Origin: Aurantibacillus circumpalustris
Lineage (GTDB): Bacteria; Bacteroidota; Bacteroidia; B-17B0; Aurantibacillaceae
DNA length: 64,000 nucleotides
NCBI RefSeq assembly: GCF_029625215.1
Contig: NZ_CP121197.1
Location: 248,001-312,000, forward strand
Direction: 5' to 3'
Shown: one piece after another, positions 1 through 64,000 of the stretch
Layout: every line of letters begins with the position of its first letter
Position numbering within the stretch: position 1 is the stretch's first letter
Notes under the pieces: model-generated
Seen by the model: only the letters and a program-made list of their open reading frames with translations
The model's database searches: none
Told to the model about the DNA's origin: nothing
Made by a program: the position numbers and the translations under genes

Positions 1-3000
1 TATTCCAGGACACAACGGGAAACCAATATTTGTTGTATTTGATATTGGAGATGGTTCAGCAATTGTAACGGTGGTAAAACCAAGACAACCGGTTGCATCC
101 GTAATTTGCGCGTTGTATACTCCAGCACATAAACCTGTTATTTCATTAGTACCTGAAGGTGCGGGTGATAACCAGGTCGCCGTGTAAGGTTGTGTGCCTC
201 CTGTAACTGTAGTAACCGCAACAGATGCTGCACCAGTACACTGCGAATTACAAGTAATACTCGATGAAACAATCGGCATGTAAGTCGGCCCACTAGAATT
301 TGGCAAAATTATACTAACAGTTGTTGTGCAACTGTGTGAATCAGAAACTGTAATTGAATAAACACCTGCAGGAATACCAGATGCGGAGAAAGAAGTGCTT
401 ATACCACCTGGCCAAACATATGTATAGCCTGGCACGCCACCAGTTGGGCTAAGGAAAACAGCTCCGTTAGATTGAGAACAGCTTGCGGGGCTAATTGCGT
501 TGTTTACCGTCATACTGGAGGGGCTGCTCAAGGAGAACGTTTGTGTGATTTTACAAAGATTATTATCTCTTACAGTGAGAGTATAAATTATACCGCCTGG
601 AAGACCGGTAACCGCTTGAGTGGTTTTTGTGGGAGGACCTGTCGGCTGCCAAGTATATTGAAGCGGGCCTGCATTATTTGTGACCGTGACAGATGCATCA
701 CCATTAGCTTGACCGAAACAAGTAGGCTGAGTGGTAAAAATGGTAGCTTGCATTAACAGAGGGTTAGTTAGTGTGGTTACTGCGGTAAGGGAGCAAGAAT
801 TTTGATCGCTTATTACTACGGTATAGTTGGGATTTGGCGTTGCACATAAAAGGGTTGGATTTTGTCCTGCACCTGCGGGAGACCAAGAGTATGTTAATGA
901 TCCTTGCGCGCCCGAAACCTGCGTAGAAATACTACCATCACAAGCAGCGTTACATTTTGGATTTGTAGGAATAAGTGTAGCGCTTAAGGGCGCTACTGCA
1001 TTTGTGGTAAAAGGTTTTAACAAAACGCAACCATTAGCATCGGTAACAGATGCTGTATATTGGGTTGCGGCGCATAAGGAATTTTCAGTTGAGAGCGTAT
1101 TGGTACTTGAAGACCAGCTGTATATATAACCAGGTACCCCGCCGGCGGCGTTCAAAGTAGCAGTAGCATTACACGAATTGGAGCAGGTTGCATTAAGTGC
1201 CGTCACTGTTCCAGTTAAAGCAGGGGGTTGTAAAATAGGGAATGTGGCTGTTGTACTGCAACTTTGAGCATCTGTTACTGTAACTGTATAAACTGTTGCA
1301 CTTGTTGCACATAAATTGGTAACTGTTTGCGTATTGCCGCCAATAGGCGTCCAAGAATAGCCTAGTGCACCTATACCACCTGTTGCACCAACCACAATGG
1401 ATCCTGTACAAGCATTATTACATTTAACATTACTCGTAGCAACTGGAGATATAACAATCGGAGAAGGTTGTGTAATGGCAAAGGTATACTGCGTTGGACA
1501 ATTCAAGGCATCCGTTAAGTTAAGAGTGTATGGGTTTGCACACAAAGCTGCTACCGTCTTTGTTCCCTGACCCGTTATAGGTGGAGTTAGAGACACCCAG
1601 TTATAAACGAATGTTGGTGACGGTAAGCTTCCTTGCGTTGGCGCTACCGTAATAGAGCCGGTGCAAATTCCATTACATCGGGTTGGTGTAACAGAAGGGT
1701 TTAACGTTACCGAAGGGGATTGAGTTATCGGAATTGAGGTACTTGTGACACACCCATTAATATCGGTACAATTAAAAGCGTAAGTTCCGCTACTGAGACC
1801 AGTTGCCACAACTCCTGAAGCAATAGTACTTGTTGGAGCAACAGGTGATACAACAAAAGCAAAAGTTCCACTACCGACAGCAGTAACCGTTGCGGCACCA
1901 GTAGAGGCTCCAAAACAGTTAACTGCACTCGAAACAGCAGTAAGTGTGGGACCTGTTGCATTGAATAAATTTATTGTGACAGAGTTAGAGCAACCAGCAC
2001 CATCTGTAACCGTATACTGATAGTTCCCACCCGGTAAACTAGAAATACAACTACCAGTGCTTGGGCCATTAGACCAGGCATTTGTATAACCTGATCCCGA
2101 TCCGCCCGTAACCGTTGTGCAAATGACACCGTCTGGATTAGTACACGCACTTGGATTTGTAGCAGTGTACAGTATAGTAATTGAAGGTGATTGATTAATT
2201 TGGAAAGTTGTTGTTTTAGGGCATAGATTTACATCCTTCACCAATAACGTATATGTACCAGCAATTTGACTCGAAATAGCCGATGTTGTTTGGTTACCAG
2301 GACTCCAAGAATAGGTATACCCCCCTACGACCCCACCACTTACGGTCGTGCTTAGAGCTCCATTGCTATAACCAAAACAGGTCACATGAGTAGTACTTGA
2401 ATTAATACTAATTGCAGGTGGCTGTGTAATAGCAATGGTAGCAGTATTTGAGCAAGCTGGCGTTGAACTATCCACAACTAAAACTTGATAGGTTCCAGAT
2501 AGAACGCCAGTTAATGTAGCTGTCGTTTGTCCAGAAGGCGTCCAGGAATAGGTATACCCAGGATTACCGCCGACAATATTATTTACAACCGCGGAACCAG
2601 TTGATAGACCATTACAAAAAATGCTTGTAGGGCTTGCGCTAACAGTAAAATTAACGATCTGAGATATTGCGACGGTTTTTGTAATTGTACAATTTTTAAA
2701 GTCGGTAATCAAAGCTGTATATGTTGCAGGGCAAAGTCCTCCTACTGTTTGCGTAGTAGCAAATGTGCCACTCAAAGAACTTGTCCATAAATATGTATAA
2801 GGAGCGGTTCCAAAAGAAGGAGTTACGGCCGCGCTGCCATTACAAACATTACAACTACCAACACTTGAAATACCCGCAGCCAGTGCAGCAGGTGTACCAA
2901 TAAGCAGGGTGGTTGTTTGCACACATAACGAATTATCTGTGACAGTTACAACAAAAGACGCTGTGGATTGACCACCGATAACTCCGTTATTATTTGTGAT

Positions 3001-6000
3001 TGTTGAACTTGATGAAACAAAATTATACGTGTTGAAAGGAGGAGTCCCTCCCGTTGCCGTTACCGTTGCTGAACCATCAGAACCACCAAAACAACTTACG
3101 TTTGAAACAGATTTTGTTAGCACAATTGGTGGTGGCGAAAATACCTGCCCTGTACTTGTTTTAGCACAAAGATTAGCATCCGTAACAGTTAGTGTATATA
3201 TTTCAGGACATAAAGAAGTTGCAGTCGCATTTGTTCCAACTGTTGCACTTAAAGAATTTGTCCATACATAGTTGTAAGAACCGGTACCACCACTAACCGT
3301 TGAACTTAAAACACCGTTACATACAGAATAGCATGAAATACTTGAGGTATTTACCGCTACAGTCAAAGATGCAGGTGCAGTTACTGTGGTCACAGCTTGC
3401 TTTGTACATCCTTTTGAATCAGTTACAAGAAGTATATAACTACCAGCAGGTTGATTCGTTAATATGTTGCCAGCATTTGGGCCCGAAGGAGTAGTCCAAG
3501 TTAAAGCATAAGTCGGGGTACCACCTGCGCCACTCCCAGTAAGCCCTGCCACGCTGGTTCCAGCACACGCTATTGGACTTGTAATATTAATTCCAGCTGT
3601 TAGCGCTGGAGGTTCAATAACTGTTATTGTTGAAGGAACAATAGAACAGCCAGATGCGTCTTTTGCAAAAACGGTGTAATTTCCCGGACAAATCCCAGTG
3701 AATGGAGGGCTACCTGTATTGCTATAACTTGCAGGTCCGGTAACTGTGTAGTTGTATGCAGGCACACCACCGCTAGGAACCGCGTTAATTGTTCCATCAC
3801 ACGGTAGCGCGTTTAAAACATTGCAGGTAAGACTGCTAGACGAAATAGCAACCGATAAGCCAGAACTTGGTTGAATAATATTTATTGTTGTAGAAGTTGG
3901 ACAGGCCGACGCGTCTTTCACGGTTAAGCTATAAATGCCATTAGAAAATGTAGACACTGCTGACGAAGTAAATGCACCCGGAGTCCAACTATAAGTGTAG
4001 GAGGAATTATTTCCCCCTGACGCCGTTACTGTTGCACCCCCATCCGACAAACCAAAACAACTGACACTTTTATTTGTAATAGCAAGCGTAACAGCCGGAG
4101 GTTGTGTGATGGTAATAAAAACAGAGGGGCTTGTACAATTATTGCCATCTAATACATTAACTGTATAAGCTGAAGAAAAAGACAATAAATTGGTTTGAGA
4201 TGGTACGTCGCCTGTCAATGCTGGTGGCCCCGGAGCAGTCCAGGTATAGTGAAAGGTACCTGTGCCTCCGGAGGGCGTGATAGAGGCCGCACCGGTTGAT
4301 GCTCCTGAACAAACTACGTTTGTTTGTGTTGGAGTTAAAGTAATTGCAGGTGGTTGAGTAATAGAAAAAGTTTGGCTTGAATTAGAACAACCATTTGCGT
4401 CAGAAACTGTTAGCGTTTCCATCCCCACGGATGCACAAAGACTTGTTCGTGAAGAAAGAGTACTGCCACTCGCAGACCAACTGTATGTATAAGGACCTGT
4501 GCCTCCGGATGCTGTTGCTGAAAGAGCTCCAATACAAACATTATTACAAGCTAGATTTGTTTGAGACATGGCCACTGACAGAGTTGCACTTGGCTCAGTA
4601 ATAACAGTGCTTGTTGAAGCAACACATCCGTTCAAATCGGTTACTGTGGCTGAAATTGGTCCAACCCCCAACCCTGTCACAGCAACAGGGTTACCAGTTG
4701 AGGTAAAAACAGCTGAATTACTAAAAGTAACCGTGTAACTTGGAGTTACTGTATTAGCCCCGCCACTTGGTGTAATAGACAATGCACCATTATTAGCACC
4801 CTTGCAATCAATTGTTGTGGTAACAGCAGTGGCTACGACGGGCGCTGGTGCACCCAAAATATCGACCACTGTATTTGAACAACCACCAGCATCAGTAATA
4901 TTAAAAGAATATGTACCAGCACATCTGTTTGGAATAGAGTAGCCAAAAGCGGTAGTAAAAGTAGTGATTGTCGTTCCAGTTGCAGTAACAGTTACCGAAA
5001 ATGGCCCATTTGGAAAAATACCACCAGCAAGGGTTCCGTCACAAGAATAATTACAAAGTGGTTCAATATTATTTGGAAAAAGACTTGCATTATTTGGAGT
5101 AAAATTACCACTAATGCCTGTTTGCAAGTTATTGCTCGCATCAAAAACAGCAATATTATAATTAAATCCAAGACAAATGCAGGCATTTGTATAGGTATAG
5201 ACTGAACCAGCAATTGAATTTGTGCCCATTGCCGCCGCAAATGCAGGACAAATAGGATTTGACACAGAAACTCTGTAAGGTGTATTCGTACAACTTGGAG
5301 ATAAACTCACAGTTATTACACCGGTACAACTTCCGGAACAGGCAGGTGTTAAAGAAATGGTTACTGGACAAACCACATTAATTGTATTTACTGAGGTATA
5401 ACCTTTAGAAGCACTCAAAGAAATTGGGACATTGTAGTTTTGGTTAGAAGATAGGTCAGCCATAATGTATACTCCTTCAGCTTTAACATCAGATGAAGCA
5501 GCTATATTAAATTTTTTTGCAGACTTAAAATAAGAATCTTTTATATCAAAATGGGCAGATGCATCTTCATTTATTATATTTCCTGCAGTTATTAAGGCGT
5601 GAGCAAAACTATAATTTCCGCCACCAAAACGAATTGTTTTTGTTTCAGTTACCTTTAATGAATTAAAGAAATAATTTCCACTTTTAAAGATCAAATTATT
5701 ATTTAATTCAAATTCCCCAATATCTATATTAATCTTGTTAGGACTTAAGGATTCAAAAATAATATCCGCCGAAGTATTTAATCTAATCTTTCTAGACAAA
5801 TTGAATGAACCTCCAATGTGAATTACACTCCCTGAATTTCCATTGAATACAAGCGCTTTTTTATCTATTTGAGTAATAAAACTTTTTGTTTGAATGTTTG
5901 AATTTATACCAACGATAAAATAATCTTGTAGACTTGAGTTATCGTCGAATACAACGTCATTTGAAGAATTTGGTAAAATATTCGCAGAAACACCGCCCGA

Positions 6001-6132
6001 AGTTAAACTCCAATGACTTGGATCATTAAAATTACCTGAACCACCCACCCAATAGAGCGTTTGAGCGCCCACGATAGCAACAGAAAACCAGCTTATAAAA
6101 ACAAAAAGTAAACGTTTGGTGTTCAAACTCAT
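1..6132 (-). CDS. Giant SprB-repeat cell-surface adhesin (3' end outside window)
   Basis: An open frame runs without a stop from the ATG at 6132 to the window edge: 2044 codons, with the C-terminus missing. Residues 1-24 form a signal peptide ending VGAQ. Residues ~25-230 are a beta-rich region without repeats. After that come roughly twenty modules of 75-80 residues, each starting with a Cys/Asn-rich motif such as ACNNVCIGALSATASGG, followed by a PYTYSWS-like strand, a 'VSDANGC' turn and a 'TQPPAITL' end. This is the SprB repeat type (PF13573) found in Bacteroidota surface adhesins, some of which carry gliding motility. Such proteins usually end in a T9SS type B domain, which should lie beyond base 1. 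It is divergent from the Nudix gene. Adhesin family is near certain; a role in gliding is inference. Confidence 0.9.
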   Translation of the reverse strand, partial: MSLNTKRLLFVFISWFSVAIVGAQTLYWVGGSGNFNDPSHWSLTSGGVSANILPNSSNDVVFDDNSSLQDYFIVGINSNIQTKSFITQIDKKALVFNGNSGSVIHIGGSFNLSRKIRLNTSADIIFESLSPNKINIDIGEFELNNNLIFKSGNYFFNSLKVTETKTIRFGGGNYSFAHALITAGNIINEDASAHFDIKDSYFKSAKKFNIAASSDVKAEGVYIMADLSSNQNYNVPISLSASKGYTSVNTINVVCPVTISLTPACSGSCTGVITVSLSPSCTNTPYRVSVSNPICPAFAAAMGTNSIAGSVYTYTNACICLGFNYNIAVFDASNNLQTGISGNFTPNNASLFPNNIEPLCNYSCDGTLAGGIFPNGPFSVTVTATGTTITTFTTAFGYSIPNRCAGTYSFNITDAGGCSNTVVDILGAPAPVVATAVTTTIDCKGANNGALSITPSGGANTVTPSYTVTFSNSAVFTSTGNPVAVTGLGVGPISATVTDLNGCVASTSTVITEPSATLSVAMSQTNLACNNVCIGALSATASGGTGPYTYSWSASGSTLSSRTSLCASVGMETLTVSDANGCSNSSQTFSITQPPAITLTPTQTNVVCSGASTGAASITPSGGTGTFHYTWTAPGPPALTGDVPSQTNLLSFSSAYTVNVLDGNNCTSPSVFITITQPPAVTLAITNKSVSCFGLSDGGATVTASGGNNSSYTYSWTPGAFTSSAVSTFSNGIYSLTVKDASACPTSTTINIIQPSSGLSVAISSSSLTCNVLNALPCDGTINAVPSGGVPAYNYTVTGPASYSNTGSPPFTGICPGNYTVFAKDASGCSIVPSTITVIEPPALTAGINITSPIACAGTSVAGLTGSGAGGTPTYALTWTTPSGPNAGNILTNQPAGSYILLVTDSKGCTKQAVTTVTAPASLTVAVNTSSISCYSVCNGVLSSTVSGGTGSYNYVWTNSLSATVGTNATATSLCPEIYTLTVTDANLCAKTSTGQVFSPPPIVLTKSVSNVSCFGGSDGSATVTATGGTPPFNTYNFVSSSSTITNNNGVIGGQSTASFVVTVTDNSLCVQTTTLLIGTPAALAAGISSVGSCNVCNGSAAVTPSFGTAPYTYLWTSSLSGTFATTQTVGGLCPATYTALITDFKNCTITKTVAISQIVNFTVSASPTSIFCNGLSTGSAVVNNIVGGNPGYTYSWTPSGQTTATLTGVLSGTYQVLVVDSSTPACSNTATIAITQPPAISINSSTTHVTCFGYSNGALSTTVSGGVVGGYTYSWSPGNQTTSAISSQIAGTYTLLVKDVNLCPKTTTFQINQSPSITILYTATNPSACTNPDGVICTTVTGGSGSGYTNAWSNGPSTGSCISSLPGGNYQYTVTDGAGCSNSVTINLFNATGPTLTAVSSAVNCFGASTGAATVTAVGSGTFAFVVSPVAPTSTIASGVVATGLSSGTYAFNCTDINGCVTSTSIPITQSPSVTLNPSVTPTRCNGICTGSITVAPTQGSLPSPTFVYNWVSLTPPITGQGTKTVAALCANPYTLNLTDALNCPTQYTFAITQPSPIVISPVATSNVKCNNACTGSIVVGATGGIGALGYSWTPIGGNTQTVTNLCATSATVYTVTVTDAQSCSTTATFPILQPPALTGTVTALNATCSNSCNATATLNAAGGVPGYIYSWSSSTNTLSTENSLCAATQYTASVTDANGCVLLKPFTTNAVAPLSATLIPTNPKCNAACDGSISTQVSGAQGSLTYSWSPAGAGQNPTLLCATPNPNYTVVISDQNSCSLTAVTTLTNPLLMQATIFTTQPTCFGQANGDASVTVTNNAGPLQYTWQPTGPPTKTTQAVTGLPGGIIYTLTVRDNNLCKITQTFSLSSPSSMTVNNAISPASCSQSNGAVFLSPTGGVPGYTYVWPGGISTSFSASGIPAGVYSITVSDSHSCTTTVSIILPNSSGPTYMPIVSSSITCNSQCTGAASVAVTTVTGGTQPYTATWLSPAPSGTNEITGLCAGVYNAQITDATGCLGFTTVTIAEPSPISNTTNIGFPLCPGI

Positions 6133-6157
6133 AAAAATTTAGACTTTATTACGGAAA

Positions 6158-6189
6158 TAAACGTAATTTGGTTGCTAAAATACCACAAA
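6158..6189 (-). promoter_or_regulatory. Candidate Bacteroidota promoter for the SprB-like adhesin
   Basis: On the minus strand TTTG (6189-6186) is followed after 20 bp by TAcgTTTa (6165-6158), close to the phylum consensus TTTG-N19-TAnnTTTG. It lies 25 bp upstream of the adhesin ATG. One mismatch in the -7 element keeps confidence moderate. Confidence 0.45.
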
Positions 6190-6255
6190 TTAACAACATA
6201 TTAACAATTTTACGGTAGATTTTTTTGGGGGTAAACCAATATTGAGTGAAAATTT

Positions 6256-6816
6256 ATGGCGAAAAAAGAACAAAATACATGGGTAACCTTAAGTTCAGAA
6301 ATTAAATACAATAATCCTTGGATTAAACTCACTGAACACAAGGTTCTAAATCCGGCCGGGAACGAAGGAATATATGGCGTTGTTGACTTTAAAAACATGG
6401 CCATTGGCGTTTTACCGCTTGACGAAGATTATAATACGTGGCTAGTCGGTCAGTGGCGTTTTCCATTAAAAGCTTATAGTTGGGAAATTCCTGAAGGAGG
6501 AGGGCCCTTGGGTATTGATCCATTGGAATCGGCCAAGAGGGAACTAAAGGAAGAAACCGGATTAATTGCAGGAAAATATACAGAATTAGGTGGGATTCAT
6601 ACTAGTAATTCGGTTTGTAATGAGTCTGGTCTACTTTATTTAGCACAAGATTTAACCTTAACAGAGGCTGAACCGGAAGAAAGCGAAGATCTTCAATTAA
6701 AAAAAATACCCTTTGAAGAAGCTTATCAAATGGTAATGGACGGAAGAATAACAGATTCTTTAAGTATGGTTGCCATTCTAAAAGTGAAAATAATGATCGA
6801 GAAAGGGCTTATTTAA
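6256..6816 (+). CDS. Nudix hydrolase (ADP-ribose pyrophosphatase-like)
   Basis: A 186-residue Nudix protein. The box lies at residues ~81-103 and ends in the metal-binding REL-K-EE-T-GL core (R95, E96, E99, E100). The family cleaves nucleoside diphosphates linked to another moiety; overall layout resembles ADP-ribose/nucleotide-sugar pyrophosphatases. The box is atypical: aligned to GX5EX7REUXEEXGU, the first Glu position is Ile88, and the loop starts with a GGGP motif. The core catalytic Glu pair is intact, so activity is plausible; the substrate cannot be read from sequence. It is divergent from the adhesin and probably transcribed alone. Confidence 0.85.
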   Translation: MAKKEQNTWVTLSSEIKYNNPWIKLTEHKVLNPAGNEGIYGVVDFKNMAIGVLPLDEDYNTWLVGQWRFPLKAYSWEIPEGGGPLGIDPLESAKRELKEETGLIAGKYTELGGIHTSNSVCNESGLLYLAQDLTLTEAEPEESEDLQLKKIPFEEAYQMVMDGRITDSLSMVAILKVKIMIEKGLI

Positions 6817-6880
6817 CCTTAAGTCTAGCTAAGAAATTTAAAATTATCACTTCTTTCAATCTCTACTTTACTTAATTAAT

Positions 6881-6888
6881 TACCTTTG
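6881..6888 (+). promoter_or_regulatory. -7 promoter element for the Pgi/Pmi gene
   Basis: TAccTTTG matches the Bacteroidota -7 consensus TAnnTTTG exactly and lies 31 bp before the ATG at 6920. No clear TTTG is present at the -33 position. Confidence 0.45.
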
Positions 6889-6919
6889 CGCTCTTCTATT
6901 TAAAAAATTATACTACTAA

Positions 6920-7900
6920 ATGAAAGCACTTGTACAGAATTTCACTAGCCAGCTTAAAGAGGCGAAAAACATTGCAGATAAAGCGGTTATTTCTGAAAGC
7001 AAAAACATTCAAAATATATTAATCAGTGGCCTTGGTGGCTCAGGCATTGGCGGAACCATTATTTCTGAATTAATTGCCGATTCTTGTACTGTACCTATCA
7101 TCATTAATAAGGATTATTTCTTGCCGGCTTTTGTAAATGAAAATACCCTTGTGATTATTTCAAGCTACTCTGGTAATACTGAAGAAACTTTAAGTGCTAT
7201 GCAAATTGCTATTTCTAAAAAAGCACAAGTAGTTTGCGTTACAAGTGGTGGCAAGGTTTTAGAATTGGCGAAACAACATCAATTTGATTTTATTGAAATT
7301 CCTGGTGGAAAACCTCCTCGCGCGTGTATAGGTTTTGGTTTAATTGAAATGATTCAGGTTTTGGTTGCCAAAGGATTTGCTGATAAAAAACTATTCTCAG
7401 ATCTAGAAAAAAGTATTACTCTTCTTGATAATGAAAATGAGACTATAAAATCAGAAGCAAAAAAAATAGCTGACCGTTTACTAAATAAATTTCCGATACT
7501 ATATTCTTTGGGTAGTTGCGAAGGAACAGTAGTTCGTTTCAGACAACAAATAAACGAGAATAGTAAAATGCTTTGTGGGCATCACACTTTTCCGGAAATG
7601 AATCACAACGAGTTAGTTGGTTGGACAACTAAAAACGAAAGTATAGTTGTAGTTACTTTTCATACTTCGTTTGATTATGCGCGCACAAAAAAACGTTACG
7701 AAGTGTGTAGACCGATTTTCGAAAAATACTCAAGTGGGGTAATTGATATAATTGCGAAGGGTGAAAGTAAACTAGAGCAATTTCTTTATCTTATAAATAT
7801 TGGTGATTGGATTAGCTGTTATATAGCTGATTTGAGAGGGATTGATCCTGTGGAAGTAAATGTGATTGATCATTTGAAGAAAGAGCTGTCGAAATTTTAA
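6920..7900 (+). CDS. Bifunctional phosphoglucose/phosphomannose isomerase
   Basis: A 326-residue SIS-domain sugar isomerase. GGSGIGG (residues 39-45) and SSYSGNTEE (81-89) are the phosphosugar-binding loops of the first SIS domain. EMNHNELVGW near residues 226-235 carries the Glu/His typical of the archaeal-type Pgi/Pmi family, which interconverts glucose-6-phosphate or mannose-6-phosphate with fructose-6-phosphate. Length matches the family. It would feed glycolysis and GDP-mannose supply, the latter fitting the glycosyltransferases further on. It has its own -7 promoter element. Family assignment is firm; relative substrate preference is not visible. Confidence 0.88.
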   Translation: MKALVQNFTSQLKEAKNIADKAVISESKNIQNILISGLGGSGIGGTIISELIADSCTVPIIINKDYFLPAFVNENTLVIISSYSGNTEETLSAMQIAISKKAQVVCVTSGGKVLELAKQHQFDFIEIPGGKPPRACIGFGLIEMIQVLVAKGFADKKLFSDLEKSITLLDNENETIKSEAKKIADRLLNKFPILYSLGSCEGTVVRFRQQINENSKMLCGHHTFPEMNHNELVGWTTKNESIVVVTFHTSFDYARTKKRYEVCRPIFEKYSSGVIDIIAKGESKLEQFLYLINIGDWISCYIADLRGIDPVEVNVIDHLKKELSKF

Positions 7901-7910
7901 CATCCCTTCT

Positions 7911-7957
7911 TTAACCACAAAGGACACAAAGTAGATCACAAAAACCACAAAGAAAAT
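7911..7957. repeat. ACCACAAAG/ACACAAAG dispersed repeat relic
   Basis: An imperfect run of AACCACAAAG / GACACAAAG / CACAAA-type words between two genes. It is related in sequence to the ACCACAGAG/ACACAAAG block at 30181-30279 and the short one near 23134. No coding potential. Confidence 0.45.
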
Positions 7958-8008
7958 TTTCGAAGTTTCCTTTCAGATTTGCTAATTCAACTTTATTTTA
8001 TTGAACAA

Positions 8009-8725
8009 ATGCCAGCAAACAAAACCATAATTTTCCAAGATCTTGGTGTAATGGACTACAAACACTGCTGGGATTATCAGGAGGAATTGTTTAATAAAAC
8101 CATACAACAAAAAATCGCTAATAGAAATCTTCCTGAAACAGAACAAACACAAACCAAAAATCATTTATTATTTGTAGAACATCCGCATGTTTATACCCTT
8201 GGTAAAAGTGGTGATGAAAAAAATCTTCTTTTAAATGAAGAAGCTCTTTCAGAAAAAGCTGCAACTTATTATAAAATAAATCGGGGTGGCGATATTACTT
8301 ATCATGGCCCGGGACAGTTAGTAGCTTACCCTATTTTAGATTTGGATAACTTTTTCACCGACATACATAAATATTTAAGATTACTTGAAGAAACAATTAT
8401 TCTTACTTTAAAAGAGTATGGCGTTGAAAGTGGCAGAAGCGCAGGAGAAACTGGTGTATGGCTAGATGCAGAGGATAAAACAAAAGCTAGAAAAATTTGC
8501 GCCATGGGTGTGAGGTGCAGCAGATGGGTGACCATGCATGGCTGGGGGTTTAATGTAAATGCAAATTTAGATTACTTTAATAATATTATTCCTTGTGGAA
8601 TTCAAGATAAGGCAGTAACTAGCTTAAATAAAGAACTTGGCAAAGAAGTGGATATGAATGAAATTAAAGACAAATTGAAAAAGAACTTTACAAAACTTTT
8701 TGGTGCCCATTTTTTTCAAAAGTAA
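8009..8725 (+). CDS. lipB: Lipoyl(octanoyl) transferase LipB
   Basis: Moves octanoyl from acyl carrier protein to lipoyl domains of 2-oxoacid dehydrogenases and the glycine cleavage H protein, the first step of lipoate synthesis. Recognised by EHPHVYTLGKSG, RGGDITYHGPGQLVAYP and the catalytic pair: Lys162 (in RKICAMGVR) and Cys196 (in IIPCGI). The ATG at 8009 is preferred over an in-frame TTG at 7979, because the family's conserved part starts just after it and the TTG would add ten hydrophobic residues without precedent. That gives 238 aa. The stop codon is 1 bp from the stop of the convergent T9SS gene, with no terminator between. Confidence 0.93.
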   Translation: MPANKTIIFQDLGVMDYKHCWDYQEELFNKTIQQKIANRNLPETEQTQTKNHLLFVEHPHVYTLGKSGDEKNLLLNEEALSEKAATYYKINRGGDITYHGPGQLVAYPILDLDNFFTDIHKYLRLLEETIILTLKEYGVESGRSAGETGVWLDAEDKTKARKICAMGVRCSRWVTMHGWGFNVNANLDYFNNIIPCGIQDKAVTSLNKELGKEVDMNEIKDKLKKNFTKLFGAHFFQK

Positions 8726-8726
8726 T

Positions 8727-10622
8727 TTACTCAGTAACTACAAGTTTTTGAAAATATGTTTTTTGTTTTATCTCAACACTAAACAAGTACACACCAATTT
8801 TGAGGTTATACTCTGGTATAATTTCGAAAGTTGATTTATTCGAATCTGGCGTATAACGATTTTTATATACTTGCTGCCCTAATGCTGAAAAAACTGTAAT
8901 CCCGATTTCTGTATGGGTTTGATTATTTGCGGTTAATAGAATACTTTTCCCATTATTTGGATTAGGAAAGATTGAAATATCTTCACTAAGTTTATTCTTA
9001 GTATTTAGCGAAATTATTGGGCTGTAAGTATACGTTTTGTCAAAATCGACTTGTCTCAAGCGATAATAATATGTTTTATCCCATAAAATATTATCGTCTT
9101 TATGAGTATAGATTCTTTCTTGGCTCGTAGTTCCCGCACCTTTTTTGACACAAATCAGTGACCAATCGTTTCCATCCTCAGATCGTTGTAATTCATAAAA
9201 GTCGTTGTCTTTTTCCGATAAAGTTTTCCAAACTATTTCTGCCACACTTTCTAAATTTAGAGAGGCGCCAAAGTCCACTAAATTAATTGGCAACGGAGCA
9301 GAAGTTGTTGTAATAACTCCAGCGTTATTCGTACCCGTTGGTGCTCCCGCAGAATTTGTACATGGACTGCTGCTATCGTTACATCCAGAGGAACCGTTAT
9401 TTACCTGAGTTGTGATGTTTGAAGTTGGTTGTGCAACTGAATATATTACAACGCCTTGTGCGCCTCCGCCGCCGCCAGCATGTGCTGAAGTGTGCACTGT
9501 ACCGCCGCCGCCGCCATTCGCGGAAATTGTCAATGCGCACGCGCCAACAATATTAAACGCACCTGTTTGAATAACTATTGAGCCAGCGGCTCCACCACCG
9601 CCCTGCCCATCATTCGTAAGTCCTGTTACAGTATTGCCATTCGCGGAAATCAGCCGACCGCCACAAGCGCCTTGCGTAACTATACTTCCGGCTTTAACCA
9701 AAATAATACCACCACCATTTCCACCTGCACTACCCTGAGAATCGTTTTGTTGACCGCCACCGCCACCGCCACCCATAAAAATACGTGTAGCAGAAATTTG
9801 AGTTGAAAACGAAACGCCTCCTAAGCCGCCACCCCCCGGACCCGCGCAGGACCAACCATGTCCACCAACTCCTCCGGTTGTGTAATTTCCGCCGCCGCCG
9901 CCGCCGCAATTAATCCATTCACTTCCACCACCTCCGCCATTTAATAGATGACCACGCGCATATAAAAAATCTGTTGTTGACGTCTTGTAAATACCTTCCC
10001 CTTTAAGGGCTGCTCTATTATGATTACTGGTTCGGACATATTCCGTGGTAAGACATCCAGAGCCACCTGCGTAATAATTAGCAGAAGCTGCGCCTCCTCT
10101 AAAACCTAGACCATTAGCGCTTAAATTATGTGCTAATGTAAGAGTACCGGTAACCTGAAATGCCAAAACTCCACCTGTTGTTCCATTCCATGCCTTAGCC
10201 GACATATTAGACGTGGTTGTATAATTTGGAGAACCATAATTTCGAAAAGTAATTAATTGAACAGACGAATTGCTATTAAAGTTATATGTATTTACAGGTA
10301 AAGTCGACAGAACGATTGTTACCGGCAAACCAGCCGCTTCGGTATGCGAGGAAATTTGTAAAACCTCGTAAAGACCGGCTGATTGGATAGAAGCTAGGTC
10401 ACCGAAAGAGGAAACATTCGTTGTGTTAGAACCGATACAATTATCTTGCATTTGCATGATTACAACTTTATCTCCATCTTCAAATGTATGACCAGTTTCA
10501 TCTACACTTGCAACGGATAAAGTAGTGCCAGATATCGCAGTTATGTTGGCGTAACCATTCACTACCTGACATTTAAAAGAAGTGAATACAATGCTTAAAA
10601 AAGAAAGTAAAATTAACCGCAT
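8727..10622 (-). CDS. Glycine-rich T9SS type A cargo protein
   Basis: A 631-residue exported protein. Residues 1-19 look like a signal peptide (MRLILLSFLSIVFTSFKCQ). The middle (~170-420) is glycine-rich, with several runs of five or six Gly and interspersed Cys, a low-complexity beta-type region. Residues ~450-545 resemble a fibronectin-like strand region (YYYRLRQVDFD). The last ~75 residues are a type A sorting domain: ISIFPNPNNGKSILL, then SALGQQVY, then NLKIGVYLFSVEIK and a basic end. The protein should cross the outer membrane by T9SS and be anchored. Function is unknown. The start codon is only 4 nt after a -7 element (see findings). Confidence 0.85.
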   Translation of the reverse strand: MRLILLSFLSIVFTSFKCQVVNGYANITAISGTTLSVASVDETGHTFEDGDKVVIMQMQDNCIGSNTTNVSSFGDLASIQSAGLYEVLQISSHTEAAGLPVTIVLSTLPVNTYNFNSNSSVQLITFRNYGSPNYTTTSNMSAKAWNGTTGGVLAFQVTGTLTLAHNLSANGLGFRGGAASANYYAGGSGCLTTEYVRTSNHNRAALKGEGIYKTSTTDFLYARGHLLNGGGGGSEWINCGGGGGGNYTTGGVGGHGWSCAGPGGGGLGGVSFSTQISATRIFMGGGGGGGQQNDSQGSAGGNGGGIILVKAGSIVTQGACGGRLISANGNTVTGLTNDGQGGGGAAGSIVIQTGAFNIVGACALTISANGGGGGTVHTSAHAGGGGGAQGVVIYSVAQPTSNITTQVNNGSSGCNDSSSPCTNSAGAPTGTNNAGVITTTSAPLPINLVDFGASLNLESVAEIVWKTLSEKDNDFYELQRSEDGNDWSLICVKKGAGTTSQERIYTHKDDNILWDKTYYYRLRQVDFDKTYTYSPIISLNTKNKLSEDISIFPNPNNGKSILLTANNQTHTEIGITVFSALGQQVYKNRYTPDSNKSTFEIIPEYNLKIGVYLFSVEIKQKTYFQKLVVTE

Positions 10623-10626
10623 GGCA

Positions 10627-10657
10627 CAAAGTTAAGATATTCAAGAACAGCACACAA
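10627..10657 (-). promoter_or_regulatory. Promoter for the glycine-rich T9SS gene
   Basis: TTG (10657-10655), a 20-bp spacer and TAacTTTG (10634-10627) on the minus strand match the Bacteroidota promoter. Only four bases (10626-10623) separate it from the ATG at 10622, so transcription would begin at or next to the start codon. Confidence 0.55.
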
Positions 10658-10714
10658 TTATTCATGTTTGGATAGATTTCTTGGCTAAATTCGAATGCAA
10701 AATGAACGAAATGA

Positions 10715-11512
10715 TTAATAAGGGTTCTGTTTCCTAACGAGCTTTGCAAACAATTTTGGAAAGAAGCGTCTTATATGCACCATTAAGATTTCTTTACCAC
10801 CAATGTAAATTTCTTCTTTGCTTTTCCGAATGCCAGTAATGATTTGTTTAGCACATTCTTCTGCTGACAGTGCGTTTTCGTGACTTGGATCCATTTCATT
10901 ATGCTTTTCACCAGAAGAAGTAACGGCATTGTTAGAAACGTTAGTTTTAATTTTTCCAGGGCATACAATTAGTGTTTTGATGTTATACTTTTCTGTTTCA
11001 AGACGGAGTGAATCAAAAAAACCATGTAATGCATGTTTCGCAGCGCTATATGATGTTCTTAAAAAGAACCCAAATTTGCCTGCAATGCTGCTGATAATAA
11101 TTAGCTGCCCGCCTTTTTGACGCTTCATGTATGGTAGAACTGCCTTAGTTAAACTCACGTAAGAAAAATAGTTTACTTCCATTAACTGTCTATCGATATC
11201 AATAGAGGTTTCCATTGCTTCGCTACGTTGGCTATATCCACCATTGTTTACGAGAATATCTATTCTACCAAACTTATTTATAATTTGTGCTGTTAAACCA
11301 CTTGCGTTTTTTGTGTCACTCAAATCAAATGGTAAAATCATCAAATCAAGTTCGGGTAATTTGGTTAAATCTGCTACCCTTTTTAATTCATCTTCTCTTC
11401 TTGCTGATAAAATTAATCGCGCTCCCAATTTTGCAAATTCAAATGCTAAGGCTTCCCCTATTCCGGAAGATGCGCCAGTAATCCAAACAACTTTATCTTT
11501 AAAATCAATCAT
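10715..11512 (-). CDS. Short-chain dehydrogenase/reductase
   Basis: A 265-residue classical SDR. The Rossmann motif TGASSGIG is at residues 12-19, NNGG at 89-92 and the catalytic set is Ser141/142, Tyr155 and Lys159 (YSAAK). The family oxidises or reduces hydroxy/keto groups with NAD(P)H; the substrate is not predictable, though the C-terminal part resembles membrane-associated DHRS7-like reductases. Its ATG overlaps the TGA of the upstream glycosyltransferase as ATGA, so translation is probably coupled and the enzyme may act on the same glycan or lipid precursor. That link is inference. Confidence 0.88.
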   Translation of the reverse strand: MIDFKDKVVWITGASSGIGEALAFEFAKLGARLILSARREDELKRVADLTKLPELDLMILPFDLSDTKNASGLTAQIINKFGRIDILVNNGGYSQRSEAMETSIDIDRQLMEVNYFSYVSLTKAVLPYMKRQKGGQLIIISSIAGKFGFFLRTSYSAAKHALHGFFDSLRLETEKYNIKTLIVCPGKIKTNVSNNAVTSSGEKHNEMDPSHENALSAEECAKQIITGIRKSKEEIYIGGKEILMVHIRRFFPKLFAKLVRKQNPY

Positions 11513-12561
11513 TTTAGTGTTTCATAAACTTCGGTATAAAAATCCAAATAATTACGCGCTGTTTTTTGCCAATTAAATTGTAGTGCCCACTCTTTTAATT
11601 GCTGTGATTTATTTTTAGAGCTCTCAAAATCCTCTATTCCATCGTTAAAAGCTTCAACCATATTTGTTGAATCAAAGTTTTTCCAATAATAAGCGTGTTT
11701 CCCTCCTACTTCAGATAAAGATGTTTTATCGGAAAGAAAAACAGGTTTTCCCTGGCTCATGGCTTCAATTACTGGTAAACCAAATCCTTCAGAAAGGGAT
11801 GGAAAAACAAATGCTTTGCAATTTTGATACAACCAATATTTTTCTTCTTCAGTTACCGGTCCTAAAAAAACAACTCTATTATCAATCTCCATTTCGTTTG
11901 CTAACATTTTAATCTGGTTAACATATTCATGTGAGTTGTTTCCTGCAATTACCAAATTATAATTAGTCGATTTAATTAAGGGGAGTAATACGTGAAAATT
12001 CTTTTTAGGATTTACAATCCCAATTGAAAATAAATAGTCACCCGTAATTAATTTTTCAGGTCTTTTAGGAATAAGATCAGTATTTAAACAGTTTCCATTA
12101 TAAATTACCTTAGTTGGAACATCTGGAAAAATTAAATACCGAGAGGCTAATTGTTTTGTAAAGTTGGAAATAAATGTTAATCCTTTTGCCCTACTTACTT
12201 TTTGCTGTAATGCTTTTAATTTTTGTTGTTGTTTAACACTCGAATATTTTTCTAAAAAATTTAAATCATGAATTGTTAGAATTGTAGGAATACGTTTTGG
12301 AAACAAATGTGAGTCCTGGTGTGTGCAATGGAAGAGTTGAAGGTTTTTATTCCGAACTCCAATTAATTTATCTAAAAAATTAACCGTGTGATTTTTAGTC
12401 CTCTGTTTAAAATTAGAATAGCCTTGAGGAAAATAAAAAGAAAAAAGCTCGCTGTTTTGTTCTTCACGTAGAAGATTCTCAAACAGATTTTTGCAAAATT
12501 GACCTAAGCCGCTATTCGGATTTCTTAACCTTTCTAAATCAATACCTATATTAATTTTCAT
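11509..12561 (-). CDS. GT4-type glycosyltransferase
   Basis: A 350-residue GT-B enzyme that transfers a sugar from a nucleotide donor. The C-terminal donor-binding domain holds GIVNPKKNF (~181-189) and the family's E-x7-E signature in SEGFGLPVIEA (257-267). The N-terminal half is the acceptor domain. It ends by overlapping the SDR start (ATGA) and sits 38 bp downstream of a GT2 gene, so the three minus-strand genes are probably one operon for lipopolysaccharide or another surface glycan. Donor and acceptor are unknown. Confidence 0.87.
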   Translation of the reverse strand: MKINIGIDLERLRNPNSGLGQFCKNLFENLLREEQNSELFSFYFPQGYSNFKQRTKNHTVNFLDKLIGVRNKNLQLFHCTHQDSHLFPKRIPTILTIHDLNFLEKYSSVKQQQKLKALQQKVSRAKGLTFISNFTKQLASRYLIFPDVPTKVIYNGNCLNTDLIPKRPEKLITGDYLFSIGIVNPKKNFHVLLPLIKSTNYNLVIAGNNSHEYVNQIKMLANEMEIDNRVVFLGPVTEEEKYWLYQNCKAFVFPSLSEGFGLPVIEAMSQGKPVFLSDKTSLSEVGGKHAYYWKNFDSTNMVEAFNDGIEDFESSKNKSQQLKEWALQFNWQKTARNYLDFYTEVYETLK

Positions 12562-12599
12562 ACAGTGGCAATTGTGTGAGATAAAAATCCGTTGTTAAA

Positions 12600-13370
12600 C
12601 TAATTGGTAATTGTTTTTTGCTTGTATAAATTTCTTAATTTTTTATATTTCAAATAGGTTGCATAAGCGGAGATTTTTGAAATTAAAAATCCAGTTTTTC
12701 CATCCAAAAGCCCTAAATGTAAAAAGTAGTGATCGATAAACTTTGCGATCGGATTAACAACTAATTTAAATAAAGGCGCTCCTTTTCCATTTTTAAAATA
12801 CGCCTTAGAAGCAATATTAGTAAAGTATTCCACTTGTTTGTAATGATCTTGAACAGAATAATAGCTATAATGTAAAATATCTCCTTTTAAACGCCCTGCA
12901 TTTTTATCACCGGCAAACAATTCATATTTATCGTGCGGGTTAATTCCTGTCCAACGACCTTTACGATTATCAAATAAGCGTAATTTTTTATCGGGGTACC
13001 AACCGCAATATTTTACCCAATGTCCGCAATAATTCGTGAGCCGGCTTAAATAATAACCTTCTTTTTCAAAATTTGCTTTAGCTGCTTTAATGGACCCTAT
13101 TAAGGTTTCATCTAGTTCCTCATCGGCGTCCAATGATAAAATATAGGCATTAGTAGCAAAAGTAATTGCTCTATTCTTTTGCTGAATGTGTCCGTCAAAA
13201 GCGTGTTGAAAGAACTTAACATTGTATTTTTGACATATTAATGGTGTAGAATCTGTACTAAACGAATCGAGTACGATAATCTCGTCGGCCACTTCTTTTA
13301 CTGAAAGCAGACAACGTTCGATGTTCTTTTCCTCATTAAAGGTTATTATGACCACTGATAATTTTATCAC
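12600..13370 (-). CDS. GT2 glycosyltransferase, WaaE/KdtX-like
   Basis: A 256-residue GT-A enzyme. The N-terminus MIKLSVVIITFNEEKNI is the nucleotide-binding strand; DADEE at 81-85 is the metal-binding DxD-type motif; LDSFSTDST lies near 34-42. The family resembles lipopolysaccharide-core beta-glucosyltransferases (WaaE/KdtX). It is the first gene of the GT2-GT4-SDR group and is divergent from the TPR membrane protein at 13414. Assignment to GT2 is firm; core-LPS function is inference from the family. Confidence 0.88.
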   Translation of the reverse strand: MIKLSVVIITFNEEKNIERCLLSVKEVADEIIVLDSFSTDSTPLICQKYNVKFFQHAFDGHIQQKNRAITFATNAYILSLDADEELDETLIGSIKAAKANFEKEGYYLSRLTNYCGHWVKYCGWYPDKKLRLFDNRKGRWTGINPHDKYELFAGDKNAGRLKGDILHYSYYSVQDHYKQVEYFTNIASKAYFKNGKGAPLFKLVVNPIAKFIDHYFLHLGLLDGKTGFLISKISAYATYLKYKKLRNLYKQKTITN

Positions 13371-13401
13371 GGCGTAAAAGTACCAAATTTTATAGAACTG
13401 C

Positions 13402-13409
13402 TATATTTG
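13402..13409 (+). promoter_or_regulatory. -7 element immediately before the TMTC-like gene
   Basis: TAtaTTTG is an exact -7 match. Four bases separate it from the GTG start at 13414. No good TTTG is seen at -33. If it is used, the transcript would start at about the start codon. Confidence 0.4.
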
Positions 13410-13413
13410 CATT

Positions 13414-15240
13414 GTGCAGCAAGTCATATATAAAACCCTAAAAGAACATCATATTTTAACCATCGCTTTATTTGTTTGCATGGCAGTATATTCTAAATTT
13501 TTGTTTTTTGGTCATATTAGTTGGGATGATCCTGAAATGGTGTTTAAAAATCAAGCTGTTAAAGACTTTGATCTTAAATTTTTATTTACAAATCACTTTG
13601 TGGGGAATTATATTCCCGTGACAATGATGGTGCATTCTTTTACCTGGTTTATTTTTGAAAATCATACCGGCGGACATCACGCTGTAAATATTTTACTTCA
13701 TCTTTTAAATGGCATACTAATTTATTCAATAGGAAAACACTTGTTTAAAAACGAGGTGATCAGCAATATTGGCGCCATTATTTTTTTGCTTCACCCTATA
13801 CAAATTGAGTCTGTTGCCTGGATAAGTGAATTAAAAAATGTGCTTTCGACTACTTTTTATTTAGCAGGTATTTTACAGTATTTAAACTTTATAGAAAATG
13901 AATCTAAGAAAAGCTACGCTCTTTGTTTTTTATTTTTTGTTTTAGGTTGTTTGAGTAAATCTTCAACTGTTGTTTTTCCATTGAGTTTAATATGTATTGA
14001 TTTAATCGTTCGGCAAAAAATAATATTTAAAAACTTTTTAAATAAGATTCCTTTTTTAGTGCTTTCTGTTTTGTTTGGAATAATAAATATTAAAACACAA
14101 ACGGCTGATATGTTTATTAATCATGCGCACGAATTCCCGTACTATCAGAGGGTTGGTTTTGCTGGCTTTGCGTTTGTTAAATATGCCCTACTCTTTTTAT
14201 TTCCGTTAAACTTAAGTGTCATTTATCCCTATCCTGAAATTAAGACACCTGTGTTTATGCTAGGTTTCTTTGCAATTATAAGTCTTTTAAGCTTGTTAAC
14301 ATTCTGCATTTGGAAAAAGAAATTAAATACCAGCGCAGTGATAGTTTTTATATTCGTGAATTTGATTCTCGTGTTACAACTAATGCCCTTTGGAGAAGTG
14401 CTTTATGCAGACAGGTATTTGTACGTTCCTATCATAGGTTTAGCTTGGCTTTTTGGAATGATTATTTCAAAAATAAAAACCCAAGTTAAATTTATTAGCA
14501 TTTTAATTATTTTGTTTTTTACGGTATTTACATTTGCGAGAACAAACACTTGGAAAAGCGCCATTATTCTTTATGAAGACATTCTTAAGAATTATCCAGA
14601 TCAATTTATTGCCTTGAATAGTGCTGGAGTTGAATGTATGTTTCTAAACGAAGATAAAAAATCTTTAGACTACTTTGATAGGGCAACTGCCATAGCACCG
14701 CGCAACTACAAAGGTTTTTATAACAAAGGCTTACTCTTTTTAAAAAACAATAAGCCAGAGCTTGCAATTAAAAGTTTTAATAAAAGCCTAGAACTTTATG
14801 ATTACGGAAAAGCCTATACTGGAAGGGCTTCGGCTTACTATCTTTTAGGAGACTTTTCAAAAGCAATTAATGACGCGCAATTAGCATTAAAAACAGATGT
14901 AAATAATTCAAAGGCGCATTTTGTTTTGGCAAATTGCTATAACGATCTCAATCAGCTTGATGAAGCAATGTATGAATACAATAAAAGTATTGAACTCAAT
15001 AAAAACGAACCCGACTTTTATTTTAAACGCGCAATTACTTTTGGTAAAAAACAAGATTTTATTTCGTGCCTAAATGATTTAATTGTGTGCACGAGTATAA
15101 GGCCAGACTATTATGAAGCTTACTATTGGAAAGGTGTTGCGAAAATAAATTTAAAACAAAATCCTTGTGAAGATTTAAAAATAGCAGCACAACATAATTT
15201 TGAACCTGCCGTAAATGCATTCAATAAATATTGTCGCTAA
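13414..15240 (+). CDS. TMTC-like polytopic membrane protein with C-terminal TPRs
   Basis: A 608-residue protein. Residues ~12-380 have about ten hydrophobic segments; residues ~385-600 contain about five tetratricopeptide repeats (for example YKGFYNKGLLFLKNNKPELA). The membrane part carries GHISWDDPE (33-41) and LLHPIQIESVAWISELKNVL (125-144), hallmarks of the TMTC/GT-C-like family. In animals TMTC proteins are O-mannosyltransferases; bacterial members are mostly uncharacterised. Its position beside glycosyltransferases suggests surface glycosylation, which is inference. The GTG start is chosen because the next in-frame ATG (13480) lies inside the first membrane segment. Confidence 0.8.
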   Translation: MQQVIYKTLKEHHILTIALFVCMAVYSKFLFFGHISWDDPEMVFKNQAVKDFDLKFLFTNHFVGNYIPVTMMVHSFTWFIFENHTGGHHAVNILLHLLNGILIYSIGKHLFKNEVISNIGAIIFLLHPIQIESVAWISELKNVLSTTFYLAGILQYLNFIENESKKSYALCFLFFVLGCLSKSSTVVFPLSLICIDLIVRQKIIFKNFLNKIPFLVLSVLFGIINIKTQTADMFINHAHEFPYYQRVGFAGFAFVKYALLFLFPLNLSVIYPYPEIKTPVFMLGFFAIISLLSLLTFCIWKKKLNTSAVIVFIFVNLILVLQLMPFGEVLYADRYLYVPIIGLAWLFGMIISKIKTQVKFISILIILFFTVFTFARTNTWKSAIILYEDILKNYPDQFIALNSAGVECMFLNEDKKSLDYFDRATAIAPRNYKGFYNKGLLFLKNNKPELAIKSFNKSLELYDYGKAYTGRASAYYLLGDFSKAINDAQLALKTDVNNSKAHFVLANCYNDLNQLDEAMYEYNKSIELNKNEPDFYFKRAITFGKKQDFISCLNDLIVCTSIRPDYYEAYYWKGVAKINLKQNPCEDLKIAAQHNFEPAVNAFNKYCR

Positions 15241-15263
15241 ACTTCAATTAATAAAAGTTCCTC

Positions 15264-16094
15264 ATGAAAACTACAATTATACAAACTTCACTTCATTGGG
15301 AAAACCGTGAAAAAAATATCGCTCATTTTGACAATTTAATTTCTTCTATTAAAGAAAGGACAAACCTAATTATTCTACCAGAAATGTTTACAACTGGGTT
15401 TTCCATGAATCCGGAAAAAGTTTCTGAACCCTCAAATGGAGGAACTTTAAAGTGGTTAAAACAAAAAGCAAAAGAAAAAAACTGTGTAATAACAGGTAGT
15501 GTGGCAGTTGAAGAAAAAGGAAACTATTACAATCGTTTGTTTTGGGTAAATGAATCTGGAGAGTATAAAACATACGACAAGCGTCATTTATTTAGGATGG
15601 CAAAAGAAGACACGCATTATACTGCCGGATCTAAAAAGCTTATTGCTAAAATTAATGATTGGAATATTTGTCCATTAGTATGCTACGATTTACGCTTCCC
15701 TGTTTGGAGTAGAAATAGATTTGATTTAAAAGGAGAGAGTCGGCAGTCGGCAGTTGGCAGCGAGCAGTCAGGAGTGGGTAGTTGGGAGTACGATGTTTTA
15801 ATTTATGTAGCTAATTGGCCGGAGGTTAGGAATTATCCATGGAAACAGTTATTGATTGCGCGTGCGATTGAAAATCAATGCTATGTTATAGGTGTTAATC
15901 GCATTGGCAAAGACGGCAATGATTTTTCTCATTCAGGTGACAGTGTTGTTATAAATCCGCGCGGAGAAATTATAAGTGTTACAAAAGCCAACGAAGAAAG
16001 TATAGAAACTGTTTTTTTGGATAAAAACTACCTTGAGGAGTTTAGAACAATCTTTCCAGTTGGTCTTGATTCGGATTTTTTCGAATTAAAATAA
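15264..16094 (+). CDS. Omega-amidase / nitrilase-family amidohydrolase (YafV/Nit2-like)
   Basis: A 276-residue C-N hydrolase. The Glu-Lys-Cys triad is visible: Glu40 (ILPEMFTTGFSM), Lys106 (YDKRHLF) and Cys140 (PLVCYDLRFPVWSRN). The family hydrolyses alpha-ketoglutaramate and related omega-amides in the cytoplasm, repairing transamination by-products. Right after the catalytic loop, residues ~152-174 are an extra stretch (Arg/Gln/Ser/Gly-rich, with SAVGSEQSGVGSW) that typical members lack. It is encoded by heptamer repeats inserted in frame. The rest, such as YDVLIYVANWPE, is normal. It follows the TPR gene by 23 bp. The insertion's effect on activity is unknown. Confidence 0.87.
   Translation: MKTTIIQTSLHWENREKNIAHFDNLISSIKERTNLIILPEMFTTGFSMNPEKVSEPSNGGTLKWLKQKAKEKNCVITGSVAVEEKGNYYNRLFWVNESGEYKTYDKRHLFRMAKEDTHYTAGSKKLIAKINDWNICPLVCYDLRFPVWSRNRFDLKGESRQSAVGSEQSGVGSWEYDVLIYVANWPEVRNYPWKQLLIARAIENQCYVIGVNRIGKDGNDFSHSGDSVVINPRGEIISVTKANEESIETVFLDKNYLEEFRTIFPVGLDSDFFELK
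15736..15791 (+). repeat. In-frame heptamer repeat inside the omega-amidase gene
   Basis: Eight consecutive 7-bp units: AGAGTCG, GCAGTCG, GCAGTTG, GCAGCGA, GCAGTCA, GGAGTGG, GTAGTTG, GGAGTAC. Base composition is much richer in G than the surrounding gene. Confidence 0.8.
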
Positions 16095-16331
16095 ATTATT
16101 TCTATAAAATATTTTTATCCTTTTTTTCGGTGAATCATTATTCTCACCGAGTGAAGGTTATTTGTCCTCGAGTGAACCGTTTATATTTTAACAATTAAAG
16201 GTCGATGTTTAATTTATTTGGCTTTGATTAGCATTTTTCACCAACTCTTTTAAAAATAAAATTGTACTTAGTGAGAGAGGGTAATTTAATCCTCTAACTA
16301 AAAACTTAAGTCAAACCTAAAACCAACACCC
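16095..16331. other. Intergenic region before the first dockerin-type T9SS gene
   Basis: An AT-rich 237-bp gap. It holds a short hairpin (CGGTGA at 16128-16133, TCACCG at 16144-16149) without a T-run after it. No convincing promoter or coding region was found. Confidence 0.5.
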
Positions 16332-18125
16332 ATGAAAAAAATTACAAAACACCTTTTTTACAGCAGTCTTTTTATAGCTGCTATGTTCATTACCCACAAT
16401 GTAAAGGCTCAAATGCCTATAACGGTTACATCGGGTCAAATCTGCTACAGTGCAGGAAGCAACACTGCAAATGCTAGTGTAATTACCTTTTCACCTAGTT
16501 GGACATTCTCGTGGACTGCTATAGGATCAAGTTCTACGTGTGCAATAAGCTATTCAAACGTTACTTCAAATGGAAGTTCTGTTGATTTCAATTTTGGCTG
16601 TTGTGGAGTTTACACGCTTAATTGTTCAGCCTACAGCGGCAGCAGTCTTGTAACAACGGTGTCGCAAACATATGCAGTTGCTTGCCCTCAAAACATTGTT
16701 GCTACCAGCTCACCAGGTTCGACCTTATGCGCAGGAACAACAGCCACCCTATCTGCTTCTGGAGCTGTTACATATACTTGGAATGTTGGTGCCACAGGCG
16801 CAAACATTCTTGTTACACCTAGTGTTAGCACGTGTTATTCAGTAGTTGGAACAAATGCGAACGGATGTCAGAGTAATACTGGCGTGATTTGTCTATTTCT
16901 AAACAATTGGCCAACGCTTAGTATTAATGGGCCAACAACTTGCATGGGTTCAAGTGCTGTATATTCCGTGAGTGGTGCGCTTACCTGCACCTGGTTAACG
17001 ACTCCGCCAACAGTGGGCTATACAACAAGTATTATTCCGGGCGTTTTTCCGATTGGTTCTGCGCTATCAGTAATTGGAACAGGATCAAACGGCTGTACCG
17101 GCACCTATTCTACAATGGTTTATGCTGATACCACTTGCGTGAACGTATGGCCAGGAGATGCGAACAGTGATGGAATCGTGAATAATTTAGATGTTCTTCA
17201 ATTAGGCTTATCCTTTGCCGCAACAGGAGCTGCCAGATCTCCCGGAGGAAATTCGTTTACTAGTCAGTATGCAACTGCTTGGATTGGAAATGGAAGTACG
17301 GGTAAAAATAAGGCGCACATTGATTGTAACGGAGATGGAACTGTGAATAATAATGATACAGTAGCGATTCATACTAATTACTCATCTGCACATTCATTTA
17401 AACCATCAAATGGTTCCTCAACTAATTCAGATATTAGTCTGATTGTCCCTAATACTGTAACTGAAGGTACCTGGAACAAAGCAGACATAATGCTTGGCAC
17501 TTCGGTAAGTCCTATTAGTCAGTTATATGGTACTGCATTTGAAATTAACTATGATAACGCAATGATTGAAAACAACTCGGTTTATATCATTTATAGTGCT
17601 TCATTTTTAAATGCGGCTAACCAAAATGTGCAGTTTAGAAAGACTTATTTTAATAATGGCAAGCTTTATGCGGCAAGTGTTAGAACAGACGCCAGTAACG
17701 TTTCAGGCAATGGAAAAATAGGTGAGTTTTGGTTTAAACCAAAAACAGGTTTAGCGGCAAACTCGGTAATTAACTTATCTACTTCTAATTCAAGTAAGAT
17801 TGGGAATTCAGGTGTAAATTCATCCTTAACGGATGGTTCAGCTGTAAGCACTACTATAGCTAATTCAGTTGGATTAAAAGAAACCTTTTTACAAAACAAT
17901 GTTAGATATTTTCCTAACCCTGCTTCAAACAAACTTACAATACAAAGTGATGTAAATGCAACTATTAATTATGTTGTTTTTGATATTGTTGGTAGAGAAT
18001 TAACAAAAGGTGAATTTACTAATGTTACAAACGTTGATTTGTCTTCTTATGCAAATGGAACATACATTATTCGTTTAGAATCAGGTTCTGCTACAACTTA
18101 TAAAAAAGTAGTAATCGAAAAATAA
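16332..18125 (+). CDS. T9SS type A protein with dockerin-like and cohesin-like parts (paralog 1)
   Basis: A 597-residue exported protein. The signal peptide (1-26) ends NVKAQ. Residues ~27-270 are Cys-containing Ig-like modules with repeated SGAVTYTW...VSTCYSVVGTNANGC patterns. Two calcium-loop motifs of dockerin type follow: DANSDGIVNNLD (276-287) and DCNGDGTVNNND (331-342). Residues ~365-495 look like a cohesin-type beta-sandwich (TAFEINYDNAMIENNSVYII, then KIGEFWFKPKTG). Residues 524-597 are a type A sorting domain (RYFPNPASNKLTIQ ... GTYIIRLESG). It should be secreted and surface-attached. Its neighbour at 18281 is a close paralog. Cohesin-like is my fold reading, not certain. Confidence 0.83.
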   Translation: MKKITKHLFYSSLFIAAMFITHNVKAQMPITVTSGQICYSAGSNTANASVITFSPSWTFSWTAIGSSSTCAISYSNVTSNGSSVDFNFGCCGVYTLNCSAYSGSSLVTTVSQTYAVACPQNIVATSSPGSTLCAGTTATLSASGAVTYTWNVGATGANILVTPSVSTCYSVVGTNANGCQSNTGVICLFLNNWPTLSINGPTTCMGSSAVYSVSGALTCTWLTTPPTVGYTTSIIPGVFPIGSALSVIGTGSNGCTGTYSTMVYADTTCVNVWPGDANSDGIVNNLDVLQLGLSFAATGAARSPGGNSFTSQYATAWIGNGSTGKNKAHIDCNGDGTVNNNDTVAIHTNYSSAHSFKPSNGSSTNSDISLIVPNTVTEGTWNKADIMLGTSVSPISQLYGTAFEINYDNAMIENNSVYIIYSASFLNAANQNVQFRKTYFNNGKLYAASVRTDASNVSGNGKIGEFWFKPKTGLAANSVINLSTSNSSKIGNSGVNSSLTDGSAVSTTIANSVGLKETFLQNNVRYFPNPASNKLTIQSDVNATINYVVFDIVGRELTKGEFTNVTNVDLSSYANGTYIIRLESGSATTYKKVVIEK

Positions 18126-18152
18126 ATTCATTTACAAGTACTCATTTTCTAC

Positions 18153-18211
18153 AACCCCCCTTCTCTCCTGTGACGTGTTTCGCAGGTAAAAGAGAAGGGG
18201 GTTGTTTTTTT
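18153..18211 (+). terminator. Rho-independent terminator after paralog 1
   Basis: AACCCCCCTTCTCT (18153-18166) pairs with AGAGAAGGGGGTT (18191-18203) with one bulged C, followed by a run of eight T. Confidence 0.85.
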
Positions 18212-18280
18212 GACTCATTTTTTGATTATCTTAGTATTAAGTTCTATTCTAAAATTTAAGATTGCATAAAAAATAAATCC

Positions 18281-20485
18281 ATGAAAAAATACATCTACAT
18301 CTTAATTATTATTTCTGCCTTTTTCATTTCCATAAATGATATTTGCGCTCAATCCCTTGCTTTTTCTTTTGGGCAACAGCCGTTATGTTGGACCTCCGGA
18401 AGTACAACTCAAACGTTATCAGTAACCTCTTCACCTCCGGGTACTGCGACTTACTCGTGGAATACTACCTCTGGAACAACCTGCACGAATAACGCATCAG
18501 GAGCAACAACTACCGTAAATCTAGGCACTTGCTGTGGCGTCTACTCTGTAACTTGTAGCGCCTATAATTCAAGCAATGTCTTTATTTCAAGTGTAACACA
18601 AACCATGAATATAACCTGTCCGACTTGGCTTAATATTACTGTTAGTCCAAATAACGGAATCATGTGCACTGGCAATACAGGCACATTTGTTGCTTCTGGT
18701 GCTGTGGGGTATACTTGGAGTTCTGGATCCAATTCAAACTCAATTATTGTCAGTCCATCGGTCAGTACCTGTTATTCTCTTTCAGCAGTTAACGCCTCGG
18801 GATGTATGATAGCAACAACAGCTTGTTTTTCTGTTTTTCCCACACCAACTGTTAGCCTAAGCCCACCAATCACTATTTGTGCTGGGCAGATTGCTACACT
18901 TTCCTGTTGGGGCGGAGCGATCAGTTATACTTGGATACCGGGAGGTTTTCAAGGAGCAAACCCAGTTGTATCGCCTTTTTCAACTACCATTTACACCGTC
19001 ATAGCTTCTAATGGTTCCTGTGCTACAACTGGCACTACAGCTGTTGCTGTAAACCCTAACCCTAGTGTGGCTGTAAATTCCAATACAAACAATGCCTGTC
19101 AGGGGGCATCTGTCGTTCTTTCTGCAACAGGAGCTAACACATACACATGGAGTACCAGCGCTACAACTTCTTCCGTAACTGTAAACCCGATTATGTACAC
19201 CTGTTATAGCGTAACTGGTCAAAGCAGTCAGAATTGCATTGGTACAACGGTAATATGCTTATCCGTACAAGCTACTAATATGCTGATAAGTCCCACTTCT
19301 CAAACAGTTTGCAAAGGTTCAAGCGCAAGTTTCACTGCCTCTGGGGCAAGTTCATATACTTGGAATACTACTCCAACTTTGAACACTTCAGCAATTAATA
19401 TTATACCTAACTCGAGTACTAGTTATTCAGCTTCGGGAACAGGAACTAATGGGTGTATTGGTATTAGCGCAGCTTATGTTTTTGTTGACAGCACATGTGT
19501 AAACGTATGGCCTGGAGATGCAAACAGTGACGGAACTGTGAATAATTTAGATGTTCTTGAATTAGGTTTATCCTTTTCTGCAACTGGGACTGCAAGATCT
19601 CCAGGAGGAAATTCGTTTACCAGTCAGTTTGCGACTGCTTGGATTGGGAATGGAAGTACGGGAAAAAATAAAGCGCACATTGACTGTAACGGTGACGGAA
19701 CTGTAAATAACAGTGATACATTCGCTATTTTTAATAACTATTTATTAACCCATTCTTTTAGACCATCTAATACATCTTCAACTAATTCAGACATTAGCCT
19801 TGTAGTGCAACCAAATGTGTTTGAAGGCACTTGGAACAAAGCAGACATCATGCTTGGCACTTCAATAAGTCCTATTAATCAGTTATATGGTACGGCTTTC
19901 GAAATTAACTATGACAATGCTATGATTGAAACTAATTCTGTGTACATTATTTATACAGGTTCATTTTTAAATGCAGCTAACCAAAACGTGCAGTTTAGTA
20001 AGACGTATTTTAATAATGGTAAACTTTATGCGGCAAGCGTTAGAGTAGATGGCAGTAATGTTTCAGGTGACGGCAAGATTGGTGAATTTTGGTTTAAACC
20101 AAAAACAGGTTTAGCAGCAAACTCAGTAATTAATTTATCTACTTCTAATTCGAGTAAGATTGGAAATTCAGGTGTAAATACATTATTAACAGATGGTACA
20201 GCCGCAACCACTATTCTAGCGAATATTGTTGGATTAACAAAAAATTCATTGCATACTAGCGTTAGGTGTTTTCCTAACCCTACTTCAAACAAACTTACAA
20301 TTCAAAGTGATGTAAATGCAACTATTAATTATGTTGTTTTTGATATTGTTGGTAGAGAGTTAATAAAAGGAGAATTTAATAACGTTGCAAACGTTGATTT
20401 GTCTTCTTATACAAATGGAACATACATTATTCGTTTAGAATCAGGTTCTGCTACAACTTATAAAAAATTAGTAATCGAAAAATAA
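18281..20485 (+). CDS. T9SS type A protein with dockerin-like and cohesin-like parts (paralog 2)
   Basis: A 734-residue paralog of the preceding protein. It has a signal peptide ending ICAQ and a longer Ig-like section (137 extra residues, about two more modules). Dockerin-type loops DANSDGTVNNLD (~413-424) and DCNGDGTVNNSD (~468-479) are followed by the cohesin-like sandwich and the sorting domain (CFPNPTSNKLTIQ). From the first calcium loop to the end the two proteins are nearly identical, in DNA as well, indicating a recent tandem duplication; the Ig-like parts have diverged. Both genes have their own terminator, so they are probably separate transcripts. Ligand or enzyme partner is unknown. 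Confidence 0.83.
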   Translation: MKKYIYILIIISAFFISINDICAQSLAFSFGQQPLCWTSGSTTQTLSVTSSPPGTATYSWNTTSGTTCTNNASGATTTVNLGTCCGVYSVTCSAYNSSNVFISSVTQTMNITCPTWLNITVSPNNGIMCTGNTGTFVASGAVGYTWSSGSNSNSIIVSPSVSTCYSLSAVNASGCMIATTACFSVFPTPTVSLSPPITICAGQIATLSCWGGAISYTWIPGGFQGANPVVSPFSTTIYTVIASNGSCATTGTTAVAVNPNPSVAVNSNTNNACQGASVVLSATGANTYTWSTSATTSSVTVNPIMYTCYSVTGQSSQNCIGTTVICLSVQATNMLISPTSQTVCKGSSASFTASGASSYTWNTTPTLNTSAINIIPNSSTSYSASGTGTNGCIGISAAYVFVDSTCVNVWPGDANSDGTVNNLDVLELGLSFSATGTARSPGGNSFTSQFATAWIGNGSTGKNKAHIDCNGDGTVNNSDTFAIFNNYLLTHSFRPSNTSSTNSDISLVVQPNVFEGTWNKADIMLGTSISPINQLYGTAFEINYDNAMIETNSVYIIYTGSFLNAANQNVQFSKTYFNNGKLYAASVRVDGSNVSGDGKIGEFWFKPKTGLAANSVINLSTSNSSKIGNSGVNTLLTDGTAATTILANIVGLTKNSLHTSVRCFPNPTSNKLTIQSDVNATINYVVFDIVGRELIKGEFNNVANVDLSSYTNGTYIIRLESGSATTYKKLVIEK

Positions 20486-20500
20486 AATGCCTACTAAAAT

Positions 20501-20536
20501 AAAACCTCTTCCAACATTTTGGAAGGGGTTTTTTAT
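20501..20536. terminator. Bidirectional terminator between convergent genes
   Basis: A 14-bp stem, AAAACCTCTTCCAA (20501-20514) against TTGGAAGGGGTTTT, with one G-T pair and the 4-nt loop CATT. A T-run follows on the plus strand and T-rich sequence on the minus strand. It serves paralog 2 and the SDR gene at 20554. Confidence 0.85.
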
Positions 20537-20553
20537 TTGTTATTTGTAAAATG

Positions 20554-21318
20554 CTACACATTAATTCCACCGCTCACTTCAATGCGTTGACCATTGATCC
20601 ATTTTGCATCTTCCGAACATAAGAACGCAACAACTCCGCCAATATCGTCTGCTTGCCCCACTCTTCCCAACGGAGACAGTGTCGCTAAAAAGCCTTTCAT
20701 TTGAGGGTTACTGCGAATGGCAGCGTTGTTAAAATCAGTTTCAATGGGTCCGGGCGCTACAACATTTGCTGTGATGCCTTTTGCGCCCAATTCTTTTGCG
20801 AAATATTTCGTAAGCGTTTCAATAGCACCTTTCATAGAAGCGTAAACGGAATAACCTGGATTTGCAAAGCGTGTTGTTCCGCTTGAAAGGTTAATGATTC
20901 GTCCACCTTCATTCATATGCGCAATACTTTTTTGCGTTAAAAAATAAACGCTTTTGTAATGCACGTTTAAAAATTCATCAAAAATTTCTTCAGTTACTTG
21001 CTCAAAAGGGATCGTTTTTCCCATACCAGCATTGTTGATGAGAAAATCGAATTTATCCGTTTTAAATTTTTCTTTTAGTGTTGATGAAAGAGAACTTATA
21101 AACCCATCCAAACTTTTAAAATTATTAAGATCCAATTGTAAAGCATATGCCTTTCTACCGATGGCTTCAATTTCCTTTACAAGGGCTTCTGCTTCGGTTT
21201 TACTGTTTACATAAGTAATGATGACATCGTTTCCTTTTTGCGCAAGGCTAAATGCCATATTTTTTCCTAGTCCGCGGCTGCCACCAGTGACTACTGCTAT
21301 TTTTTGTTTGTTTTCCAT
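20554..21318 (-). CDS. FabG-like short-chain dehydrogenase/reductase
   Basis: A 254-residue classical SDR: TGGSRGLG at 11-18, NNAG at 95-98, Ser145, and Tyr159/Lys163 (YASMK). The C-terminus ends with the family's usual SGGINV. It uses NAD(P)H on an unidentified carbonyl or alcohol; it resembles FabG but is unlikely to be the fatty-acid enzyme because it stands alone with a regulator. The upstream AraC-type gene (21406) is on the same strand, and between them is a paired 16-bp direct repeat overlapping the promoter. Inference: an inducible detoxification or catabolic reductase controlled by that regulator. Confidence 0.88.
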   Translation of the reverse strand: MENKQKIAVVTGGSRGLGKNMAFSLAQKGNDVIITYVNSKTEAEALVKEIEAIGRKAYALQLDLNNFKSLDGFISSLSSTLKEKFKTDKFDFLINNAGMGKTIPFEQVTEEIFDEFLNVHYKSVYFLTQKSIAHMNEGGRIINLSSGTTRFANPGYSVYASMKGAIETLTKYFAKELGAKGITANVVAPGPIETDFNNAAIRSNPQMKGFLATLSPLGRVGQADDIGGVVAFLCSEDAKWINGQRIEVSGGINV

Positions 21319-21337
21319 CTTGTTATTTTTTTGAATT

Positions 21338-21345
21338 CAAAATTA
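21338..21345 (-). promoter_or_regulatory. -7 element of the SDR promoter
   Basis: TAatTTTG on the minus strand, 19 bp before the SDR ATG. The -33 position (21365-21368) reads CATT rather than TTTG and is covered by the direct-repeat operator, as expected for an activator-dependent promoter. Confidence 0.6.
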
Positions 21346-21364
21346 CTCCTTGCGTGCGGAATAA

Positions 21365-21401
21365 AATGGTGAGAGCTTCAGTAAGAATGGTGAGAGCTTC
21401 A
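21365..21401 (-). promoter_or_regulatory. Putative AraC-family operator: 16-bp direct repeat, 21-bp period
   Basis: AATGGTGAGAGCTTCA occurs at 21365-21380 and again, identical, at 21386-21401. The 21-bp centre spacing equals two helical turns and is the spacing AraC uses on its araI half-sites. The proximal copy abuts the -33 position of the SDR promoter. It lies just past the regulator's stop codon. Confidence 0.65.
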
Positions 21402-21405
21402 TATT

Positions 21406-21792
21406 TTACAAATTTTCAGCACGAAATTGTTTGGGAGTTCTTCCGGTAAACCTTTTAAAAAACTTTGTGAAGTTTGACGGATCGTATGTTAAGCGTATTG
21501 CAATTTCTTTGATTGATAAATTTTCTTGTAAAAGTAATTCTTTCGAGGCGTCCACTAGTTTCGCTTCAAAAAAACTGCAGGAAGACTGTCCCGTTACCTC
21601 TTTCACAGTATTACTCAAGTGTCCGGGATGCATGTGCATCATCTCTGCAAACTCGCTGATTTCAAGAACGCGATCTTCTTTTCCTGTTTTTAGATCGCCA
21701 ATATAAACATCTAACTTTTGAAGATACTCCGCGACAATTTGTTTTTGACGTGGAGAAATTACTTTTGGTTCTTTAAGTTCAGATATAAGCAT
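21406..21792 (-). CDS. Short AraC-family transcriptional regulator
   Basis: A 128-residue protein made almost only of the AraC DNA-binding domain (about residues 25-128). Two helix-turn-helix units are visible: EISEFAEMMHMHPGHLSNTV and LSIKEIAIRLTYDPSNFTKF, ending in the family signature FKRFTGRTPKQFR. The N-terminal ligand-binding domain of typical members (~280 aa) is absent or reduced to ~25 residues, so how it senses a signal is unclear. It lies 87 bp upstream of the SDR gene on the same strand and is divergent from dinB. It probably binds the direct repeats at 21365-21401. Confidence 0.85.
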   Translation of the reverse strand: MLISELKEPKVISPRQKQIVAEYLQKLDVYIGDLKTGKEDRVLEISEFAEMMHMHPGHLSNTVKEVTGQSSCSFFEAKLVDASKELLLQENLSIKEIAIRLTYDPSNFTKFFKRFTGRTPKQFRAENL

Positions 21793-21922
21793 GACTTTTA
21801 TTTTGCTTTAAAAGTACGGGAAATAAAGTGAAGGAATTATTAAGTAACACTATTTTGCAGTATTCTACATTTAGCTATAATTCATAGCAATGTAGCGGTG
21901 TGTTTCGCAGTACCTTAGAGCT

Positions 21923-23113
21923 ATGGAAAGACAGGTGATGCACATGGACTTAGACAGTTTTTTTGTCTCTGTAGAAAGACAATTAAATCCTGCGCTGGAA
22001 GGAAAACCCGTATTGGTTGGTGGTAGTAGCGATCGCGGTGTAGTAGCTTCTTGTAGTTACGAAGCCCGTAGTTTTGGAATTCATTCAGCGATGCCTATGC
22101 GGATGGCAAGACAGCTTTGTCCGGATGCCATCGTTGTAAAAGGCGATCATGATAAATACAGTGAATATTCTGATCAGGTAACTGATATTATTCGGGAAAA
22201 TGTTCCTGTTTACGAAAAAGCCTCCATTGATGAGTTTTATGTGGACATGACTGGCATGGATAAATTTTTTGGTTGTTATAAATTGGCAACAGAGATCCGT
22301 CAAAAAATAATCAGAGAAACGAATCTACCAATTTCTTTTGCTTTGTCTTCGAATAAAACAGTTGCAAAAATTGGGACGGGAGAGATAAAACCAAACAATC
22401 AACAACAAATTCCCTTCGGTACCGAAAAAACTTACTTGGGTCCTTTGTCTATTAAAAAAATTCCAGGGGTTGGTGAAAAAACATACCAGCTCTTGCGCGG
22501 CATGGGGATTGAAAAAGTGTGTACTGTACAAGAAATGCCTGTGCAAGTTCTCCAACAAGTTCTCGGTGAAAACGGAATGGGTTTGTGGAGAAAGGCGAAT
22601 GGTATTGATAATTCTCCCGTTGAGCAATACAACGAACGAAAATCGATTTCTACAGAATGTACGTTTGAAAAAGATACGATAGATGTCGATCATTTAAAAC
22701 GTGTGTTGTTAAGCATGACGGAAAAATTGTGTTTTCAATTACGCAATGAAGAAAAGTTGACGGGTTGTGTGACCGTAAAAATTCGGTATTCAGATTTTAA
22801 TACTTACACCATGCAAATGCGTGTTCCATACACAACAATGGATAACACGCTGATTGAAAAAGTAAAAGAATTGTTTGATAAGTTATTTCAGAAACGGATG
22901 TTGATTCGTTTGATTGGAATTAAGTTCAGTCATTTAATTCAAGGCACTTACCAAATTGATATGTTTAGTGATACTGCCGAACAAATTCAGTTGTATGCAG
23001 CAATGGATAAGCTACGTCAGCGTTTTGGTGAAGATGCCGTGATGCGTGCCGCAGGACTGGGATTGAATAAAAGGGAGACGAGTTTGTTTAATGGAATTAA
23101 GAAACTGAATTGA
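21923..23113 (+). CDS. dinB: DNA polymerase IV (Y-family)
   Basis: A 396-residue translesion polymerase. Catalytic carboxylates are visible: Asp9 (HMDLDSFF) and Asp103/Glu104 (ASIDEFYVD). The steric-gate Phe is in DSFFVS. The thumb helix-hairpin-helix (KKIPGVGEKTYQLLRGMG) and little-finger domain follow. The end RETSLFNGIKKLN contains a TSLF peptide resembling a beta-clamp-binding motif. The ATG at 21923 is used; a second in-frame ATG at 21938 would still leave the active site. A TACCTTAG element lies 4 nt before the first ATG. Together with the downstream dnaE-like gene it forms a likely mutagenic repair cassette. No LexA-type box was recognised. Confidence 0.93.
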   Translation: MERQVMHMDLDSFFVSVERQLNPALEGKPVLVGGSSDRGVVASCSYEARSFGIHSAMPMRMARQLCPDAIVVKGDHDKYSEYSDQVTDIIRENVPVYEKASIDEFYVDMTGMDKFFGCYKLATEIRQKIIRETNLPISFALSSNKTVAKIGTGEIKPNNQQQIPFGTEKTYLGPLSIKKIPGVGEKTYQLLRGMGIEKVCTVQEMPVQVLQQVLGENGMGLWRKANGIDNSPVEQYNERKSISTECTFEKDTIDVDHLKRVLLSMTEKLCFQLRNEEKLTGCVTVKIRYSDFNTYTMQMRVPYTTMDNTLIEKVKELFDKLFQKRMLIRLIGIKFSHLIQGTYQIDMFSDTAEQIQLYAAMDKLRQRFGEDAVMRAAGLGLNKRETSLFNGIKKLN

Positions 23114-23170
23114 AGTCCCGCCTTCGAGTTTCAACACAGAGGGCACAGAGGGATTGTAAGATAAAAAAGT

Positions 23171-23237
23171 CCAGTAGGGACGACCTGTTCATAAGAAAAA
23201 AAATTAAAGTAAGTAAACTCCGTAGGAGCGACCTGTA
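23171..23237 (+). repeat. Two REP-like units upstream of the RAYT gene
   Basis: CCAGTAGGGACGACCTGT (23171-23188) and CTCCGTAGGAGCGACCTGT (23219-23237) are related units about 48 bp apart; the second contains the CTCC-GTA-GGAG palindrome found in inverted form downstream of the gene. Confidence 0.7.
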
Positions 23238-23240
23238 AAT

Positions 23241-23729
23241 ATGGCAAATACCTATACTCAAATATATATCCAAATTGTTTTCGTCGTTAAAGGACGTCAA
23301 AATGTTATTTCAAAAAACAACAGAGAAGAATTGCATAAATACATCACAGGCATCGTTCAAAACAGAGGCCATAAATTACTCAGTATATTTTGTATGCCTG
23401 ACCACACGCACCTTTTAGTGGGACTAAAACCATCTCAGTCGATTTCAGATTTAGCAAGAGATATAAAAGCAGCTTCCTCTGGATTTATCAATGAAAAAAG
23501 ATGGATCGCTGGTAAATTCAATTGGCAAGAAGGATTTGGAGCGTTCTCATATGCGAAAGGACAGGTTGAGAACGTAGCGAGATACATCCAAAACCAAGAA
23601 GAACATCACAGAAAGAAAAATTTTAAGGACGAATATTTAGAATACTTGAGAGAGTTTGATATTACTTACAACGAAGCTTACCTCTTTGACTGGGTTGAAC
23701 AGGACGCTCCTACGGAGCTAAAAACCTAA
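23241..23729 (+). CDS. REP-associated tyrosine transposase (RAYT, IS200/TnpA-like)
   Basis: A 162-residue Y1 HUH transposase-like protein. The metal-binding HUH motif is His55-Thr-His57 (CMPDHTHLLV). The likely catalytic Tyr115 is in VARYIQNQEEH. RAYTs are single-copy domesticated relatives of IS200 that process REP palindromes. Here REP-like units flank both sides; the last codons themselves contain a GCTCCTACGGAGC copy. No IS ends typical of IS200/IS605 were recognised. It interrupts the dinB-dnaE pair. Whether it is active is unknown. Confidence 0.88.
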   Translation: MANTYTQIYIQIVFVVKGRQNVISKNNREELHKYITGIVQNRGHKLLSIFCMPDHTHLLVGLKPSQSISDLARDIKAASSGFINEKRWIAGKFNWQEGFGAFSYAKGQVENVARYIQNQEEHHRKKNFKDEYLEYLREFDITYNEAYLFDWVEQDAPTELKT

Positions 23730-23952
23730 CTACCACTTATACAAACAGTATGCTCCTACGGAGCTTGATTAGACAACAACGAAACCACTACTCAGCAATT
23801 ACACGCAACACAAACAATTTGCTCCTACAGAGCATGATTAAACTAACTAAAATGCTTCTCACTATTACACCTGACATAAACAGTTTGCTCCTACAAAGCA
23901 CGATTACATACTAACTAACATGCTTCTCAATTGCCACACATATTATAGTTTT
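23706..23952 (+). repeat. REP-like repeat array running into the dnaE 5' end
   Basis: Four units each begin with a palindrome: GCTCCTACGGAGC (23706-23718 and 23752-23764), GCTCCTACAGAGC (23821-23833) and GCTCCTACAAAGC (23887-23899). Spacings are 46, 69 and 66 bp. Units three and four also share ACTAACTAA and ATGCTTCTCA. The last of these is the dnaE start (ATG at 23920), and the fourth unit extends about eleven codons into dnaE. Confidence 0.8.
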
Positions 23953-26940
23953 GGTTATGGAACACTTTCAATCAAAGAACTTTTGCGTGCGGCATGGAAT
24001 CTTGGTTATATTTCTTTTGTTTTATCAGACATTAATAATACTTCTGCTGTTCTCGACACGCTGCGAATGTGCGATGAAAAACCTATGAAACCCATTCCAG
24101 GAATAGATTTTAGAAATGGGGTGAAACAGTGTTATGTTGGTATTGCGAAAAATAACGTAGGATTTAAAGAACTTAACGAACATCTCAGCGAACACCTTCA
24201 TGAAAAAAAAGAATTTGAAAAACGTCCGAAAAACTTAGAAAAATTTAAAAATACTTTTTTGGTTTATCCTTTGAACGCTTTTGATGGCTGCACTTTAGAA
24301 GAAAACGAATTTATTGGAGTCACGCCTAAAGAATTAACGTTGCTTCCATTTAATAAGTTCAAACATCTTACGCATAAAATGGTGGTGCTGCAGACTTTTT
24401 CTTTTTTGAATGAAGAACAACGCTTTGCACACAGCTTATTGAGAGCCATTGATCAAAACACCCTTTATAGCAAATTAACCAAAGAAGATCAGGGTTCAGT
24501 GAATGACATTGCTCCAACTAAAGAAGTGTTGTACAACACATTTTCCGCTTATCCGGAAATTATTGTAAACACAGAACAGATTCTTAATTCATGTTCTGTA
24601 AAATTCAAATTCGGGAAACTTCAAAATAAAAACTTAAAATTTTATAGTGGGAGTTTAGAAGAAGACATCTCTTTACTTCGCGAAGAAGCCAGAAAAGGAT
24701 TAGCCTACAGATACCCAATAGTAACAAAGGAAGTAGAAGATCGTCTCGAAAAAGAACTTTCCATTATTATTTCAAAGGAATTTACTTCTTACTTTTTAAT
24801 TAACTGGGATATTACGAGTTATGCGAGAAGCAAGGGATATTTTTATGTTGGTCGCGGAAGTGGCGCTAACAGCATGGTTGCTTACCTTTTGCGAATAACC
24901 GATGTTGATCCGATTGATTTGGATTTATATTTTGAGCGATTCATTAACGAAAGTAGAAGTAATGCTCCCGATTTCGATATTGATTTTTCATGGAATAACC
25001 GCGATGAAATGACAAAATACATTTTCGATAGGTTCGGTGAAAACAAGCGTGTAGCGCTACTTGGCACTTATGCTACTTACCAACACGATGCTGTTACACG
25101 CGAACTCGGAAAAGTATTTGGGTTGCCTCCAGCAGAAATTGATCGCATTCAAAAAATCACAGTAGTAAAAGAAACGGATGATTCAATCACCAAAGAGATT
25201 ATAAAATACAGTCAACTCATTGCGGGCTTTCCAAGTCATTTAAGCATTCACGCCAGCGGCATTATTATTTCTGAAGAGCCAATTACAGCTTATACTGCAA
25301 CTAATCTTCCACCAAAAGGCTATCGTACCACACAATTTAGTATGCTGGAGGCAGAAGATATTGGTTTATTTAAGTTTGATATTTTGAGTCAACGTGGACT
25401 CGGTAAAATAAAAGATGCTGTAGAAATAATAAAAGAAAATAGAAGTGTAGACATCGACATTCATGACATCAAAAAATTTAAACACGACGAAGAAATAAAA
25501 AAACTTCTCAAAGTTGGAAAATGTATTGGCTGCTTTTATGTGGAGTCACCAGCGATGCGGATGTTGCTGACCAAATTGCAAGCAGATGATTATTTACGTT
25601 TGGTCGCAGCAAGTTCTATTATTCGTCCCGGTGTTTCTAAAAGCGGCATGATGAATGAGTACATTCATCGCTACCGAAAAAAAGAGTTACGTGATAAAGC
25701 AGAAAAAGAACTTCCAGAATTATATAAGCTACTACAAGAAACATATGGTGTGATGGTGTATCAAGAAGATGTGATTAAAATCGCTCACATTTTTGCTGGG
25801 CTCACTTTAGCAGAGGCAGACTATTTGCGTCGCGGCATGAGTTGGAAATTTAAACAACGAAACGAATTTCATGTAGTAAAAGAAAAGTTCTTTAATAATT
25901 GTATCGAGAAAGGGCACCGCATAGAAACCATTCACATGATCTGGAATCAGATAGAAAGCTTTGCGAATTTTGCTTTCTCTAAAGGACACTCTGCCAGTTA
26001 CGCCGTAGAGAGTTATCAAGCACTGTATTTAAAAGCCTACTACCCTATCGAATACATTGTTGCAACTTTAAATAATGGCGGCGGCTTTTACAGAACAGAA
26101 TTATACATTCACGAAGCCAGAATGCATGGTGCTACTATTGTTCCGCCAGACGTAAATTACAGTGGTGTAAATTCTGAAGTAAAGGATAAAACTATTTTTC
26201 TTGGGTTAGGCATGATCGCTCAACTAGAAAAAGAAGTCATCATTACTATTCTGAACGAACGTTTTGAAGGTGGACCATTTATTGATCTTTATAATTTTAT
26301 TAAACGAACCAACATCTCCATTGAACAGGTGCGCATTTTAATTCGTGTTGGGGCTTTCAATTTTCTTCCAAAAAACAAAAAAGAATTGCTCTGGGAAGCA
26401 CACATGTTGATTAGTCCGACTAAAATAAAAAAACCGGGCAAAGAGTTGTTTGAATTGGAACCACAAAAATATAAATTGCCAACGCTGACCAACACTTGGC
26501 AGGACGATGCTTTTGATGAAATTGAATTACTTGGTTTTGCATTATGTCACCCATTTAAACTTCTAAAGCAACCCGTAAAAAACACATTGACTAGTTCTGA
26601 CCTTAAAAACTTAAAAGGACAAACCGTTGAAATAATTGGTTATTTAGTCAACGTAAAAACCACCTGGACAAGCAATAAAGAGAAAATGAATTTTGGAACG
26701 TTTTTAGATATTGATGGTTATTGGATTGACACGGTGCATTTTCCGCCAAGTGCTAGATCCCATCCTTTCAGTGGTCCGGGCACCTACCGAATTATTGGAA
26801 AAGTAGTCGAAGAATTTGATTTCATTTACATTGATGTTTCTGTTCAATTTCGTTTACCAATGATTAATCAAGACGATGATCCCGCTTTAAGAATACTTCC
26901 CGATTTTAAATCTAATAAAAGAATTGAGCAGAGGCATTGA
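23920..26940 (+). CDS. DNA polymerase III alpha subunit, error-prone (DnaE2-like) type
   Basis: A 1006-residue C-family polymerase, shorter than replicative DnaE (~1160). An N-terminal PHP domain (1-~200) comes first. The palm holds the catalytic Asp residues in PDFDIDF (350-356, Asp351/353/355) and GLFKFDILSQRGL (Asp487). Helix-hairpin-helix and a C-terminal OB fold (~890-990) follow. The PHP metal site looks degraded: the usual TDH motif reads SDI (36-38), so proofreading there is unlikely. Length and the dinB neighbour suggest a DnaE2/ImuC-like mutasome polymerase rather than the replicase. That is inference; no ImuA-like gene is present. Its first codons lie in a RAYT-associated repeat. 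Confidence 0.88.
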   Translation: MLLNCHTYYSFGYGTLSIKELLRAAWNLGYISFVLSDINNTSAVLDTLRMCDEKPMKPIPGIDFRNGVKQCYVGIAKNNVGFKELNEHLSEHLHEKKEFEKRPKNLEKFKNTFLVYPLNAFDGCTLEENEFIGVTPKELTLLPFNKFKHLTHKMVVLQTFSFLNEEQRFAHSLLRAIDQNTLYSKLTKEDQGSVNDIAPTKEVLYNTFSAYPEIIVNTEQILNSCSVKFKFGKLQNKNLKFYSGSLEEDISLLREEARKGLAYRYPIVTKEVEDRLEKELSIIISKEFTSYFLINWDITSYARSKGYFYVGRGSGANSMVAYLLRITDVDPIDLDLYFERFINESRSNAPDFDIDFSWNNRDEMTKYIFDRFGENKRVALLGTYATYQHDAVTRELGKVFGLPPAEIDRIQKITVVKETDDSITKEIIKYSQLIAGFPSHLSIHASGIIISEEPITAYTATNLPPKGYRTTQFSMLEAEDIGLFKFDILSQRGLGKIKDAVEIIKENRSVDIDIHDIKKFKHDEEIKKLLKVGKCIGCFYVESPAMRMLLTKLQADDYLRLVAASSIIRPGVSKSGMMNEYIHRYRKKELRDKAEKELPELYKLLQETYGVMVYQEDVIKIAHIFAGLTLAEADYLRRGMSWKFKQRNEFHVVKEKFFNNCIEKGHRIETIHMIWNQIESFANFAFSKGHSASYAVESYQALYLKAYYPIEYIVATLNNGGGFYRTELYIHEARMHGATIVPPDVNYSGVNSEVKDKTIFLGLGMIAQLEKEVIITILNERFEGGPFIDLYNFIKRTNISIEQVRILIRVGAFNFLPKNKKELLWEAHMLISPTKIKKPGKELFELEPQKYKLPTLTNTWQDDAFDEIELLGFALCHPFKLLKQPVKNTLTSSDLKNLKGQTVEIIGYLVNVKTTWTSNKEKMNFGTFLDIDGYWIDTVHFPPSARSHPFSGPGTYRIIGKVVEEFDFIYIDVSVQFRLPMINQDDDPALRILPDFKSNKRIEQRH

Positions 26941-27017
26941 TAATAGAAGAGGTTACATTTTATTGTAGTCGGATTTTAACGTAGCTGATGAAAACTAAAA
27001 TGTTACCTAGCAGAAAT

Positions 27018-27170
27018 TTGCGCAAGGGATATGAAGGGGCAGCTCTTTTGCTTCGCCTTTTTCAGGCGAAGCAAAAAGCCGTAGCGAAGCGAAGCCCGAA
27101 ATAGCCCGACCCATAAAGCTAATGCAAGTGTGAAGAGGATGCGCTTTATGGGTTGCGCCCAAATAAAAAA
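27018..27170 (-). repeat. Dispersed structured element, copy 1
   Basis: On the minus strand it begins with T/A-rich sequence then TTTGGGCGCAACCC. A hairpin arm follows (GCTTTATGGGT/ACCCATAAAGC, 27143-27153 with 27109-27119), then CGGGCTATTTCGGGCTTCGC. A second hairpin of 13 bp (AGGCGAAGCAAAA with TTTTGCTTCGCCT) comes next, and it ends near ATCCCTTGCGCAA. The order of motifs matches copy 2 at 52802-53009. Confidence 0.7.
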
Positions 27171-27206
27171 GATGTACTATGTGCCAAATTGAACATCATT
27201 TTGGTT

Positions 27207-27237
27207 TTTGATAAGCGCTTTTTATGCCTTATCTTTG
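27207..27237 (+). promoter_or_regulatory. leuS promoter, full consensus
   Basis: TTTG (27207-27210), exactly 19 bp, then TAtcTTTG (27230-27237): a perfect Bacteroidota promoter. It overlaps an upstream in-frame ATG at 27224, which shows that the leuS start is the ATG at 27257. Confidence 0.8.
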
Positions 27238-27256
27238 CGGCCTTCAAGCAATACCT

Positions 27257-30166
27257 ATGGATTACAATTTTACAGAGATAGAAAAAAGATGGCAGGATTT
27301 TTGGGCCAAGAATAAAACCTTTAAAGCCGAAGATACTTCTGACAAACCAAAATATTACGTGCTCGATATGTTCCCCTACCCTTCTGGCGCAGGTTTACAC
27401 GTGGGTCATCCTTTAGGTTATATTGCTTCTGATATTATGGCGCGTTACAAACGTCATAAAGGGTTTAATGTGTTACATCCAATGGGTTACGATTCGTTTG
27501 GATTACCGGCTGAACAATACGCGATACAAACGGGTCAGCATCCAAAAATTACAACCGAACAAAATATTGCCCGTTACCACGAGCAAATGGATAAAATCGG
27601 ATTCAGTTTTGATTGGGATCGCGAAGTGCGTACTTCTGACCCTGAATACTACAAATGGACGCAATGGATTTTTATTCAATTGTTTAATAGCTGGTACAAT
27701 AAAAATACCGACAAGGCAGAAAAGTTAGAAAGTCTAATTTCTGAATTTGAAAAAAACGGTAACGCTGCAGTAAATGCAGTTTGTGACGAAGATGTAAAAT
27801 CTTTTACTTCAACTGAATGGAAAGCTTTTAACGAGAAAGAACAATCCGATCTTTTAATGCAATACCGTATTGCTTACCTCGGCGAAGCCTATGTTAATTG
27901 GTGCGCAGCGCTTGGTACAGTTTTAGCAAACGATGAAGTGAAAGATGGTGTGAGTGAGCGTGGTGGACATCCTGTGGAGCGCAAATTAATGAAACAATGG
28001 AACATGCGTATTACAGCTTATGCTCAGCGTTTGTTGGATGGTTTGGAAAAAATTGATTGGCCAGAGAGTTTAAAAGAATCGCAAAGGTATTGGATTGGGA
28101 AAAGTGAGGGGACATCCTTAAAGTTCAAAGTTCAAAGTTCAAAGGTTGAAATAGAAGTGTTCACTACTCGCCCTGATACTATTTTTGGAGTTTCGTTTGT
28201 AACTCTTGCACCGGAACATGAGCTAGTGGCAAAGCTTACGACGACAGAACAAAAATCTGAAATTGAAGAGTACGTTGCCAAAACAAAAATGCGCAGTGAG
28301 CGTGAACGTCAGGCGGATGTTACAAAAGTGAGTGGCGCGTTTACTGGAGCTTATGTAGAGCATCCATTTAGCGGGAAACAAATTCCGATTTGGATTGGTG
28401 ATTACGTTTTAGCTGGTTACGGCACAGGCGCTGTGATGGCGGTACCGGGACATGATTCGCGTGATTATGCTTTTGCAAAACATTTTAATTTACCAATTTT
28501 AGAAGTAGTTTCTGGTGGTGATCTTTCTAAAGAATCGTATGATGCAAAAGAAGGAAAATTAGTTAACTCTGATTTTTTAAATGGATTAGAAGTAAAAAAG
28601 GCTTTGAAAAAAGCAATCGCAGAAATTGAAAACAAAAAACTAGGAAAAGGAAAAACGAATTACCGCTTGCGTGATGCCGTTTTTGGCAGACAACGTTATT
28701 GGGGAGAGCCCATTCCGATTTATTACAAAGATGGGATTCCACATGCTTTAGCGGATAACGAATTACCTTTGATTTTACCAGAAGTAGATAAATATTTACC
28801 AACGGAAGATGGCGAACCGCCATTGGCGCGCGCCGCTACCTCTTGGAAAAAAGACGGCAAGTACGATTACGAAAATACCACCATGCCAGGTTGGGCAGGA
28901 AGCAGCTGGTATTTTTTACGTTACATGGACTCTAAGAACAGTAAACAGTTTGTGAGTGGGCAGTTGGCAGATTACTGGCAAAATGTAGATTTATACATTG
29001 GTGGTAGCGAGCACGCTACAGGACATTTATTGTATGTACGTTTCTGGACAAAATTTTTAAATGATTTGGGATTGATTGGTGTGGATGAGCCTGCGAAGAA
29101 GTTGATTAATCAAGGGATGATACAGGGGCGGAGTAATTTTGTTTATAGAGTTTTATGGGCTTTTTCTGGCAAACCTTTTGATACTATGAAACTTCCTCAA
29201 ATTATTATTTCAAAGGATTGCCGTGACAAAGTCATTCATGGAGATCCTGACGAAACTTCCAAACTCATAAACTACTGTAACGAAACATTAAATCAAATAT
29301 TTACTGATCAAGAAGTTCAAATTTCTTCGTGTCCAGAAATTACGGAAATCCATATTGATGTTAACATTGTTGAAAATGATGAAATCGAAATCGATACACT
29401 AAAAGAATGGAGAAGTGACTTTAAAGAATCTTACTTTCTAACTGAAGAAGGAATAACAAAACTAAAATGCGGAAGTTTAGTTGAGAAAATGTCCAAACGT
29501 TGGTATAATGTTGTGACGCCTGATTCTATCTGTGAAAAATTTGGTTCAGACACTTTACGTCTCTACGAAATGTTTTTAGGTCCTTTAGAACAAAGTAAAC
29601 CTTGGAATACCAATGGTATTACAGGGGTTTCAGGGTTTTTAAAGAAGTTATGGAAGTTGTTTTATCAGAATAACACTTTAACTATTTCTGAAGCTGAACC
29701 AAGCAAAGCAGAATTAAAAACCTTACATAAAACCATTAAAAAAATTACAGAAGACATTGAACGTTTTTCGTTTAATACCTCGGTGAGTAATTTTATGATT
29801 TGTGTAAACGAACTCACCGAACAAAAATGCAACAAACGTGCTATCTTAGAACCTTTGTTAGTATTGGTATCTCCGTATGCGCCGCACATTGCTGAAGAAT
29901 TATGGAGTCAGCTTGGTCATAAAGAAAGTATTGCTTTTGCAAAGTTTCCAGAATGTAACGAAACGTTTTTAGTAGAAGATAGTTTTACGTATCCGGTTTC
30001 TTTTAATGGTAAAATGCGTTTTAGTATTGAGTTACCAGCTACCTTAACTATCCCTGAAATTGAAAAAGAAGTGATGAGTAGAGAGGAAGTCCAAAAATAT
30101 TTGGAAGGGAAAACTCCTAAGAAAATTATTATTGTTCCGAAGAAGATTGTAAACTTCGTGGTGTAG
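27257..30166 (+). CDS. leuS: Leucyl-tRNA synthetase
   Basis: Charges tRNA-Leu. The start is ATG 27257 ([16 protein letters not shown]), since the promoter lies over the earlier ATG; this gives 969 residues. HIGH appears as HVGH at 48-51. The CP1 editing domain contains [10 protein letters not shown], where the conserved Thr pair discharges misacylated tRNA. The KMSKS loop reads KMSKR (744-748). Between SNFVYR (~627) and IHIDVNIV (~698) is a ~65-residue stretch that I do not recognise from other Bacteroidota LeuRS. A heptamer repeat (28120-28147) encodes residues near the editing-domain start. Otherwise normal and surely essential. Confidence 0.95.
28120..28147 (+). repeat. Heptamer repeat inside leuS
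   Basis: AAAGTTC three times in a row followed by the variant AAAGGTT, period 7, in a variable part of the protein ([15 protein letters not shown]). Confidence 0.75.
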
Positions 30167-30180
30167 TAATTCGCCTTCGT

Positions 30181-30279
30181 TTTTAACCACAGAGTAACAC
30201 AAAGAAGGCACAGAGTAACACAGAGAATAACGTAACTCCGCGAAACTCCTTTATTCCTCAGCGATACTCTGTGGTAAAA
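30181..30279. repeat. ACCACAGAG repeat block with inverted ends
   Basis: TTTTAACCACAGAGTA (30181-30196) and TACTCTGTGGTAAAA (30265-30279) are inverted copies with one bulged base. Between them are further ACACAAAG / CACAGAGTAA words. It lies in the 207-bp gap between the convergent leuS and LamG/T9SS genes and could end transcription from either side. Confidence 0.6.
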
Positions 30280-30373
30280 CGTGCACTGTTTAAAATGGAA
30301 AAACAAAGGCAAAGCAGCACTGAGAGAATTTAGATACGCTCTACTATAAAATTCATTTACAACACAGATTGAA

Positions 30374-33300
30374 TTAATCCTCCAAATTTTTCTCGCCACG
30401 AAGAAGTGTTAAATGACCTGTTGAAGTTTTCGTTTCTCTTTGCTCGGTTGTTACAGAAATTTTCCAAATATAAATATCTGTAGGACAATCTTTACCCTTA
30501 TAAGTTCCGTTCCAGCCATTACTAAAATTGTTAGACTGAAATATTTTCTCACCCCAACTATCATATATTTCGATTGAATACTTTGTAATACCATGGCCTT
30601 TTGGTAGGAAAATATCGTTTAATCCGTCGCCATTTGGGGTAAATGCATTTGGCACAAACAAATTAAAGTCATCTTCTATTACTAAAACTTTTATCATTGT
30701 ATCTGCACATTCCCACCTATTTTTAGCAATCAAAACAACAGGATACTTTCCAGGAAATTCATACAAATAATTTGGCTCTTTTTCATTGCTGTGTAGAGTA
30801 TCCGAACCTGATACAAACCAGTCCCAAGAATTTAATCCCGCTCCGTAAGAAGTATTATAGAACTGTACTTTATCTATACCCGCAATTGGGTTTAAAGGAA
30901 TCGCTTCAAAATTTGCTTTCGGTTTTTGATAAGCCGTGATAAGCAAAGTAGAAGTATTAACACAATTATTAGTGTCTTTGTACGATACACTAGCTGTATA
31001 ATTACCCGCATCTATAAAACAAAACTTTCCACTCGTGTCAATGATTTTTTTTGAATCTATATACAGCTCATGAGAAAGAACTGGGGCTGTATTTATTAGT
31101 TCTTTAAATGCAAATTCAGCACAAAAGGGTTGGCATATATTATTCTTGCTACTTAATACTAATCCATTTGGAAGTTCATAAACAGCTATTGAAACAGTAG
31201 AAGAGGCGACACAATTACTTTCATTCCTTACACTTAATGTAAAGATTCCTGCAACATTTGTACCTTTTACTTCAATACTAATATCCTTTGAAATTGAATT
31301 AAATCTTTCAGGACCAGACCATACATAACTTGTTCCACCAGAACCTGATAAGGTCATTATTGAATTCATACATACTTTTGTAGGGCCTGATATTAAAGGT
31401 ATTGGCAACGGAAACGGAAAGCCTACTACATTCAATGTAGATGTGATTGAACAAGAATTTGAACCAACAACTGTTACAGAATAAATTCCGGAGTGCATAT
31501 TATCAACAACAGGAACGTAAGCAGGATTACCTGTGGCTGTAAAATTTTGTGGACCGCTCCACAAATAACTAACACCATTAGCCGAAGTTCCAATTGTTAC
31601 AGAGTTTCCTACACAAACTGAGGCATCTTTTACAATAGAAATAGGGGCTGGTAAGATTGAGATAAATATAGTAGCAACACCTTCACAACCGTTAGCGTCT
31701 GTTGCATTGAGCGAATATACTCCTGATTGCATAAGCGACACAGAGTAAATATAAGGTCCCGACACATTACTAACAAAACCATTCGGGCCACTCCACGAAT
31801 AACTTAAAGCAGATATGCTACTATTTAGGAGCAAGTTTGTTTTTTCACAAATAGGAACATCAGACGAAATAGTAAAACTCGGTTTTGGATTAACTGTAAT
31901 ATATTTTGTAGTGCTAACATTACACTGTCCGATAATGGCATGCAGAGTATAGTTTCCACCAGCCACTAATCCAACATTCGAAAGAATAGGATTCTGCGAA
32001 TAACTACCAAAACCGTTTGGGCCAAACCATATATAACTTGTTCCTCCAGAACCGTTGAGAACAAGATTTGAACCAACACACACACTATTACTTGAAGTAA
32101 TAACCGGAATTGGATTAGAAACAACAGAAGCATTGACCGTTGCTATATTTGTGCAACCCTGAGCAGATGTTATCTGCAGAGTATAATGCCCCGTCATTGA
32201 CGTATCTGAATTAATTCTTTGAGGATTTTGAATGGCGGAAGAATAATTGGCCGAACCTAACCATAGATAAGTTGCATTCGGAACATAGTTACCGTACAAA
32301 CTTAATATTTGACCTTGACAAACTGTGCTCGAAAGAGGTGAAATAGGTGGTGTAGGATAAATTATAATTGGTATACCAACCGAAGCAGTGCAGCTATTGG
32401 CGGCTGTAACTCTTAAAGTATAATTTCCATTCATTGCGGGTGTAACAGAATACAGACTAACAACAGCGGCGGAAGAACTATAACTTAATGGGCCGGACCA
32501 ACTATACAATGAGTGAGTGCTAAGACATGCAAGAGAAACTAAACCCGACTCACAGACAGGTGCATTTGTTGAATAACTGATTACTGGAATAGATTTTAGA
32601 AAAACATCGCTTGTTGCAGAGGATGTGCAACCAGAAGCAGTGCCTATTACGGTGTACTGGGTATTTACAGTTGGGTTAATAACTAATGGATTCAATGTTG
32701 AGCCACTTGACCAAGAATAACTACTAGCACCCGATGCAACTAATGTGGCATTCGCTAAAGGACAAATTGAGCTGCTAGTAACACTTACAACTGGATTAGC
32801 AATAAAATTTGCTTGTATTGTATTTGTGGCACTACAATTGTTTGCATCTGTACTGGTAACAGTGTAAATATAATTACCAGGCAAACTTTCATTTACTAAT
32901 TTTATATTATTACCTGGTCCATTTATCCAATTGTAACTATACGAAGGAGTACCTCCAGAATTATTTGCGGTGTAAGTAATACTCCCACCCATGCAAACAG
33001 AAGGGGAGCTACTTATAATATTAAGTGTGAAAGCTGTAGGCTGTGTGATTAGAAAAGTGTGTGTAAGAGTGCAAAAAGTTAAAGCATCAATCACAGTTAT
33101 ACTATTAACCCCTGCTGCCAAATTCGTTCCAATAGATCCCGTTTGAATTCCATTAACATCTTTCCATGAATAACTTTGTGCGCCTGAACCTCCTGACAAA
33201 GTAATGGCAGCCGTACCTGTATTAATACCAAAGCAGGTAAGGCTCGGAGTAGCTGTTACAGTACCCGTTAACGGGATGAGCGGAATAAAACTTGTTGTTG

Positions 33301-35338
33301 GGGCGAAATTGCATCCAGTACTTGCATCAAAAACATATATTGTATGTGTACCAGGGTAAAGACCGACAGCAACAGATCCAGTTTGAGTTACCGGTGACCA
33401 TGAATATGAAAACGGTCCTGGTGTTCCACTTGCAGAAACGGTTGCAGAACCCAAACTTCCGCATGTGATTGTTGCTGTTACAAATGAAAGAGTTGGTGCT
33501 GGTTTAATTGAAACAGTTTTCGTAACAGAAGCCGTACAGCCTGCTATAGATGTTCCTATTACTGTATATACGGACAGACTAGTAGGTGATACCGCATTAG
33601 TGCTACCAAGAGTACCACCTGGCAACCAGGTATATGTATTTGCTCCCGATACCGAAAGGGTTGTTGTGGTTGCAGGACATATTGCAATGAAAGTAGGTGT
33701 CATTGTAAAGGCCGGTGCAAAATTAACAGATACTGTTCGAGTTACTGAACAAGTGTTCTGATCTAAAGCTGTAACAGTATACATATACGTTCCTGAGACT
33801 GAAGGCGTAACTTGTTTAATTGGATTAGACGGCCCTCCTACCCAATTATACTGATAACCAGGAATTCCACCCGATGCACTTGCTGAAAAGGTGATACTGT
33901 TCCCTAAACAAGCTGTTGGAGAACTTGATGCAATATTTAATGTTAAAGCTGATGGCACAGACACCTGAACAATAGCTGAACCTGTGCAACCAGGCACTGA
34001 AAACCCAATAACAGTGTAACTGGTGGTTACTAGTGGTGCAACTGTGACTATTGATCCTGTTAAATTACCTGGCTGCCACGTGTACGTATCAGCTCCCGAA
34101 GCAGAAAGCGACACCGTGCTCCCACTGCATAAGGAAGGAGGCGGAAACGAAACAACATTAGCATTATTCACAACTATTTGTGTGTAGTTAACAGTTGCAG
34201 AACAGCTATTCAAAGCATTGGCGATTAATGTATAAACGCTTGTGCTCATAGGAGAAATATTAAGATTTGCATTATTTGATCCGCCTGGTAACCATGTATA
34301 AGTATTGGCTCCTGAGGCAGTTAACGTTGCGGACCCTCCTGTACAAAGAAAAGAATTTGTTGAGCTGACGCCTAACAATGGTAATGACAAAGTATTAACC
34401 GCAAGAGTTGCTGTAGGAAATATGCCACAAGTGCTGGAGGCAGTCGCACTTATAGTCCCAGAACCAGAACCTGCAGTAACACTTATTGTATTTGTGCTGG
34501 AACTTCCTGTCCACCCACCTGGAAGACTCCATGTGTAACTGGCATTACTTATAGGTGCAACACTATATATATTAGTAGATCCAGGGCAAACCAAAGTATT
34601 GCCAAAAACGGGTGAAGGGCAGGTTGTGTATGTGTATAACTGCATTACTTCAGTAGCGGTTATAGCACGATTATATAAATAGAAATCATCCAGAGAGCCT
34701 AAAAAATGCCTCACTATACCTTGAATATTACATCCAATTATAACAGGAAAAACAGTACCTGTATTTATTGAAGCATTTGTACCACTAACGTTACAGACTA
34801 TTCCTGGTAACAAACCGCCATCAACATAAAAATTAACGGTACTGTAAATTGTGCTAACTGTAGCATTGTATACGATCGCGATATGATGCCACTGCCCATC
34901 TGCGACACAGCTATTACTTTTTATTAAAGCCTGATTCGATAAATCCAATCCTACACCTCGTGCACAATAGTTCCAAACAATTTCAAAACCATCACTTGCG
35001 CCCGTAGCAGATCCATATGCAAACGACGCCTTAGGTGAATTTATTATAGTGTTAGTGGTTTTAGCCCAAAAAGACACTGATCTGGAAAGAGTCCCAGTCG
35101 GACCCGTTGTAAGCATTTGTATGTAATTAGTTGACCCGTTAAAACTATAGGCGGCATTTGGCACACCGCATCGATCAGGAACTAAAGTTGCCCCAAAAAC
35201 CGTTCCATGATTATTGCTTCCCGAAACATCACTTGCGTTTCCGTTAAATGGCCAAGCACCAACCAAGCCACTAGTAGGAATTTGTGCATCACTTACTACG
35301 GTTAAAAAAGAAAAAAAAATTAAAAATAAAACGCGCAT
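30374..35338 (-). CDS. LamG / Ig-like repeat protein with T9SS type B domain
   Basis: A 1654-residue exported protein. The signal peptide ends SDAQ (~19). Residues ~20-240 form a LamG/concanavalin-like domain (GLVGAWPFNGNASD ... LDDFYLYNRAIT). Then come about sixteen Ig-like modules of ~80 residues with SGANTYTWLPGG or GPNGF patterns and paired Cys, some resembling SprB repeats (ACLGNSITF...). A PKD-like segment lies near 1490-1560, followed by a type B C-terminal domain: NLFVPNAFTPNGDGLNDIF ... YDSWGEKIF ... WNGTYKGKDCPTDIYIWKI. Type B cargo is usually released or loosely attached through T9SS. Likely binds a glycan or other surface, by its LamG domain; the ligand is unknown. Confidence 0.88.
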   Translation of the reverse strand: MRVLFLIFFSFLTVVSDAQIPTSGLVGAWPFNGNASDVSGSNNHGTVFGATLVPDRCGVPNAAYSFNGSTNYIQMLTTGPTGTLSRSVSFWAKTTNTIINSPKASFAYGSATGASDGFEIVWNYCARGVGLDLSNQALIKSNSCVADGQWHHIAIVYNATVSTIYSTVNFYVDGGLLPGIVCNVSGTNASINTGTVFPVIIGCNIQGIVRHFLGSLDDFYLYNRAITATEVMQLYTYTTCPSPVFGNTLVCPGSTNIYSVAPISNASYTWSLPGGWTGSSSTNTISVTAGSGSGTISATASSTCGIFPTATLAVNTLSLPLLGVSSTNSFLCTGGSATLTASGANTYTWLPGGSNNANLNISPMSTSVYTLIANALNSCSATVNYTQIVVNNANVVSFPPPSLCSGSTVSLSASGADTYTWQPGNLTGSIVTVAPLVTTSYTVIGFSVPGCTGSAIVQVSVPSALTLNIASSSPTACLGNSITFSASASGGIPGYQYNWVGGPSNPIKQVTPSVSGTYMYTVTALDQNTCSVTRTVSVNFAPAFTMTPTFIAICPATTTTLSVSGANTYTWLPGGTLGSTNAVSPTSLSVYTVIGTSIAGCTASVTKTVSIKPAPTLSFVTATITCGSLGSATVSASGTPGPFSYSWSPVTQTGSVAVGLYPGTHTIYVFDASTGCNFAPTTSFIPLIPLTGTVTATPSLTCFGINTGTAAITLSGGSGAQSYSWKDVNGIQTGSIGTNLAAGVNSITVIDALTFCTLTHTFLITQPTAFTLNIISSSPSVCMGGSITYTANNSGGTPSYSYNWINGPGNNIKLVNESLPGNYIYTVTSTDANNCSATNTIQANFIANPVVSVTSSSICPLANATLVASGASSYSWSSGSTLNPLVINPTVNTQYTVIGTASGCTSSATSDVFLKSIPVISYSTNAPVCESGLVSLACLSTHSLYSWSGPLSYSSSAAVVSLYSVTPAMNGNYTLRVTAANSCTASVGIPIIIYPTPPISPLSSTVCQGQILSLYGNYVPNATYLWLGSANYSSAIQNPQRINSDTSMTGHYTLQITSAQGCTNIATVNASVVSNPIPVITSSNSVCVGSNLVLNGSGGTSYIWFGPNGFGSYSQNPILSNVGLVAGGNYTLHAIIGQCNVSTTKYITVNPKPSFTISSDVPICEKTNLLLNSSISALSYSWSGPNGFVSNVSGPYIYSVSLMQSGVYSLNATDANGCEGVATIFISILPAPISIVKDASVCVGNSVTIGTSANGVSYLWSGPQNFTATGNPAYVPVVDNMHSGIYSVTVVGSNSCSITSTLNVVGFPFPLPIPLISGPTKVCMNSIMTLSGSGGTSYVWSGPERFNSISKDISIEVKGTNVAGIFTLSVRNESNCVASSTVSIAVYELPNGLVLSSKNNICQPFCAEFAFKELINTAPVLSHELYIDSKKIIDTSGKFCFIDAGNYTASVSYKDTNNCVNTSTLLITAYQKPKANFEAIPLNPIAGIDKVQFYNTSYGAGLNSWDWFVSGSDTLHSNEKEPNYLYEFPGKYPVVLIAKNRWECADTMIKVLVIEDDFNLFVPNAFTPNGDGLNDIFLPKGHGITKYSIEIYDSWGEKIFQSNNFSNGWNGTYKGKDCPTDIYIWKISVTTEQRETKTSTGHLTLLRGEKNLED

Positions 35339-35357
35339 TGGGTGAGAAACTTTATAA

Positions 35358-35365
35358 CAAATATA
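35358..35365 (-). promoter_or_regulatory. -7 element upstream of the LamG/T9SS gene
   Basis: TAtaTTTG on the minus strand, 19 bp before the ATG at 35338. No consensus -33. The palindrome TAGGAT-N5-ATCCTA (35364-35380) overlaps its upstream edge. Confidence 0.4.
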
Positions 35366-35430
35366 GGATAATTCATCCTATTTCCTGTCAACAAAAGAAC
35401 CTAATTTACAGCAGGTATTTCTACAACTCC

Positions 35431-36573
35431 CTAATCTGAAGAAAGTACTAGTCGATTTCTCAACCAAATTTTTTCGTCAATCGAAATATAAAATCCGTAA
35501 GAATATTCTAATTGATCATCGCGAAAATCATAATAGGGCTCAACACGAAGTGCGAGATTAATTCCTTTTACTAGTTCTATTTTTTTGGTTAGTCTAACAA
35601 TCAATAATTCTCTTATACGTTCTGAATAATAAGAAGAGTAGGCTACGGTTCTTGATTTGCTTGAATACATATCACCGCCAAGCTCATTGTAATAGGCCTC
35701 GCAATACCAATAAGAGAAAAGTAAATTCGTTTTATATGCACCATTAAAACCAATGTTACCAAGAAAACCGTCACCCCAACTCTTAATCTCCGTTGACTCG
35801 TAAAAAAAATTATTGGATCTTAAAACGTAGCGTGCATCTATAAAAACATTTTCAATAAATCTCGACTTTATTTCTTTTGTCAAAACTATTCCTGTAGCAT
35901 AATTTAAATCTGTGTGTGAGCCAGCACTTATTGTATCCAACTGTCCGCCCCTATGAATTAGAACAGCCTGAAAAGGTAAGCGAAATTCCCATTGATCATT
36001 TTTATGTTTAAAAACATTTGTATTAAGGCCAACCATTAATTTTTCTTGTTCACCGCTTCTTTTGTATGTGGCATTCAACCAATCAATCCATAAATCAAAA
36101 TCGAAACGGTTTTTATTGAGTGTAAATTGCAAACCATTTTCCAATCTGTTGCTCATTACACGCTCAAAATTATATAAAGGCTCTATTAAGCCGTGATTAA
36201 GGCTACCATCAAGGTTTCCAAAAATCATTTTAAAATTATTTTTATTGTAACGTAATGAAAATGTAGGTTTTATTTCTGTAAAATTCTTATTACCAAAATC
36301 CTTATTTAAAAAAACACCACCTTCAATGCTTAAATTTTTCGAGATTTGATAACCTAACTGAGGATTAAGCTGGAAACCAAAAAGGGTGTAACCATCAAAC
36401 ATCACATTTGAGTATTCGTTGTTTTTTAAAAAACACAAATTTTGAATTTTCACGAAAAGTGATTTCTCTCGACTAGTGTCAATTTTAGAATTAAAAAATA
36501 AAGAAGAATTATCTAATTGAGAGTAACATCTTGATGAAAGAATAATAAGAAAAATTATGAGAGATGCGCGCAC
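35431..36573 (-). CDS. Probable outer-membrane beta-barrel protein, function unknown
   Basis: A 380-residue protein with a signal peptide (SRCYSQ at ~14-19). The body is alternating hydrophobic/polar strands ending in aromatic residues (LGYQISKNLSIEGGVFLN, NFKMIFGNLDGSLNHGL, GINLALRVEPYYDF), the look of an outer-membrane barrel of ~16 strands. The start is GTG; there is no better ATG. I do not recognise a named family. It sits between the LamG/T9SS gene and ftsZ, on the same strand as both, separated from ftsZ by a terminator. A role in transport or surface anchoring would be a guess. Confidence 0.65.
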   Translation of the reverse strand: MRASLIIFLIILSSRCYSQLDNSSLFFNSKIDTSREKSLFVKIQNLCFLKNNEYSNVMFDGYTLFGFQLNPQLGYQISKNLSIEGGVFLNKDFGNKNFTEIKPTFSLRYNKNNFKMIFGNLDGSLNHGLIEPLYNFERVMSNRLENGLQFTLNKNRFDFDLWIDWLNATYKRSGEQEKLMVGLNTNVFKHKNDQWEFRLPFQAVLIHRGGQLDTISAGSHTDLNYATGIVLTKEIKSRFIENVFIDARYVLRSNNFFYESTEIKSWGDGFLGNIGFNGAYKTNLLFSYWYCEAYYNELGGDMYSSKSRTVAYSSYYSERIRELLIVRLTKKIELVKGINLALRVEPYYDFRDDQLEYSYGFYISIDEKIWLRNRLVLSSD

Positions 36574-36639
36574 TGGTTTAAATTATCTTTATAAACTTAA
36601 GCATATTTAGTTAAAATTAGTGCTTTTACGCACTCTTTT

Positions 36640-36677
36640 CAAAAAAAAAAATGGAGACCAACTTGGCCTCCATTTTT
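36640..36677 (-). terminator. Terminator of the dcw cluster after ftsZ
   Basis: On the minus strand AAATGGAGGCCAA pairs with TTGGTCTCCATTT (one mismatch), followed by a run of eleven T. Confidence 0.88.
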
Positions 36678-36694
36678 ATAAATTTTAGATTTTT

Positions 36695-38281
36695 TTAATC
36701 TACGTTATCGTGTAAAAATGAATTGTTCGGACGGATTTCGATTTTCTTGTCATCTCCTTCACTTAAAGTGTAACGAGAAACATTCGATTCTGTACTTGGC
36801 GTTTTATTCTCCAACACAATATTTTTGCGCTCAAAAGCAGTTTGTTTTTCCAATGCTGCAAGCCCTTCTGGACTTTTCATCTTTAATGTAATGTCCTTTA
36901 GTCTACGAATACGCTCCTGCGCCAATTTAATTTGTTCCTCTCTACTCACAGCTTCGTGATTAGTATTCTGCATTTCTTCTTGCTTCACTTCACTTGTAGG
37001 GGTTTTTTCACTTTCGTCAGTTATCGTATTAAATGTAAACTCCTGAACTGGAAGATTTGTTTCGGTTTCTTCAACATTATTAACTTCCTGTTTAGGAGTT
37101 GGATTAGACTCTCTTTCCTTAACAGGTCCATCTGCCTGGTGCATTGGTGAAATAAGGTTCTCCGGCTCACTCTCTGTTTTTGTATAAACAAATGGCTCAT
37201 TATTTTTTATTTCATCAATAATATTTGTCTGTTTAGCTTCTTCCTGAACAGACTCAGTTTTTTCGTCGAGGTTTACAATTTTACGCTCTTTGAAAACTGG
37301 TGCTTCAAAGCCAGTAGTAGCTTTTGATTTAAAACCAGTAGCAATAATTGTCACGCTTACGTTATCACCCAAAGATGCGTCGGTGCCGTAACCAGTAATT
37401 AATTCGGCGGTTCCACCAGCTGCCTCTTGGATAAAATCGGTAATATCACCAAATTCATCCATATCGATATCGTCACTTCCGCTCATAATGTTTAATAACA
37501 CGTGACGAGCACCACTGATATCATTATCGTTTAGTAAAGGAGAGTTTAAGGCTTGTTCAACCGCTTTGATAGCGCGCTTTTCACCGCTTGCTACAGCAGA
37601 TCCCATAATTGCTACACCGCTATCTTTCATAACTGTTTTCACGTCATTGAAATCAACGTTGATATGCATGTGCAAGCTGATGATTTCAGCTATACTCTTT
37701 GCTGCACCTGTTAACACATCGTCTGCATGCTCAAAAGCTTCGCTCATTTTTAAGTTACCGTAGATCTCACGCAGTTTATCGTTTCCAATAACTAATAAAG
37801 TATCAACGTACTTTTTCATTTCCTCTAATCCTGCCTCAGCTTGTGCACGACGTTTTTTTCCTTCGAATGTAAATGGAATCGTAATTATACCAACCGTTAG
37901 TATTCCCATTTCACGAGCAATACTCGCAATCACAGGTGCAGCACCTGTTCCGGTTCCACCACCCATACCAGCGGTAATAAATACCATTTGAGTATCGTCG
38001 TCAAAATAACTTTTTATTTCATCAATCGATTCTAAAGCAGCATCACGTCCTACTTCCGGAATAGAACCCGCACCCAAACCTCTTGTAGATTTTTCACCCA
38101 ATTGGATTTTATTTTTAACCGGACTTTTTTCTAAAGCCTGCTTATCCGTATTACAGATGATGAAATCCACACCTTTAATTCCTAATCGGAACATGTGGTT
38201 AACGGCATTGCTTCCGCCGCCGCCTACACCAATCACTTTAATGATTGATTTCTCTTCCTGTGGTAATTCAAATTGCATCAT
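36695..38281 (-). CDS. ftsZ: Cell division GTPase FtsZ
   Basis: Tubulin-like protein that forms the Z ring. The nucleotide-binding loop GGGTGTG lies near residues 107-113, with NTDKQAL and the synergy-loop NVDFNDVKTVM further on. At 528 aa it is longer than the usual ~390. The extra length is a ~190-residue acidic, low-complexity linker (~325-500) ending in NNSFLHDNVD, the conserved C-terminal peptide of Bacteroidota that contacts FtsA. It is last in the dcw cluster, 59 bp after ftsA, and followed by a strong terminator. Confidence 0.96.
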   Translation of the reverse strand: MMQFELPQEEKSIIKVIGVGGGGSNAVNHMFRLGIKGVDFIICNTDKQALEKSPVKNKIQLGEKSTRGLGAGSIPEVGRDAALESIDEIKSYFDDDTQMVFITAGMGGGTGTGAAPVIASIAREMGILTVGIITIPFTFEGKKRRAQAEAGLEEMKKYVDTLLVIGNDKLREIYGNLKMSEAFEHADDVLTGAAKSIAEIISLHMHINVDFNDVKTVMKDSGVAIMGSAVASGEKRAIKAVEQALNSPLLNDNDISGARHVLLNIMSGSDDIDMDEFGDITDFIQEAAGGTAELITGYGTDASLGDNVSVTIIATGFKSKATTGFEAPVFKERKIVNLDEKTESVQEEAKQTNIIDEIKNNEPFVYTKTESEPENLISPMHQADGPVKERESNPTPKQEVNNVEETETNLPVQEFTFNTITDESEKTPTSEVKQEEMQNTNHEAVSREEQIKLAQERIRRLKDITLKMKSPEGLAALEKQTAFERKNIVLENKTPSTESNVSRYTLSEGDDKKIEIRPNNSFLHDNVD

Positions 38282-38340
38282 GGTCTTCTTATTATTGGTT
38301 ATTACTTATTTTCTGTTATTTATTTTATACTGTATTTTAA

Positions 38341-39702
38341 TTATTCAATATCGTCACTCATCCAATCTTTTGTTCTATCAATCAATGTTGTAAAAAAGCT
38401 GCCAATTTTTTTCTGTGAATGACCGATTACTTTTTTGCTATCCTTCTTTTTAGAGGCAGAACTTTCAACTTCTACTTCCACTTCTTGTTTAGCAAGATTG
38501 GAACCACGCTTCGAATCACGTTCGTATTTCTCAATTCCTTTCATTACTAATCCAACACCTGTTGCAAACAAAGGATTTTTTAACTCATCATCATTTCCAG
38601 CTAAATGTTCGTTTGGTGTTCCAATACGACAATCCATTCCTGTAGTAAGCATTACTAATTGTGGTAAATGTTTTAATAAAGACCCACCACCTGTTACTAC
38701 AATTCCTGCAGCCAATTTACGTTCAAAACCACTACTCTTAATTTCAAACAATACAAACTCAAGAATTTCTTCCATACGCGCTTGTATAATTTGTGCTAAA
38801 AACTTTACTGAAATTTCTTTGTGAGGACGTCCACGTAAACCTGGAATAGAAATGATTTCATTTTCCTGATTCTCTTGTGAAAGTGCTGAGCCGAATTTCA
38901 TCTTCAATTGTTCAGCTTGTGTTTTTATAATTCCACAACCCTCTTTAATATCATCGGTAATAATGTTTCCACCAAAAGGAATAACAGCAGTGTGACGAAT
39001 AATTCCATCGTAAAAAATTGCGACATCCGTTGTACCACCGCCTATATCAATTAACACAACACCAGCTTCTTTCTCCTCATCACTTAACACTGCATCTGCA
39101 CTTGCTAGCGGCTCTAAATGTAAATCCACTGTTTGAAGGCCTGCACGATCAACGCATTTGAATATATTTTTTACTGCACTTACTTGTCCTGTAATAATGT
39201 GAAAATTTCCTTCTAAACGAATACCGGCATGACCGATAGGATTTTTAATTCCAGATTCACTATCAATAATATATTCTTGAGGAATAACATGAATAATTTC
39301 TTCGCCCGGACTCATCACCAAACGGTGCATGTTATCGATTAAATTATCAATATCTTTTTGATTAACCTCATCGTCTAAACTCTGACGCGTAATCATTCCT
39401 CGGTGTTGCATGCTCTTAATATGCTGACCAGCGATACCAACAATCACTTCACCAATATCCACGTTTGCTTTATCAGCTGCCATAGCCACGGCAGTTTTTA
39501 TAGACGCTACAGTCTGTTCAATATTTACAACCACACCACGGTTTACACCCAAGGATTCAGATTTTCCAATACCAAGAATTTCAACTTTTCCAAATTCATT
39601 CTTACGCCCAACAATTGCTGCAATTTTAGTTGTTCCAAGATCTAAGCCAACAACTAGCTCAGAGGCTAGATTTGGATTGGTTGGTGTTGTTTTCTTTTCC
39701 AT
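38341..39702 (-). CDS. ftsA: Cell division protein FtsA
   Basis: Actin-like membrane tether for FtsZ. ATPase motifs: VGLDLGTTKIAAIVG (18-32), VVLIDIGGGTTDVAIF (~215-230) and GIVVTGGGSLLKHL (~333-346). The C-terminus is amphipathic (SFFTTLIDRTKDWMSDDIE) and should bind the membrane. At 453 aa it is slightly long, with a charged Ser/Lys-rich linker before the last helix. It lies between ftsQ and ftsZ, preceded by a perfect 18-bp palindrome in the 52-bp gap. Confidence 0.95.
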   Translation of the reverse strand: MEKKTTPTNPNLASELVVGLDLGTTKIAAIVGRKNEFGKVEILGIGKSESLGVNRGVVVNIEQTVASIKTAVAMAADKANVDIGEVIVGIAGQHIKSMQHRGMITRQSLDDEVNQKDIDNLIDNMHRLVMSPGEEIIHVIPQEYIIDSESGIKNPIGHAGIRLEGNFHIITGQVSAVKNIFKCVDRAGLQTVDLHLEPLASADAVLSDEEKEAGVVLIDIGGGTTDVAIFYDGIIRHTAVIPFGGNIITDDIKEGCGIIKTQAEQLKMKFGSALSQENQENEIISIPGLRGRPHKEISVKFLAQIIQARMEEILEFVLFEIKSSGFERKLAAGIVVTGGGSLLKHLPQLVMLTTGMDCRIGTPNEHLAGNDDELKNPLFATGVGLVMKGIEKYERDSKRGSNLAKQEVEVEVESSASKKKDSKKVIGHSQKKIGSFFTTLIDRTKDWMSDDIE

Positions 39703-39722
39703 ACGTTTTATGTTGTGAAGCG

Positions 39723-39740
39723 TCCCGATAGCTATCGGGA
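39723..39740. repeat. Perfect 18-bp palindrome between ftsQ and ftsA
   Basis: TCCCGATAGCTATCGGGA is fully self-complementary. It lies in the only sizeable gap between ftsQ and ftsA and resembles intergenic palindromes seen widely in Bacteroidota genomes. It could be a transcript hairpin or a dispersed repeat. Confidence 0.7.
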
Positions 39741-39754
39741 TGCGCTGCTCATTA

Positions 39755-40567
39755 TTATTTTTTGGTACAAACTACCAAGTTTTTATATTTTAAATTGACA
39801 GCGGAATATTTTGTCCAGCTGTCTGATTTACTCAAGCCTTCAGTATAAAATAATTTAAGTTTGTTAAACTTTTCAGGAATATTTTTCGCATCCCCAAACA
39901 CTATTTTATGATTACCAATTGCAGGAAATAATTCTAATTCGTTTTCGGCATTCACATAAATCTGATGAATAAGTTGTGAAAGACTAGAATCTGCATTTAT
40001 GAAATTAGCTACATCCAATAAATCGTCAAGCACACTTACATCCTTAAACACCTTACTCTTTTTAATTTGATCAACCGAAAATTCATAGCGTCTTGAATAG
40101 GGCTCATTAATTTCTCCGTTGGCTACTATCACTCGCGCTGAATAATTTTGATTCAATGGCATTAATTTACTCTGCGAATCAATGTAATAACTTTCTCCAT
40201 TTTTATTAATAATGCGAAGCACAGGAGTCCGTTGAAGTATTTCTACTTTAATTTCTCCATTCATATCAGCTGATACTTCTGCATTTTCAATAGCCGGATG
40301 AGAGTTTAAGGCTTTTTCCAATTCTGGAACGTTGATGTTCTCGTATCTCGATGAAAGAAGTGAGTCATTTCTCTCCTTAAAAAACGCCTTGATATCGTTT
40401 TCGTTTAAAAAGAAATTTTCATCGTTGTTCTGAATATTTACAGTAAGTGTATTCGCTACAATATTCCTTTCGCTTTTAGATACAAAGGCGAGTGAACTGC
40501 CAAGACCTGCAATTGCAATAATCCAAAGAACGGTAACTAAAACTCTTCTATAATTTATTTTTCTCAC
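39755..40567 (-). CDS. ftsQ: Cell division protein FtsQ/DivIB
   Basis: A 270-residue bitopic membrane protein of the divisome. A short cytoplasmic N-terminus is followed by one membrane segment (VLVTVLWIIAIAGLGSSLAF, 10-29) and a periplasmic part with a POTRA-like beginning (VNIQNNDENFFLNENDIKAF) and FtsQ domain. Sequence is poorly conserved, as is normal; position after murC supports it. It starts with GTG, overlapping the murC stop as GTGA, so translation is coupled. Confidence 0.9.
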   Translation of the reverse strand: MRKINYRRVLVTVLWIIAIAGLGSSLAFVSKSERNIVANTLTVNIQNNDENFFLNENDIKAFFKERNDSLLSSRYENINVPELEKALNSHPAIENAEVSADMNGEIKVEILQRTPVLRIINKNGESYYIDSQSKLMPLNQNYSARVIVANGEINEPYSRRYEFSVDQIKKSKVFKDVSVLDDLLDVANFINADSSLSQLIHQIYVNAENELELFPAIGNHKIVFGDAKNIPEKFNKLKLFYTEGLSKSDSWTKYSAVNLKYKNLVVCTKK

Positions 40568-41946
40568 TGCCTTAATATATTTTCAATTGGTGCAATCAAC
40601 GAATCAATATCACCAGCTCCCATCGTCACAATTATCTCCCTTTTGTTAGTTTTAATCTCCTCCAACACTTCAATTTTTGATAATAGCTTCTTATCCTTCA
40701 ACTTCATTTTCCTCAATAACCAACTGGAATTTACTCCCTCAATTGGTTTTTCTCGCGCTGGATAAATTTCAAGTAAAATACATTCATCCAACATGTCTAA
40801 ACTCTCAGCAAACGCATCAGCAAAATCACGCGTTCTGCTAAATAAATGCGGCTGAAAAATACCCGTTATTTTTTTTCCAGGATATAATTTCTTCACAGAC
40901 CCAATCGTAGCTTTTAGTTCTTCTGGATGATGTGCGTAATCATCTATGTAAACTACTTTTTCGGTTTTTACTCTATAATCAAAACGGCGTTTAACGCCAG
41001 TGAAAGAACGTAATGCCTCTTTTATGACTGATCCTTTTATGCCTAACTGCTGCGCAATTGCAACCGCAGCTATTGAATTTTCAACATTGTGCAAACCGGG
41101 TAAACCAAGTGTGACGTTGCTTATAGACTCAATTGGACTTTTTATGTCATAAAAAAACTGTGCATTCTCAACAGTTATTGATTGTGCACAATATTCGGTA
41201 TCTAAATTTAACGAGTAGATGATTCTTTCGTCCGTGAGGTTCAAATCGTTATCAACATTTTTCTTAACAATTAAAACACCATTTTTCTTCACTTGCTTCG
41301 AGAATAGCGTGTAACTTTCTTTAACATGATTCAGATCTCCGTATATATCCAAATGATCAGCATCGGCACTCGTAATTACAGCTATTTCAGGATGGAGCGT
41401 TAAAAAAGAACGATCGTATTCATCTGCTTCCACAACAACATAAGCATTCGTGTCGTTTACATCTCCTAATAATAAATTTGTATTATAGTTGCTTGAAATT
41501 CCGCCCATAAAAGAAAAGCAATTAATTCCTGCACTTTTTAAAAGATGAGTCACCAATGTTGTGGTGGTGGTTTTACCATGAGTGCCAGCAATGGCAATGG
41601 TTTTAAATTGTTTTGTTATTTCACCAAGTACTTGCGATCGCTTTAAAATTGTATAACCATTCTCGAGTAAATACTGATACTCTGAATGTTCTTTTGGCAC
41701 CGCGGGAGTATAAACTATTAAAACCTCTTCTTTCTTGTAATTTTTCAAAAAAGACGTAAGCTGCGTAAGGTCTTCTTCATAGTGATTAGTAATTCCCTCT
41801 TTAGTCAGAAGCTTACAGAGATCTGATTCCGTTTTATCGTAGCCGACAACCTCTTTTTTATAATGATTAAAAAAACGTGCCAATGCACTCATTCCAATTC
41901 CACCTACACCTAAAAAATAATATAGTTTATAGTTTAGTATGTTCAT
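40564..41946 (-). CDS. murC: UDP-N-acetylmuramate--L-alanine ligase
   Basis: Adds L-Ala to UDP-MurNAc, the first amino-acid step of the peptidoglycan stem. 460 residues: FLGVGGIGMSALA at 12-24 (UDP-MurNAc binding), ATP loop AGTHGKTTTTTLV, EADEYDRSF, HNVENSIAA and YDYRVKT...IDDYAHHPEE, all standard. Its ATG overlaps the murG stop by one base (TAATG). Confidence 0.96.
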   Translation of the reverse strand: MNILNYKLYYFLGVGGIGMSALARFFNHYKKEVVGYDKTESDLCKLLTKEGITNHYEEDLTQLTSFLKNYKKEEVLIVYTPAVPKEHSEYQYLLENGYTILKRSQVLGEITKQFKTIAIAGTHGKTTTTTLVTHLLKSAGINCFSFMGGISSNYNTNLLLGDVNDTNAYVVVEADEYDRSFLTLHPEIAVITSADADHLDIYGDLNHVKESYTLFSKQVKKNGVLIVKKNVDNDLNLTDERIIYSLNLDTEYCAQSITVENAQFFYDIKSPIESISNVTLGLPGLHNVENSIAAVAIAQQLGIKGSVIKEALRSFTGVKRRFDYRVKTEKVVYIDDYAHHPEELKATIGSVKKLYPGKKITGIFQPHLFSRTRDFADAFAESLDMLDECILLEIYPAREKPIEGVNSSWLLRKMKLKDKKLLSKIEVLEEIKTNKREIIVTMGAGDIDSLIAPIENILRQ

Positions 41947-43055
41947 TATAGTGTGTAGTTCGCTAATTTTAAAACCTCTGTTGCAATAACATTCGCTGAA
42001 TCAAAAAAGGCCATTTTGCTAATATTGTTAGTTAAAGCGACCTGACGTTGTTCGTTTGTAATCAATTCTATAGCGGCTTGAATTAATGTTTGTCTCGCTT
42101 CCGCATCTTTCACCAACACTGCAGCTTCTTTGTTAACCAAAGCCATAGCATTTTTTGTTTGATGATCTTCAGCCACATTTGGAGAAGGCACCAAAATACA
42201 GGGAATACCAATATTGCATAATTCGGAAACTGAACTTGCTCCAGCTCTCGAAATCACGATATCTGAAACAGCATACGCTAAATCCATGCGTGAAATAAAA
42301 TCAAGAGCGTTAATATTATTTTTTGAAAAACTTTTAGTTTGATCTTTAGCTGTTTGATAATATCCCTTCCCAGTTTGCCAGATAAGCTGAATATCATTTT
42401 CTACTAGTTTTTGTAACCCCACACCTAATGCTTCATTAATTGTTTTTGCACCAAGACTTCCGCCAATGACTAAAATTGTTTTTTTACTTGGATCGAGTTT
42501 AAAAAAAGACAAGGCTTCCTCCCGTTTACTTCGCACATCTTTAAGATCTTGCCTTACTGGATTACCGGTTAAAATAATTTTTTCTTTTGGAAAAAACTTT
42601 TCCATGCCTTCATAAGCAACACAAATTTTACTCGCTTTTTTTGAGAGTAATTTATTGGTGATTCCTGCATAAGAATTTTGTTCTTGTAATAAAGCTGGAA
42701 TTCCTTTAGAGGTTGCTGCTCTTAAAAGTGGGCCACTCGCGTAACCACCCGTTCCAACAACTACATCGGGTTGAAATTCCTTAATAATTTTTCGTGTTTT
42801 TAATAAACTCTGAATAATTAAAAATGGAAGTTTTAAGTTGGCTAAAGTTAACTTCCGCTGAAGTCCTGCTATTGGAACACCAATAATTTGGTAACCCGCT
42901 AGTGGAACTTTTTCCATTTCCATTTTTCCTAAAGCACCTACAAACAAAATTTCTATGTCCGGGACAAGTTTCTTAAGTTCATTAGCGATAGAAACGGCCG
43001 GGAAAATATGTCCCCCAGTACCTCCTCCACTTAATATGACTTTTAATTTTTTCAA
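41946..43055 (-). CDS. murG: UDP-GlcNAc:undecaprenyl-PP-MurNAc-pentapeptide GlcNAc transferase
   Basis: Converts lipid I to lipid II at the inner membrane face. 369 residues: the first G-loop GGGTGGHIFPAVSIA (10-24), the second GTGGYASGPLLRAA (~101-114) and the donor-site motif AGASSVSELCNIGIPCILVP with EDHQTKNA. It follows ftsW by 51 bp. Confidence 0.96.
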   Translation of the reverse strand: MKKLKVILSGGGTGGHIFPAVSIANELKKLVPDIEILFVGALGKMEMEKVPLAGYQIIGVPIAGLQRKLTLANLKLPFLIIQSLLKTRKIIKEFQPDVVVGTGGYASGPLLRAATSKGIPALLQEQNSYAGITNKLLSKKASKICVAYEGMEKFFPKEKIILTGNPVRQDLKDVRSKREEALSFFKLDPSKKTILVIGGSLGAKTINEALGVGLQKLVENDIQLIWQTGKGYYQTAKDQTKSFSKNNINALDFISRMDLAYAVSDIVISRAGASSVSELCNIGIPCILVPSPNVAEDHQTKNAMALVNKEAAVLVKDAEARQTLIQAAIELITNEQRQVALTNNISKMAFFDSANVIATEVLKLANYTL

Positions 43056-43106
43056 AACCTAAAAGATATTTTTCAAACACCAGAGTTTGAAGGATTTTAA
43101 ATGCGT

Positions 43107-44258
43107 TTATGCGGTTTCTAATCTTTCTTCGTCTTTATCCTCTGAACCCCTGCTCACGCTCAAAATTATTCCGAGAGCAATCATACTAAACCAAATGGAT
43201 GTTCCACCCATACTTACAAGAGGCAAAGGTTGTCCGGTTACAGGAAAAAGATTCACCGCAACGGCCATGTTTACTAAAGCCTGAAAAACGAGACTAAATG
43301 ATAAACCAATTGCTACGAGTCCTCCAAATGGTTTGTCGTTATCTCTCATTATTTTTATGCCCCTATACAATAAGATCATATATAAAAAAAGTATCAGAAA
43401 TCCAGTTAGCAATCCATACTCTTCGATAATAATTGCATAAATAAAATCTGATGATGATTGCGGTAAAAAAGCTCGCTGCGTGCTCTTTCCAGGACCTTTA
43501 CCGATTACACCACTTGCAATTGCAATTTTGGCTTGCTCACTTTGATAATTGCTTTCTGTATCTCCTTTTGAATAATTTTCAATCCGCGCTTTCCAAGTTG
43601 TAGCGCGTCTACTTGGAAATGTTTCTGGAGCTAACCAAACCCATGAAAAAAGTATTGCGCCAATAACAAGACATAGTCCGCAAATTTTCGCAAGTATATT
43701 AATCTTAACCCCTCCAACAAACATTAATATCATGCAATTGAAAAATAAAAGAGCCGCCGTAGAAAAATTGGCTGGCAAAATTAAAACACAAACAAGTCCC
43801 ACGGGCAATAGAAGATATTTTGAAACCGACCTTAAATCTACCAGTTCTTTTGCTTTCGTCGTTAGAACACGCGCCACATAAATTAATAGCATAAGCTTAG
43901 CAATGTCAGAAGATTGAAACGTTAATCCCAAACCTGGAATTTCAATCCAACGCGAAGCTTCACCAGCACTTACACCTTTAAGTAATGTGTATATCAATAA
44001 AGGAATAGAAAGAATAAAACCAATTTGTGCCACTTTACTGAACATCGTGTATTTTATTTTATGAAACACATATGCAATACCAAACCCCAATGCAATTGTG
44101 ACAAAGTGTTTCACTAAATAAAATTCAGCATTACCCTGCTTAAATTTATATGCAAGTGTAACAACGGCGCTATATACTACTAAAACAGAAAGCAAGGAAA
44201 GAATGAACATGATTACCCATATTACCTTATCTCCTTTTAAGTAGTTAAAAAGTTTCAT
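43107..44258 (-). CDS. ftsW: SEDS-family glycan polymerase FtsW
   Basis: A 383-residue membrane protein with about ten transmembrane segments, the lipid II-polymerising partner of FtsI at the septum. SEDS motifs: WIEIPGLGLTFQSSDIAKL (~141-159, with the usual PSE region varied), a large loop with GKGPGKSTQRAFLPQSSSDF, EEYGLLTG and NLFPVTGQPLPLVSMGGTS. It sits between murD and murG in cluster order. Confidence 0.94.
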   Translation of the reverse strand: MKLFNYLKGDKVIWVIMFILSLLSVLVVYSAVVTLAYKFKQGNAEFYLVKHFVTIALGFGIAYVFHKIKYTMFSKVAQIGFILSIPLLIYTLLKGVSAGEASRWIEIPGLGLTFQSSDIAKLMLLIYVARVLTTKAKELVDLRSVSKYLLLPVGLVCVLILPANFSTAALLFFNCMILMFVGGVKINILAKICGLCLVIGAILFSWVWLAPETFPSRRATTWKARIENYSKGDTESNYQSEQAKIAIASGVIGKGPGKSTQRAFLPQSSSDFIYAIIIEEYGLLTGFLILFLYMILLYRGIKIMRDNDKPFGGLVAIGLSFSLVFQALVNMAVAVNLFPVTGQPLPLVSMGGTSIWFSMIALGIILSVSRGSEDKDEERLETA

Positions 44259-44283
44259 CTGTCTTGTACTTTAAAATAGAAAT

Positions 44284-45630
44284 TTAGAGAGATCTTACTG
44301 CTCCTTTAAATTGCATACCTCTATCTTCATAATTTTGAAATAAATCAAAACTTGCGCAAGCAGGCGACAACAATACAACATCACCCTTCTTACCTATTTT
44401 GTACGAAGCAGCAACAGCATCAGATGCATTGTCTGTTTCAACAATAATATCAACCACATCTTTAAATGCTGCGATTATTTTTTTATTGTCTTTCCCCAAA
44501 CAAACGATTGCTTTCACACGACCTTTCACAAGCTCTAACAATTCGTTGTAATCATTTCCTTTGTCTTGTCCACCACAAATCCATACCACCGGCTTTTCCA
44601 TGCTTTCGAGTGCATACCAAGTTGAGTTTACGTTTGTTGCTTTTGAGTCATTAATAAACTCAATACCATTTATAGACGCAACGAATTCCAAACGGTGTTC
44701 TACGTTTTGGAAATCTTGTAAACTTTCGCGGATAATTTCTTTGCGAACATCCACGATACGGGCAGTCATTGACGCTGCCATGCTGTTGTAAACATTGTGT
44801 TTACCTTGCAATGCTAATTCTTCAATTGTCATAATTAAGGGGTTTTGGTTTGGTTTATAATTAAGGGTTATTTGGTTTTCATTTAAAAAAGCGCCATCCC
44901 CATCAATTGGTTGCTTGATGCTAAAAGGGATTGCGGTTGCATTGATTTTGTGATTGCTCATGTAGTTGGTGATTGTTACATCATCAATATTGTACACAAA
45001 ATAATTTTGTTTGCTTTGGTTTTGAGTAATTCTGAATTTTGATGCTACGTAATTTTCGAATTTATAATCATACCTATCTAGGTGATCGGGTGTGATATTT
45101 AGAAGTACCGCAATATCTGCAGTAAAATCAAACATACCGTCTAACTGAAAGCTACTCAGTTCTAATACATAATAATCAAAATTCTCGCGTGCTACTTGTA
45201 AAGCGAAACTCTTTCCTACATTTCCCCCCAAGCCAACATTGTAACCTGCCTTTTTCAAAATATGATACGTCAACATGGTTGTTGTTGTTTTACCATTAGA
45301 TCCTGTTATGCATATTTTTTTCGCATTCGTATAACGACCTGCAAATTCAATTTCAGAAATCACAGGAATACTTTTCGCTCTCAATTTCTGCACGAGTTCC
45401 ACTTTATCTGGAATACCAGGGCTCTTAACCACCTCATCGGCGTTTAAAATAAATTCCTCTGTATGTACTCCTTCTTCGTACAAAATATTTTCTTCTATTA
45501 ATTGTTTTTTATACTTCTCTTTAATCAATGACTTGTCACTAACAAATACATCAAAACCTTTTTGTTTCGCCAGTATTGCCGTACCAACTCCACTTTCTCC
45601 ACTACCCAATATCACAAGTCGCTTAACCAC
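44284..45630 (-). CDS. murD: UDP-N-acetylmuramoyl-L-alanine--D-glutamate ligase
   Basis: Adds D-Glu to the stem peptide. 448 residues: N-terminal LVILGSGESGVGTAIL, ATP loop ITGSNGKTTTTML (~111-123), LNITPDHLDRYD, GKHNVYNSMAA, and FINDSKATNVNSTWYAL, typical for MurD. The start is GTG and overlaps the mraY stop by one base (TAGTG), so the two are translationally linked. Confidence 0.95.
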   Translation of the reverse strand: MVKRLVILGSGESGVGTAILAKQKGFDVFVSDKSLIKEKYKKQLIEENILYEEGVHTEEFILNADEVVKSPGIPDKVELVQKLRAKSIPVISEIEFAGRYTNAKKICITGSNGKTTTTMLTYHILKKAGYNVGLGGNVGKSFALQVARENFDYYVLELSSFQLDGMFDFTADIAVLLNITPDHLDRYDYKFENYVASKFRITQNQSKQNYFVYNIDDVTITNYMSNHKINATAIPFSIKQPIDGDGAFLNENQITLNYKPNQNPLIMTIEELALQGKHNVYNSMAASMTARIVDVRKEIIRESLQDFQNVEHRLEFVASINGIEFINDSKATNVNSTWYALESMEKPVVWICGGQDKGNDYNELLELVKGRVKAIVCLGKDNKKIIAAFKDVVDIIVETDNASDAVAASYKIGKKGDVVLLSPACASFDLFQNYEDRGMQFKGAVRSL

Positions 45631-46892
45631 TATCTCAACTTAAGTGTTACAAACGTTAATACCGCTAAGGCAATTCCAACGATAAAAAATCGCATTACAA
45701 TTTTTGATTCATGAAATCCAACTTTTTGATAATGATGATGAAGTGGTGCCATTTTGAATAATCGATTGGCCTGCGCAAATTCGAGTCCTCGTTTTTTCTT
45801 TTGGTATTTAAAATAATACACCTGCATGATCACAGATAAATTTTCTACTACAAACACGCCACATAAAATCGGAATAAGTAATTCTTTACGAATAGCTATC
45901 GCATACACTGCTATTATGCCACCGATAGCAAGACTTCCGGTGTCACCCATAAATACCTGTGCAGGAAACGAATTATACCACAGAAAACCAATACACCCAC
46001 CAATAAAGGCAGCAATAAATACAACCAACTCACCTGAATTTGGTATGTACATGATATTTAAATAATCCGCAAAAACCGTATTACCAGAAACGTAAGCGAG
46101 AATTCCTAACACGGTACCAATTATAGCACTCGTTCCCGCAGCCAACCCATCTATACCATCGGTAATGTTAGCGCCGTTTGAAACTGCAGTCACAATTAAT
46201 ATAACCATCGGAATAAATATGATCCAACCATATTTTAAACAGTCATCACAAGCCCATGAAATAAATTTCCCATAATCCAATTCATTGTTTTTAGAAAAAG
46301 GAATGGTCGTCTTTAAAGTTTTAATCGGTGTTTCGGCGTACTTCGGGCTATTTAATTTGTTCTCTACGTTTGATGAAATTGTGCCCAAATCTTTTGAAGT
46401 AGACAACACGCGCTCTTTCACAACCACGTCTGGATGAAAATATAAAACACAACCTACAATTAAACCGATTCCAATCTGACCAATGATTTTGAATTTTCCT
46501 TTTAGTCCTTCTTTATCTTTCTTAAATACTTTTATGTAATCATCTAAAAAACCAATTGCACCAAGCCACACTGTTGTGATTAACATAAGAAGAATGTATA
46601 CATTATGAACCTTTGCGAATAATAGAGTTGGAATAATGATAGCACCGATAATAATAAGTCCTCCCATAGTTGGAGTCCCTTTTTTCTGGGTCTGACCTTC
46701 CAAACCTAATTCACGAATTGTTTCTCCAATTTGCTTGCGACGAATAAATTCAATAATGGTTTTACCAAACGCCAACGAAATAATTAATGATGTAATCAAA
46801 GCCATCGCTGCTCGGAACGAGATGTAGTTAAATACACCTGCTCCTGGGAAGTCAAAAACTCTATCGAGATAATTAAATAAATAATACAACAT
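45630..46892 (-). CDS. mraY: Phospho-MurNAc-pentapeptide transferase
   Basis: Transfers phospho-MurNAc-pentapeptide to undecaprenyl phosphate, giving lipid I. 420 residues with ten membrane segments. Catalytic motifs: [43 protein letters not shown] and [11 protein letters not shown]. It carries an extra periplasmic-side loop of ~60 residues (~170-235) compared with the E. coli enzyme, a common Bacteroidota feature. It directly follows murE with no gap. Confidence 0.96.
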
Positions 46893-48356
46893 TTATATTC
46901 CGAGGTTTTTAATGGTTTCTTTTAAAATTTCCAAATCATCAAAACTGTGTTTCACTCCTTTTATTTCTTGATACTTCTCATGTCCCTTTCCAGCTATTAA
47001 AATAATATCTCCTTTGTTACTCAAACTACAGGCAGTTCTAATAGCTTCCTTCCTATCTGTAATGCGTAAAGTTTTTTTTACGTCAACGGGATTAACGCCT
47101 TTTTGCATCTGATCCAAAATAAGTTCAGGATCCTCACTCCGCGGATTATCAGAAGTTAGAATTACTCTATTACTGTACTCACATGCAATAGCCGCCATAA
47201 CAGGACGTTTTTCTGAATCTCTATCTCCACCGCATCCCACAAGAGTTATCACTTGTTCATTTCCTGTACGGATATCTTTTATTGTCTCAAGTACATTTTT
47301 TAGAGCATCAGGTGTGTGCGCGTAGTCAACAATTCCAATAATTCCATTTGGAGATTTTACGTATTGAAAACGACCTTCAACAGAATTTAAATTGCTTAAT
47401 GCAGTAAGAATATTTGTTTTATCTTGTTTTAATAAAACAGAAGTGGCGTAAACGGCAAGTACATTGTAAGCATTAAAGGTTCCGATTAACTTTACCCAGA
47501 TTTCTTGATTGTCAATATTCAAAAATAAACCCGCAAGGTGATTCTCAATTATTCTACATTTAAAATCCGCAATGTTTCTTAAAGCATAAGTGTGTCTTTT
47601 TGCTTTTGTGTTTTGCAGCATTATTAAACCATTTTTATCATCCTTGTTTACAAGTGCAAAAGCATCAGAAGGCAACATATCAAAAAAACCTTTTTTTGCT
47701 TTGATGTATTCGTCAAAAGTTTTATGATAATCTAAATGATCGTGTGTAATATTTGTAAAGACTCCACCTGCAAAAACAATTCCCGCAATTCTATTTTGCA
47801 CTACTGCATGTGAACTCACTTCCATAAATACAAACTCACAACCTTGCTCTACCATCGTACGAAGCAATTCATTGAGCGCTAAAGCATCTGGAGTTGTATG
47901 TGTTGAAGGAATTATTGTACCATTAATTTTATTTTGAACTGTAGATAATAATCCAACAGAATACCCTAACGATTTAAAAAGATTAAATAATAAAGTAACA
48001 GTTGTTGTTTTGCCATTGGTACCGGTAACTCCAACTATTTTTAATTTCGTTGAAGGATTATCGTAAAAATTACAAGCAATAATTCCAAGCGAAAAAGTTG
48101 AATCCGTTACTTTTACATAACTAACTCCTTCAATTCTGTTTTCAGGGATTTCTTCACAAACAATGGCAACGGCTCCTGCCTCAATTGCTTTTTGAATAAA
48201 CTGATGACCATCAACCGAAACACCATTCGTTGCAACAAACAAATATCCCTTTTTCACCCTTCGCGAATCAGATACAACGGAGGAGATAGCCATGTGCGTG
48301 GAGCCAATGACTTCTTCTAGTCTCACTTTGTATAATATTTCGCTTAGTAATTTCAT
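46893..48356 (-). CDS. murE: UDP-MurNAc-L-Ala-D-Glu--meso-diaminopimelate ligase
   Basis: Adds the third stem residue. 487 residues: ATP loop VGVTGTNGKTTTV (~109-121), TTPDAL, HDHLDYHKTF and VDYAHTPDAL. The specificity motif reads TSDNPRSEDP; Asp-Asn-Pro-Arg binds meso-diaminopimelate, so the peptidoglycan is DAP-type rather than Lys-type. This follows from the established motif rule. It lies 59 bp after ftsI. Confidence 0.96.
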   Translation of the reverse strand: MKLLSEILYKVRLEEVIGSTHMAISSVVSDSRRVKKGYLFVATNGVSVDGHQFIQKAIEAGAVAIVCEEIPENRIEGVSYVKVTDSTFSLGIIACNFYDNPSTKLKIVGVTGTNGKTTTVTLLFNLFKSLGYSVGLLSTVQNKINGTIIPSTHTTPDALALNELLRTMVEQGCEFVFMEVSSHAVVQNRIAGIVFAGGVFTNITHDHLDYHKTFDEYIKAKKGFFDMLPSDAFALVNKDDKNGLIMLQNTKAKRHTYALRNIADFKCRIIENHLAGLFLNIDNQEIWVKLIGTFNAYNVLAVYATSVLLKQDKTNILTALSNLNSVEGRFQYVKSPNGIIGIVDYAHTPDALKNVLETIKDIRTGNEQVITLVGCGGDRDSEKRPVMAAIACEYSNRVILTSDNPRSEDPELILDQMQKGVNPVDVKKTLRITDRKEAIRTACSLSNKGDIILIAGKGHEKYQEIKGVKHSFDDLEILKETIKNLGI

Positions 48357-48415
48357 TCTCTTATATCTTGTCTATCTATTCTTGGCTCTTGTTTCTTATA
48401 TTTTGATTCTAAACC

Positions 48416-50536
48416 TTATCCCAGTGTCAACACAATCTTATTCCCTTTACTAAATCTCTGCCCAGCTTCAAGACTTTGTTTTTTTACACTTCCAAAACCT
48501 TGCAGCTGAACATAAAAACCGTTGTTCTCTAATAAGAATAAAGCGTCCTTAGCTGAAAGTCCAGATAGATTCGGCATTATTCCTTTTCTTAATTGCGCTT
48601 GTAAATCCGTTTCTGATAACTCCCACTTTCCTGCATCTGGTTTATTTTGTTTGACAAAACTCTCTGAATTCGAACTTTTTACCGGAATTTTAAATGCGCT
48701 TGCAACACTTCCCAACTCATTTGATTTTGCTGTAATTACTTCAGGCGCCTTTGTCAATAATTTATTTCCATTGTTAACTGGCTCAATACAATTTAAACTG
48801 CTTGAATACACTTTCTCAGCAATCTCTTTAAATACTGGTCCCGCAACGGCTGCACCATAATACACCCCATTACTTGGCGAGTTGATTACAACTATGCATG
48901 TATAAAGTGGATTCTCTGCTGGAAAATATCCAACGAAAGAAGCTTGGTATAAACGCTCACCCACTCTCCCATACGTTCCATTTCTAGCAATTTGTGCTGT
49001 TCCTGTTTTTCCACCTACTTTAAATGCTGTAATGTTTAACGACTTCCCCGAACCATTTGAAACAACACCTTCCAGCATAACTTTTACTTTACGAATTGTT
49101 TCTGGTTTTACTAAATGTTCTATTAATACTTCCGTTTCAAACTGCTTCACAATTATGCCATTACGTCTGATCTCCTTTACAAAAGTCGGTTTCACCATGC
49201 GGCCGTCATTAGCAACTGCATTATATAAGGTGAGTGTTTGAAGAGGTGTAATTAAACTTTCGTAGCCATAACTTAATTGCGGCAAGGTAACGCCAGACCA
49301 ATATTTTGTTTTTGTTTGTGGAATACGTGGAACGCCTTCGCCCGGAATAGATAAACCCAATTTTTTATTCAGGTGAAAAGACCCCAATTTATCAGCGAAT
49401 TGTTGTGGGTTTTTAGAGTAATATTTAGTGATTAGTTTTGTAACGCCAACGTTAGACGATGTTTCAAAAACACGTTGAACAGTTAATATTGGCTCGTCTG
49501 GCGCGTGTGCATCTTTTACTGTTTTATTATAATAGGTGCATTCGCCATTTCCAACGACAATTTTCTCGTCCAGACTTACACCGTAATCATCAATCACCGC
49601 TAGCATTGACGCTAACTTAAATGTTGACCCTGGCTCTGTTGGATAACCAATAGCATAATTAAAACTTTCATTATAGCTAACCGAATCATTTTTACTTCTT
49701 GTAAGATTTGCAATGGCCTTTATGGCTCCTGTCTTCACCTCCATTAAAATAGCACAACCATGTGACGCTTCGTTTTTCAATAAAGTTTTTAATAAGGCAT
49801 GAGTAGCAACGTCTTGAAGATTGATATCTATTGTTGTATAAAGATCACTGCCATCTTTTGGCTCAACCTCGTTCTCATCGTTGATTGGACGCCAAACTCC
49901 ACCTGCAATTTTTTGCATTAAACGTTTTCCACTAACGCCCATCAAAACAGTATCAAACGCACCTTCTAAACCAACAGGTTGAATTCCAACACGCGACATG
50001 CCAATAGTTCTGCCCGCAAGCATTTGAAAAGGACGTTCACGACGATTTGTTTGTAAAGTCACTAAACCTCCTCGTCTGCCCTTCCTAAAAATTGGAAATG
50101 TTTTTAATGTTTGAAGATCTTTGTAGGAAACATTACGTTTTAAAAGAACATAACGGTCTTTATCCTTACGTGCTTTGTTTAATATAGTGAGATACTCGCG
50201 CGGTCCTTTATCGTGAAATAATTCACTTAATAACAATGCTAAGGAATCGCGATTTGACTTGAATAATTTTTCAGTGATTGCCGGTGTATTTATATCAAAC
50301 GCTATTTCGTAGTAAGGTAAAGACGTTGCTAATAAAGCCCCGTTGGCATCAAAAATATTTCCACGCACAGCTTCCATGTCCTCTACCTTTGTAGTAAAGG
50401 CATCAGCCTTAGCTCTCCATTCTGCCCCTTCAACAAACTGAATGACACAAATACGGTATAAAATGCCTAAAGCAAATACACACATAAAAATGTAGGTGAG
50501 GTAAGTACGCGTGAGTATGTTTTTTTTATTTTCCAA
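48416..50536 (-). CDS. ftsI: Septal penicillin-binding protein (FtsI/PBP3) with PASTA domain
   Basis: Class B transpeptidase that cross-links septal peptidoglycan with FtsW. 706 residues: a membrane anchor (15-35), a pedestal domain with REYLTILNKAR, and the transpeptidase with SxxK as GSTFK (~300), SxN as SSN and KTG as GGKTGTAQIA. A C-terminal PASTA domain (~650-706) starts GIMPNLSGLSAKDALFLLE. PASTA on FtsI is more often seen in Gram-positives but occurs in Bacteroidota. The gap to the ftsL-like gene is 3 bp. Confidence 0.95.
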   Translation of the reverse strand: MENKKNILTRTYLTYIFMCVFALGILYRICVIQFVEGAEWRAKADAFTTKVEDMEAVRGNIFDANGALLATSLPYYEIAFDINTPAITEKLFKSNRDSLALLLSELFHDKGPREYLTILNKARKDKDRYVLLKRNVSYKDLQTLKTFPIFRKGRRGGLVTLQTNRRERPFQMLAGRTIGMSRVGIQPVGLEGAFDTVLMGVSGKRLMQKIAGGVWRPINDENEVEPKDGSDLYTTIDINLQDVATHALLKTLLKNEASHGCAILMEVKTGAIKAIANLTRSKNDSVSYNESFNYAIGYPTEPGSTFKLASMLAVIDDYGVSLDEKIVVGNGECTYYNKTVKDAHAPDEPILTVQRVFETSSNVGVTKLITKYYSKNPQQFADKLGSFHLNKKLGLSIPGEGVPRIPQTKTKYWSGVTLPQLSYGYESLITPLQTLTLYNAVANDGRMVKPTFVKEIRRNGIIVKQFETEVLIEHLVKPETIRKVKVMLEGVVSNGSGKSLNITAFKVGGKTGTAQIARNGTYGRVGERLYQASFVGYFPAENPLYTCIVVINSPSNGVYYGAAVAGPVFKEIAEKVYSSSLNCIEPVNNGNKLLTKAPEVITAKSNELGSVASAFKIPVKSSNSESFVKQNKPDAGKWELSETDLQAQLRKGIMPNLSGLSAKDALFLLENNGFYVQLQGFGSVKKQSLEAGQRFSKGNKIVLTLG

Positions 50537-50539
50537 TAA

Positions 50540-51004
50540 TTAATTACTGCCCTTATATAATTCTATGCTGTCCACCTCAATTTTAATTGGTGGCACCAAT
50601 GGTTCTTTTAATCCCAATTCTTCTGCAGCTTTCGCAACTTCACTTTGTTTGCTCGCAAACATTAATTCGCTTTTTGTAGAAATGTATTCTGACCTTAATT
50701 CTTTTAATTCATTTGAAACTTTATTCACCTCGCGTATTTTATCATCGGCATAATACCCATTAGCTATGTAAAAAATAGCAATGAGTGCCAGGAATAATAT
50801 AAATGGAAGATGTTTAAGTGTAGATTCGTTTGTTAGAAAAGTACCGCTGAAAATAGAAGACAATCCCTTTGCCAACACGCCTTTTTTTCGAGGTTTTTGT
50901 GGCTTCTGAACTCTTGATTCAATTTCTTCCGCCGTCAGTCTTTCCTCACCATTATTATTTGATGTTTCTGTTTTAGGTGGCGTATCTCTGAATTTGTTTG
51001 CCAA
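50540..51004 (-). CDS. ftsL: FtsL-like divisome protein
   Basis: A 154-residue bitopic protein: a ~70-residue charged cytoplasmic N-terminus, one membrane segment (LPFILFLALIAIFYIANGYY, ~66-85) and a periplasmic coiled coil (~88-125, REVNKVSNELKELRSEY). Sequence is too short to identify on its own; topology and location between rsmH and ftsI identify it as FtsL, which recruits FtsW/FtsI. The cytoplasmic tail is longer than in E. coli. Confidence 0.85.
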   Translation of the reverse strand: MANKFRDTPPKTETSNNNGEERLTAEEIESRVQKPQKPRKKGVLAKGLSSIFSGTFLTNESTLKHLPFILFLALIAIFYIANGYYADDKIREVNKVSNELKELRSEYISTKSELMFASKQSEVAKAAEELGLKEPLVPPIKIEVDSIELYKGSN

Positions 51005-51074
51005 TTTTTATTCTTGTTACTTGTTTTTAGTGTCTTGTTATTTAACCAGGAACAAGAAACCTGGAATTTTTATT

Positions 51075-51998
51075 TTAAATCTTTACTGCTACTCTTAACT
51101 TTGCACTTCTTGCTCTTGTATTCATTTTAATTTCTTCCTCGCTTGGTAAAATCGGCTTCGATGTTAGATTTTTAAAAATCTTTTTACCGGTTCCGTAAAT
51201 AATATCTTTCTCCTCAATTCCCTCTACATTTCCAGCTTTAATAATGTTTTTTACCATTCTATCTTCCAGACTATGATAAGAAAGCATCACTAATCTTCCA
51301 CCGCTTTCTAATAATTCAACACACTGTGTTAAACATTCTTTGAGCGCATCCATTTCTTGATTCACTTCTATTCGTAAAGCCTGAAATACTTTTGCTAAAT
51401 ATTTGTGCTCTTCAAATTTTGGCGTGCAAGACTTAATCACTTCTTTTAAATCATTCGTGGTAGAGATTTCTTTTTCATTTCGTGCTGCCATAATCTCACC
51501 AACTAACTTCGCCGCATTATGAATCTCTGCATACTCTTTAAACATTTTAATGAGTGCTTTAGAATCGTACTCATTCACAATTTTTTTTGCAGTTAATTCA
51601 TTTTGCTGATTCATCCGCATGTCTAACTCCGCATCAAAACGAATAGAAAACCCTCTAGACGCTTCGTCGAACTGATGTGATGAAACGCCAAAATCTCCGA
51701 GTATGCCATCTACTTTTGTGATTCCATTTAAACGCAGATAACTTTTCAGATACCTAAAATTTTGAGGGATCAAAGTAAAACGTGGATCCTTCAATGTGTT
51801 TTTCAACGCGTCAGCATCCTGATCAAAAGCAAACAATTTTCCTTTTTCACCAAGTGTTTTTAAGATGAGCGCCGAATGTCCACCACCACCAAAGGTTAAA
51901 TCCACATACACACCGTTTGGTTGAATGTTTAAATTATCAATACAAGCTTGTAAAAGAACGGAGGTGTGATAAGAAGAGTTACTCATCTCCTCCATCAT
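51075..51998 (-). CDS. rsmH: 16S rRNA (cytosine-1402-N4) methyltransferase
   Basis: SAM-dependent enzyme formerly MraW; methylates C1402 in the ribosomal P site. 307 residues: VYVDLTFGGGGHSALIL (31-47) is the SAM loop, GILGDFGVSSHQFD follows, then RGFSIRFDAELDMRM, and SYHSLEDRMVKN near the C-terminus. Its start overlaps mraZ by 20 bp. Confidence 0.95.
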   Translation of the reverse strand: MMEEMSNSSYHTSVLLQACIDNLNIQPNGVYVDLTFGGGGHSALILKTLGEKGKLFAFDQDADALKNTLKDPRFTLIPQNFRYLKSYLRLNGITKVDGILGDFGVSSHQFDEASRGFSIRFDAELDMRMNQQNELTAKKIVNEYDSKALIKMFKEYAEIHNAAKLVGEIMAARNEKEISTTNDLKEVIKSCTPKFEEHKYLAKVFQALRIEVNQEMDALKECLTQCVELLESGGRLVMLSYHSLEDRMVKNIIKAGNVEGIEEKDIIYGTGKKIFKNLTSKPILPSEEEIKMNTRARSAKLRVAVKI

Positions 51999-52449
51999 TA
52001 AAATTTATTCCACCCAAAACATCTTCAGCTAATTTTTCAATATCTAAATCTTGACCTAAGAAATCTTCATATAATTTTTTATCCCAGAGTTCAATCACAC
52101 TATTACTTCCTAAAACTTTGAGATCAGATTTTATATCTGCATAATCGATTAAAGATTTTGGCAATAACAAACGACCAGAATTATCTGCTTCCACATTTGT
52201 TGCACCACCAGTAAATTTTCTTACAAACACATCGTTCGCTTTTATCAAACGATTGAGTTTGCTCAATTTCTTATTAAGTTTTTCCCATTCACTTAAAGGA
52301 TATAAAACCAAACATTTTTGGTGAAGATTTCTGTTGATCACAAAACCTTTTTCAAATAATACCTCCAATTGCTTCCTGAGGTCAACAGGGAACATGAAGC
52401 GGCCTTTAGCGTCCACTTTGCAATCATATTCTCCAATCAGACCTGTCAT
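51979..52449 (-). CDS. mraZ: Transcriptional regulator MraZ
   Basis: First gene of the dcw cluster; a 156-residue protein with two AbrB/SpoVT-type swapped-hairpin domains (GEYDCKVDAKGRFMFPVDLR at 5-24 and TNVEADNSGRLLLPKSLIDY at ~84-103). Known MraZ proteins form ring oligomers and bind tandem repeats upstream of their own gene, mostly repressing the cluster. The matching repeats are present at 52487-52530, overlapping the promoter region. It overlaps rsmH by 20 bp. Confidence 0.95.
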   Translation of the reverse strand: MTGLIGEYDCKVDAKGRFMFPVDLRKQLEVLFEKGFVINRNLHQKCLVLYPLSEWEKLNKKLSKLNRLIKANDVFVRKFTGGATNVEADNSGRLLLPKSLIDYADIKSDLKVLGSNSVIELWDKKLYEDFLGQDLDIEKLAEDVLGGINFNDGGDE

Positions 52450-52471
52450 TACTTGATTTATAAGGTTTTAG

Positions 52472-52479
52472 CAAAAATA
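52472..52479 (-). promoter_or_regulatory. -7 element of the mraZ (dcw) promoter
   Basis: TAttTTTG on the minus strand, 22 bp before the mraZ ATG. The expected -33 position lies within the MraZ repeats and lacks TTTG. Confidence 0.5.
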
Positions 52480-52486
52480 AACATAT

Positions 52487-52530
52487 TTTTACCACTTTTT
52501 ACCACTTTAAGCCATTTTTTACCACTATGT
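52487..52530 (-). promoter_or_regulatory. MraZ operator: four 10-bp tandem repeats
   Basis: On the plus strand ACCACTTTTT, ACCACTTTAA, GCCATTTTTT and ACCACTATGT start at 52491, 52501, 52511 and 52521: an exact 10-bp period. Read on the minus strand the core is TGG(T/C)-N6, matching the TGGGN-N5 repeats of proteobacterial MraZ boxes and the AAAGTG words of mycoplasmas. Confidence 0.75.
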
Positions 52531-53135
52531 TGAAAATTCCGAGCTTTTCAACAGTGTTCATAAACTGAGCACTTTATGAAAAGGTAATTCACACCACCTT
52601 TTTAAAGCCGCATGAATCGTAAGAATTTTAGAAATTAACAAAAGGGTAGAAGTGGTTAAAAACCGGTAAAAGAGCGAGTGGTTATTAACAATTTAGTTAA
52701 CAATTTGGTGGAACTTTGAAATTTGACTCAATTGTTCCGAAGAATCTTAAATTGAAGTTTTTATGTTTGTTTTTTCAAAAAAATCGAGAGAGATAGTTTC
52801 ATTTTTTTGGGCGTGCCCCCATGAAGTGATAGGCTATTCGAATTTGTTGCTAGCCTTTCACTTCATGGAGTCGGCCTGTCCGCTATAGCCGTCTTGCAAG
52901 TCTTAAGTGTGGCGAGAAAGCGTGTACGGGGTCTTTGTTCCAAAGCCTCCGTCGCTTTGCCACACTAAAGCCTTGCATCGCCGGGCTGCCACTGCCAGGA
53001 CTCACGCGGAATTTCGCGATTAAACACAGCTCCTCAAAAATCAATTTGTACAGAGATTTCCTGAGACGCTTTTTAAAAAAATTTCTTAGATTTTTTTATC
53101 TAGAATGAAATCGAATTTAGAATTTTAGGAGAAGT
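52531..53135. other. 605-bp region without genes
   Basis: Between the MraZ operator and the conserved hypothetical gene. 52531-52800 is AT-rich with no recognisable feature. 52802-53009 is a GC-richer dispersed structured element. 53010-53135 shows nothing further. Confidence 0.75.
52802..53009 (+). repeat. Dispersed structured element, copy 2
   Basis: Begins TTTTTTTGGGCGTGCCCC. A 17-bp stem follows (CCATGAAGTGA-AGGCTA with TAGCCT-TCACTTCATGG, one mismatch), then GTCGGCCTGTCCGCTATAGC, a second long stem (AGTGTGGC...AAAGCG with CGCTTTGCCACACT), and CGGGCTGCC, ending CTCACGCGG. Same motif order as copy 1 at 27018-27170, with different stem sequences. Confidence 0.7.
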
Positions 53136-53465
53136 CTAAATAAACTCTTCCTTTTTAAAATAATCGATGATAGAATCAATGATCAGTTTGTTTTGTTGTT
53201 TCGCGTCTAGAAATGGAAGATTTTCTTTTAGATTCCAATGTGGCCAACCTTCTTCATCATTGCCCGCGAATTCGTAAAAACCGTATGGTTCTAGAAGTGT
53301 ACAAATAGCCACATGCATCACTTCCAACTTTTGATCTTTTTTGTATTTTTTAAAAGGCTTTCCTAATTCCTGCAATCCAATTAAAAATAAAATGGAATCG
53401 TAATCAACCTCTGTTTCAAAGCGTTCTTTTAATTTCGTCTGTAATATCTCCCAATCACTTGCCAT
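53136..53465 (-). CDS. Conserved hypothetical protein, 109 aa
   Basis: A small soluble, acidic, mostly helical protein without signal peptide. Recognisable blocks: YDSILFLIGLQELGKPFKKYKKDQKLEVMH (residues ~22-51; split into LFLIGLQELG and KKDQK), CTLLEPYGFYEF and DEEGWPHWN. I recall similar proteins across Bacteroidota, without assigned function. It is the gene downstream of the structured element at 53490-53574 and follows engB after a 280-bp gap. No catalytic motif is evident. Confidence 0.75.
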   Translation of the reverse strand: MASDWEILQTKLKERFETEVDYDSILFLIGLQELGKPFKKYKKDQKLEVMHVAICTLLEPYGFYEFAGNDEEGWPHWNLKENLPFLDAKQQNKLIIDSIIDYFKKEEFI

Positions 53466-53489
53466 TTTAATTTTCTTTTATTAGTAAGG

Positions 53490-53574
53490 TTACTTCGAGT
53501 AGCGTTGGTATATAGAGAAGTGTTCTGAAACCGTCTCGGTACCACCTTCTTATATCTCTCAAAGTCTACTCAAC
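53490..53574 (-). ncRNA. Candidate structured RNA / leader element (orientation uncertain)
   Basis: Three nested stems: GAGTAG (53497-53502) with CTACTC (53566-53571); ATATAGAGAAGTG (53510-53522) with CACCTTCTTATAT (53543-53555), about 12 pairs with two single-base bulges; and the apical ACCG-TCT-CGGT (53530-53540). On the minus strand it ends ~25 nt before the start of the 109-aa gene, which suggests a leader. No known riboswitch was recognised. Confidence 0.5.
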
Positions 53575-53696
53575 ATAACAATAAATTAGTTTATTTCTTT
53601 AACCCGATTACTCAGCATCACAAATTTTGCTGATTACTATGATTCATTTAAATTAATTTTACAGATTCAATAAATTTAGATCTGTGTAATTAGTGA

Positions 53697-53739
53697 AACC
53701 TGCCTGTCGTAGTTTAGGCTGTGCGACGGCAGGCAGGTT
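53697..53739 (-). repeat. Hairpin repeat after engB
   Basis: AACCTGCCTGTCGTAG (53697-53712) is complementary, with two mismatches, to GCGACGGCAGGCAGGTT (53723-53739). It lies 7 bp past the engB stop. It resembles the CCTGCC...GGCAGG intergenic repeats common in this phylum and may act as an mRNA 3' hairpin. Confidence 0.6.
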
Positions 53740-53745
53740 AGTGTC

Positions 53746-54387
53746 TTACTCCTCCTCATCCGAAAAATCTTTTTTCGTTTCTCTCGGCGGTCTATTTTCA
53801 TTTATTTGAAAAGCAATAAACTCTAAAATATCTTCTTTGCCATTCTTTTTTTCAGCAGAACTTATAAAGGTATTCGGCATTTCTTCCCACTCTTTTAAAA
53901 GTTCCTTCTCAATATTTTTAATGTTTTTAGCGAGCTCACTTTTTGAATTTTTATCTGCTTTTGTATAGATAATCGAAAACGGAATTTCGTTTTCACCACA
54001 CCAAGTCATAAATTCAAAATCTATTTTTTGCAAAGGTAATCTGCTATCAATCAATATAAATAAACAAACAAGCGTTTCTCTTTTTTTGCAATAGTCGTAA
54101 ATAATCGTCTCGAATTTTGCGCGGTTATCTTTACTCGTTTTTGCAAATCCATATCCGGGTAAATCCACGAGAAACCAGGAATCATTGATAACAAAATGAT
54201 TGATAAGCTGCGTTTTTCCAGGAGTTGCGGATACCTTTGCTAGTTTGTTGTTATTACACAACATATTAATCAAAGAAGATTTACCAACGTTACTTCTTCC
54301 TATAAATGCATACTCCTGTAAACTTGGTTTAGGACATCCGAAAATACTGGACGCACTTTGTTTAAATACCGCTTTTTTAATTTCCAT
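53746..54387 (-). CDS. engB: Ribosome-assembly GTPase EngB/YsxC
   Basis: A 213-residue TRAFAC GTPase for large-subunit maturation. G1 GRSNVGKSS (30-38), G3 DLPGYGFAK (~75-83), G4 YTKADK (~140-145) and G5 SSAEKKNGK (~176-184). The C-terminal acidic tail (KDFSDEEE) is unremarkable. It overlaps the end of the upstream N-acyltransferase gene by 11 bp, so they are co-transcribed. Confidence 0.94.
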   Translation of the reverse strand: MEIKKAVFKQSASSIFGCPKPSLQEYAFIGRSNVGKSSLINMLCNNNKLAKVSATPGKTQLINHFVINDSWFLVDLPGYGFAKTSKDNRAKFETIIYDYCKKRETLVCLFILIDSRLPLQKIDFEFMTWCGENEIPFSIIYTKADKNSKSELAKNIKNIEKELLKEWEEMPNTFISSAEKKNGKEDILEFIAFQINENRPPRETKKDFSDEEE

Positions 54388-55330
54388 CTAAAGTCCTTAA
54401 CCCCTTCTCAATTAAATACGAATTAAAATGTCTCTCTTTTTTACTATCGTACACATCTTTAATAGTCACCAATATGCCAGTCTCTTCCACGTCACCAAAG
54501 GTTGTGTTTATAGCGGTCCCGAAACTTTTCATAGTCGGACTCAGATTCATATAAGCGTTCATTAATGGCGGAATGTTTTCTCCCAAATCCCTTACATGTT
54601 TATGCAAAATGGCATGCCCCTCTTTATAATTCTGTCCGTGTAAAAGCTTCACAAAGTCATCTGTATTTGTGTTTCTTTCAATGCTATTAACCGGGACAAC
54701 CAATTTATCTTTATCGGGGAAGTAATAATCCAAAAAACTTAGAATATAATCCCTAGCGACTACATTAAAATCGGTGTACATCGTCACCTTTCCGTAAAAA
54801 TGTTTTTGTGATGGATTATCTATTACAAGCGCTCCAAGACCGTCCCAAAGATTATCTAAACTGAACAGGCCTTTGCGTCTGTTTTCTCCGGGTTGATAAA
54901 CAGGCTGAATAAATGATCTCCCAAGTTCAATCGTTTCATTAAGGTAATTCTTATAAAACTCATCGCTAAAATTAAATAATTCCGTAGTTGCTAAATTTGC
55001 TTTACCGTCAATAAATTCAGCATCCTTGCACAGAATAAATCTGTATGCACCCACAATTTCCTTATCCTCTGGACTCCACACCAACAATTGCTTGTAGGCA
55101 TGTTTTCCCACATCGAATTCATCGATATCTATTTCTTTACCCGTGCCACCACCAGCATGACGGAACGTTACTTCACGCAACCTCCCAATCTCGCGCATTA
55201 CATTAGGCGAGTCATTATGAGTAACGATATAGATTTCGTTGCTTCCGTTATTGGCCTTTCGAACATAACGTTCCCTTGATAGTTCGTCTAACAAGGCTTC
55301 CTTGCTAACTGGGTCAATGATTTTTTGCAT
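54377..55330 (-). CDS. GNAT-fold N-acyltransferase (PF13444 type, GlsB/OlsB-like)
   Basis: A 317-residue protein. The N-terminal half has the acyl-homoserine-lactone-synthase-like GNAT fold: REIGRLREVTFRHAGGGTGK (~46-65), DEFDVGKHAYKQLLVW, EIVGAYRFILCK and ETIELGRSFIQPVYQ. Relatives acylate the amino group of ornithine or glycine to make aminolipids (OlsB, GlsB) in the inner membrane. A GlsB-like role in Bacteroidota glycine-lipid synthesis is plausible, but the partner O-acyltransferase (GlsA-like) is not adjacent. The gene overlaps engB. Confidence 0.78.
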   Translation of the reverse strand: MQKIIDPVSKEALLDELSRERYVRKANNGSNEIYIVTHNDSPNVMREIGRLREVTFRHAGGGTGKEIDIDEFDVGKHAYKQLLVWSPEDKEIVGAYRFILCKDAEFIDGKANLATTELFNFSDEFYKNYLNETIELGRSFIQPVYQPGENRRKGLFSLDNLWDGLGALVIDNPSQKHFYGKVTMYTDFNVVARDYILSFLDYYFPDKDKLVVPVNSIERNTNTDDFVKLLHGQNYKEGHAILHKHVRDLGENIPPLMNAYMNLSPTMKSFGTAINTTFGDVEETGILVTIKDVYDSKKERHFNSYLIEKGLRTLDGN

Positions 55331-55400
55331 AACTTACTTTGTAAATATACAGAAAGTGTTTCAGATTTTGTAGTATCTTTAAATCCAATTTTTATTAATA

Positions 55401-55997
55401 ATGTCACGTTTCTCCTTATTAATAACATCCATAGCGCTACTCACAATCCTTTGTCCGAATTTTTTAAATTCACAACCTAACTATGGCTTTACAATAACAG
55501 CTACCAAAGACATCTGTTTGAAAGCCAGTGCCTCTTTAATAATTGAAGCTGCTTCTCTGGACGACATTCGTAACATTGCTTGGAGCAGCGGAGAAACAAA
55601 CGTGAAACAGGTAACTGGGCTTAGTGCCGGTGATTATTTTGTCAAAATTAAAACCGAACACCTCATTGATTCGGTAATTATTACAAAAGATACAACACTT
55701 TACTTTTCAATTAGTAAGGAAATGTGTCCCGTAAGTATCGACAAGTACTTTTCACCCAACGACGATAATTATCATGACTTTATGGGAGTTTCTAACGCAC
55801 AGTATTACCCAAACTTTGAACTAATTGTTTTTAATAAATGGGGGCAACAAGTGCACTCACAGAAAAAAGAGTTTACACCCTGGAATGGTAAGTGGAATGG
55901 AATTGATTTGCCTGATGGAACTTATTACTATGTTTTCTTTTACGATGCCTCTCAAAAAACTAACCTTTTAAAAGGAGATGTAACGATTCTCCGATGA
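55401..55997 (+). CDS. Small T9SS type B (gliding-motility-type C-terminal) protein
   Basis: A 198-residue exported protein. Signal peptide 1-24 (NFLNSQ). Residues ~27-100 hold one SprB/Ig-like module (IAWSSGETNVKQVTGLSAGD). Residues ~108-198 are the type B C-terminal domain: KYFSPNDDNYHDFMGVSN, FELIVFNKWGQQV, WNGKWNGIDLPDGTYYYVF, DVTILR. Compared with its large relatives it is almost only a sorting domain with one module. Perhaps a structural accessory of the surface layer; function unknown. Divergent from the N-acyltransferase gene. Confidence 0.82.
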   Translation: MSRFSLLITSIALLTILCPNFLNSQPNYGFTITATKDICLKASASLIIEAASLDDIRNIAWSSGETNVKQVTGLSAGDYFVKIKTEHLIDSVIITKDTTLYFSISKEMCPVSIDKYFSPNDDNYHDFMGVSNAQYYPNFELIVFNKWGQQVHSQKKEFTPWNGKWNGIDLPDGTYYYVFFYDASQKTNLLKGDVTILR

Positions 55998-56105
55998 TGT
56001 AAGATGTAAAAGGGAAGATGGCAAATGTATCTGCACTTTACGCCATCTCACATTTTCCATATTACATCTTCCATTTTACTTTCTAGTTTCCATTTTACTT
56101 TCTAA
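55996..56105. repeat. Inverted heptamer repeats after the small T9SS gene
   Basis: GATGTAA twice, then AAGGGAA, GATGGCA, AATGTAT (55996-56030), and in inverted sense CCATCTC, ACATTTT, CCATATT, ACATCTT, CCATTTT, ACTTTCT (56043-56084). CCATTTTACTTTCTA is also directly repeated (56071-56085, 56090-56104). The first unit begins inside the stop codon. Confidence 0.7.
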
Positions 56106-56241
56106 CAGCTCCACTTAAAAATAAAAATCTGCCACATTTATGTGATCTCTTTTAATTTCTATTTCTTATAAATAATTTTATATCAGCATCTAAAACGCGG
56201 TTGTATGAAACACATTGACTTAACCTTTAAACCCCACAACA

Positions 56242-57069
56242 ATGAGTTATCTAATCAACAACCAGCAAAAATTAAACGATATAATTTTTGCAGACCGTAA
56301 CAAAGCTTATGGCGCTTATGTGCTGCGTTCTAGCTACGGAAACACTATTCTTAAATCCATTTTCTTAATGTTATTAGGTGTTGGGTCCATGCTATCTATA
56401 GCCGTTTATTTAAGTAATAAAAACAAGCCCGACGAAAATTTAGGCGGTCATCTTTTTATAAAAGACAGTGCTTTTGTGGTTGAATTTAATGTAGAGAAAA
56501 AAAAGGAACCTTCAAAGCACGCAGAAAAAACCCCCATCAAAAAAGAAAAAGTCGAGAAAATCGAAAGTACAGATTACACAAAGATTGATTCAACGTATGA
56601 CGCGAAAACAACAAACAGAAACGAAATAAGCGTTGCTACGTTTACTTCCAACACGACAGACGAAAACACAAATAGTCCCAATGATGGCACTGGCACGCTA
56701 ACAGAAGTTGTTGGATTTGGCAAGTCAGATAGTGCCATAGCAATTAGCGATCCATTTCAAGTTGACTCAGAACCACAATTTGAAGGAGGATTAAAAGCAC
56801 TTTATCGATTTGTTTCGTACCATCTTAAATATCCTAACTGGGCTTCAAGTGAAGGAAAAGAAGGAACGGTTTTTGTAAAATTTGTAGTCGACGAAAATGG
56901 AAAGGTAGGAAGATTAAGTTTATTAAACACTTTGGGCTTTGGCATGGATGATGAAGCAATGAGAGTTGTTTCTCTCATTCCTAAATTTAAATCGCCGGCA
57001 AAAATAAAAGGTCAAGCAGTAAAAGCATATTACCAATTGCCAATCAGGTTCACTTTTAGTAAGTATTAA
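56242..57069 (+). CDS. TonB-family energy transducer
   Basis: A 275-residue protein. Cytoplasmic N-terminus with NDIIFADRNKAYGAYVLR (12-29), one membrane helix (~37-57), a Lys/Glu/Thr-rich periplasmic linker, then a TonB C-terminal domain (~185-275): QFEGGLKALYRFVSYHLKYP, GTVFVKFVVDENGKV, KAYYQLPIRFTF. It links proton motive force to outer-membrane TonB-dependent transporters. No exbB/exbD genes are adjacent. The N-terminal motif is typical of Bacteroidota TonB. Confidence 0.9.
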   Translation: MSYLINNQQKLNDIIFADRNKAYGAYVLRSSYGNTILKSIFLMLLGVGSMLSIAVYLSNKNKPDENLGGHLFIKDSAFVVEFNVEKKKEPSKHAEKTPIKKEKVEKIESTDYTKIDSTYDAKTTNRNEISVATFTSNTTDENTNSPNDGTGTLTEVVGFGKSDSAIAISDPFQVDSEPQFEGGLKALYRFVSYHLKYPNWASSEGKEGTVFVKFVVDENGKVGRLSLLNTLGFGMDDEAMRVVSLIPKFKSPAKIKGQAVKAYYQLPIRFTFSKY

Positions 57070-57084
57070 GAGCTAAACCAATTT

Positions 57085-57127
57085 TTAATAAAAAAAACCG
57101 ACTTGTAACTAGCTTACAAGTCGGTTT
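57085..57127 (-). terminator. Terminator between tonB-like and yqeY-like genes
   Basis: A 14-bp stem AAACCGACTTGTAA / TTACAAGTCGGTTT around a 4-5 nt loop. The T-run follows on the minus strand, so it mainly ends the YqeY transcript. Confidence 0.8.
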
Positions 57128-57154
57128 GGAATATATGACGAAAAAAAGATGGTT

Positions 57155-57595
57155 TTACCCCAACAATTCTTTTACCAAAGCAGAAACAATTTTATTATCT
57201 GCTTTACCTGCAAATACTTTAGAAGCGGCACCCATTACTTTACCTAAATCACCCGGTCCACTTGCTCCAACAGAAGCTACAATTTTTACAAGCTCTGCTT
57301 TAATTTCAGCTTCTCCCATTTGTTTAGGCAAATACTCTTCCAATACAGAAGCCTGGAATAATTCTACTTCTTCTAAATCTGGACGGTTTTGTGATTTGTA
57401 TATCTCTGCTGATTCTTTTCTTTTTTTTACTTCCTTTTGCAAAGCCTTATTTACACTATCTTCTGTTAAACCTTCAGGGGAGGTTTTTAGCAAAAGAACT
57501 ACAGACTTTATTCCGCGTAAACTTTCTAATCGTTTAGCATCCTTTGCCAACATGGCTGTTTTAATTTCGCTGTTTACTTTTTCTTCTATGTTCAT
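57155..57595 (-). CDS. GatB/YqeY domain protein
   Basis: A 146-residue helical protein of the YqeY family, with a domain related to the tail of the GatB amidotransferase subunit: LESLRGIKSVVLLLKTSPEG, EEYLPKQMGEAEIKAEL, and VGASGPGDLGKVMGAASK, where the GPxDxGKVMG loop is the signature. It may bind tRNA; function is not established. A 158-codon frame on the opposite strand over the same DNA is a shadow. Terminators lie on both sides, so it is transcribed alone. Confidence 0.9.
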   Translation of the reverse strand: MNIEEKVNSEIKTAMLAKDAKRLESLRGIKSVVLLLKTSPEGLTEDSVNKALQKEVKKRKESAEIYKSQNRPDLEEVELFQASVLEEYLPKQMGEAEIKAELVKIVASVGASGPGDLGKVMGAASKVFAGKADNKIVSALVKELLG

Positions 57596-57631
57596 AATCT
57601 AAAAGCTTTTAAAATGAATGATGGTACAAAA

Positions 57632-57663
57632 ATAAAAAAGCCACCCGAATTCGAGTGGCTTTA
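57632..57663 (-). terminator. Terminator after the T9SS type A gene at 57680
   Basis: On the minus strand AAAGCCACTCGAATTCGGGTGGCTTT folds with an internal G-T pair and is followed by a T-rich stretch. Confidence 0.8.
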
Positions 57664-57679
57664 AAAAAATAATTATTAA

Positions 57680-58717
57680 TTATTGGCTAACTGTAAACTT
57701 ACCAGATTTTAGCGTTCTGTTACTATTTGTAGAAACAGTATAGAGATAGAGTCCTTTGTTATACGAAGAAACATCTAGCTTTACCTTTCCTTCATTCAGC
57801 GTTTGTTTTTCAACCAACTTACCTGTAATGTCATAAATTGCAACAAATTTTGCCTCCAAATGGTTTGTTGCGAAATTTACAAAACTATTAGAAGGATTAG
57901 GAAATACAACAAAATTTGAATTATCTAAAGAATTCTCTCTAATTGAAACGTTAACAGTTGAAGTGTTTACGGCATCTTTGTTACGCCTCACTGCTGTTTG
58001 AGTTGTGGTTGAATTACCTAATGGCGTTACAAGTACCGCAGTATAAGTTGAAATTGAAAAAACAGGTGCTTTTATTACGTTATCATAATAGTTATAATTC
58101 GTTTGGGTGATGGTAGCAGTGGCTAAGCTTGACACCACGAATAAAGTTTGACTAGTTACCACCCTCAAAGTATTAGTTAAAGTTACAGAACCAGGTAACA
58201 TGATTGTTCCTGAACCATCAGCTAAAACACTACTGTTTCCGGTGAAAGTTCCACTTAAAGAAAGTGATGGGATATATAAACTACCGCCAGTAGCTGCAAC
58301 AGCACTGCTACTCATGTTCATTGGGTAGGTTGCATAAATAGCTGGAGAAGTATAAGTAATTGTTCCCACTACTGCACCAGCCGACAAATTCCCACCAAAA
58401 TACTGTAAGGAACCAGTACTTGAGGCTAAATAGGCGACATCATCTATAGATGAAGCCATTGCGACATTTGCTGCGGGGTAGGTAGTAGTTGTCACTGCCT
58501 GTACACTATAGTTATTTATTACATTGCTATAAGTTGCAATGGAAGAAAAATTCCATAATGCATTGGTGCCTGAAGCACCAGGACTAGTCGTTAAAGAATC
58601 GCAATGATACATTGAATACATCTCTCCAGCTGCAGGAGCGTTATTCGTTTGTGTTAGCTGAGCACTAACGTTAAGCACCGTTAATAAAGACAATAAGGAT
58701 AGGTAGATTTTTTTCAT
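57680..58717 (-). CDS. T9SS type A cargo protein, function unknown
   Basis: A 345-residue exported protein. Signal peptide 1-19 (LNVSAQ). Residues ~20-250 are Ser/Thr/Ala/Tyr-rich with a beta-strand pattern and no recognised domain. Residues ~272-345 form the sorting domain: NFVVFPNPSNSFVNFATN, AIYDITGKLVEKQTL, YNKGLYLYTVSTNSNRTLKS. Similar short proteins are common T9SS cargo. A TAttTTTG element (58748-58741) and a 12-bp palindrome (58777-58788) lie upstream. It has its own terminator. Confidence 0.82.
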   Translation of the reverse strand: MKKIYLSLLSLLTVLNVSAQLTQTNNAPAAGEMYSMYHCDSLTTSPGASGTNALWNFSSIATYSNVINNYSVQAVTTTTYPAANVAMASSIDDVAYLASSTGSLQYFGGNLSAGAVVGTITYTSPAIYATYPMNMSSSAVAATGGSLYIPSLSLSGTFTGNSSVLADGSGTIMLPGSVTLTNTLRVVTSQTLFVVSSLATATITQTNYNYYDNVIKAPVFSISTYTAVLVTPLGNSTTTQTAVRRNKDAVNTSTVNVSIRENSLDNSNFVVFPNPSNSFVNFATNHLEAKFVAIYDITGKLVEKQTLNEGKVKLDVSSYNKGLYLYTVSTNSNRTLKSGKFTVSQ

Positions 58718-58801
58718 AAAAATATTTTAATTAGGTTTTTCAAAAATATGAAAAATTAGCATTCCTTTCACATGGAGTATTCGAATACCAATTAAAATGG
58801 A

Positions 58802-60016
58802 CTATTTTAACAGTAGAGAACTATCTCCATAGCTTAAAAACCTAAAATTATGGTCTAAAGCATAGGTGTATATTTCACGCCAACGCTCACCTAGAATTGA
58901 ACTAATAAGTAATAATAGCGTGCTTTGCGGCTGATGGAAATTGGTAATGATACCCCTTGCAATTTTTAATTCGTAGGGTGGCGCAATTAAAATTTGAGTA
59001 TGACAAACCAATTTACTTAACCCGCGTTTATCCATCCATGTCAATAGAGAATTTAAACTTAATTCAACACTGATCCTTTTGTTTTCAAGTGAATAAGCCT
59101 CCCATTGTTTAATTTCCAAATCTTTAAGAGTTATATCTTTATCATAATAAGTTTTTAGTCCCATCCAATAAAGACTTTCAATGGTTCTTAACGATGTTGT
59201 TCCAACTGAAATAATTTTCTTTTCTTTTCCTTCAAGTAATTTGACGATTGATTCTCTTGAAACATCTATCCACTCCGCATGCATTTCATGACCGAACATG
59301 TTCTCTGCTTTTACGGGCTTAAAGGTGCCGGCGCCAACATGCAAGGTCACTGAAAGGGAGTCGATATTCTTTTTCTTTATTGCAGTAAGAACACCTTCTG
59401 TAAAATGCAATCCAGCTGTTGGTGCTGCCACCGAACCTTCTTTATTGGCATAAATTGTTTGATAGCGATCCAGATCTAAGTTTTCACTTTTCCGCTTTAA
59501 GTAAGGCGGAATGGGAGTATTGCCCATTATCTCAATTACTTCAGAAAAATGTAAATCTTGTGGCTCCCAATAAAACTCAATTAATACATCTAACTCTCTG
59601 CGTTCAACAAGTTTTGCAAAAAGACTTATGCCTTCGTTTTTCAATTCCAGATCTCCGTCTTTCCAACGTTTTAAATTTCCTACTAAACAGTTCCACTGAA
59701 TTTTTTTTTGAGCGGACATGGCTTGTGTTAACTCAAGATCTAGGGAATTTGGTTCAAGACAAAAAATTTCAATCGCTTGTCCTTTAAAATTTAAAAAATT
59801 AAGTCGGGCACGAATTACTTTGGTAGTATTAAAAACCAATACCGTGTCACTGTCCAAGAATGTATCAATGTTTTTAAAAACATCTTCTTCTATTGTATTG
59901 TTGCGATATACCAGTAATTTGGACTCGTCTCTGTTTTTGAGCGGATAAACTGCAATTTTTTCGTTTGGGAGATCATACGTGAAATCCAAAATTGAAATAT
60001 CTTTAGGATGTTTCAC
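58802..60016 (-). CDS. queA: S-adenosylmethionine:tRNA ribosyltransferase-isomerase
   Basis: Transfers and isomerises ribose from SAM onto 7-aminomethyl-deazaguanine in tRNA, making epoxyqueuosine. 404 residues, longer than the ~345 of E. coli but usual for Bacteroidota. Motifs: FTYDLPNEKIAVYPL (12-26), VLVFNTTKVIRARL (~59-72), GSVAAPTAGLHFTEG (~193-207), LHVGAGTFKPVK and NFHQPQSTLLLLIS. The start is GTG, sharing one base with the kdsB stop (TAGTG). Confidence 0.94.
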   Translation of the reverse strand: MKHPKDISILDFTYDLPNEKIAVYPLKNRDESKLLVYRNNTIEEDVFKNIDTFLDSDTVLVFNTTKVIRARLNFLNFKGQAIEIFCLEPNSLDLELTQAMSAQKKIQWNCLVGNLKRWKDGDLELKNEGISLFAKLVERRELDVLIEFYWEPQDLHFSEVIEIMGNTPIPPYLKRKSENLDLDRYQTIYANKEGSVAAPTAGLHFTEGVLTAIKKKNIDSLSVTLHVGAGTFKPVKAENMFGHEMHAEWIDVSRESIVKLLEGKEKKIISVGTTSLRTIESLYWMGLKTYYDKDITLKDLEIKQWEAYSLENKRISVELSLNSLLTWMDKRGLSKLVCHTQILIAPPYELKIARGIITNFHQPQSTLLLLISSILGERWREIYTYALDHNFRFLSYGDSSLLLK

Positions 60017-60759
60017 TACTGTATATTCATTAATCGTATAACCTTTTCAATATCTTCAGGAGTATCTACACAATGGCTATCAAAATTTGTTTCAGTGCAG
60101 GTAATCTTATAACCGTTTTGTAGCCAACGGAGTTGTTCCAACGATTCGGCTAATTCAAGTGTTGAAGTCCTCAACTGCGTTATTTTGTCGAGAATATCTA
60201 CACGGTAAGCATACATACCAACATGTCGGTAATAATCAAAATGCTTATGCCATTCGTTTTCGTTTACATTTTTAATAAAAGGAATGACATTTCTACTAAA
60301 ATAAAGGGCTTCTTTTTTTGCGTTTAAAACGATCTTTACTTCTCCTCTATCAAATAAAACTTCATGGCTAATACACTTAATCATTTGAGTGGCAATTTCT
60401 ACAGTGCCGTCACAAATTTGAGCAAGAGAATTAATTTGATCAGGATCTAAAAACGGCTCATCACCCTGAACGTTAATCACATAATCAAATTTTTTACCGT
60501 TCAATTGATAAGCTTCAAAACAACGGTCTGTACCGCTTGGATGTTCTACTTTTGTAAGAACGGCCTTTGCTCCAAATGTTTTTGCGTGTTCTAAAATTCT
60601 TGCATCATCGGTTGCAATAATTACCTCATCCAACAAATTCGATTTAAGTGTTTGTTCATAAACCCTTTGAAGCATTGATTTACCCTTAATAACCACAAGT
60701 GGTTTACCAGGAAAACGGCTTGAAGCAAAACGGGCAGGAATAATTCCGATAATAGACAT
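60016..60759 (-). CDS. kdsB: 3-deoxy-manno-octulosonate cytidylyltransferase
   Basis: Activates KDO to CMP-KDO for lipopolysaccharide inner core. The start is placed at ATG 60759 (MSIIGIIPARFASSRFPGKP), where the nucleotide-binding strand begins; a further ATG at 60780 would add seven residues. 247 residues. Other motifs: ATDDARI, VINVQGDEPFLDPDQI (CTP/metal site), HVGMYAYR and ESLEQLRWLQNG, all typical. Coupled to queA by a one-base overlap. Confidence 0.95.
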   Translation of the reverse strand: MSIIGIIPARFASSRFPGKPLVVIKGKSMLQRVYEQTLKSNLLDEVIIATDDARILEHAKTFGAKAVLTKVEHPSGTDRCFEAYQLNGKKFDYVINVQGDEPFLDPDQINSLAQICDGTVEIATQMIKCISHEVLFDRGEVKIVLNAKKEALYFSRNVIPFIKNVNENEWHKHFDYYRHVGMYAYRVDILDKITQLRTSTLELAESLEQLRWLQNGYKITCTETNFDSHCVDTPEDIEKVIRLMNIQ

Positions 60760-60823
60760 GGTAAAAAAATATAAATTCAAAAATAACTAAAAACTATTAT
60801 TTATTTTTATTGTTTTATAGTCT

Positions 60824-61669
60824 GTGAAATATACACTTTCAATAGTTTCTCTTTTACTTATTCTTTTTATTTTATCCTTTAGGGCTAAAACTGAAGTTAA
60901 GCCGGCTCAAATATTGCATCAAATGTACGATTCCATTAAAAACATTCGAACGGTGAGGCAAAAAGTAAAAGCACTTGAACGCGTTGGCTCAAAATATAAT
61001 TCAGCGGCCTCGAATATAAAAGTTCAAACACATCCAAAAAAAATCTACTTTATAAATGCCTCGAAAAAACTTGAAATACTCTATGACTCAGAAGTTTCAG
61101 AACACAAAGCATGGGTAAAACCTCACACCTTCCCTTATCTAACTCTATCCTTAGATCCAATGGGTAACTTAATGCGCAAAAACCAACATTATACGATACT
61201 TGAGTTGGGGTACGAATTTATGGGCAAAGCGATAGCTCTTACTATCAACAAAGACAAAGACGGGCTCGCTAATTTCAACTATCTGGGAAAAGCAACAAAA
61301 AATGGATACAATTGCTTTTTGCTTGAATATGAAAATAAAAATTACACCTATACCGACTATACCGTAGCAGAAAAAGAAACCGCAAGTAGCATAGCCTACA
61401 GACTTTGTGTGAATGATTATTTACTGCGTAATAAAAATGAACTTTTAAACGATTTTGGGTTTCTAAAACATGGTAAAGTATTAAAGGTTCCTACTCTCTA
61501 TTGTAAAAAAGCAATTTTATACATCGACGATAAACTTTATTTACCTGTGGCTATTAGTTTATACGACGATCAAGGTTTGTTCGAAAACTACGAATACACA
61601 GATATAATCATTAATAAACCTTTTGATTCAAAAGAATTCACAAGAGATTATAAAGATTATAGATTCTAA
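60824..61669 (+). CDS. DUF1571-like exported protein with a LysM-like insert
   Basis: A 281-residue protein with an N-terminal membrane or signal segment (4-20). Residues ~30-170 and ~225-281 resemble DUF1571: MYDSIKNIRTVRQKVKALER, KKIYFINASKKLEILYDS, LYIDDKLYLPVAISLYDDQG, KEFTRDYKDYRF. Between them, residues ~177-224 read like a LysM domain (YTVAEKETASSIAYRLCVND ... LKHGKVLKVP). It might sit on peptidoglycan in the periplasm; function unknown. The start is GTG 60824, 64 bp from the divergent kdsB start. Confidence 0.65.
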   Translation: MKYTLSIVSLLLILFILSFRAKTEVKPAQILHQMYDSIKNIRTVRQKVKALERVGSKYNSAASNIKVQTHPKKIYFINASKKLEILYDSEVSEHKAWVKPHTFPYLTLSLDPMGNLMRKNQHYTILELGYEFMGKAIALTINKDKDGLANFNYLGKATKNGYNCFLLEYENKNYTYTDYTVAEKETASSIAYRLCVNDYLLRNKNELLNDFGFLKHGKVLKVPTLYCKKAILYIDDKLYLPVAISLYDDQGLFENYEYTDIIINKPFDSKEFTRDYKDYRF

Positions 61670-61689
61670 TCTTTTATATTTTAGTTGTG

Positions 61690-62643
61690 TTAAAGCTCCT
61701 TCATTAAAACTTTATACAATTCCACCATTCCTTCAATGTCTTTTTTATGAACTTTTTCATCAGGAGTGTGAACATTTTCTTCGGCTGCTCCTATAAAACA
61801 CCAATCCCAGGGATATTCTGCCATTTGTAATTCTTTGGCATCGCTTCCTCCACTTCCTTCTATTTCTAGCTGATAAGCGCATTTATTTTTAGTTGCACTC
61901 TCAATTATTCGATTAATAAAGCTTCTCCGAGGAATTAAACTATCGCGCATGCTAATTACCGGACCCTTTGCATAATGCACGCCGTCAGAAATCCACGAAA
62001 TATCAGAAATAAGTCCTTGAGAAATCTCGTATTTTTCTTGAAGAAATTTCTGAAGATACGATACACTTCCACCACCGTGCTCTTCCCAACTGCTAAATAC
62101 GAGTGCGCCGTTTTTCAGTGTTTCCGCAACTTTAAGAGCATTATAAACTCCTAATCTATTATCCATATAACAACACTGAATGAAATCTTCATCCTCACGC
62201 CAATCTGCTTTAAAAACAAGTTCGGTGCCTCTTTCAAAATCGCGTTTAGCTTTGTATTCCAATTTTGCATATCCGGTTTTTTTATCTTCACTAACATTTA
62301 AAACAGCATCCTGAGAACCGAGGCTATCAGATCCAACTAGCTTAAAGCCTGTCTGAGTAACCGGTCCGCCAATCTTTACCAATTGTTTACCGTACCTCAC
62401 AGTAAAACCAATGCTGTCCATATGTGCAAAAATTGCGGTACGTGGTTTTCCGAAAATTAAAATAATATTATCCTGAAATCCTTTTCCAGAAAAAATTTTC
62501 GGCTGCTGTGCCCATTGTTTCGAGTGCTTCTTTACATACTCCAAAATAAAATCTTTCATCTTAACTTCATTTCCGCTAGGAGCATGAATATGACACATTT
62601 GCTTGAGTAAATCGTATTTGATGGGTTTAGTTAACTTTTTCAT
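61690..62643 (-). CDS. Zinc metallo-aminopeptidase (M42/M20-like)
   Basis: A 317-residue di-metal peptidase. Metal-ligand motifs: AIFAHMDSIGF (His/Asp, ~70-80), CYMDNRLGVYNAL (Asp, ~171-183), FSSWEEHGGG (catalytic Glu pair, ~201-210), SDISW (~227), and GSGGSDAKELQ ... ENVHTPDEKV (His near C-terminus). Such enzymes cut N-terminal residues from peptides in the cytoplasm; no signal peptide is present. Similarity to M42 FrvX-type is best, but M20/M28 grouping cannot be excluded. It follows yigZ-like gene by 42 bp. Confidence 0.82.
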   Translation of the reverse strand: MKKLTKPIKYDLLKQMCHIHAPSGNEVKMKDFILEYVKKHSKQWAQQPKIFSGKGFQDNIILIFGKPRTAIFAHMDSIGFTVRYGKQLVKIGGPVTQTGFKLVGSDSLGSQDAVLNVSEDKKTGYAKLEYKAKRDFERGTELVFKADWREDEDFIQCCYMDNRLGVYNALKVAETLKNGALVFSSWEEHGGGSVSYLQKFLQEKYEISQGLISDISWISDGVHYAKGPVISMRDSLIPRRSFINRIIESATKNKCAYQLEIEGSGGSDAKELQMAEYPWDWCFIGAAEENVHTPDEKVHKKDIEGMVELYKVLMKEL

Positions 62644-62685
62644 TTGTCTTAATTTTTTATTGTTTAGTATATTCTTTAATTATTA

Positions 62686-63300
62686 TTAAACCATTTTTAG
62701 AAATTTTAATTTCGTTGTATATAACTCCTGGAACTTTGTTTCCATCCTATCTGCATATAGTTTTTTTACATGAAACACAATTGCGTTTTTCTCTTCATAA
62801 GTAGTTGAAATAATTTTAGCCTCACACTCCTTGAATAACCTCATCACCGCGCTTAATACATCAAAGTCAAACTCAATCTTATATTCGTAGAGAATAAATT
62901 TTTCTTCCAGATTTGCGCCTTTTAGAACATCTTCAGCTGCATTTTTATAAGCGTTAATCAATCCGCTCACTCCTAAAAGTGTTCCTCCAAAATAGCGAAC
63001 CACTACAATTAATACATCCGTTAAATCGTTTGCCTGTATTTGTGAGAAGATTGGCTTACCAGCAGTATTGGAGGGTTCGCCGTCATCATTGGTTCTGTAA
63101 GCTAATTTATCAGGACCCAACCGCCAGGCATAACAAAGATGATTTGCAGAAGGGTGTTCTTTTTTCAGTTGTAATAGATGTTCCTTTACTTCTAATTCTG
63201 TTTTAACAGGCCAAGCAAAAGCCAGGAACTTAGAACCCTTATCCTTAAAAACTCCCTGCGCAGAATCTGTTATAGTAATGTATGAATCAGAAAAAAGCAT
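62686..63300 (-). CDS. YigZ/IMPACT family protein
   Basis: Start placed at ATG 63300 (MLFSDSYITITDSAQG); an upstream TTG is not needed. 204 residues. The N-terminal UPF0029 domain contains HLCYAWRLGPDKLAYRTNDD, then GEPSNTAGKPIFSQIQ and VVVRYFGGTLLGVSGLINAY, the family signature. The C-terminal ferredoxin-like domain follows (~140-200). IMPACT in eukaryotes binds the Gcn2 regulator; the bacterial role is unknown. Divergent from the exported protein at 63391. Confidence 0.9.
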   Translation of the reverse strand: MLFSDSYITITDSAQGVFKDKGSKFLAFAWPVKTELEVKEHLLQLKKEHPSANHLCYAWRLGPDKLAYRTNDDGEPSNTAGKPIFSQIQANDLTDVLIVVVRYFGGTLLGVSGLINAYKNAAEDVLKGANLEEKFILYEYKIEFDFDVLSAVMRLFKECEAKIISTTYEEKNAIVFHVKKLYADRMETKFQELYTTKLKFLKMV

Positions 63301-63390
63301 GTAACTTAGATATTGCAAGTGTTTGTTTGACCTTATTTCGTAAATTTAAGCCTATTTGACTGGAAAAATAAAATTTAGTTGCTTCGCTTT

Positions 63391-64000
63391 ATGATAAAAC
63401 GTTTGTTCTTCATATTTGTTTCATTGCTTTTTCTTTCACAGAATAGCAGTGCCCAGCACCAATATTACAAAAACGTAACACCAGATATTACAAAACAATT
63501 CAATGACTCTGCTAATCGTGTTTCAAATCTTGATGCTAACAGTTTGCTAAGAAAACAATTTGATTATGTGTTGAAATTTTATCCAAAAATGCGGGTAAAA
63601 AATATTTTAGTTAAGTACAACAAGTCTTCTTCAATTGCCAGAGTAAAGCCAAAATTTGCATCTATTTTTAAATTACCGGGACAACGTGTTTACACTGTTT
63701 ATTTTAGCAAGCAAACCAAAACAACTTTAGACAGTGTATTACTGGATAATTTGAGTTTTAATCCTCAAATAGCTTTAATCGCTAATCAAATCAGTGTTAT
63801 TGAAGATTTAAGTACTGGAGGTTTCTTCAACTTTCTCGGATTCTATGTCAAACAGCTTACTATTAAAGGAAGAAAAGGGGTTAAAGAAGAAGCAGAATTA
63901 AAAACAATTGAAGTTGGTCTAGGTTATCAATTGCTTGAATTAAATAAAGAATACGAACAAAAATTAGAAATAAATAATTGGGTTTCCACAAAAGGCTACT
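63391..64000 (+). CDS. Exported protein of unknown function (3' end outside window)
   Basis: 203 codons are visible. Signal peptide 1-24 (IFVSLLFLSQNSSAQ). The rest is basic and mixed alpha/beta (FDYVLKFYPKMRVKNILVKY, FKLPGQRVYTVYFSKQTKTT, LIANQISVIEDLST), with a gap-rich hydrophobic stretch GGFFNFLGFYVKQL. I do not recognise the family. It is followed by no stop within the window. A long C-terminus may hold further domains. Confidence 0.75.
   Translation, partial: MIKRLFFIFVSLLFLSQNSSAQHQYYKNVTPDITKQFNDSANRVSNLDANSLLRKQFDYVLKFYPKMRVKNILVKYNKSSSIARVKPKFASIFKLPGQRVYTVYFSKQTKTTLDSVLLDNLSFNPQIALIANQISVIEDLSTGGFFNFLGFYVKQLTIKGRKGVKEEAELKTIEVGLGYQLLELNKEYEQKLEINNWVSTKGY

Follow-up and report, generated by a model that had tools for sequence, protein, structure and literature searches.

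The window analysed here is a stretch of 64,000 nucleotides from the genome of Aurantibacillus circumpalustris (G000, a single contig of 4.6 Mb), whose nearest publicly named relatives are MAGs labelled Sphingobacteriaceae and Bacteroidia. It carries, in this order, dinB, a Y1 transposase gene and a second dnaE, both polymerases being of the DNA-damage type, and an array of palindromes extends from the end of the transposase gene into the beginning of dnaE. The polymerase pair recurs widely, with dinB lying directly upstream of the second dnaE in the window and in 65 of 80 named loci. In window coordinates, the relevant features are:

21874..21888, unstranded: candidate operator of SOS type, GCTATAATTCATAGC, 34 nt before dinB (motif; also before the second dinB and in relatives)
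21923..23113, + strand: dinB, Y-family polymerase (ORF; Pfam IMS, IMS_C)
23169..23181, + strand: upstream hairpin GTCCAGTAGGGAC, degenerate, GTA orientation (sequence; pairing with downstream units)
23217..23229, + strand: upstream hairpin ACTCCGTAGGAGC, GTA orientation (sequence; pairing with downstream units)
23241..23729, + strand: IS200-like Y1 transposase, matching TnpA_Y1 subclass 1.2 (DHTH, WQ, YIQNQEEHH; ORF, profiles, motifs)
23706..23718, - strand: hairpin unit 1 (u1), GCTCCTACGGAGC, perfect, inside the last transposase codons (sequence)
23752..23764, - strand: hairpin unit 2 (u2), GCTCCTACGGAGC, perfect (sequence)
23794..23861, + strand: tandem duplication copy 1, comprising spacer, u3, junction and copied dnaE start (TRF, comparison with G060)
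23821..23833, - strand: hairpin unit 3 (u3), GCTCCTACAGAGC, one stem mismatch (sequence)
23852..23861, + strand: copied dnaE nucleotides 1-10, ATGCTTCTCA (sequence match, shuffles)
23852..23914, + strand: putative 20-codon leader ORF (MLLTITPDINSLLLQSTITY, then a stop), made by the copied start (sequence)
23862..23929, + strand: tandem duplication copy 2, comprising spacer, u4, junction and the first 10 nt of dnaE (TRF, unit comparison)
23887..23899, - strand: hairpin unit 4 (u4), GCTCCTACAAAGC, two stem mismatches (sequence)
23920..26940, + strand: dnaE-like second polymerase III alpha, dinB-linked, 1006 aa (ORF; start conserved in relatives)

Behind the transposase gene stand four palindromes of the GCTCCTACGGAGC type, at 23706, 23752, 23821 and 23887 (spacings 46, 69 and 66 bp), the first of them still in its last codons, just as the preliminary description had stated. 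This overlap with u1 exists because the codon corresponding to the TAG stop of the homologous genes in two relatives, G016 and G060, reads CAG in the window, and the frame continues through u1 to the next stop; in both relatives the gene stops at TAG just before u1. The palindromes are inverted around the transposase gene, being in GTA orientation upstream and in TAC orientation downstream. The two opposite-orientation hairpins on the 5' side (23169-23181 and 23217-23229) had been overlooked by the preliminary description. In u3 and u4 the palindrome has a G>A change in common which is absent from u1 and u2, and u4 carries one further change. A search of the 4.6-Mb genome for the GCTCCTACGGAGC-type palindrome, allowing at most one mismatch, found it only at the dinB-dnaE junction; the genome-wide count that had been proposed for these repeats thus speaks against dispersed REPs of the RAYT type.

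TRF reports a 2.8-copy array with a period of 66 bp at 23741-23929. Within this region, a segment made of ACTAACTAA, then A or C, then ATGCTTCTCA occurs twice, the second copy spanning the dnaE start. The 20-mers ACTAACTAAAATGCTTCTCA (23842-23861) and ACTAACTAACATGCTTCTCA (23910-23929) are identical at 19 of 20 positions, whereas about 0.01 such 20-mers would be expected by chance per 64-kb window, and when the local sequence was shuffled 20,000 times under a Markov model, 19/20 was never reached. The repetition of ACTAACTAA-ATGCTTCTCA is real and beyond chance, and the earlier observation that units three and four have sequence in common, including the dnaE start, is borne out. Two histories had been offered for it: either a segment with the 5' end of dnaE was duplicated together with the palindrome, or the repeat supplied the translation start, in which case a palindrome unit would have borne ATGCTTCTCA and dnaE would have re-started from it. 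The 20-bp match between the units is compatible with the latter history, but the relatives refute it and leave it practically no probability. The dnaE start M-L-L-N-C-H-T stands at the same alignment column in all of them, with or without transposase or repeats, and the same M-L-L-N-C-H codons are found in relatives such as G030, G015 and G007, which lack both transposase and array; in addition, ATGCTTCTCA is absent from the units of G016 and G060. Since the start is conserved regardless of the transposase, ATGCTTCTCA is dnaE's own start and it is u3 that holds a copy. The junction alignment suggested in the preliminary description therefore bears out its duplication history, the dnaE start being present where no transposase is, and counts against the repeat as the source of the start. 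The same repeat in transposase-free relatives had been named as refuting a connection with the transposase; G030, the closest relative by the cassette (dinB 90%, dnaE 76%), has neither transposase nor repeat.

The state before the copying can be read from G060, in which the same junction holds dinB, a TnpA gene (83%) and dnaE in the layout u1-46-u2-98-u3-22-ATG with no copied start, and which by its sequence represents the single-copy state (u1, u2, u3, 22 nt, dnaE). In G016 (TnpA 76%), the same u1 and u2 precede a distinct 91-bp three-copy array that ends about 20 nt before dnaE and contains a contig break. Removing 68 bp at each position of the window array in turn and aligning every shortened version to G060 gave the highest scores for deletions that start at 23835-23859, within the duplicated part; the improvement is modest, with best scores of 50-51.5 against 49.3 for the undeleted sequence and a median of 45. 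It was also considered whether u1 might be an additional copy of the dnaE start, and this was rejected, its body aligning with u1 of G016 and G060, both of which lack the dnaE copy. Because u3 and u4 share a derived mutation, u4 derives from a u3 that had already decayed.

The best explanation, to which we assign a probability of about 0.78, is a G060-like state followed by a single tandem duplication of about 68 bp ending at dnaE nucleotide +10. According to this reading, the dinB-dnaE junction is occupied by a single-gene IS200-like element, made up of a subclass 1.2 TnpA_Y1 gene flanked on either side by REP-like hairpins, whose end originally carried, as in G060, three hairpins of which the last lay some 20 nt before the dnaE ATG. 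A segment comprising spacer, decayed u3, junction and the first 10 nt of dnaE would then have been tandemly duplicated once in the window lineage, most likely by slippage during replication or by unequal recombination at the hairpin, so that the gene-proximal copy would keep the working dnaE start and the upstream copy (u3) a dead one. The preliminary description had thus seen a real feature and was partly right about its origin, the duplication being supported by the ancestral start, by G060 without the copy and by the derived changes common to u3 and u4. Slippage or unequal recombination is favoured over a transposition that depends on the hairpin because the hairpin was already mismatched when it was copied.

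An independent parallel case came from a search of 82 dinB-dnaE loci for upstream copies of dnaE's own start region, which returned one clear case besides the window, locus L140 from an uncultured Bacteroidetes (ErkenSummer_bin-5358). A 2.9-copy, 127-bp array with a different palindrome, GCCACAGAT...ATCTGTGGC, lies there at L140:4588-4970, and every unit has at its end a duplicate of dnaE nucleotides 1 to 12, the decayed start copies ATGCTCCTCAAT and ATCCTTCTCAAT among them. Tandem arrays that cross a gene start account for 2 of the 13 long-period arrays (period at least 35 bp) in 809 kb, both of them at dnaE (window and L140) and ending at +10 and +12; arrays running over a gene start are unusual, and the earlier judgement to that effect holds. 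Palindrome arrays can consequently expand over a gene start, having done so twice independently at the same gene with breakpoints within 2 nt. This agreement between two species is not accounted for by plain slippage, and two cases are too few to give the reason.

Could the copied start itself have been kept for a function? The putative leader ORF at 23852-23914 is out of frame with dnaE and stops 5 nt 5' of its ATG, with an A-rich region upstream, and it might tune dnaE translation through coupling or attenuation, a notion to which the independent occurrence in L140 lends something. However, one of the L140 copies has lost its ATG, which is evidence against the copied start being under selection, and nearly all other cassettes manage without any such copy, so that this function is very improbable. 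The dnaE-start copy appears to be an accident of local repeat expansion rather than a new mode of starting genes; it is small and probably neutral, and in itself a modest curiosity.

Another question concerns the transposase, whose HUH nuclease would, if it built the array, cut and rejoin single-stranded hairpins at the dnaE-proximal end and copy gene sequence in doing so. This TnpA subclass is strongly associated with hairpins whose apex is CC-GWA-GG, and tandem arrays occur near subclass genes in L090, L137 and G016, but the duplicated unit contains a hairpin that was already mismatched, and the outcome in L140 was the same although its palindrome is unrelated and a Y1 gene was not detected at the junction there. 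We regard this origin of the array as unlikely, although some role of TnpA in the duplication is conceivable; the single duplication from a G060-like state remains the preferred reading.

The identity of this enzyme departs from the "RAYT" label it had been given. The window protein passes the NCBIfam IS200 model (71.9 bits against a cut-off of 55) and fails that for REP_Tyr_transpos, i.e. RAYT (36.5 bits against 80); the Y---NP catalytic motif of RAYT class 2 is absent, and in its place the protein has YIQNQEEHH, the pattern Y---Q--HH being found in 41 of 42 homologues. The genome has a single copy and, besides it, one distant homologue (34%), a low copy number as in subclass 1.2, and the DNA of the locus is found once, instead of in the several near-identical copies by which IS200/IS605 mobility is recognized. 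Judged by these signatures, the protein matches TnpA_Y1 subclass 1.2, and not RAYT/TnpA_REP class 2. In the part of the account of Quentin et al. (2018, PMC6006769) drawn upon here, subclass 1.2 is described as a low-copy group of Bacteroidetes and Cyanobacteria with Y---Q--HH, generally devoid of the typical IS200 terminal structures, and no REP-like repeats are named for it there.

More interesting than the dnaE-start event is the hairpin class tied to this subclass. Hairpins with a CC-GTA-GG apex have covarying stems (GCTCC, GTTCC, GTCCC, GCCCC, ACCCC), and the general form NNNCC-G(T/A)A-GGNNN, likewise with covarying stems, is found for example in the flanks of L064, L068, L087, L090 and L093. 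The density of the CC-GTA-GG hairpins beside subclass 1.2 genes is 1.48 per kb, compared with 0.02 per kb elsewhere (about 70-fold). Of 40 further subclass 1.2 genes from other families that served as a held-out set (L202-L241), 24 have hairpins with a GTA or GAA loop within about 320 nt upstream, while among other ORFs the figure is 13 of 417 (P = 2e-20). In L090, the subclass 1.2 tnpA gene has GCCCCGTAGGGGC on either side, repeated at intervals of about 48 bp and always in one orientation. No prior report of such hairpins for subclass 1.2 was found in the openly accessible literature searched. A little-studied subclass, defined without REP-like repeats, is thus widely flanked by covarying hairpins of fixed apex, which offer a concrete DNA substrate to test.

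This kind of transposase recurs between dinB and dnaE in G000, G016, G060, G008, G028 (the same locus as L137) and L153, and in the tree G000/G016/G060, G008, G028 and L153 form separate lineages. A single ancestral junction transposase was rejected, the junction copies being polyphyletic (AU p = 2e-7 when those of G000, G016, G060, G008 and G028 are held together). The G000/G016/G060 clade itself fits the cassette tree poorly, calling for three changes, and G030, G010 and G012 lack the transposase. An association of transposase and dinB-dnaE across the class was not significant: of 68 randomly sampled cassettes, 2 had such a transposase within 10 kb against 0.5 expected (P = 0.08), and the recurrence is, on this ground, taken as a trait of the window's group. 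That a transposase repeatedly stands between a pair of damage-tolerance polymerase genes in this group can be tested. At L123 the junction holds a class 2.6-like gene (YIHQNP), and other junctions hold GIY-YIG, 23S-IVP, ORF6N, PDDEXK, Bro-N or SRAP genes. Single small junction genes (GIY-YIG, ORF6N, Bro-N, Y1_Tnp, PDDEXK, 23S-IVP) are seen in L108, L113, L117, L121, L123, L124, L137, L141, L146, L153, L171 and L172, and palindromes can be seen flanking several of them. At L124:3928-5000, three partial copies of the start of a PDDEXK_3 (GxxExxY-type) gene lie 3' of that gene between palindrome arms, and look like MITE-like derivatives formed by internal deletion.

The motif before dinB conforms to GCTAY-N5-RTAGC. 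The second dinB of the genome, itself heading a dnaE, has it 53 nt upstream (G000:C1:3850016-3850030), and in relatives it precedes dinB at about a dozen loci; genome-wide there are 19 sites against 6 for the reversed control. It resembles the Bacteroidetes LexA operator CTAA-N5-TTAG (PMC8565304) in its dyad-N5-dyad layout, although the window motif matches neither that sequence nor GGA-N5-TCC exactly, and may be regarded as a candidate LexA-like operator of this group. Before non-cassette transposase genes it was found in 7 of 38 cases versus 7 of 422, an exploratory figure, since some of these loci were among those where the motif had first been noticed by eye; in the held-out set from other families, none of 40 had it. 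This operator placement is a lead within the genus only. CTAY-N5-RTAG lies upstream of non-cassette tnpA genes of the same genus in L064, L068, L087, L092, L094, L095 and L116. It is possible to imagine a wider scheme, which we consider doubtful, in which subclass 1.2 genes would be REPtron-like with a hairpin class of their own (covarying stem, CC-GWA-GG apex), would in this group come under DNA-damage response control by landing in dinB-dnaE or by carrying the same operator, and would encode a nuclease that grows arrays locally, here sweeping up the dnaE start.

When set beside known systems, the locus agrees with subclass 1.2, in so far as the cited part of PMC6006769 describes it, in the Y---Q--HH and HUH motifs, low copy number, occurrence in Bacteroidetes and greater proximity to IS200 than to RAYT; it departs from that part of the account in that many members are here flanked by CC-GWA-GG hairpins. 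With the RAYT/REPtron of Nunvar et al. (2010, PMC2817692) it has in common a Y1 gene between inverted palindromes, a repeat overlapping the 3' end of the gene and repeats that vary among homologues. In contrast to the REPtron, the window has no Y---NP, a RAYT score below the cut-off and repeats that are not dispersed in the genome, and GTA forms the apical loop of its hairpins, in contrast to the GT[AG]G (such as GTAG) at the foot of RAYT REPs. BIME-2 and tandem REP clusters are similar in that palindromic units are tandemly repeated in an intergenic region; unlike the alternating orientation of BIME-2, however, all four downstream units of the window have one orientation, and the repeat unit takes in the beginning of the gene that follows. 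The ends of REPs often supply a TAG stop, and REPs lie near or inside ORFs (Di Nocera et al. 2013, PMC3733652); similarly, the upstream hairpin GTCCCGTAGGGAC of G060 carries the TAG stop of dinB, as with the GTAG/CGTC-tagged REPs, whereas those elements are inserted in or beside genes and the window array took in a copied gene start. Finally, the order of dinB followed by dnaE is that of the putative PolY2-DnaE2 mutasome of Bacteroidetes (PMC6511836), with its LexA regulon (PMC8565304), with the difference that in the window a transposase gene stands between both polymerases.
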